Shown here: in pieces, positions 1 to 24,441 of the stretch
Layout of the letters: each line of letters begins with the position of its first letter
Position numbering within the stretch: position 1 is the stretch's first letter
Source: a virus
Virus record (IMG/VR): IMGVR_UViG_3300033146_004417
Coordinates: 1 to 24,441 of that record
Direction: 5' to 3' (one strand)
DNA: 24,441 nt
Program-made: the position numbers and the translations under genes
Notes under the pieces: generated by a model
What the model saw: only the letters and a program-made list of their open reading frames with translations
The model's database searches: none
What the model was told of the DNA's origin: nothing

Positions 1-731
1 CTTCTTATTCTATGACCATCAGCCGTATTAATATAATCTGACGACTTTGAACCAGTTGGTAAATCACTTTTAAGGATAGGATTAAATGTTTTTATTAACC
101 ATTTTTTTGTAACTTCTTTTAAATTATTAGATATTTCTTGATTATTTTTATTTCCATTATCGACCTCACCTATTTCTTCTTTCTTCTTATTTATTTCATC
201 TTCTAATTTTGATATTTCATCTCTTGTTTTATCATCATTTTCAAATATCATAGATTCATTATTTAATTTTGACATATTCTTTAACCCTGGTAATAATGTA
301 TTATCAACATAATTTTCAATCGCTGCTCTTGATTTACTTGTTTTATAACTCATAGCTTTAACTAAATTTTTATCAGCATCTTTAAATAATTCATCAAAAT
401 ATGTTTTATTCACTTTCTGTGTTGATTGAACTCCTTTTATAGCAGTATATAATCCAAATAACATATCAACTAAATATTTTTTCAAATCACTTTCTGTTTT
501 TATATTTTTTAATTGTTTATCCATTGAATTACCACTTATTTGAATATAAGTTTTAAGACTTTTTATAATTTTCTTTGGATCACCACTCTTACTAATATCT
601 TTCATAAAACTAGTTAATGGTTGTGATATTGATTTTCCAAGACTTCTTAAAGATTTTCCTATAAAATCTCTAAATAAACCTTCATTAATTTTGTTATTCT
701 GTATTTGAATAAATTCATTATATTTTAACAT
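1..731 (-). CDS. Capsid-targeting-type protein of unknown function, 3' end beyond window
   Basis: The reading frame opens with ATG at 731-729 and stays open for 243 codons to the left window edge, so the C-terminus is missing. The N-terminus begins MLKYNEFIQIQ and reaches INE|GLF at residues 15-20, which resembles the T4 capsid-targeting peptide followed by an [LI]-x-E|G prohead-protease site. The rest is Lys/Asn/Ser-rich and probably helical, with a charged coiled-coil-like stretch around residues 175-195 rich in Glu and Lys. No enzymatic motif is visible. It is the last gene seen in a five-gene minus-strand operon, 10 bases after the preceding stop. I infer a virion-internal or prohead-core protein; its actual function is unknown. 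Confidence 0.82.
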   Translation of the reverse strand, partial: MLKYNEFIQIQNNKINEGLFRDFIGKSLRSLGKSISQPLTSFMKDISKSGDPKKIIKSLKTYIQISGNSMDKQLKNIKTESDLKKYLVDMLFGLYTAIKGVQSTQKVNKTYFDELFKDADKNLVKAMSYKTSKSRAAIENYVDNTLLPGLKNMSKLNNESMIFENDDKTRDEISKLEDEINKKKEEIGEVDNGNKNNQEISNNLKEVTKKWLIKTFNPILKSDLPTGSKSSDYINTADGHRIR

Positions 732-741
732 TATATTTATT

Positions 742-1491
742 TTATTTTTTTATACCAAAATATTTTGCAGCTCGTTTAACATTTATAGACGAACCAATTG
801 ATATAATTTCACCTTTACAATATTTAACTTTTAAAAGACAATCACTAAATTCAACATTATTAGATATAAATCCACTTTTTATAATACATTTTGTGCCAGT
901 TATTCTATTCTTTATAATAATTTTAGTCGTTAAATACCCTTCAACAATAACTGGTTCATTAATCATTTTAAATAATATTGATTCATATTCAAAATAATCA
1001 TATGGTTTATAATCTGTATTAATTATAAACATCACAGAATCTTTAAAAATTTTATTAAGACTAATTATTATAGTTGAGAAAAAATATTCATTTCTAATTT
1101 GTTTATATTCTATAAATTTATCATCCTTAGAATGAAAAAACTTTATATACCCATTTTTATCAATTGACATACTAAAATCATCAAATTCTACATACAATAC
1201 ATTCAATACATATTTTAATTTTTTTAAATTATCAGATAAAAGCATCTCATTAAAAGTAAAGGACTTATATGATTTAAAATATTGTGAAGTTTTTTTATTT
1301 ACAAATTTTATATCACTAATAATATTATCAATATTCTCATCAATAATAAATTTTTTATATTTATCATTAAATACAAAACAATCATAATCAACACTCCACC
1401 TAACTATACCATTACTTAATAATATTTTAGTTCTACTTGTTCTTATTGCTTCTCCTGTTGATAAATTAACAACATAATCAATTGGATCCAT
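742..1491 (-). CDS. Unknown protein with N-terminal NL-x-TGE...IV-x-W domain
   Basis: This is a 249-residue protein that I do not recognise. It starts MDPIDYVV and, unlike its operon neighbours, has no capsid-targeting-like N-terminus. Residues about 8-46 carry the pattern NL-x-TGE, a hydrophobic LL, IV-x-W, then Y/F-rich residues. The same pattern sits at the C-terminus of the protein at 23656-24441, so the two probably share a small domain. The rest alternates beta-like hydrophobic strands with charged stretches; the C-terminal part has Cys-containing strands but no clear metal-binding CxxC. It lies 5 bases after the stop of the gene at 1497-1739 and 10 bases before the next start, so it is probably co-transcribed with them. 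Confidence 0.8.
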   Translation of the reverse strand: MDPIDYVVNLSTGEAIRTSRTKILLSNGIVRWSVDYDCFVFNDKYKKFIIDENIDNIISDIKFVNKKTSQYFKSYKSFTFNEMLLSDNLKKLKYVLNVLYVEFDDFSMSIDKNGYIKFFHSKDDKFIEYKQIRNEYFFSTIIISLNKIFKDSVMFIINTDYKPYDYFEYESILFKMINEPVIVEGYLTTKIIIKNRITGTKCIIKSGFISNNVEFSDCLLKVKYCKGEIISIGSSINVKRAAKYFGIKK

Positions 1492-1496
1492 ATATC

Positions 1497-1739
1497 TTAA
1501 ATATTTTCATTATCATTTTCTAACCACACATCATCAAAATCATTTTTAAAATCATTTTCTAAATCTTCAGCAGCTTCAATAGTACCAGCATATCCTAACT
1601 TAACCTTATTTTCTCCTTCATTCTTACCATATATTATTATACTACCATGTAATCCTTCGTTAATTTCTAAACTTTTTTTGTAATCATGTATTTCTTCTTC
1701 CGCTCCACTATATTCTTCATATAATTTTAAATATTTCAT
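1497..1739 (-). CDS. Small acidic capsid-targeting-type protein
   Basis: An 80-residue, strongly acidic protein beginning MKYLKLYEEYS, with the [LI]-x-E|G-type sequence INE|GLHG at about residues 26-32. This gives it the same plan as neighbouring genes: a short K/Y/F/E targeting peptide ending in a probable prohead-protease site, then a small mature part of about 50 residues with a beta-like GSIIIYG stretch and an acidic tail. It sits 3 bases after the preceding gene in the minus-strand operon. No family is recognised. The proposed processing and packaging are inferred from similarity to T4 internal proteins, not shown. Confidence 0.8.
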   Translation of the reverse strand: MKYLKLYEEYSGAEEEIHDYKKSLEINEGLHGSIIIYGKNEGENKVKLGYAGTIEAAEDLENDFKNDFDDVWLENDNENI

Positions 1740-1742
1740 TAT

Positions 1743-2132
1743 TTATTTATTTTTTTTATTTAAAAAATCAAGGATTTTATTTCTTATATCAAATAAATTT
1801 TCTGTTTTTATTTCAGTATCTCTTCTTTGTATTTTTTTATATACTTTTGATTTCTTATATTTGCAACTCCATAATAACTTTCCTTTAACAAATATTAATT
1901 TAATTAAAGCATCTTGTTTTTTATGTTCACTATCTAAAGATGGTCTACCATATCCAAATATAGTAACATCTACTCTTTTATATAGATCAACAATATCCAC
2001 TATAAAATTAGTAATCTTATAATCAAATATATAATCTAAAGTATATAAGGATATAATATCCTTTATACCTTTTAACATTTCTTTTTTATCTTTCTTTTCA
2101 TTAAAATTATAAAAATCCTCAAATAATTTCAT
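1743..2132 (-). CDS. Capsid-targeting-type protein of unknown function
   Basis: A 129-residue, Lys-rich basic protein. It begins MKLFEDFYNFNE|K, a variant of the M-K-x-F-x-x-F...N-E peptide shared across this window. The body has a hydrophobic helical segment (residues about 25-50, ISLYTLDYIFDYKITNF-like) and a beta-like region with GYGRPSLDS near residues 60-70. The C-terminal half is rich in Lys and Arg, as would suit a protein packed beside DNA. It starts 6 bases downstream of the gene at 2139-2354 and ends 3 bases before the next start. I recognise no family. Confidence 0.8.
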   Translation of the reverse strand: MKLFEDFYNFNEKKDKKEMLKGIKDIISLYTLDYIFDYKITNFIVDIVDLYKRVDVTIFGYGRPSLDSEHKKQDALIKLIFVKGKLLWSCKYKKSKVYKKIQRRDTEIKTENLFDIRNKILDFLNKKNK

Positions 2133-2138
2133 ATTCTT

Positions 2139-2354
2139 CTAATCTTTCTTTTTACTTATATGTTTTTTAAGAGCTTTTTTAATATCCCGAATAACTTGTT
2201 CTTCATCTATATCTTCATCACCACCAACACTAATAGTTATCTTATAATCATCATTATCCACCACAACTATATCATCATCATTTTCACCTTTTAAAACATA
2301 TTTACCTTTTTCATTTAAAAATTCATCAAAATTTTTAATATCACTTTTTTTCAT
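2139..2354 (-). CDS. Small capsid-targeting-type protein, first gene of operon
   Basis: I start this 71-residue protein at the ATG at 2354, which begins MKKSDIKNFDEFLNE|K. The frame is open further upstream to 2453, but that extension is hydrophobic, runs through the divergent promoter region and overlaps the gene starting at 2415. NFDEFLNE is one of the clearest copies of the shared targeting peptide, with an exact L-x-E site. The remainder is very acidic (a run of Asp/Glu around residues 22-45) and ends in a basic KKHISKKKD tail. A TATAAATA box lies about 15 bases upstream on the same strand. Function is unknown. Confidence 0.82.
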   Translation of the reverse strand: MKKSDIKNFDEFLNEKGKYVLKGENDDDIVVVDNDDYKITISVGGDEDIDEEQVIRDIKKALKKHISKKKD

Positions 2355-2368
2355 TAGATTATTATTTT

Positions 2369-2376
2369 TATTTATA
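2369..2376 (-). promoter_or_regulatory. T4-late-type TATAAATA box
   Basis: The minus strand reads TATAAATA here, identical to the T4 late-promoter consensus, about 15 bases upstream of the ATG at 2354. It would drive the five-gene operon running left. In AT-rich DNA such boxes can arise by chance, so the call rests on its position. Confidence 0.45.
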
Positions 2377-2398
2377 TATAAAAATATCAAATTACAAT

Positions 2399-2409
2399 TT
2401 AATATATAA
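2399..2409 (+). promoter_or_regulatory. TTAATATATAA promoter-like box
   Basis: An exact TTAATATATAA lies 5 bases before the ATG at 2415, divergent from the box at 2369-2376. The same 11-mer precedes several other genes in this window. If it is a -10-like element the transcript would be nearly leaderless. Confidence 0.4.
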
Positions 2410-2414
2410 AAACA

Positions 2415-3638
2415 ATGATAACAAATTTTAAAATATTCGAATTTAATAAACACGACAAATATTTAATTTATAAAAATAGTGATAATTTTACATTTGCAAT
2501 AGAATATGAAATTTGCTCAACAGAATCTAATGATATAGAACCAGAAATTGATGATATTTATGATACGATAGATTATATAAAAGATATAACTTTATTATCC
2601 TTTAAACGTGGATATGGAATGAAAATAAATATTAATAACTATACAAACTTTATTGATAACATATTTAATAAAATATTATCATATTATGATAATGATAAAG
2701 AAGATAAATTATGGAATTCTATTTTAAATAGTAAAAAATATGAAAATAATGACAAAAAATTTATAATAGATATAATATCTCATAATGTTATAAAGTATAT
2801 CGAATCACAAAATATACATTATTCTATTGATATGCTTAAAAAACACTTGCCCAATTTTTATAAAAAATGGGGAAAAACATTTAAATATGAACTAGAAGGA
2901 GATAATGATAAAACCAGAATACTAGAATTTTCACCAAGAACATATATAAAAGGAATAAATAATATTATAGAACAATTAAATGATTTCTATAAAGATTTCA
3001 ATAAACAAAAATATTGGATATTTAATGATAGAACAGCTCTTCACATTAATATAGGTATTATTAATGGAAACCTAAATATAATAAAAGGTCTTATGTTATT
3101 ATCAGATTATAATAGAGATATAAAAACACCATATATATTTAAAAATATAGAAAATAGATTGGGGAACATCCATAATAAATCAATGATCGATACATTAATA
3201 AATGTATTTAAAAATGATATTACGGATAATCTAAACAATTTAAGAAATTTAAAAAATATCAATAAATATAAAGACGAAATAAAAAATATAAATCTGCATA
3301 ATATAGAAGACATTGAAAACCAAATGAATAATCTTTTTTATAATATGAATTTTGATTTTTGGATAAAGGAATTTGGTTTAAATATAACACAAATAAAAAA
3401 TAATTATGTCGAATTTAGATATGTTGGTAATAATGTAAAAAAAGATATCTTAATAGAAAAACTAGAATTTTTTACTTATATTGTCTATTGTATGAATACA
3501 AATTACAAACAAAAAGAATATCATAAAAAATTATATAAATTTATAAATAAATTAAATATACAAGAAAATATAAATTGGGATGAAGAATGGGATGAATTAG
3601 AATTAGATCAAGATGTAAAAAATAAAATAGAAATATAA
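2415..3638 (+). CDS. Amidoligase-like enzyme (putative carboxylate-amine ligase)
   Basis: A 407-residue protein whose spaced motifs resemble the amidoligase branch (Amidoligase_2 type) of the glutamine-synthetase/gamma-glutamylcysteine-synthetase fold. These are FAIEYEI near residues 27-33 (the E-x-E strand), ILEFSPRTY near 169-177 (the E-x-x-SP step), ALHINIGI near 208-215 (matching the GLHVHVG-type strand) and VEFRYVG near 332-338 (a late Arg-containing strand). Such enzymes form amide bonds between a carboxylate and an amine using ATP and could modify peptides or cell-wall material; the substrate here is unknown. The start, MITNFKIFEFN, is a degenerate form of the shared capsid-targeting-like peptide, so the enzyme might be virion-packaged. 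It is transcribed alone on plus and converges on the HAD gene. The family call comes from motif reading only. Confidence 0.6.
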   Translation: MITNFKIFEFNKHDKYLIYKNSDNFTFAIEYEICSTESNDIEPEIDDIYDTIDYIKDITLLSFKRGYGMKININNYTNFIDNIFNKILSYYDNDKEDKLWNSILNSKKYENNDKKFIIDIISHNVIKYIESQNIHYSIDMLKKHLPNFYKKWGKTFKYELEGDNDKTRILEFSPRTYIKGINNIIEQLNDFYKDFNKQKYWIFNDRTALHINIGIINGNLNIIKGLMLLSDYNRDIKTPYIFKNIENRLGNIHNKSMIDTLINVFKNDITDNLNNLRNLKNINKYKDEIKNINLHNIEDIENQMNNLFYNMNFDFWIKEFGLNITQIKNNYVEFRYVGNNVKKDILIEKLEFFTYIVYCMNTNYKQKEYHKKLYKFINKLNIQENINWDEEWDELELDQDVKNKIEI

Positions 3639-3657
3639 AAATAAAATTAAAAAATAT

Positions 3658-4929
3658 TTAAAAATCAAAATCTATAATATCATTTTTATCATTAAATTTA
3701 CTATTACTGGTGGATCTCTTTTTATTTCTAATTAACTTATTAATTATTCTACTTAACTTATATGATGAATTTTTAATTTCTATTTCATTTGTATATAAAT
3801 TATCGTCTTCTTCAAATTCATTATCTTCTTCATTATATCCTATATTAATAATATATTTATTAATATAATCTTTAATTTCTATAATTCTACCATTATTTTT
3901 AATTGTTATACTTTTATAATAATTATACATATTTTGTGCACTTGTATCTCCTACAAAATAATTATAATCCGTATCCCCACTATCTAATTTATCCTTTAAA
4001 ATATTATAAATCTTATCCACTATTTTTCTATCTTTACCCTTTATAAATGGATTATTAAACTCTTCATTAAATTCATAAAATCTATCTAATTTATTAGATT
4101 CTTTAATAGGAAATTTATCTGGTTCCTCTATAAGAATTTCATTTGTATCAAATCTATTTAAATCATTATTAGTAACTAAATGATTATATAATACTATATC
4201 ATTTGTATTTATTCTTTCTGTAATAATTTTAAACAAATCATCATCAGTATTTTTTAATAAATCATTTAAAATTTTTTGACAATCATTAGCATAATCTATA
4301 TTTGTCTTATGATCATCATAAAAATGAACAATATTATACCAGTCTTGTCTTAATGGAACAAATCTATTATTTTTTATTTTGAATCCAATTAAATGTTCTA
4401 ATAAAATATATACTTTTTTTAATGATGTTTCTTCATCGTAATATACTTTAAATTTATCACCAACGAAATATATTTTATCTAAAGACAATCCCATATTTTT
4501 TAATTCTAATCTAAGTTTATTAACAATATCAGAATGGTTTTTTCTATTAGATCTTGCTGTCAATAACCCTATACTAACATTTTTACCTCTTAAATGTTCA
4601 ATGTTATCCAATAAATAATCAACCTTTGTTTTATCTAATATTTTCTTATCATATAAATTATTAAATGATATACCCAACCTTTTTATATTCTCAAATTTAG
4701 TCTTTCTATAAACTCTATCATACATTTCTCTACTTATATAATACTTACCACCATTATATTCTATTGGTATATTATCTTTTTTATAAATACCATTTCTTAT
4801 AAGAGAAAATTCCAAATTTGATATTTTTATTATTGGTTTAAAAGGTTTTTCTTTATCAATTAACCATATATCGGAATGAATTTTCCATAATGTACCATCA
4901 AGATCAAAAAAATGTATTTCCTTATTCAT
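3658..4929 (-). CDS. HAD-superfamily phosphatase with extra C-terminal domain
   Basis: A 423-residue protein with haloacid-dehalogenase motifs in order: FFDLDGTLW at residues 7-15 (nucleophile D9, acid D11), LLTAR at 122-126 (motif II Thr), and HFYDDHKTNID at 202-212 (the paired metal-binding DD, 205-206). This gives a phosphatase or nucleotidase core of about 215 residues, resembling HAD proteins common in large phages. The remaining ~200 residues are unusual: Asp/Glu/Asn-rich, with an internal FYEFNE|EF at about 284-291 that looks like the shared capsid-targeting peptide, and another charged segment after it. It follows three capsid-targeting-type genes on the same strand with a 42-base gap. 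The substrate cannot be told from sequence. Confidence 0.8.
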   Translation of the reverse strand: MNKEIHFFDLDGTLWKIHSDIWLIDKEKPFKPIIKISNLEFSLIRNGIYKKDNIPIEYNGGKYYISREMYDRVYRKTKFENIKRLGISFNNLYDKKILDKTKVDYLLDNIEHLRGKNVSIGLLTARSNRKNHSDIVNKLRLELKNMGLSLDKIYFVGDKFKVYYDEETSLKKVYILLEHLIGFKIKNNRFVPLRQDWYNIVHFYDDHKTNIDYANDCQKILNDLLKNTDDDLFKIITERINTNDIVLYNHLVTNNDLNRFDTNEILIEEPDKFPIKESNKLDRFYEFNEEFNNPFIKGKDRKIVDKIYNILKDKLDSGDTDYNYFVGDTSAQNMYNYYKSITIKNNGRIIEIKDYINKYIINIGYNEEDNEFEEDDNLYTNEIEIKNSSYKLSRIINKLIRNKKRSTSNSKFNDKNDIIDFDF

Positions 4930-4971
4930 GTATAAATATTAATTTTCTTTTAAAGTTCATCTTCATCGTGA

Positions 4972-5136
4972 CTATTGAATTTTTTTTAATTCTGAATAAA
5001 ATATTCTCCCACTACTTGTTTCTATCTTTAATATAGTTTTATAATCAACATCTACAACTTTCATTAATTTTATATCCTCTTCATTATCAATTACTATAAA
5101 TTCTTCATTAACTTTATATTCACTAAATTTTTTCAT
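4972..5136 (-). CDS. 54-residue capsid-targeting-type protein
   Basis: This small frame starts at the ATG at 5136-5134 and ends at TAG (4974-4972). It begins MKKFSEYKVNE|E, clearly the shared targeting peptide, followed by an acidic and hydrophobic beta-rich body with VVDVDY and ILKIET strands. It sits 15 bases after the stop of the gene at 5152-5595 and 42 bases before the HAD gene, in the same minus-strand run. The peptide match and operon position make it convincing despite its size. The compact beta-rich body could be a small SH3- or Tudor-like fold, but that is a guess. Confidence 0.7.
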   Translation of the reverse strand: MKKFSEYKVNEEFIVIDNEEDIKLMKVVDVDYKTILKIETSSGRIFYSELKKIQ

Positions 5137-5151
5137 AATTCTTTAATTTTT

Positions 5152-5595
5152 TTATAAATTTACAATTCCATTATCCAAATCGTTTTCTCTTTGTTTTCTT
5201 CCTTCTTCATTCTTATCATCTTCTTCCTTTTCCTTTTTATGTTCTTCAAAATAATTTCCAATTTTATGATATTTTTTAACAAACCATTTAACACCATCAT
5301 CATTCCCAATTGATGTATGAATATAATCAAATGGACTATCATCCAACCAAAACAATCTTTTACATGGCTTTTTATTTATCGTTCCTTCCCTTCTATAATC
5401 TGGTATAAATTTCCATATATCATTACCAAACATATTCTTACCATCTTTAAACTGCAACATTCTATATTTATGTCCATTATAATCAACTGTTATTATCCTA
5501 TATCTTGTTCTAAATTCTTCTGCAAGATCAGCAAATCCGTGTTCTGAATAATCATCTCTCATTTTTTCACTTATAAAGTTTTTATATCTTTTCAT
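5152..5595 (-). CDS. Capsid-targeting-type protein with charged tail
   Basis: A 147-residue protein beginning MKRYKNFISE|K, the closest copy in the window to the T4 internal-protein peptide MKTYQEFIAE (M, K, Y, F, I and E in register). The middle is rich in aromatics and beta-like (YRMLQF, WKFIPDYRR, LFWLDDSPFDY). The last ~35 residues alternate Lys and Glu/Asp, suggesting a helical charged tail. Its ATG overlaps the stop of the upstream gene by one base (TAATG), so the two are probably translationally coupled. No family is recognised. I infer a packaged, proteolytically processed internal protein. Confidence 0.83.
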   Translation of the reverse strand: MKRYKNFISEKMRDDYSEHGFADLAEEFRTRYRIITVDYNGHKYRMLQFKDGKNMFGNDIWKFIPDYRREGTINKKPCKRLFWLDDSPFDYIHTSIGNDDGVKWFVKKYHKIGNYFEEHKKEKEEDDKNEEGRKQRENDLDNGIVNL

Positions 5596-5879
5596 TATTC
5601 AAAACCTTCATTTTCAGGTCCACTACCATCAGATTTATCAAGATCAAACTCTACCCAATTCATAAAATCATCAACAACATCCTTTTCACCATTAAGTCTT
5701 ATAAAAACTTTTATTTGACTAACACCATCAACTGTACTAATATTTATATCAATACCCATATCTTGTGCTTTATTCTTCAATTTATATTCAAATTCATCAT
5801 ACTGATACTTATCTATATCATATTGAATTTTCTTTAATACACTTTCATTTAAAAAATCATCGAATTTTTTCATATTCAT
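5595..5879 (-). CDS. Small acidic capsid-targeting-type protein
   Basis: A 94-residue protein beginning MNMKKFDDFLNE|S; translation could start at 5879 or at the second ATG at 5873. KKFDDFLNE|S is a textbook-like targeting peptide with an exact L-x-E|S site. The mature part has a helical, charged first half (YDIDKYQYDEFEYKL), then a beta-like SQIKVFIRL strand and an acidic C-terminus ending in PENEGFE. It is first of a run of four genes going left, just beyond the terminator of the tail block. The minus strand carries TATATATA about 20 bases upstream, a possible promoter. Confidence 0.83.
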   Translation of the reverse strand: MNMKKFDDFLNESVLKKIQYDIDKYQYDEFEYKLKNKAQDMGIDINISTVDGVSQIKVFIRLNGEKDVVDDFMNWVEFDLDKSDGSGPENEGFE

Positions 5880-5910
5880 TCATTATTTTTACATTTGTAT
5901 ATATAAAAAA

Positions 5911-5942
5911 AAATGCCTCAATTTTTTTTTAATGAGGCATTT
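5911..5942 (-). terminator. Intrinsic terminator ending the gp26-type transcript
   Basis: A perfect 10-bp stem (AAATGCCTCA with TGAGGCATTT) encloses an A/T loop and is followed on the minus strand by a run of T. It overlaps the last codons and the stop of the small gene at 5929-6153 and separates the tail block from the genes to the left. Confidence 0.8.
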
Positions 5943-6153
5943 TCATATTTGGCATTTTGAAATTGCTTGGTTTAAACGAATTTGCTATTTTTGACATTTT
6001 TTTATATTCTGAATTATAACTATTTCCTTGTTCTCCTTCTTCTCTTGCTTTCTTCTCATCTTCATTTCTTTTATTGAGAAGTCTTATATAATCTTCAAAT
6101 TCATAATATGGCCATTCATCAATAGTAAGAGTTTGTTGATTACCTTGAATCAT
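5929..6153 (-). CDS. C-terminal part of gp26-type baseplate protein in a second frame
   Basis: Read from the first ATG after the previous stop this is 74 residues (MIQGNQQ onward). The frame is open and protein-like further upstream, inside the end of the gp26-type gene: QIFSLFQVHLESL-like sequence precedes the ATG and continues smoothly into LTIDEWPYYEFEDYIRLLN. That resembles the final segment of T4 gp26-family proteins (a nonpolar FF-x-L-x-H stretch, then a TIDE...PYYE...Y...L motif). The tail is Lys/Glu-rich and ends KMPNMKMPH. So this is probably not an independent gene but the end of the protein encoded at 6164-7132, joined by a frameshift near 6205-6215, or separated from it by an indel. 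Independent initiation at 6153, 10 bases after the stop, is an alternative. Confidence 0.7.
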   Translation of the reverse strand: MIQGNQQTLTIDEWPYYEFEDYIRLLNKRNEDEKKAREEGEQGNSYNSEYKKMSKIANSFKPSNFKMPNMKMPH

Positions 6154-6163
6154 AAACTCAAGT

Positions 6164-7132
6164 TTATTTTTTCTTAAACTTTCCAAGTGGACTTGAAACA
6201 ACGAAAATATTTGAGGCTCCGCCGGGAAAGGACATATCACTGTGGACCTCACCACCACAGACAGGACATTTTTCTTCTAATCCAGAAACTCCGAATTTCA
6301 TTTTATCTACAATATAATTCAATGTTTGAAATGTTTCCATATCTATATTCTTATATTCCTTTTCCTTAGCTTTAATTCCTTCTTCACTTATTTTATTTCT
6401 ATCCCATAATGTGAACGGTATAATTTTTAAAAATGAAACATTCGGTGTTTTATTATCTATCTGAACTTTTGTCTTCAAATCACCAAAAAATATTTCCTGT
6501 AAACCAATTGTTGGTGGAGACAATTTCCATTCTTTACCATTTATAGTTATATCAATAGTTTTTGTTTGTGGATTAAAAAATTCTTCTAATTCTTTATCCA
6601 TCTCATAATGAACAAATGTTCTTTTTTGCATTTGACTACTTGTTGCCCTAAACTCTATTTTAAATTCATTACCACAATGTTCACAAGTAATTTCTTTTGC
6701 TAAATTATTTCCTTTTTGAAATGTTAATTCTCTTATCATAAATATTAATGATAATCTATCATTATCTTTTATATCTCGATAAGTTCCTCTTAAACCATTT
6801 GAATGTATAAACCTAACACATCTAGATAATATCAAATTCATTTTTTCTGTAACATCAATAATATTAGTATCTTCAACAACAGAATATTCTTGTACATCGG
6901 CAACTGTTGCTCCTTTAATACTTATTTTAGTCCCTGGTTTATAAAACATACCAGCTGGTAATGAATTCAGATCTATAGCAAAAAATTCTCTACCATATAA
7001 CATCTCTTCTTTTTCATTATCATGACTGCGTTGATACCCTACATCTTCGATAACATTTGAATTACTCAACCCCTTTGTCTCATCAACTATAAATTGATTT
7101 AAAACATCATCTGTCTTATCTTCTTTTGACAT
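6164..7132 (-). CDS. T4 gp26-type baseplate protein, zinc-binding
   Basis: A 322-residue protein resembling the T4 baseplate gp26 family (T4_baseplate type). Near residue 57 it has SLPAGMFYKPGTKISIKGATVADVQE spread over strands, like the family's LPS-G-x-x-Y opening. Then come a helical region around 95-145, CEHC at 150-153 and CPVC at 289-292, two CxxC knuckles that probably bind one zinc. Family members continue past the second knuckle into a hydrophobic, helix-rich C-terminus. Here the frame runs only through SFPGGASNIF and a short Lys tail to a stop, while the expected continuation lies in the overlapping frame of 5929-6153. It follows the tail tube and metallophosphoesterase on the same strand and has a promoter-like box upstream. 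A role in baseplate or tail assembly is inferred from the family. Confidence 0.75.
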   Translation of the reverse strand: MSKEDKTDDVLNQFIVDETKGLSNSNVIEDVGYQRSHDNEKEEMLYGREFFAIDLNSLPAGMFYKPGTKISIKGATVADVQEYSVVEDTNIIDVTEKMNLILSRCVRFIHSNGLRGTYRDIKDNDRLSLIFMIRELTFQKGNNLAKEITCEHCGNEFKIEFRATSSQMQKRTFVHYEMDKELEEFFNPQTKTIDITINGKEWKLSPPTIGLQEIFFGDLKTKVQIDNKTPNVSFLKIIPFTLWDRNKISEEGIKAKEKEYKNIDMETFQTLNYIVDKMKFGVSGLEEKCPVCGGEVHSDMSFPGGASNIFVVSSPLGKFKKK

Positions 7133-7147
7133 AACTTATTTTTTCTT

Positions 7148-7158
7148 TTATATATTCC
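7148..7158 (-). promoter_or_regulatory. AATATATAA promoter-like box before gp26-type gene
   Basis: The minus strand reads GGAATATATAA, matching 9 of 11 positions of the TTAATATATAA box, 15 bases upstream of the ATG at 7132. It is preceded by an unusually GC-rich patch (CCTGCCTGTAGG on minus). Confidence 0.35.
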
Positions 7159-7190
7159 TACAGGCAGGGTCAATTTTAATTAATAAAAAA

Positions 7191-7775
7191 TTATTCCTTT
7201 TCTTTAAATTTTTCCATTAAATCAAAATAAGATATTGGTTTATAATCATTAACATCTATACCAACTTCATAAGCAAAAGAAGATGGGTGATTTTTTAAAT
7301 TTCCATGAGTATGACCATATGTGTGATAAGATCCATATCCACTTCTATTCCATGATAACATAGGAAAGTGATCAGCAACTATAACATTAAATTTATATTC
7401 TTTATTTTTAAATTTTCCATTATTATCTCTTACTTCAAATTCCATTCTTTGTGATATATTTTCAAAATATTCTCTAGCCCAAAATTTTTTCATTATATCT
7501 TTTTCATGATTTCCCTGTATCAAATACATAACATCATAATTCAAAGATTCTAAAATCCATTTTAATTTATTAGACTTTAAACTTAAAGCAAAATCACCTT
7601 GGTGAACAACAATACCATTTTTTGGAACAACCATATTCCAATTTTTTATTAATGACTCATCGTGATCTTTTATATCAACAAATGGTCGATTTGTATGATC
7701 AATAATAGATTTATGACCAAAGTGAGTATCTGATGTAAAAAATAATAATTCTGGATTAATTATGCGTATTTTCAT
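7191..7775 (-). CDS. Calcineurin-like metallophosphoesterase
   Basis: A 194-residue protein with the complete metallophosphoesterase signature: SDTHFGH at residues 15-21 (D16, H18), GDFA at 60-63 (D61), GNHE at 88-91 (N89, H90), DHFP at 135-138 (H136) and GHTHG at 154-158 (H155, H157). These residues bind two metal ions and hydrolyse phosphoesters; the natural substrate is unknown. I start at the ATG at 7775. The frame stays open up to 7883, but that part is a hydrophobic run crossing a terminator hairpin, so it is not coding. A single-domain enzyme of this size is common in large phages. Its position between tail genes is incidental, and it probably has its own promoter (see 7781-7788). Confidence 0.88.
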   Translation of the reverse strand: MKIRIINPELLFFTSDTHFGHKSIIDHTNRPFVDIKDHDESLIKNWNMVVPKNGIVVHQGDFALSLKSNKLKWILESLNYDVMYLIQGNHEKDIMKKFWAREYFENISQRMEFEVRDNNGKFKNKEYKFNVIVADHFPMLSWNRSGYGSYHTYGHTHGNLKNHPSSFAYEVGIDVNDYKPISYFDLMEKFKEKE

Positions 7776-7780
7776 AAATA

Positions 7781-7788
7781 CAAATATA
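7781..7788 (-). promoter_or_regulatory. TAnnTTTG promoter-like box
   Basis: The minus strand reads TATATTTG, matching the Bacteroidota -7 consensus TAnnTTTG, only a few bases upstream of the ATG at 7775. This would give an almost leaderless transcript. No -33 TTTG is obvious, so the call is weak. Confidence 0.22.
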
Positions 7789-7829
7789 ATAAAAAATAAT
7801 ATAAAATTTATAAATTCATATATAAAAAA

Positions 7830-7869
7830 ATTAACCACAATATCATTAAATAATAATATTGTGGTTAAT
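7830..7869 (-). terminator. Intrinsic terminator after tail tube gene
   Basis: A 14-bp perfect inverted repeat (ATTAACCACAATAT and its complement) with a 12-base loop is followed on the minus strand by seven T. It begins about 30 bases after the tube stop codon and rules out the upstream-extended start of the metallophosphoesterase gene. Confidence 0.85.
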
Positions 7870-7898
7870 TCATTAATTATCAATAATTAATATCAATT

Positions 7899-8459
7899 TT
7901 AATAATAAAAATCTTCCCAATAATCAGCTGCAAAGGTAGCAACTAAAGGTCCCATCACATCACCAGTTGATGACCAATCAAGATCTTCAAAACCATTAAA
8001 TCCCCTACAAACAGCATTATGATAAATAACCCTTCTTATTATTATACCATCTTTATCATGAACATTAACGGTAATTGTTCCAATTGTTGCCTTTTTATAA
8101 TTAAGTTCACCTGTTTCATTATTCCAAGATAAATCGTACCAATCTTTTATTTTCCTAAATACAAAAATTTGATGTTGATCATTTTTAAGTAAATTAAAAC
8201 TAATTGATATATCATTTTTTGATGTTGTATCTGGCATCATAACGAATAATCTTGTTGAGTACTTAAATCTTTGATCAACCGTTGTAAGTTCTGGATATGT
8301 TGGTAAAGATATATTGGTTGCATTTTCCAATAATAAATTTTCGTATCCATCTCCTTGTAAAGTTACTGGAAGTGTAAAATTCACTTCAAATAAATTCTTA
8401 TGAACAGGTTCCCATATCTGATTATGAGAATCTATATTTGTAAAATGTGCTAGTGGCAT
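7899..8459 (-). CDS. Tail tube protein, T4 gp19-like
   Basis: A 186-residue protein, close in size to T4 gp19 (163 aa). It has the T4-type tube layout: an N-terminal NLFEVNFTLP strand around residues 22-31, a middle region ISLPTYPELT and SISFNLLKND, and a C-terminal GFNGFEDLDW near residue 153 followed by LVATFAADYWEDFYY. The last block is typical of gp19-like proteins of large phages. Subunits stack as hexameric rings to make the inner tail tube through which DNA passes. It lies directly after the sheath gene, the usual 18-19 order, has a late-type promoter box in the gap, and is followed by a strong terminator, as expected for a high-copy protein. Confidence 0.88.
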   Translation of the reverse strand: MPLAHFTNIDSHNQIWEPVHKNLFEVNFTLPVTLQGDGYENLLLENATNISLPTYPELTTVDQRFKYSTRLFVMMPDTTSKNDISISFNLLKNDQHQIFVFRKIKDWYDLSWNNETGELNYKKATIGTITVNVHDKDGIIIRRVIYHNAVCRGFNGFEDLDWSSTGDVMGPLVATFAADYWEDFYY

Positions 8460-8485
8460 ATCTATTTTTATTTTTTTTTGTCTTT

Positions 8486-8493
8486 CATTTATA
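8486..8493 (-). promoter_or_regulatory. TATAAATG late-type box before tail tube
   Basis: The minus strand reads ACTATATAAATGA, one base from TATAAATA, in the 58-base gap between sheath and tube and about 27 bases from the tube ATG. A closely similar ACTATATAAATAA precedes the tube-like gene at 16735, which supports it. Confidence 0.5.
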
Positions 8494-8517
8494 TAGTAAA
8501 CTTATAAAGTTTCTTTT

Positions 8518-11500
8518 TTATTGTGCTAAGAATCCTGATGATTCAATAGTACCTTTTTTAAGTATAGTGATCTGATTTATAATAATACCCATACCTTTAA
8601 TTATTTCTACATAAGTATCAAGAACACCCATTTGTAAATCTATAATATAATCAGTATTATTTGTTTTATCACAAACATTTCTATAATTATAAAGAGCATC
8701 AGATTCTTTTAATTCTTTACAAATTTGATCTGCTCTAAATTTAATCTCTGCTCTAATTTCAGGTGTATTAAATCTCCAATGATAATTAAGTAACATATCA
8801 TAAAGTCTATTTTCTAATTCAATCAATACTTCTCTTGAATGAATTAAACTTAATGAAGAATATGGATAAGCTTGAGCTGAATTATCACTATTAAGTATAT
8901 ATCCATAATTTTCAACATAATCTATTGGATTAGCTCCCATATCATTTAATGGTATAAGATCTTCATTAGTAAATCTTATTTCTGTTTCTTTAACATTCTG
9001 TAATCTACCCTTTATAACACCACCAAGAATAGTCCACGGTTTTGTATTAGCACTTACAGTTGTAAATTTAGTCATATAAGTTTTAGCCATTTCAGCTGCA
9101 GGTGGAATAAACTTCTGTGATTCTTCATCAGTTTTGATATAAGGAAACCAATATGATACACATGATCTACCGTTACCTTCACCAAATGAATAATAAAAAT
9201 CTGGATTTTTAGTTGAATCTGCTCCTTCTTTTATAAATTCCATATTTACCGAATAATCATCATTTATGAAGCTTGGATTTGTTGACTTTTTAAACATTCT
9301 TGCACTTGGCATATTAATAAAACCAAGACAATTTAACTTATTTCCACAAAGATCAACATATTGTTGTTTTGAATTTGCTGTTAAACCTAATCCAAATGAG
9401 TCAACTAAATATCTCCATGATATTCTATTTTTATTAGCCAAACCTTTAGCTATTCTTGATCCATTAGCTATAACATCTAATATACTAGATTGTCTTTCTT
9501 CTGTTCCATTTGGAATAGAATCTGGATGAACAACAAATGGTTCAATTGATATACCCTTATATTCTGATACGTAACTATCAATTGAATGATAAGATGTTGT
9601 ATAATAATCATGATTAACACCATCAGATAAATTATCAGTTATTCTTATTGGTCCATCAGTATAAAGGATTTTAAGTGTAGCATCAACTGTATCGTTTTTA
9701 ACATCTACAATTCTAACAAACTTTTTAGGAATTTCTCCATTTAAATCCCCTTGCCCTGGTGAATCATAATAAGATCTATCATAGTAAGCTTCCAAAAATG
9801 AACCTTTTGATATTTCTGAATATCTATCTTTATCAACATAAATTGCTGTTGTATTAGTAAAATCAGTTATCGAGCTATAATTTTCAATTTCAACTGTTTG
9901 TTTCCAATTATCTTTATCAGAATAAATAACTAATTTACTACCATAACCACTAATAAATCCTGATATATCTGATTCATTTTCTGGATATAACTGATTTAAA
10001 AATTTAATAGTCATATTATCATTATCATCAAGATACATTTTTAACCATAACTTTTCTGTTGAACCAGTATCATTATTAACCCATATATAATCACCATTAT
10101 TTATATTACCATCTAAATATGATAAATAAAGAGATGAATATTTAGCAACAACACCTTCAGTTGCAAGAACTTGTGGTTTATTAGTTGTTGTTATTGTTCT
10201 AACTAAACCATCACCAACTTGAAACTCATCATCAGTATAATAGAATATAAGTCCACCTGTTGATTCATCAATATAATCTAAAGGACTTTCACTACCTAAG
10301 AGTATTCTAATTTTAGCATTGCTTGATAAAGTAGCATTAGTAATAATTGGGGATAAAACATTATATTTATATCCATTATTTTGATTTATAATAACTCCTT
10401 TATTTAAAGATAATTTAGATGATAACTCATTAAAAATCTTTAAATTTCTCAATTTAGTATAATTCGTCCAATCACTAGTAGAACCATATGTATTTTCAAA
10501 TTCTAAATCTAAATAATTTACACTACCAGGAGTTGTTCCGCTACTAATAGATAAATCACTTATTCCTAAAATCATATATCCAGATCCATCAGTTGTTACA
10601 CCGGAATATGATTGAGACCATGTACCACCAGAATAAATTGTTTTCGTATAACCAAGTACAATAGTACTTTCATTATTTAAAATATAATTTGGTAGTGTTG
10701 GATTTGTACCAATTGATTGTGTTCCAACAACACTACTTATTTTACTATTATCACTAGTCAAATACAAAACATCATATCTACTATAAATATATGTACTATT
10801 ACTTATAGTAAATGGATTTAAATAAGCTGTTGTTGAACCAGTTAAATAATATCTATATCCACCCAAATTATAATACCCTGTTCCAGATGAATTATCAAAT
10901 TCATATGCTATTTTATAAACACTAATTCCAGTAGTTGAACCAGATAAAATATTATTTAATGGTGTCCCTCCTTCTTCTAATGATATTGTTATAACATTAG
11001 ATGATATAGTTTTTACATAATAAGCTGTTGTTTTATCTATAACACTAAAATTCTTATTAAAATATATAATATCATTAACAGATAATCCTGTTGTTCCAGA
11101 TAATGTTAAATTTGTACCATCACTAGACATAAGACTTGTGTATAAACCAGATGCTGAATCATATGTTATATTATTAGTATACCAATTAGTATAATCAGCT
11201 GTTCTACCGGATATCCAACTAACTGACATATCAGTACCATAATTACCAAAAACGTTACTAACAGAATCTAAACTTTTTGAACTAAATGATAACTTCTCAC
11301 TTATTGATGTCCCATAAGATAAGAAATCTATTGTTGTTTTTGGTTGAACTTGTGCTGCTGTTGATGTATCTAAACCAACCAATGTTTGACCTAACAAATC
11401 TATTTTTCCTTTATAATAATCTGAACTAAGTAATTCATCTTCGTTATAAGTACAGAATAAACCAGTTCTATCAGTATCCGCATTTATTACATTTTTTATA

Positions 11501-12336
11501 TACATATCTCTATCATCAAGATCTTTAAAATTAGGAATAAGAGATACATCATAAAATGCTAATCTATTAACTAATCTATTATTTGCAAAACTTTCAAATT
11601 TATCTTTTTTCAATCCATTTGTATTGAAATAATTACTCCAACTTGAATCTGAACTTAATTCTGTATAATTTGTCCAATCTCCATATACAACAAGAACACT
11701 TATCATATAATCTGATATCCAGTCCTTTATATTCATAAACAATGGTACTTTATCTCTACCTCCATACCAATCTTCAGCAGTAACATCAAAACCAGATACA
11801 TCCGATTTCACCATAAATACAGTTATAGTCCTATCAGACATGTTTGTAATATGTAATAATCTATCATCATCTTCATTTCCACTATTATAATCAACAACTA
11901 CATCATTAAATGATTCTTCATCTCTTTCCCAAAAATCTTGTCTATTAAAAAATCTTTCATAAGGAGAAGATACTAAATCACCATTATCATATTGAGATGA
12001 TACTGATATAGATTTCCATTGTAATTTATCCCTTACAGGATCTGTATCTAATAAATTAAGTGCCCATACAGGACCTTGTGATAACATTGTACTCACTGTT
12101 CTATGGAAATATGATCCTTTATTTTCTAAATATTTATCCAAAGTACCAAATATTTTTTCAAATTCTTGTTGTGTATCAACTAATATTGGTTTATTAAAAG
12201 GACCTTTTTTTGAAAATCCAGGAACCAAGTTTATTAAAACTTCTTGAATAGGAAGTTGAACAAAAGAATCATCGACTTCATCAATATAAATACCAGGAAC
12301 TTTATATTTTCCTAAATTTCTATCACTTATTGGCAT
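8518..12336 (-). CDS. Tail sheath protein, T4 gp18-like, with very large insertion
   Basis: A 1272-residue contractile-tail sheath protein, about twice T4 gp18 (659 aa). The N-terminus (LGKYKVPGIYIDEVDDS, then ...VPGFSKKGPFNKPILV, a DTQQEFEKIFG segment and a GPVWALNLL strand) and the C-terminus (KPWTILGGVIKGRL, EIRFTNEDL, SREVLIELENRLYDML and INQITI near the end) fit the gp18 family. Between residues about 370 and 910 lies extra Ser/Thr/Gly/Tyr-rich, beta-type sequence with repeated S-G-T-T-G-like turns, probably extra domains displayed on the outside of the tail. I start at ATG 12336; the frame extends to a TTG at 12360 through a run of Lys/Asn codons from the A-rich leader, which is unlikely to be translated. 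Contraction of this sheath drives the tube through the cell envelope. Confidence 0.9.
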   Translation of the reverse strand: MPISDRNLGKYKVPGIYIDEVDDSFVQLPIQEVLINLVPGFSKKGPFNKPILVDTQQEFEKIFGTLDKYLENKGSYFHRTVSTMLSQGPVWALNLLDTDPVRDKLQWKSISVSSQYDNGDLVSSPYERFFNRQDFWERDEESFNDVVVDYNSGNEDDDRLLHITNMSDRTITVFMVKSDVSGFDVTAEDWYGGRDKVPLFMNIKDWISDYMISVLVVYGDWTNYTELSSDSSWSNYFNTNGLKKDKFESFANNRLVNRLAFYDVSLIPNFKDLDDRDMYIKNVINADTDRTGLFCTYNEDELLSSDYYKGKIDLLGQTLVGLDTSTAAQVQPKTTIDFLSYGTSISEKLSFSSKSLDSVSNVFGNYGTDMSVSWISGRTADYTNWYTNNITYDSASGLYTSLMSSDGTNLTLSGTTGLSVNDIIYFNKNFSVIDKTTAYYVKTISSNVITISLEEGGTPLNNILSGSTTGISVYKIAYEFDNSSGTGYYNLGGYRYYLTGSTTAYLNPFTISNSTYIYSRYDVLYLTSDNSKISSVVGTQSIGTNPTLPNYILNNESTIVLGYTKTIYSGGTWSQSYSGVTTDGSGYMILGISDLSISSGTTPGSVNYLDLEFENTYGSTSDWTNYTKLRNLKIFNELSSKLSLNKGVIINQNNGYKYNVLSPIITNATLSSNAKIRILLGSESPLDYIDESTGGLIFYYTDDEFQVGDGLVRTITTTNKPQVLATEGVVAKYSSLYLSYLDGNINNGDYIWVNNDTGSTEKLWLKMYLDDNDNMTIKFLNQLYPENESDISGFISGYGSKLVIYSDKDNWKQTVEIENYSSITDFTNTTAIYVDKDRYSEISKGSFLEAYYDRSYYDSPGQGDLNGEIPKKFVRIVDVKNDTVDATLKILYTDGPIRITDNLSDGVNHDYYTTSYHSIDSYVSEYKGISIEPFVVHPDSIPNGTEERQSSILDVIANGSRIAKGLANKNRISWRYLVDSFGLGLTANSKQQYVDLCGNKLNCLGFINMPSARMFKKSTNPSFINDDYSVNMEFIKEGADSTKNPDFYYSFGEGNGRSCVSYWFPYIKTDEESQKFIPPAAEMAKTYMTKFTTVSANTKPWTILGGVIKGRLQNVKETEIRFTNEDLIPLNDMGANPIDYVENYGYILNSDNSAQAYPYSSLSLIHSREVLIELENRLYDMLLNYHWRFNTPEIRAEIKFRADQICKELKESDALYNYRNVCDKTNNTDYIIDLQMGVLDTYVEIIKGMGIIINQITILKKGTIESSGFLAQ

Positions 12337-12378
12337 ATTATTTTTATTTTTTTTTTTCAATTTAATGAATAATCTATG

Positions 12379-12389
12379 TTATATATTAA
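12379..12389 (-). promoter_or_regulatory. TTAATATATAA promoter-like box before sheath gene
   Basis: An exact TTAATATATAA on the minus strand, 42 bases upstream of the sheath ATG at 12336. It is in the divergent region shared with the homing endonuclease gene. Confidence 0.4.
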
Positions 12390-12453
12390 TTTTTAATTTC
12401 TATTTTTTTCATTTTAATAAGTGATAAATTAGGAAAAATCCGATTTTCTAGAG

Positions 12454-12464
12454 TTAATATATAA
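12454..12464 (+). promoter_or_regulatory. TTAATATATAA promoter-like box before homing endonuclease
   Basis: An exact TTAATATATAA on plus, 7 bases before the ATG at 12472. Just upstream is an imperfect inverted repeat (GAAAAATCCGATTTTC), a possible operator. Confidence 0.4.
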
Positions 12465-12471
12465 AATCATT

Positions 12472-13428
12472 ATGAAATGTCCTTTTTGTAATAAAAAATT
12501 AAACAGATATGATGGTCATCATATTTATAAATGTAAAAAAAACACATTAAATGATAAATATGAAACAAAATTTCAATATATTTTATACAATCATAAAATA
12601 ATATCTAATAAAAATAATCTATATAATGAATATGTAATAAATCTTAAAAGTTTACCAGATATAAGATTCGAATATAATATAAGTTATAGAAATATATTAT
12701 TCTTATTAGAGTATTTTAAAATAAAAAAAAGAACAAGAAAAAGTAGTTCATTATTAATTTCAACAAATAAATATAAAAAAACTTGTATAGAAAAATATGG
12801 TGTTGACAATGTTTCAAAATTAAAATATATAAATACAAAAAAAAGTCTAAGAAATAAAAAAATAAAATTAAATAAAGACTTAGTTTTAAAAGAACAAACT
12901 TATAATTGGATAAAAAATGAATCATTATTTGGTCATATAAAAAATTCATATAAAATAAAAGATAAAGAAATAATAAAAAGTGAATTTAATAAAATAATAA
13001 AACAATATCATAATTATTGGAATGAACTCACTGATGAACAAAAAAATATATTATCTGGTGAAAATAATCCAATAGAATCAAGAATATCTGATATTTTAGA
13101 TAAATTGAATATAACTTATATAAAAAATTTTAAATTAGGACAAAAAAAATTTGATATTAAAATATACAATACTCACCTTCTAATAGATATTTATGGTGAT
13201 TTATGGCATGCTAATCCAAATATATACAAATCTAATGACATATTAAATTTTCCATTTAAAAATGAAAAAGCAATAAAAATATGGAATAAGGACAAAATGA
13301 AAAATAAATATGCATCAAATAAAGGATATAAAGTAATATGTATATGGGAAAATGATATTAAGAAAATGTCTAATGATGAATTATTTATTTATATAACCAA
13401 ATTAATAAAAAATAATAATCTAATATAA
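12472..13428 (+). CDS. Free-standing homing endonuclease, VSR/EDxHD-like
   Basis: A 318-residue, Lys/Asn-rich protein. Residues 3-21 form a small zinc finger (CPFC at 3-6, HH at 16-17, C21). Near residues 104-116 is TCIEKYGVDNVSK, a motif common in phage homing endonucleases and associated DNA-binding modules. The C-terminal ~120 residues look like a VSR/PD-(D/E)xK-fold nuclease of the EDxHD type: NNPIESRISDIL (E202), KKFDIKI, LLIDIYGDLWHANP (D239, D243, H246), then a W..D..K helix and GYKVICIWEND. Such genes spread by cutting alleles that lack them. It sits in the gap upstream of the sheath gene, divergent from it and convergent with the next gene. The cleavage site is unknown. Confidence 0.78.
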   Translation: MKCPFCNKKLNRYDGHHIYKCKKNTLNDKYETKFQYILYNHKIISNKNNLYNEYVINLKSLPDIRFEYNISYRNILFLLEYFKIKKRTRKSSSLLISTNKYKKTCIEKYGVDNVSKLKYINTKKSLRNKKIKLNKDLVLKEQTYNWIKNESLFGHIKNSYKIKDKEIIKSEFNKIIKQYHNYWNELTDEQKNILSGENNPIESRISDILDKLNITYIKNFKLGQKKFDIKIYNTHLLIDIYGDLWHANPNIYKSNDILNFPFKNEKAIKIWNKDKMKNKYASNKGYKVICIWENDIKKMSNDELFIYITKLIKNNNLI

Positions 13429-13466
13429 TATTATTCTCTAATATAATTCTTTTAAATATTTCATAA

Positions 13467-14060
13467 TTATTTAAAATAATCTATTATTTTTACATCAAAT
13501 CCACATTCATCTAAAATATTTATTAATATTTCTGGATCATTACAATAAATAGTAAATTCTCTTGAATTATCAAAAATATATTTAGAATTATAAAAATAAG
13601 TAATATAAAAAATTCCAAGTTTATTACCAGTTATTATATGATGAGAACCATAATCAAATCTAAAAGCATTATACATTTTATTACTAAATACTGTATCTAA
13701 TCTAAATCTATTTCTACCTGAATAATTTCTTATTTTCTTAGTAATTCCTTTAAATAATAATTTTATTCTATTTATATTAAACACTGTTCCCCTTATTATA
13801 ATATCACTTTCTTCTTCATCCCAATATTCTTCATCAAAATCAATATGTTTATCTTCATTTTTTATAAATTTTTTGCCCCAATTTTTACCAAATATATCAT
13901 TAAATACTTCCTGATAATAAGATTGAACATTATCAAACTCTTTATTATATTTATCCCATTTAAATATATTATCTTTATACTTTTCTTTGAAAGTTTTATT
14001 AGGAAATGAAATATCTTTAATTTTATTATTATATATAAATAAATTATAATTTTTAATCAT
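13467..14060 (-). CDS. Unknown protein with degenerate capsid-targeting-like start
   Basis: A 197-residue protein beginning MIKNYNLFIYNNKIK. The start resembles MLKYNEFIQIQNNKIN of the gene at 1-731, but it lacks an [LI]-x-E site, so packaging is only a possibility. The body is charged and aromatic-rich (NWGKKFIKNEDKHIDF, then EEYWDEEESD), followed by a basic beta region (RNRFRLDTVF) and a C-terminal alpha/beta part ending ILDECGFDVKIIDYFK. No family is recognised. A TTAATATATAA box lies 3 bases upstream of its ATG. It is divergent from the 733-residue structural-type gene. Confidence 0.75.
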   Translation of the reverse strand: MIKNYNLFIYNNKIKDISFPNKTFKEKYKDNIFKWDKYNKEFDNVQSYYQEVFNDIFGKNWGKKFIKNEDKHIDFDEEYWDEEESDIIIRGTVFNINRIKLLFKGITKKIRNYSGRNRFRLDTVFSNKMYNAFRFDYGSHHIITGNKLGIFYITYFYNSKYIFDNSREFTIYCNDPEILINILDECGFDVKIIDYFK

Positions 14061-14063
14061 AAT

Positions 14064-14074
14064 TTATATATTAA
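14064..14074 (-). promoter_or_regulatory. TTAATATATAA promoter-like box
   Basis: An exact TTAATATATAA on minus, only 3 bases before the ATG at 14060. If it is the -10 element the mRNA would lack the first codon, so either it acts differently or translation starts further in. Confidence 0.3.
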
Positions 14075-14154
14075 TTTTCAAATTACATATTTAATAAAAT
14101 AAAAGAACTATGATTTATTTTATATATAGATTTATAAAAAAAGCATAATTAATA

Positions 14155-16356
14155 ATGAGTGACGCTAAAAAATTTGTCAATATACACGAAAACGTATTAA
14201 TTGAATGGATATATAATTGTGGAAATATATCTGAAAATTATTCTATTTGGTCAGATATAAAAACACAAAGTAGAAATTTTCTATCCAAATCAAATAATAA
14301 TAATATAGAATATACATTATTTAATATTGATCCAGTAATTAAAAAATATTCGAAAATAGATACCGAAAAATTTAATTTCTTAAAAATACAAGATTACTTT
14401 ACTGCTCCATTAGAATATGATAAAATAAATATTTATTTTCCTTTTAATTATAATTTTGACAGTTATGTTGGATTCTTAATGAAAATTTATGTATATGATT
14501 TTATAAATAAAAATATTGTTCATTTTTCTAATTATTTTTATGATAAAACAGATATTAATATTGAAAAATTAATGCAATTAAATCCACCATTTAGATATGG
14601 AGAAAAAGAATGGGGTAAATATTTAACTATATCTATTCCATCAATAAATAATGTTGCAAATGATAGAGTTATAACAAATGTATCAAATAAACCAACACCA
14701 AACTCTATAAATTATAATATAACACAAAATAATATAGGAATCGGATTATCGTCACCAATATTTATAGATATATCATTTATAACAACAAGAGAAACAACAC
14801 TAGGAACAACTTACTATTATTTAGGTGACACATTTAGTACAAGTATATCGCAAACACCAGAATATCAATCATTAGGAGTTACGATAGAAGAATCAAAAGA
14901 TTGGGACTTTTTTGAAATATATGGATTTTATAATAATTCAAATGAAAACTTAGATAACTTCATAAGAGATCTAGAAAATAATGGTAGAAGAATAAATATA
15001 GAATATATAGTGACATTATATGAAGAAAATATCCAAAGTGGTTTTCCAACAAAATTTCTTGTAACTGAAAATTTCTCACAAAAAATCGAATATAGACCAA
15101 TATTTAAATATTCTAATACAACAGCAGCAATAAATGTTGAAATGAATATAATTGATCTTGTTGATAATTCTATCATAACAAGACAAACATCAATAGGATT
15201 AACTAAAAACTTATTTAAATATGGTAAGAAACTATCAAGATTACAAATTGACACCTTAAATAAACCAAAAATCTATAATTATAGATCTGATAACGCAATG
15301 AGTGTGAATTCAAATATATCAGCAATTAATACATACGGTGTAACAAAAGTACCTTATCCGTTACTTATAAGTAACTATAAAATATTATTAAATGCATCAT
15401 CTCAAACTGAAAATGAAGACTATAAACCACTTGGAACAATGACGTTATTATTAACTCCATTTGATAATATTATTAAATTTAAAATTGCTAGACAAATAAA
15501 TAAAGATGGTACACCTGAACCTTATGACATGTCAGAGATATTAAATAATGCAAAATTAACTTTAATTTTTAAATCAGATAATGAAATGATAGAAAAAGAT
15601 ATGTTTCACGAAACAGATGATATTGATATAAAATACGGAGTTGTTGTTTATAAGATATTAGAAACAGATATGAAAATAATAAAAAAATTAAAAAGTAAAG
15701 ATGATAATTTTTATTTAACAATTGTTGGTAATAATACTAGAACATTATTATATTCTGGTAAATATAAGATATATGAAGATGTTAAATTCTTAGAGGAAGT
15801 AAAATCTGGAACATTAACACCGTCTGAAGAAAAACCAAAAGATGATAGTATAATAGTAGACACATCAGTATCATCATCACCAACAAATGATTCATCAAAT
15901 AGTGGTCATTCATCAATTATTAAAACAAATAAAAAGAAAAATAAATTTTATATTGACGATAAATTACATAAAAATAGTCCATTTAAAGAAGAGAATATAC
16001 CAGTTAGGCCATTGTACGACCAAACAGAATTAAATTATTATAGAAATATAATTGTTTATATGAAAAATGGTATTTCAACAGCAGAAAAAAATATTATAAG
16101 AGCAAAACTCAAATCATTAGGTTTATCAATATATTATAATTATGGAGATACTTTTGTATTGGAAAGAGTACATGTTAGTAAAATAAAAAATATAGAAGAA
16201 ATTGGAAGTATTAATAATGTAATAAAATTAAAATTAAATTTTGGTTGGGGAAGTGTATTACCAGATACACCACACCCTGTAGATCCAATACCACTAGTTG
16301 GGGTGCCACCATCAAAAAAGACAACATCTTCATCATCTTCATCATCTAGCAGATAA
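14155..16356 (+). CDS. Large probable virion structural protein with Ser-rich tail
   Basis: A 733-residue protein that I cannot place in a named family. Its features suit a virion or baseplate-periphery protein: long stretches of beta-type sequence, many Asn/Thr/Ser residues, moderate charge, and no catalytic motif. Residues about 590-640 form a Ser/Asp/Lys-rich linker, followed by a compact alpha/beta region (residues ~655-705, IIVYMKNGIST...KLKSLGLSIYY...FVLERV). That region resembles a ferredoxin-like or inhibitor-I9-like fold, ending in a Pro-rich segment and eight consecutive Ser. It is the first plus-strand gene of the group that includes the tube-like protein at 16735. The structural role is inferred from context and composition only. 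Confidence 0.75.
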   Translation: MSDAKKFVNIHENVLIEWIYNCGNISENYSIWSDIKTQSRNFLSKSNNNNIEYTLFNIDPVIKKYSKIDTEKFNFLKIQDYFTAPLEYDKINIYFPFNYNFDSYVGFLMKIYVYDFINKNIVHFSNYFYDKTDINIEKLMQLNPPFRYGEKEWGKYLTISIPSINNVANDRVITNVSNKPTPNSINYNITQNNIGIGLSSPIFIDISFITTRETTLGTTYYYLGDTFSTSISQTPEYQSLGVTIEESKDWDFFEIYGFYNNSNENLDNFIRDLENNGRRINIEYIVTLYEENIQSGFPTKFLVTENFSQKIEYRPIFKYSNTTAAINVEMNIIDLVDNSIITRQTSIGLTKNLFKYGKKLSRLQIDTLNKPKIYNYRSDNAMSVNSNISAINTYGVTKVPYPLLISNYKILLNASSQTENEDYKPLGTMTLLLTPFDNIIKFKIARQINKDGTPEPYDMSEILNNAKLTLIFKSDNEMIEKDMFHETDDIDIKYGVVVYKILETDMKIIKKLKSKDDNFYLTIVGNNTRTLLYSGKYKIYEDVKFLEEVKSGTLTPSEEKPKDDSIIVDTSVSSSPTNDSSNSGHSSIIKTNKKKNKFYIDDKLHKNSPFKEENIPVRPLYDQTELNYYRNIIVYMKNGISTAEKNIIRAKLKSLGLSIYYNYGDTFVLERVHVSKIKNIEEIGSINNVIKLKLNFGWGSVLPDTPHPVDPIPLVGVPPSKKTTSSSSSSSSR

Positions 16357-16394
16357 AAATCTATCTAATAATTTTATGTTTATAAAATTTTTAT

Positions 16395-16402
16395 TATCTT
16401 TG
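16395..16402 (+). promoter_or_regulatory. TAnnTTTG promoter-like box
   Basis: TATCTTTG matches the Bacteroidota -7 consensus TAnnTTTG and lies 15 bases before the ATG at 16418. No clear -33 TTTG is present, although GTTT lies about 20 bases upstream. Confidence 0.28.
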
Positions 16403-16417
16403 TATAAAATATAACAT

Positions 16418-16642
16418 ATGAAAATTTTAAAGGAATATATCAATTTTTATTATAATTATTTCATTAAAGAAGATTTTGACATCCTCAAAAAATGGGCAAT
16501 ACCAATTATAAAACCCGCATGGTTTATAAATTCAATTTTAAGATGGATGATATCTCCACTGGGTTTTCCATTTTTTTACTTATATAAAAAAAATGAAATT
16601 AAAATAAAAAATTTAATTGATGAATTATTAAAAGAAATTTAA
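16418..16642 (+). CDS. Small protein with hydrophobic centre
   Basis: A 74-residue protein beginning MKILKEYINFYYNYF, faintly like the shared targeting peptide but without a clear [LI]-x-E site. Residues about 26-56 are hydrophobic (IPIIKPAWFINSILRWMISPLGFPFFYLY), interrupted by Pro and Gly and flanked by Lys, so it may be membrane-associated. It ends with a charged helix (IKNLIDELLKEI). A possible TAnnTTTG promoter lies 15 bases upstream. It does not match a holin or another lysis protein that I know; function is unknown. Confidence 0.65.
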   Translation: MKILKEYINFYYNYFIKEDFDILKKWAIPIIKPAWFINSILRWMISPLGFPFFYLYKKNEIKIKNLIDELLKEI

Positions 16643-16706
16643 TAATTTTACTAAATATCCCACCACAATAATCGTTCATTAAAAAGTGAGTAATAATTTT
16701 TTACTA

Positions 16707-16714
16707 TATAAATA
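16707..16714 (+). promoter_or_regulatory. T4-late-type TATAAATA box
   Basis: TATAAATA within ACTATATAAATAAG, 20 bases before the ATG at 16735. It is nearly identical to the box before the tail tube gene (8486-8493), so both tube-type genes appear to be under the same late control. Confidence 0.55.
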
Positions 16715-16734
16715 AGTAAAATAAAATACTTAAA

Positions 16735-17382
16735 ATGAACTTAAGTGCACAAAATAACCAATTCATATTTCAATTACCCGTTGATTTCATAAATCCTGAA
16801 TTATATTCTAAATTTCAAGAGGTATTAGATAATAACCATATGGCATATGATAATGTTTTAGATTATATAAATAGTACAATAAAAGAAATTGTTTTTCCTA
16901 GTTTATCATTTGATGCTAAAAAGATGACATATTGGAAAGGTAAAGAAATAGAATGGAAAGAAACTGGTAATGTATTTGATAAATTCCAAAATGAACTTGA
17001 TATTACATTTAGAGCCGTTGACTCACATATGAATTATTTCATATTAATGGAAATATTAATGGAATATTATTTAAATAATAGAAAACAGTATATCCCCTAT
17101 TTTGCAATACAAATATTGGATAAACATGGAAATCTTATATATACAATAATATTTAAGGATATAATAATGAAATCATTATCAGAGGTAAGACTAAGTTACC
17201 AAAGTCAAGATGCATCAGAAAAAACATTTTCTATAACATTTAGGTATAACTGGTTAGATATTTTATGGGAATTGAAAAATAACCAAATGGATGAATCAGA
17301 TAGTATATTCGATATACCAATTGATAGAAATTATACCGATCATTTACCAGAAAGTCCTGGTCACACATTTAGTCAAACATAA
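16735..17382 (+). CDS. Second tail-tube-like or tube-associated protein
   Basis: A 215-residue protein with a tail-tube-like pattern: an early hydrophobic strand, EIVFPSLSFDAKK near residue 51, ELDITFRAVDSHMNYFILMEIL near 85-105, AIQILDKHGNLIYTIIFKDI near 124, SLSEVRLSYQSQDA near 148 and FSITFRYNWLDI near 168. Alternation of an amphipathic strand, a helix and paired long strands, with a ...F..V....LS..... segment, is typical of T4 gp19-fold proteins, including the tube-initiator and terminator proteins (gp48, gp54, gp3). It differs clearly from the tube at 7899. I infer a tube-fold protein of the tail or baseplate. The late-type TATAAATA box and a downstream hairpin agree with a virion protein. 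Confidence 0.65.
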   Translation: MNLSAQNNQFIFQLPVDFINPELYSKFQEVLDNNHMAYDNVLDYINSTIKEIVFPSLSFDAKKMTYWKGKEIEWKETGNVFDKFQNELDITFRAVDSHMNYFILMEILMEYYLNNRKQYIPYFAIQILDKHGNLIYTIIFKDIIMKSLSEVRLSYQSQDASEKTFSITFRYNWLDILWELKNNQMDESDSIFDIPIDRNYTDHLPESPGHTFSQT

Positions 17383-17402
17383 AATGAAACATTGTTCATT
17401 TT
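17381..17402 (+). terminator. Hairpin after tube-like gene
   Basis: An 8-bp stem (AAAATGAA with TTCATTTT) and a 6-base loop directly overlap the stop codon. No T-run follows, so it may be an RNA 3'-end stabiliser or a weak terminator. Confidence 0.4.
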
Positions 17403-17476
17403 ACAAAAAAAATAAAAGAAAGGAGATTCAAAAAAGATAAAAAATTAAAAAAAATTAAAAAAATAATTTATAAGAT

Positions 17477-17878
17477 ATGATTAATAAATTTAAAAACAAT
17501 TTTTTATCATTAAACGATGTATTAGATAAAGAAACTTTAATAGATTTTATGATTGAAAAAAAAGCGTTTAATGAAAATTTTATCAAAATGATATATGAAT
17601 CAAATGAATTAACAAAACTCACCAACATTAAAAAATTTAAAACTTCCAATTTTAAACAAAAAGATTATCATTTCGACATAACAAAAATAAAAAACGATTA
17701 TGCAATTGGGTATGACAAAGAAAAAAATAAAGTCACAGTAGATATAAGTGGGAATACAATATTCTCATACTACGATAATTATCAAGATCTAAAGAAAAAA
17801 CTTGATAATTATATAAATGATGAAGAATATGAAAAAGCAAATATATTATATAATTTTATTAAAAAATGTGAAAATTAA
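17477..17878 (+). CDS. Small protein with UVR-like helical hairpin
   Basis: A 133-residue protein starting MINKFKNNFLSLNDV. The C-terminal ~30 residues (DLKKKLDNYINDEEYEKANILYNFIKK) read like the UVR motif found in UvrB/UvrC and ClpC-adaptor proteins (L...L...I..EEYE.A....-I). That is a helical hairpin used for protein-protein contact. A middle strand region (YAIGYDKEKNKVTVDISGNTIFSYY) precedes it. It lies just upstream of the S1-like gene and in the same direction, with a 71-base gap. The leader is A-rich, with an isolated AAAGGAG at 17419-17425 too far from the ATG to act as its ribosome-binding site. The motif is small and the call tentative. Confidence 0.65.
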   Translation: MINKFKNNFLSLNDVLDKETLIDFMIEKKAFNENFIKMIYESNELTKLTNIKKFKTSNFKQKDYHFDITKIKNDYAIGYDKEKNKVTVDISGNTIFSYYDNYQDLKKKLDNYINDEEYEKANILYNFIKKCEN

Positions 17879-17949
17879 TTAAACTTTTACTACATCAATT
17901 AATAAGAAATATAATTAAATATATTGTATAACATTAAAAAAATAAAAAA

Positions 17950-19122
17950 ATGGAATTAATTGAAGGAGTAAATATTGGAAAATTACCAGATATTTTTGAT
18001 AAATTAACTAAAAAGGATAAAATATTAAAAATATCTGGTGATGATTCAATATCATCATTAAATGAAGATTATATAAAATTTGCCACTGAAATGGTAAAAA
18101 GAGATGGTGTATTTAGAGATATTAAAGAAGGAGAAATAATCAAAGGTAAAATTGTATCTATAAACAGAAAAGAAATAGTATTAGATATACAATACAAAGA
18201 TTATATTTATGTTGAAAATAAATTGTCAGATTTAAAAATAATTGAAAATCTAGAAGTCGGTAATGAAATAGATATCGTTATTACAAAAATTCAGGACAAC
18301 CCATTCTCGATAAAAGGATCTATAACAGATCTTATTAGACTAAAGGTATCTGACAAACTAAAAGATTATTATACTAATAATAAATATTTAGAAGCAACTG
18401 TTAAAGAAATAAAACCAGCTGGGTTTATGTTAGACATTGAAATGGATAATATAATAATAAATGCATTTATGCCAACAACTCTTGCCGGTATAAATAAATT
18501 AACAGATGAACAAAAAGATAACTTAATCGGTCAAAAAATAAAAGTAATGTTAGAAACATTACAACAAGATAAAGGTATATATGTGGTATCCAGAAGAAAA
18601 TATTTACAATCTCTCATATCAGAAGAAATCAAAAAAGTTAAAAGAGATTTTAATAATGATAAAACAAAAATATATGAAGGTTATGTAACTGGTGTACAAG
18701 ATTTTGGAATTTTTGTTGAATTTAATGAATGTCTAACAGGTATGATATACCGTTATAATGTCAATGAAGAATGGACAACAGATGAAAACTGGAAAAAAAT
18801 AGTTCCAGGAATGAAAATAAATTTCTATATTAAAGATATAATTCTTAAAAAGAAGAAAATCATTTTAACACAAATTCTAAGAAAATCTTTATGGGATACT
18901 ATAAAAAAAGATAAAGTATTAGATGGAAAAGTTATAGCCATTAGACCATTTGGAGCTTTGATTCAGTTAGATGTGGAAACTAACGGATTAATACAAAATT
19001 CTTACATCCAGAAAAATAATATAAAATTAAAAAAAGGTGATAATATAAGCGTTGTTGTATTAAGTGTTATAAAAGATGATAGAAAAATCTATCTTGCATT
19101 AAACAAAAAACAAAAAAAATAA
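17950..19122 (+). CDS. S1-domain RNA-binding protein, four S1 repeats (ribosomal protein S1-like)
   Basis: A 390-residue protein that reads as four S1/OB-fold domains. Domain 1, at about residues 61-125, is GEIIKGKIVSINRKEIVLDI. Domain 2 (145-217) is LEATVKEIKPAGFMLDI followed by NAFMPTTLAG. Domain 3 (238-310) is IYEGYVTGVQDFGIFVEFNE, the best match to the S1 consensus. Domain 4 (322-387) is LDGKVIAIRPFGALIQLDV. Bacterial S1 (four to six repeats) binds mRNA and delivers it to the 30S subunit. A phage copy could steer ribosomes to phage mRNA, or act in RNA metabolism. The first ~50 residues lack an S1 domain. It ends in a strong terminator. A Tex- or RNase-type S1 protein is excluded, since no other catalytic domain is present. 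Confidence 0.88.
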   Translation: MELIEGVNIGKLPDIFDKLTKKDKILKISGDDSISSLNEDYIKFATEMVKRDGVFRDIKEGEIIKGKIVSINRKEIVLDIQYKDYIYVENKLSDLKIIENLEVGNEIDIVITKIQDNPFSIKGSITDLIRLKVSDKLKDYYTNNKYLEATVKEIKPAGFMLDIEMDNIIINAFMPTTLAGINKLTDEQKDNLIGQKIKVMLETLQQDKGIYVVSRRKYLQSLISEEIKKVKRDFNNDKTKIYEGYVTGVQDFGIFVEFNECLTGMIYRYNVNEEWTTDENWKKIVPGMKINFYIKDIILKKKKIILTQILRKSLWDTIKKDKVLDGKVIAIRPFGALIQLDVETNGLIQNSYIQKNNIKLKKGDNISVVVLSVIKDDRKIYLALNKKQKK

Positions 19123-19139
19123 TTAAATTAATCCATATT

Positions 19140-19185
19140 AAAAAATAAGAGTAATAAAATGGGTAATTTATTACTCTTATTTTTT
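19140..19185 (+). terminator. Strong intrinsic terminator after S1-like gene
   Basis: A 19-bp perfect inverted repeat (AAAAAATAAGAGTAATAAA and its complement) with an 8-base loop, ending in a T-run on both strands. It starts 18 bases after the stop codon. Confidence 0.9.
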
Positions 19186-19197
19186 ATATATACTGTA

Positions 19198-19205
19198 TAT
19201 TTTTG
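19198..19205 (+). promoter_or_regulatory. TAnnTTTG promoter-like box
   Basis: TATTTTTG matches TAnnTTTG and lies about 30 bases upstream of the ATG at 19235, just after the terminator. A promoter is expected here because the terminator isolates this gene. The -33 element is not obvious. Confidence 0.3.
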
Positions 19206-19234
19206 ATGGCGGTCAAAACTAAATTTTATTTATT

Positions 19235-19699
19235 ATGAAAGATTTTAGACTTTTTGGCGGTGAAAAAATAAACGATGTATCTAAATATGTTGGTAATTAC
19301 ATTAAAAAATTCCCAGAAACTAAAATTATAGTTGGTACAGATTCAGAACAATATAAAAATTACACAAATTATGTAACTGTAATAGGATTGGTTAAACCAG
19401 GGAAGGGTGTGCATATAATATATAAAAGAGAAAAATTAAGAAAAATTAAAGATATTTTTTCAAGATTATGGAATGAAGTAGAATACACTAGAATGGTAGC
19501 TGATAAACTAGAAGAAAATATAAATAATAATTCTGATAAAAAAATAGTCACAGTTCATATTGATATTAATAATAATAAAAAAGAAAAATCAAATATGGTT
19601 CACGATAGTGCTGTTGGTTATCTTAAAGGACTTGGGTACTCTGTTAAATCAAAACCAGATAGTTGGGTAGCAACAAAAGCAGCCGATTGGTTATGTTAA
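19235..19699 (+). CDS. RNase H-like protein, YkuK type
   Basis: A 154-residue protein matching the YkuK (DUF458) type RNase H-like family: IIVGTDSEQY at residues 31-40 (first acidic residue D36), YVTVIGLVKPGKGVHIIYKRE, RLWNEVEYTRMVADKL at 77-92 (E81/E83), TVHIDIN at 106-112 (D110), then GYLKGLGYSVKSKPDSWVATKAADWL at 128-153, the family's most recognisable end. This is the fold of RNase H, RuvC and transposases, in which acidic residues hold metal ions for nucleic-acid cutting. The biochemical role of YkuK itself is, to my knowledge, not firmly established. Size equals the family's normal length. The stop overlaps the start of the next gene. Confidence 0.85.
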   Translation: MKDFRLFGGEKINDVSKYVGNYIKKFPETKIIVGTDSEQYKNYTNYVTVIGLVKPGKGVHIIYKREKLRKIKDIFSRLWNEVEYTRMVADKLEENINNNSDKKIVTVHIDINNNKKEKSNMVHDSAVGYLKGLGYSVKSKPDSWVATKAADWLC

Positions 19700-20019
19700 A
19701 AATAAATAAAATATATAAAATAGAATATAAAAATAATACATTTATTTATTATTTCTCAAAAAAGAATAATGGATTATTAAAATTTTATATAAAAATAAAA
19801 AAAGGACATCTTTTTTTTGATAAAGATGTCCTTATATACAATTCGTATCATATAATAAAAACAAATACTATATTTAACTATAACAAAAATAAAATAGAAA
19901 ATTTTATTTTAAATATAATACATAATTACATATCTGTATCAAATCAGAAAAGATTTCGTAAAATATTTAAAGATTACAACGAGCACCGTAAGCACTGTGC
20001 CACCCATTTTCCTTATTAG
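19693..20019 (+). CDS. Unknown small basic protein overlapping a convergent gene
   Basis: A 108-residue, Lys/Asn/Ile-rich protein. I start at the ATG at 19693, which overlaps the stop of the RNase H-like gene (ATGTTAA), suggesting coupling. The N-terminal half is beta-like (IYKIEYKNNTFIYYF, LLKFYIKIKKG), the C-terminal half helical (KIENFILNIIHNYISV). Two oddities lower confidence: a terminator hairpin (19802-19833) that serves the opposite strand lies inside it, and its last 53 bases overlap the end of the gene at 19967-21193. It may be a real gene in a crowded junction or just open frame in AT-rich DNA. Confidence 0.5.
   Translation: MLKINKIYKIEYKNNTFIYYFSKKNNGLLKFYIKIKKGHLFFDKDVLIYNSYHIIKTNTIFNYNKNKIENFILNIIHNYISVSNQKRFRKIFKDYNEHRKHCATHFPY
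19802..19833 (-). terminator. Terminator of the convergent minus-strand gene
   Basis: A 12-bp stem (AAGGACATCTTT with AAAGATGTCCTT) is followed on the minus strand by a T-rich run, 134 bases after the stop at 19967. On plus no T-run follows. It lies within the frame at 19693-20019. Confidence 0.65.
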
Positions 20020-21193
20020 GAACTCTTGATGCTATCTCATTTGTTTTAAAATTAACAACCATAGTATCCCATGGTGGGTACATTTTATAACATGTTTTTT
20101 TAATCTTTATTCTAAAAATATCATCTCTACCCAATCTCATATCATTCACATTAAATGCACCATTATCTCTTGCCCATCTTTTAATCAATTGATCAACTTT
20201 TGATCCTCTTCCACCTTCACCATACATATAATTTAATAAAATATACTCTTCTCCTGCTTTAAATTTTCCATGTGTATGTGTTTGAATACCAACAAACATC
20301 ATACTTCTACCATGTATCTTACCTTTATGATATACTACTAAACATTTTATATTTTCTGTATTTTCTGTATATACTTTAAATTTATTAGAATTTTTTTCTC
20401 TGTTCCCGCTAAAATTAGCACAAGATGAACTTCTCCATCCACCACTAATAGTATCGCAATCATAAGCATCCAGAATATCGTCACCCTCTAATATTTTAAT
20501 AGTATAACTATCATCAAATAACATTCTCCATTTATTTAAGAAAATTTCTATATCTCTTTGATTAAGATTATTATCATAATATTCTCTTGTTGTAATCCTC
20601 GTTAACATTCTATTGAGTTTTAATATCGTTCTTCTCTTAGATTTAAAAGGATCAGTACCTTCTTCGTAATGTCTTCTCGATAAACATGATATATTACCTT
20701 TATCGTCAACATCAAGATAATCTACTGGAAATTCTAAAAGATTCGATTTTTCTATATGTTTCAAACCCAATATAAATTGGGCAACTTTATCTAAAGTATC
20801 GATTTTTTGAAATCTTCTACTATTAAAATAAAATACTTTCTTTATCTTTTTATTATCAGTTTTTCTAATATATCTTTGATAAAATCCTATATCAAGTTTC
20901 TTTTTGTCATTAATTCTAAGTACTTTAAAAAATTCTTTACTATTTAAAAAATCAAAAACTTTATCTGGTAATTTACCTTTATTTTTATCTCTAACAAAAA
21001 TAATATCTCCAACATCTATCTTTAAATCTTGTTTTACTTTTAATTCTTTTAATCTATTTTCCATTTTATCAGATATAGTTATACTATCATACTCAGTATT
21101 ATCAATATCATTTGGGACTTCAATAAGATCATCACTATCAAATTTTTGTTCTCCTAATGATTCATTTAAATATTCTAAATACCCTTTAATCAT
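19967..21193 (-). CDS. Large capsid-targeting-type protein with conserved SC...GR domain
   Basis: A 408-residue protein beginning MIKGYLEYLNE|S, with an exact L-x-E|S site after residue 11, so it is a candidate packaged protein. The rest resembles a phage protein type that I have seen repeatedly but cannot name. A helical part is RRTILKLNRML at about 187-197, then DIEIFLNKWRMLF at 214-226 and ILEGDDILDAYD at 234-245. Next come SSSCANFSGN at 255-264, FKVYTENTENIKCLVVY at 272-288 and GKIHGRSMMF at 291-300, matching a pattern S-C...Y..N...LV......GR. After that come GEGGRGSKVDQLIKRWARDNGA and a C-terminal CYKMYPPW. The conserved Ser, Cys and Arg suggest a binding or catalytic site, but no activity can be assigned. 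It has its own TTAATATATAA box and downstream terminator. Confidence 0.82.
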   Translation of the reverse strand: MIKGYLEYLNESLGEQKFDSDDLIEVPNDIDNTEYDSITISDKMENRLKELKVKQDLKIDVGDIIFVRDKNKGKLPDKVFDFLNSKEFFKVLRINDKKKLDIGFYQRYIRKTDNKKIKKVFYFNSRRFQKIDTLDKVAQFILGLKHIEKSNLLEFPVDYLDVDDKGNISCLSRRHYEEGTDPFKSKRRTILKLNRMLTRITTREYYDNNLNQRDIEIFLNKWRMLFDDSYTIKILEGDDILDAYDCDTISGGWRSSSCANFSGNREKNSNKFKVYTENTENIKCLVVYHKGKIHGRSMMFVGIQTHTHGKFKAGEEYILLNYMYGEGGRGSKVDQLIKRWARDNGAFNVNDMRLGRDDIFRIKIKKTCYKMYPPWDTMVVNFKTNEIASRVPNKENGWHSAYGARCNL

Positions 21194-21216
21194 ATAATAA
21201 ATATTATTTATTTTTT

Positions 21217-21227
21217 TTATATATTAA
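21217..21227 (-). promoter_or_regulatory. TTAATATATAA promoter-like box
   Basis: An exact TTAATATATAA on minus, 23 bases before the ATG at 21193, which is a normal promoter distance for a short leader. Confidence 0.45.
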
Positions 21228-21272
21228 ATTAAAATAGTGAAAAAAAAATTATTAAAAATCTAATAAAAAATT

Positions 21273-21283
21273 TTAATATATAA
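21273..21283 (+). promoter_or_regulatory. TTAATATATAA promoter-like box upstream of PhoH
   Basis: An exact TTAATATATAA on plus, 99 bases before the PhoH ATG and 22 bases before a long hairpin, so a transcript from here would carry that hairpin in its leader. Confidence 0.4.
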
Positions 21284-21288
21284 TATGT

Positions 21289-21390
21289 ATGTTTAAAAAC
21301 AAATTAAAAAACCCAATTATTTTTAATCAATTAAATAGATTAATAATAATTGGGTTTTTTTATAAAAAAAAATTAAATATCTATGATTAA
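21289..21390 (+). CDS. Possible 33-residue leader peptide of phoH
   Basis: An ATG at 21289 opens a 33-codon frame rich in Ile, Asn, Lys and Phe that spans the hairpin at 21306-21360 and stops at 21388-21390, overlapping the start of PhoH (ATGATTAATG). A ribosome translating it would pass through the hairpin and end at the PhoH start. It could be a leader peptide, or chance. Confidence 0.25.
   Translation: MFKNKLKNPIIFNQLNRLIIIGFFYKKKLNIYD
21306..21360 (+). terminator. Terminator-like hairpin in the phoH leader
   Basis: A 15-16-bp perfect inverted repeat (AAAAAACCCAATTATT) with a 23-base AT loop, ending in a T-run on plus. It lies between two divergent genes with no gene ending into it, so it is either an attenuator, the end of a short RNA starting near 21290, or a barrier to read-through. 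Confidence 0.6.
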
Positions 21391-22096
21391 TGAAATTTTA
21401 ACAAAAGTAGCAAGTGAAGGATTTAATGTATCTAATAAAAAAATTGCGGAGTCGATACTAAAAGGTAAGGTAAAACTTAAATGTAAAAACCCAAAACAAA
21501 AAAAGTATTCAAAAATGATTGATAATAATCAAATCACATTATGCACTGGACCATCTGGTGTTGGAAAAAGTTACATTAGTATTGTAAAAGCTTTGGAATT
21601 ACTAAAAAATCCGAATAATAATTATAGCAAAATAATAATTATTACACCTGTTGTAGAATCAGAAGAAAAAATTGGATATTTAAAAGGATCGTTATCAGAT
21701 AAATTGGATCCATATCTTTTCTCCACATACTATCTAATCGATAAAGTAATAGGAGAATTTAATAGAAAAAAATTAGTAGAACTCGAAATAATAAAACCTT
21801 TAGCAATTGCTTATCTCAGAGGTGTCAACATAGATAATTCTATTGTTATTTTTGAAGAAGCTCAAAACTCTACAAAAAGAGCAATGAAAACAGTACTAAC
21901 AAGAATTGGTTATGAATCAAAATTCATAATATCTGGTGATATAGAACAAATTGATAGATTTAAAAATGATGACGATAGTGGTCTAAAAGATGCTGTTAAT
22001 AAAATAAAAGATATAAATGATGTTGGAGTAATGGAGTTTGATAATAATGATGTAGTCAGAAATCCAATAATATCAAAAATATTAAATCAATATTAA
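21383..22096 (+). CDS. phoH: PhoH-like ATPase
   Basis: A 237-residue protein with the PhoH P-loop signature: CTGPSGVGKSYIS at residues 54-66 (Walker A, GPSGVGKS 56-63), IITPVVESEEKIGYLKG at 86-102 (typical of PhoH after strand 2), SIVIFEEAQNS at 153-163 (Walker B, followed by AQN), and SGDIEQIDR at 184-192, with a later Arg at 226. It is a nucleotide-hydrolysing helicase-like protein found in many large phages. Its role in infection is not settled; an RNA-related or phosphate-stress role has been proposed. The size fits single-domain phage PhoH. The Walker A Ser replaces the more usual Thr (GKT). It converges on a small gene. Confidence 0.88.
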   Translation: MINEILTKVASEGFNVSNKKIAESILKGKVKLKCKNPKQKKYSKMIDNNQITLCTGPSGVGKSYISIVKALELLKNPNNNYSKIIIITPVVESEEKIGYLKGSLSDKLDPYLFSTYYLIDKVIGEFNRKKLVELEIIKPLAIAYLRGVNIDNSIVIFEEAQNSTKRAMKTVLTRIGYESKFIISGDIEQIDRFKNDDDSGLKDAVNKIKDINDVGVMEFDNNDVVRNPIISKILNQY

Positions 22097-22236
22097 TCAA
22101 CTTTCTTTGATATTTTAATAAAATATTTAATTCTTTTTCTTAAAATAGGAGCTATTCTTGTAATAACTCCTTTTTCTATAATAAACCCAGCACATAAATA
22201 ATTAGTACACACTCTATATAATCCATCTTGTAACAT
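22093..22236 (-). CDS. 47-residue conserved small phage protein
   Basis: A small frame from ATG at 22236 to TAA at 22093, overlapping the PhoH stop by 4 bases. It reads LYRVCTNYLCAGFIIEKG at residues 6-23 and ITRIAPILRKRI at 25-36. This matches from memory a widespread small phage protein of the form LYRV.T.YLCAG.....G.V...APILR. Function is unknown. It starts 5 bases after the stop of the gene at 22242-22526 on the same strand. The 47-residue length suits the family. Confidence 0.7.
   Translation of the reverse strand: MLQDGLYRVCTNYLCAGFIIEKGVITRIAPILRKRIKYFIKISKKVD
22147..22175 (+). terminator. Possible PhoH terminator inside the small minus gene
   Basis: AGGAGCTATT pairs with AATAACTCCT (9 of 10 pairs) and is followed by a T-run on plus, 51 bases after the PhoH stop. 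It coincides with codons of the 47-residue minus-strand gene. Confidence 0.4.
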
Positions 22237-22241
22237 AATTT

Positions 22242-22526
22242 TTAAATATTTGTTTCATAATCAAGAATAAACATAAGATTATATAATGTGCTACAATCTG
22301 ATATATAAATCTTCTTAACAATGATTCCATTTGACATCTTTATATCAATAAAAGATTTTCTTAACTCATTATGCATATATACTTTTAATATTAACTTTTT
22401 TTTACCATCTATATTAATTCTACTATTAAAAATAATACCATTTCTATAATAATTGCGTTTCCACTTCAATTTATTAGATTTGGTATACTTGATTATTTTT
22501 GATATTAAATCATCATTATTCATCAT
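22242..22526 (-). CDS. Unknown small basic protein
   Basis: A 94-residue protein starting at 22526 (MMNNDDL) or at the second ATG at 22523. The open frame to 22607 adds a hydrophobic stretch that lies in the promoter region and overlaps the gene starting at 22592, so I reject it. It is basic (ISKIIKYTKSNKLKWKRN), followed by beta-type strands (GKKKLILKVYMHN, SFIDIKMSNGIIVKKIYI) and a hydrophobic end. No family is recognised. It is first in a two-gene run with the 47-residue protein and divergent from the gene at 22592. Confidence 0.7.
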   Translation of the reverse strand: MMNNDDLISKIIKYTKSNKLKWKRNYYRNGIIFNSRINIDGKKKLILKVYMHNELRKSFIDIKMSNGIIVKKIYISDCSTLYNLMFILDYETNI

Positions 22527-22591
22527 ATCAAAACTATATATAAAAAATATTATAAAAAAATTTTTTATATATATATTAATAAAAATCCAAA

Positions 22592-22810
22592 ATGGGACAC
22601 ATAGCAAAATTTAATATCATGTTATCTAGTGGAAATTATTTAATAAATGAAAAATCAAAAGAAATTCACGATCTAAATAATATACACCAACAATGTTTCA
22701 TTGATATTATCAAAAATAAAACATATATAAAAGGTAGCCAATTACCAGAATATATTAAAAATGGATATAATGGTTGTAGATGGTGCAATTCTAAATATGA
22801 CACAGATTAA
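22592..22810 (+). CDS. Small cysteine-containing protein (C...CxxC)
   Basis: A 72-residue protein beginning MGHIAKF. Residues 26-37 (IHDLNNIHQQCF) and a terminal GYNGCRWCNSKY carry Cys at about 36, 63 and 66 plus His, a pattern of one Cys/His, a spacer and a CxxC that probably binds zinc. From memory it resembles small phage and mobile-element proteins of Bacteroidota with IHDL...C......H..GY..C.WC; I could not verify this. The stop overlaps the end of the convergent nuclease gene by 4 bases. Confidence 0.7.
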   Translation: MGHIAKFNIMLSSGNYLINEKSKEIHDLNNIHQQCFIDIIKNKTYIKGSQLPEYIKNGYNGCRWCNSKYDTD

Positions 22811-23646
22811 TATCTAGAAAAATCTCTTTTTAAATATTTTGGTATCTTTAAAGAATTATTTTTTAAATATTCTATAGTTTTATGATTATTAAACATATAA
22901 AACCCATGATGCTTATTATAAAATGAGAAAAAATCTATAGTTTTTGGATCATAATATTTTATATTACTTACTTGATAAAAAATATAATAATTTTTATCTT
23001 CTTTAATATCACCATAACTTTTTGTTTGTATTGTCTTAACTTCACCATTATAAGAAAATACTATATCTATCCCTTTTGCCCAATCAGACTTTTCACCAAA
23101 CATAGCTTGTTTTATATCAGTTATTCCCTTTTCTCTTAATTTTTTAATTGTGATCTTTTCTGCATTATCTCCTATTTCACTTGTCTTTCTCATGATATCT
23201 AACAATTCTCCCATTATAATAGATTTTGAATTAAAAATATCTCGTTTATTCTCACTTATTATTTTAAATAATTTAAATATCTCACTCACCCAATTACTCA
23301 AATAAAAATCTATCTGTGTATAATTTTTAATTTTTTTATCAATTATTTGTTTATTTATCCAATTCACAAGAGCACACAAAGCATTATAATTCGTATCCAA
23401 ATAATTTAATAAACTTCTTCCTTTATCATCCATCTTATGTCCAGTATCATATATTCCACCAAAATCCTCAGATTGTCTCCATTTACCTTCACGATGATAA
23501 ATACTTTTTAATGTTTGTCTAATAAAAGATGGTATCGTATGTCCACCCACCTTTATTTTAAATAAAACACTTTTATGTTGTCTAAAAAACACATTTTTAT
23601 CATGTGCTTTACCAAAACATTTATAAGATACCAAATTTTCTACCAT
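22807..23646 (-). CDS. PD-(D/E)xK-like nuclease domain protein
   Basis: A 279-residue protein. Its second half has the spacing of a PD-(D/E)xK restriction-type nuclease: SEIGDNAEKITIKKLREKG at about 156-174 (E157, helix), then AKGIDIVFSYNG at 190-201 (D194) and KTIQTKSYG at 204-212, in which Q207-T-K209 replaces the usual E-x-K. Several phage and restriction nucleases use Q for the middle acidic residue. The first half (residues 1-150) has a basic and aromatic character (HREGKWRQSEDFGG) and may bind DNA or a partner protein. It follows the partial gene at the right edge with a 9-base gap. It could be an RE-like anti-host nuclease or a repair nuclease. Confidence 0.65.
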   Translation of the reverse strand: MVENLVSYKCFGKAHDKNVFFRQHKSVLFKIKVGGHTIPSFIRQTLKSIYHREGKWRQSEDFGGIYDTGHKMDDKGRSLLNYLDTNYNALCALVNWINKQIIDKKIKNYTQIDFYLSNWVSEIFKLFKIISENKRDIFNSKSIIMGELLDIMRKTSEIGDNAEKITIKKLREKGITDIKQAMFGEKSDWAKGIDIVFSYNGEVKTIQTKSYGDIKEDKNYYIFYQVSNIKYYDPKTIDFFSFYNKHHGFYMFNNHKTIEYLKNNSLKIPKYLKRDFSRY

Positions 23647-23655
23647 ATCATTTTA

Positions 23656-24441
23656 TTATTTTCTATGTTGTATATTATTTATATAATCATCATACTCACC
23701 AAAATATGCATACATACCATATTCATCATTCCATTCAACTATTCTATCAGCTAAAAGATTATCAAAAATATGTTCTCCTACTTTCTTTATCTCACCAGTT
23801 TTAAGATTAAGAATATTTATTGTAATTTTATTATCTAATATATTCGATTCATTTAATATTTTTTTAAATTTATCTATTTCCCTTTTTCTTATTTCATCAC
23901 CAAGCTTTCTACCTTTTATTCCTTGTTTTAATAAATCCTTTGCATTAGTTGTGATATTATAATTAACAAAAGAATTTATCAACTTTTTATCTATATTTAA
24001 CAAATCACCATATTCTAATATTGTATCATCATCAATACCTATTTCCATTTTATTTTTATATAACACAACAATATTACCTTTTTTATTATGTATATCAAGA
24101 ACTTTGTTTATATTTTTATTATTAAATAATTTTTTAATGGTTAAAAGAAATATTACTCCATTTGATATTCTATTTGTTAACTTTAAATCTTTAACCATTT
24201 TATTATGAAATTCATTATTTGGTTTATTTTTTGAAAATAATTTAGTAAATATTATTATATCGTTTAATGTATTCAATACTCCTGTATCAATACGAACTCC
24301 CGGAAACATTCTCACAAACATCTTATATTTTTTTAACATTTTCATATATGATATCCAAGATTCCATATTTCTATGATACAAACTCCAATTAAGCATAATT
24401 AAAAATTCATCTATTATTCTTTCCTGTGACACATCATCTAC
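23656..24441 (-). CDS. Unknown protein with C-terminal TGE...IVEW domain, 5' end beyond window
   Basis: The frame is open to the right edge, so the N-terminus is missing; a GTG at 24432 could be an internal start, but reading continues beyond it. About 260 residues are visible. The middle has helical, Lys-rich segments (LWNWSLYHRN-type opening, MLKKYKMFVRMFPG). The last ~45 residues contain NLKTGEIKKVG, then IVEWNDEYGMYAYFGEYDDYI, the same pattern as the N-terminus of the protein at 742-1491. It ends 9 bases before the nuclease gene. No other family is recognised. Confidence 0.7.
   Translation of the reverse strand, partial: VDDVSQERIIDEFLIMLNWSLYHRNMESWISYMKMLKKYKMFVRMFPGVRIDTGVLNTLNDIIIFTKLFSKNKPNNEFHNKMVKDLKLTNRISNGVIFLLTIKKLFNNKNINKVLDIHNKKGNIVVLYKNKMEIGIDDDTILEYGDLLNIDKKLINSFVNYNITTNAKDLLKQGIKGRKLGDEIRKREIDKFKKILNESNILDNKITINILNLKTGEIKKVGEHIFDNLLADRIVEWNDEYGMYAYFGEYDDYINNIQHRK

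Follow-up and report, generated by a model that had tools for sequence, protein, structure and literature searches.

The window, by which we mean the whole 24,441-nucleotide stretch analysed, is a 24.4-kb piece of a huge phage genome; the record itself (IMGVR_UViG_3300033146_004417) spans this 24-kb fragment only. Its closest complete relative, the 735-kb genome LR756501.1, comes from the survey of huge phages in which the Mahaphage clade was named. No known phage with nucleotide similarity to the window was found. There are no head genes in the window; the fragment stops short of the head region. The genes of interest begin with versions of a short N-terminal tag, and are listed here with a slash marking the putative cleavage site.

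1 to 731, minus strand: tagged gene, truncated at its 3′ end by the window boundary; tag MLKYNEFIQIQNNKINE/G at 681 to 731
1497 to 1739, minus strand: small gene; second-form tag MKYLKLYEEY at 1710 to 1739 plus a distal INE/G; class-2 score, 15.1
1743 to 2132, minus strand: degenerate-tag gene; plausible tag MKLFEDFYNFNE at 2097 to 2132, read by eye and below the model threshold
2139 to 2354, minus strand: small tagged gene; exact tag MKKSDIKNFDEFLNE/K at 2310 to 2354
4972 to 5136, minus strand: small gene; plausible degenerate tag MKKFSEYKVNE at 5104 to 5136, with one residue inserted
5152 to 5595, minus strand: tagged gene, 147 amino acids; exact tag MKRYKNFISE/K at 5566 to 5595; class-1 score, 10.0
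5595 to 5879, minus strand: tagged gene, 94 amino acids; exact tag MNMKKFDDFLNE/S at 5844 to 5879; score, 22.1
19967 to 21193, minus strand: tagged gene, 408 amino acids; exact tag MIKGYLEYLNE/S at 21161 to 21193; score, 16.7

We defined an exact tag as [FY]xx[FY][LI]xE near the protein start. Four window genes carry one, compared with 0.10 expected when residues 2 to 30 of each N-terminus are shuffled, and none of 5,000 such shuffles reached four. The original prediction had counted at least six exact tags. It was correct for 2139-2354, 5152-5595, 5595-5879 and 19967-21193; in 1-731 and 1497-1739, the first half of the tag is present and the [IL]NE is displaced, lying deeper than the exact motif allows. 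Three relatives of 1-731 retain an [IV]NE/[GN]xF site at differing distances from the start: L060:12012 (MEQLKFDEFVNE/GLF), L200:11849 (MLKTYNEFLNDSMVNE/GFF) and L201:5831 (MKNYNNYINE/NIF). Hence, the displaced site of 1-731 looks like genuine spacing variation. The N-terminus of 1497-1739 reads MKYLKLYEEYSGAEEEIHDYKKSLEINE/G and belongs to a second tag form (described below); its layout matches that of MKTISKLYEAKLNE/A in the cultured phage PAU. Degenerate tags had been proposed for five further genes. Those of 4972-5136 and 1743-2132 are plausible, whereas 2415-3638, 13467-14060 and 16418-16642 fall under the threshold and are individually indistinguishable from chance.

The bodies that follow the tags gave few functional leads. 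No Pfam match above cut-off was found for the body of 5152-5595. The tag of 5595-5879 is retained in two relatives, L060:8081 and L201:9270 (45% and 34% identical, respectively, over the aligned part). Homologs of 19967-21193 have a common body with a different tag or none. The structure predicted for this protein has a mean pLDDT of 45, rising to 70-80 in parts of residues 230-350, and it matches GNAT folds with an E value of about 4e-4 but with low TM-scores; comparison of the sequence with solved structures found nothing meaningful. An acetyltransferase-like (GNAT) core is thus weakly predicted.

We then counted tags across complete genomes, pooling two tag forms. The tag is present at the gene start in 97 of 1,010, 91 of 943 and 98 of 967 genes of three complete huge-phage relatives (635 to 735 kb), or ~10% of genes, whereas the expectation from internal ATGs is 2.4, 1.3 and 5.1 genes, respectively. 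Four genomes that were not used to train either motif model (W07, W08, G001 and G002) agree with this excess. The first form has the aromatic pair [FY]xx[FY], with [LI]xE ending the tag. The second and commoner form is MK[YH][LI]K[LT][FY]E. It has no [LI]xE directly after it, and its processing is therefore uncertain. Tag-bearing proteins are otherwise unlike one another, with 59 families among 66 tagged proteins. Orthologs retain the tag at a rate of 0.58, compared with a base rate of 0.072; among reciprocal ortholog pairs, 38 have the tag on both sides and 56 on one side only.

The tag is built from common residues (M, K, F, Y, I, N, E) and might be an artefact of AT-rich composition; alternatively, a nucleic acid signal (DNA or RNA) around the start codon might be read as peptide. 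An upstream element, TTAATATATA, is common to tagged genes in W02 and W06, 5 to 15 bases before the start, and could be taken to favor a nucleic acid signal. However, internal ATGs predict merely 1 to 5 matches per genome, and reversed-pattern controls gave 0 or 1 match per record (4, against 38 true matches, in a looser-gapped scan of W01). Codon use within the tag is ordinary, equal to that of the body, which indicates that selection acts on a peptide signal and rules out a DNA or RNA element. We regard this whole explanation as very improbable. As for TTAATATATA itself, it might be a late promoter, which would indicate late expression, but too few marker genes were available to bear this out, and its position would also suit a ribosome signal.

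We next compared the tag with that of T4. A motif model trained on LR756501.1 only was applied to the 268 genes of T4; gp61.1 and two internal proteins that begin with MKTYQEFIAE, one of them ipIII, ranked far above the other 265. T4 genetics has shown that targeting depends on residues 4 and 7 of the capsid-targeting sequence (CTS) and processing on residues 8 and 10, and that D10 blocks cutting and leaves targeting intact (PMC9026906). In the huge-phage tag, the first of these pairs corresponds to the two aromatic residues and the second to [LI]xE. The huge phages share with T4-type CTS internal proteins a 10-residue N-terminal tag that has an aromatic pair and ends in [LI]xE, bodies unrelated to one another, a gp21-family protease and a Gp23-type capsid. 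The differences are that T4 has 3 genes over the same threshold and each huge-phage genome about 100, that the huge phages have a second tag form without an adjacent [LI]xE, and that their cargo includes metabolic and RNA repair enzymes.

The original prediction requires a prohead protease to cut such a tag, and the genomes of relatives have one: an S77 (gp21-type) protease and a Gp23-type capsid protein were found in W01, W02, W06, W07 and W08 (the S77 matches of W01, W02, W06 and W07 are below the Pfam cut-off but adjoin the capsid gene). In every searched tagged huge-phage genome that covers the head genes, the protease gene adjoins the capsid gene. The relatives' capsid genes match PF07068, and [LIM]xE sites lie near the N-termini of both capsid and protease.

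Versions of the tag also occur in two cultured relatives, PAU and MA9V-2, both of which have an S77 (PF03420) protease. In PAU, the tag starts the scaffold protein gp152 as well as the two proteins annotated as "internal capsid" (gp142 and gp154). PAU resembles the tagged huge phages in that many of its small genes have a tag, MK[TS][LI]xxL[YF]E, in many cases with LNE/[AS] after it, and in its S77 protease and Gp23-type capsid. Genome-wide, it has 18 tag matches, compared with 0 in the reversed-pattern control; unlike those of the huge phages, they mostly cluster around the head genes, in a genome of 219 kb. The mature PAU capsid protein has been sequenced and comprises 520 of 585 residues (PMC5646251), and the processing point calculated from this length is within 1 residue of LME/N. 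In MA9V-2, the tagged gene MA9V2_208 lies between a portal-like gene and the protease. A literature search, mostly of non-subscription papers, found no description of the PAU tag as a targeting signal and no report of the tag set in Mahaphages.

One might instead suppose that the tag is a general localization or interaction signal, whose target could be a membrane, a replication compartment or some phage protein, with convergence accounting for its likeness to T4. The tag is short, looks amphipathic and sits at the N-terminus of about 10% of gene products, and the phage Lak-A1 has no tag excess despite the presence of the protease and capsid families; the tag is also absent from MaF61. Yet this supposition turns three observations into coincidences: that the motif model picks out internal proteins of T4, that [LI]xE recurs in the capsid and protease of the tagged phages themselves, and that tagged genes of PAU and MA9V-2 lie in the head module and are annotated accordingly. 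We consider it quite improbable. A T4-type capsid-targeting signal, at a scale not found elsewhere, is the best explanation.

Some tagged huge-phage proteins have clear enzyme domains. They include PPK2 (polyphosphate kinase), an RNA ligase, DeoC (aldolase) and a 2H-phosphoesterase/exonuclease fusion; by contrast, class-2 tagged proteins gave almost no matches when searched against Pfam. In the RNA ligase and DeoC, the tag lies outside the enzyme domain. W02 and W06 have a tagged RNA ligase, whereas the enzyme of W01 and of T4 lacks the tag, indicating that one enzyme can gain or lose it. A tag-like start on a DnaB helicase (W01:630708, MEKFFFTWVLE) was rejected as a chance match, since the W02 and W06 orthologs lack it. 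Separately, PADLOC matches comprised viperin-like, NUDIX and effector domains, which were not tied to individual proteins. The original prediction of a T4-type tag on many unrelated bodies is upheld by the 59 families, and, as with the RNA ligase, DeoC and the homologs of 19967-21193, likeness ends at the tag rather than continuing as a domain. The tag that it described is real; it extends further than had been proposed, to ~10% of genes, and the second form had not been separated.

Tagged proteins might be targeted to the head interior and yet be mainly structural, serving as small core or scaffold proteins of a large capsid rather than as effectors. The annotations of gp152, gp142 and gp154 mean that some tagged PAU proteins are scaffold or internal capsid proteins, MA9V2_208 lies where T4 has small core genes, and T4 IPIII also affects head assembly (PMC9026906). 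We nevertheless think a mainly structural cargo unlikely, given the tagged enzymes. The 59 families among 66 proteins, with ortholog coverage that weakens in W02 and W06, suit accessory genes better than a morphogenesis set, and in T4 itself, Ip1-3 are injected and inhibit type IV restriction enzymes (PMC12373910).

We favor as probable a reading in which a capsid-targeting tag of the T4 kind is carried by ~100 unrelated proteins per genome, a minority of them scaffold or core and most of them accessory, injected cargo. We strongly infer packaging of tagged proteins in the head, and we infer their cleavage, injection and function. The aromatic pair ([FY]xx[FY]; for the second form, MKxLKx[FY]E) would dock each freshly synthesized protein to the scaffold or core while the head is being assembled. 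If [LI]xE follows, the gp21-type (S77) protease would remove the tag and leave the body free inside the head. In each Mahaphage relative of the window, about 100 unrelated proteins have acquired the tag. A minority would form the scaffold or core; most (RNA ligase, polyphosphate kinase, aldolase, 2H-phosphoesterase/exonuclease, a GNAT-like protein and many unknowns) would be accessory, most likely entering the host with the DNA and acting before phage gene expression. A more specific version, to which we give even odds, is that each head holds roughly 100 tagged proteins (~1/10 of genes) and that the tag has two separable halves, variably spaced, of which the aromatic one serves targeting and the other the protease. 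A protein that has both would be cut free, one that has the aromatic half only would keep it, and gaining ~10 codons would suffice to recruit any new gene as injected cargo.

Against this reading, about 100 packaged species per head would far exceed any internal-protein set that we found documented; at least 10 Ips have been reported across T-even relatives (PMC12373910). In SPN3US and phiKZ, a prohead protease likewise processes many ejected proteins of the head interior, but they mostly have long propeptides, with cleavage at [ASGT]xE and no shared short tag (PMC5694885). In P1 DarB, an N-terminal signal directs an injected antirestriction protein into the head (PMC9024508); this is one protein that uses about 30 residues, and the likeness drawn here is one of function.

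If the favored reading is true, one sequence rule lists, for each megaphage, dozens of proteins delivered ready-made as infection begins, a large new source of counterdefense and takeover proteins, mostly without a known domain. Because the cultured phages PAU and MA9V-2 have versions of the tag, the start of infection by uncultured phages becomes directly testable. The largest bacterial viruses would then carry a very large premade cargo for host takeover, which would bear on the payoff of very large heads and genomes.

Four genes of the window carry near their starts an exact tag resembling the N-terminal capsid-targeting signal (CTS) of T4, [FY]xx[FY] followed by [LI]xE, compared with 0.10 expected from residue shuffling.

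Tag-bearing genes of the window
2139-2354, exact tag near start
5152-5595, exact tag near start
5595-5879, exact tag near start
19967-21193, exact tag near start
1-731, aromatic half present, INE displaced
1497-1739, aromatic half present, INE displaced

The original prediction had listed all six as exact; this holds for the first four and not for the two with a displaced INE. [IV]NE/[GN]xF (slash, putative cleavage point) is retained at differing distances from the aromatic pair in the 1-731 protein and three relatives. Judged from these sequences, the displacement is real spacing variation, and because the site lies at variable distance the signal appears separable into two parts. An untagged HAD-like protein (3658-4929) is conserved next to the tagged small genes in the window-like relatives covering that stretch.

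The window is an entire 24,441-base virus record, itself a fragment, and comparison with 50,697 phage records gave no near match. Its tail sheath (1280 aa) is 56% identical over the full length to its counterpart in LR756501.1, a 735,411-base phage, and the adjoining 322-aa protein likewise supports this relationship. A 2020 survey of huge phages reported one 735-kb genome and assigned all five genomes of >634 kb to the Mahaphage clade, with Bacteroidetes as predicted hosts (PMC7162821); we infer that LR756501.1 is that genome. Genes were called by a simple longest-ORF scheme in the complete genomes LR756501.1 (W01), LR745206.1 (W02) and LR756502.1 (W06), parts of LR756504.1 (W07) and LR756500.1 (W08), two window-like fragments (G001 and G002) and, for comparison, T4, Flavobacterium phage MaF61 and part of Lak-A1.

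A motif model of the tag (form 1) was built from W01; at a threshold score of 8, it matched 66 W01 gene starts, compared with 2 of 3187 internal methionines. Orthologs led to a second form, MK[YH][LI]K[LTK][FY]E (form 2), which was modeled on W06. Intermediate tags, e.g., MKYIKEYEDFINE/A in W08, bridge the two forms.

Genes tagged with either form at score 8. Form 1 counts for W01 and form 2 counts for W06 are partly circular; all other genomes lay outside the building of the respective models.
W01: 97/1010, expected 2.4
W02: 91/943, expected 1.3
W06: 98/967, expected 5.1
W07 (partial sequence): 19/360, expected 0
W08 (partial sequence): 9/311, expected 1.4
G001: 24/150, expected 0.6
G002: 7/16, expected 0
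Window: 4/30, expected 0.5
T4: 3/268, expected 0.7
MaF61: 2/195, expected 0.4
Lak-A1 (part): 2/456, expected 4.3

Tagged genes are clustered, with 25 adjacent pairs in W06 compared with 10 expected. In W02 (LR745206.1) and W06 (LR756502.1), TTAATATATA lies some 15 to 5 bases ahead of the start codon in ~60% of tagged and ~23% of untagged genes, and a TAnnTTTG-like element occurs less often in front of tagged genes. TTAATATATA may be a late promoter or a ribosome signal.

A tag of this kind could be a DNA or RNA element rather than a peptide; this is disfavored, since its codon use is the same as that of the bodies. It could also be part of a domain continuing through the site, but homology begins after the tag both in the RNA ligase (residue 23-25) and in the DeoC aldolase (about residue 30-35). 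There are 59 families among the 66 tagged W01 proteins, and when 90 tagged proteins are combined, their consensus is MxKKYxxFIxE at the start, followed by almost nothing conserved. The prediction of one tag on otherwise dissimilar bodies, with similarity dropping right after it, was thus borne out. One and the same RNA ligase has the tag in W02 and W06 and lacks it in W01 and T4, and among homologs of the 19967-21193 protein, which share a body, some bear a form 1 tag, some a form 2 tag and some none. Among the reciprocal orthologs of tagged genes, 58% are themselves tagged, compared with a base rate of 7%, and seven reciprocal pairs switch form. T4 homologs exist for 69 genes of the three big genomes, and of these genes just the two RNA ligases bear a true tag.

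In the T4 CTS, targeting needs residues 4 and 7 and processing needs residues 8 and 10; aspartate at position 10 still allows targeting but stops processing (PMC9026906). The huge-phage tag has the same split, an aromatic pair and then [LI]xE. When T4 genes were ranked by the W01-only model, gp61.1 and the two internal proteins starting MKTYQEFIAE came above the other 265. Gene 61.1 (AF158101.6 18966-19130), starting MKTFKEFIKE, outscores the known internal proteins, and by its sequence gp61.1 may be a further packaged protein.

The gp21-type (S77) prohead protease looked for in the original prediction is present in relatives: in all searched tagged huge phages covering the head region, an S77 gene adjoins a Gp23-type capsid gene, with the match above the Pfam cut-off in W08 and below it in W01, W02, W06 and W07. 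Capsid N termini conserve [LIM]xE (HQMNE/N in W01, HSINE/N in W02, HQIHE/N in W07, HELYE/N in W08; T4, misaligned at its known site, was excluded), and protease N termini have similar sites (KKINE/A in W01, LKVNE/S in W07). The protease genes encode 807 aa (W01:73913-76336) and 1207 aa (OR513085.1:166979-170602), far more than the 212 of T4 gp21, suggesting a protease-scaffold fusion. A short second S77-like protein (W01:11314-11850, 178 aa), away from the head genes, is similar in this to the divergent paralog of the protease that has been reported for SPN3US.

Cultured phages carry versions of the tag. Four annotated genes of Chryseobacterium phage MA9V-2 start with an exact tag, including MKTFTYFINE/A, between a portal-like gene and the protease, and MKNFFSFINE/A, between head completion and DNA-end protector genes; SEFINE/A and GFLNE/S occur within its capsid N terminus. 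Phage PAU has 18 MKx[LI]xxL[YF]E starts, mostly MK[TS], compared with none in a reversed control and 0-1 in other phages tested. These genes cluster near head genes and include the annotated scaffold gp152 and both annotated "internal capsid protein" genes, gp142 and gp154. In several of them the tag is followed, a few residues later, by LNE/[AS], the same layout as in window gene 1497-1739. The mature PAU capsid protein comprises 520 of 585 residues by N-terminal sequencing (PMC5646251), which places the processing point at GERALMEN/YQIS, at most 1 residue from LME/N. For the wider group, this cut comes closest to an experimental demonstration of protease specificity.

Most tagged bodies have no match. 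Those that could be named include polyphosphate kinase 2, seen in two genomes, as well as DeoC aldolase, an RNA ligase and a nucleotidyltransferase-like protein. In another, a DEDD exonuclease is fused to a 2H-phosphoesterase that is related both to 2'-5' ligases and to anti-CBASS Acb1, although the Acb1 match scores under its cut-off. For the 19967-21193 protein a GNAT core is weakly predicted, and its family has a possible GNAT fold. This family, whose conserved residues lie around SCANF and YGxGG, is expanded in W01 (452191-455043, 534082 and 701184), each copy having its own tag or none. Tagged proteins W01:455943, W02:182970 and W06:207650 contain VVDVQK, which by appearance we take to resemble a cysteine-hydrolase (nicotinamidase-type) motif; Pfam and solved-structure searches gave no confirming match.

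If the tag, at this scale and modularity, and its cleavage-like sites, protease and capsid partners work as in T4, the aromatic pair would dock a tagged protein to the head core, and a cut after [LI]xE would release the body within the head. The cargo might then be ejected with the DNA and act early. Form 2 might be cut at [LTI][FY]E, cut at a later [LI]NE, or left uncut. T4 Ip1-3 have only the leader in common and block type IV restriction enzymes, a different one in each case (PMC12373910); by this analogy counter-defense is the natural expectation for the cargo, and a guess for any one protein here.

Tag-based head targeting is known in principle from T4, whose internal proteins have already been listed by signal-sequence detection (PMC12373910), and a literature search of incomplete coverage found no report of the tag in Mahaphages or at such scale. 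We therefore regard the huge-phage tag set as a new form of the principle known from T4.
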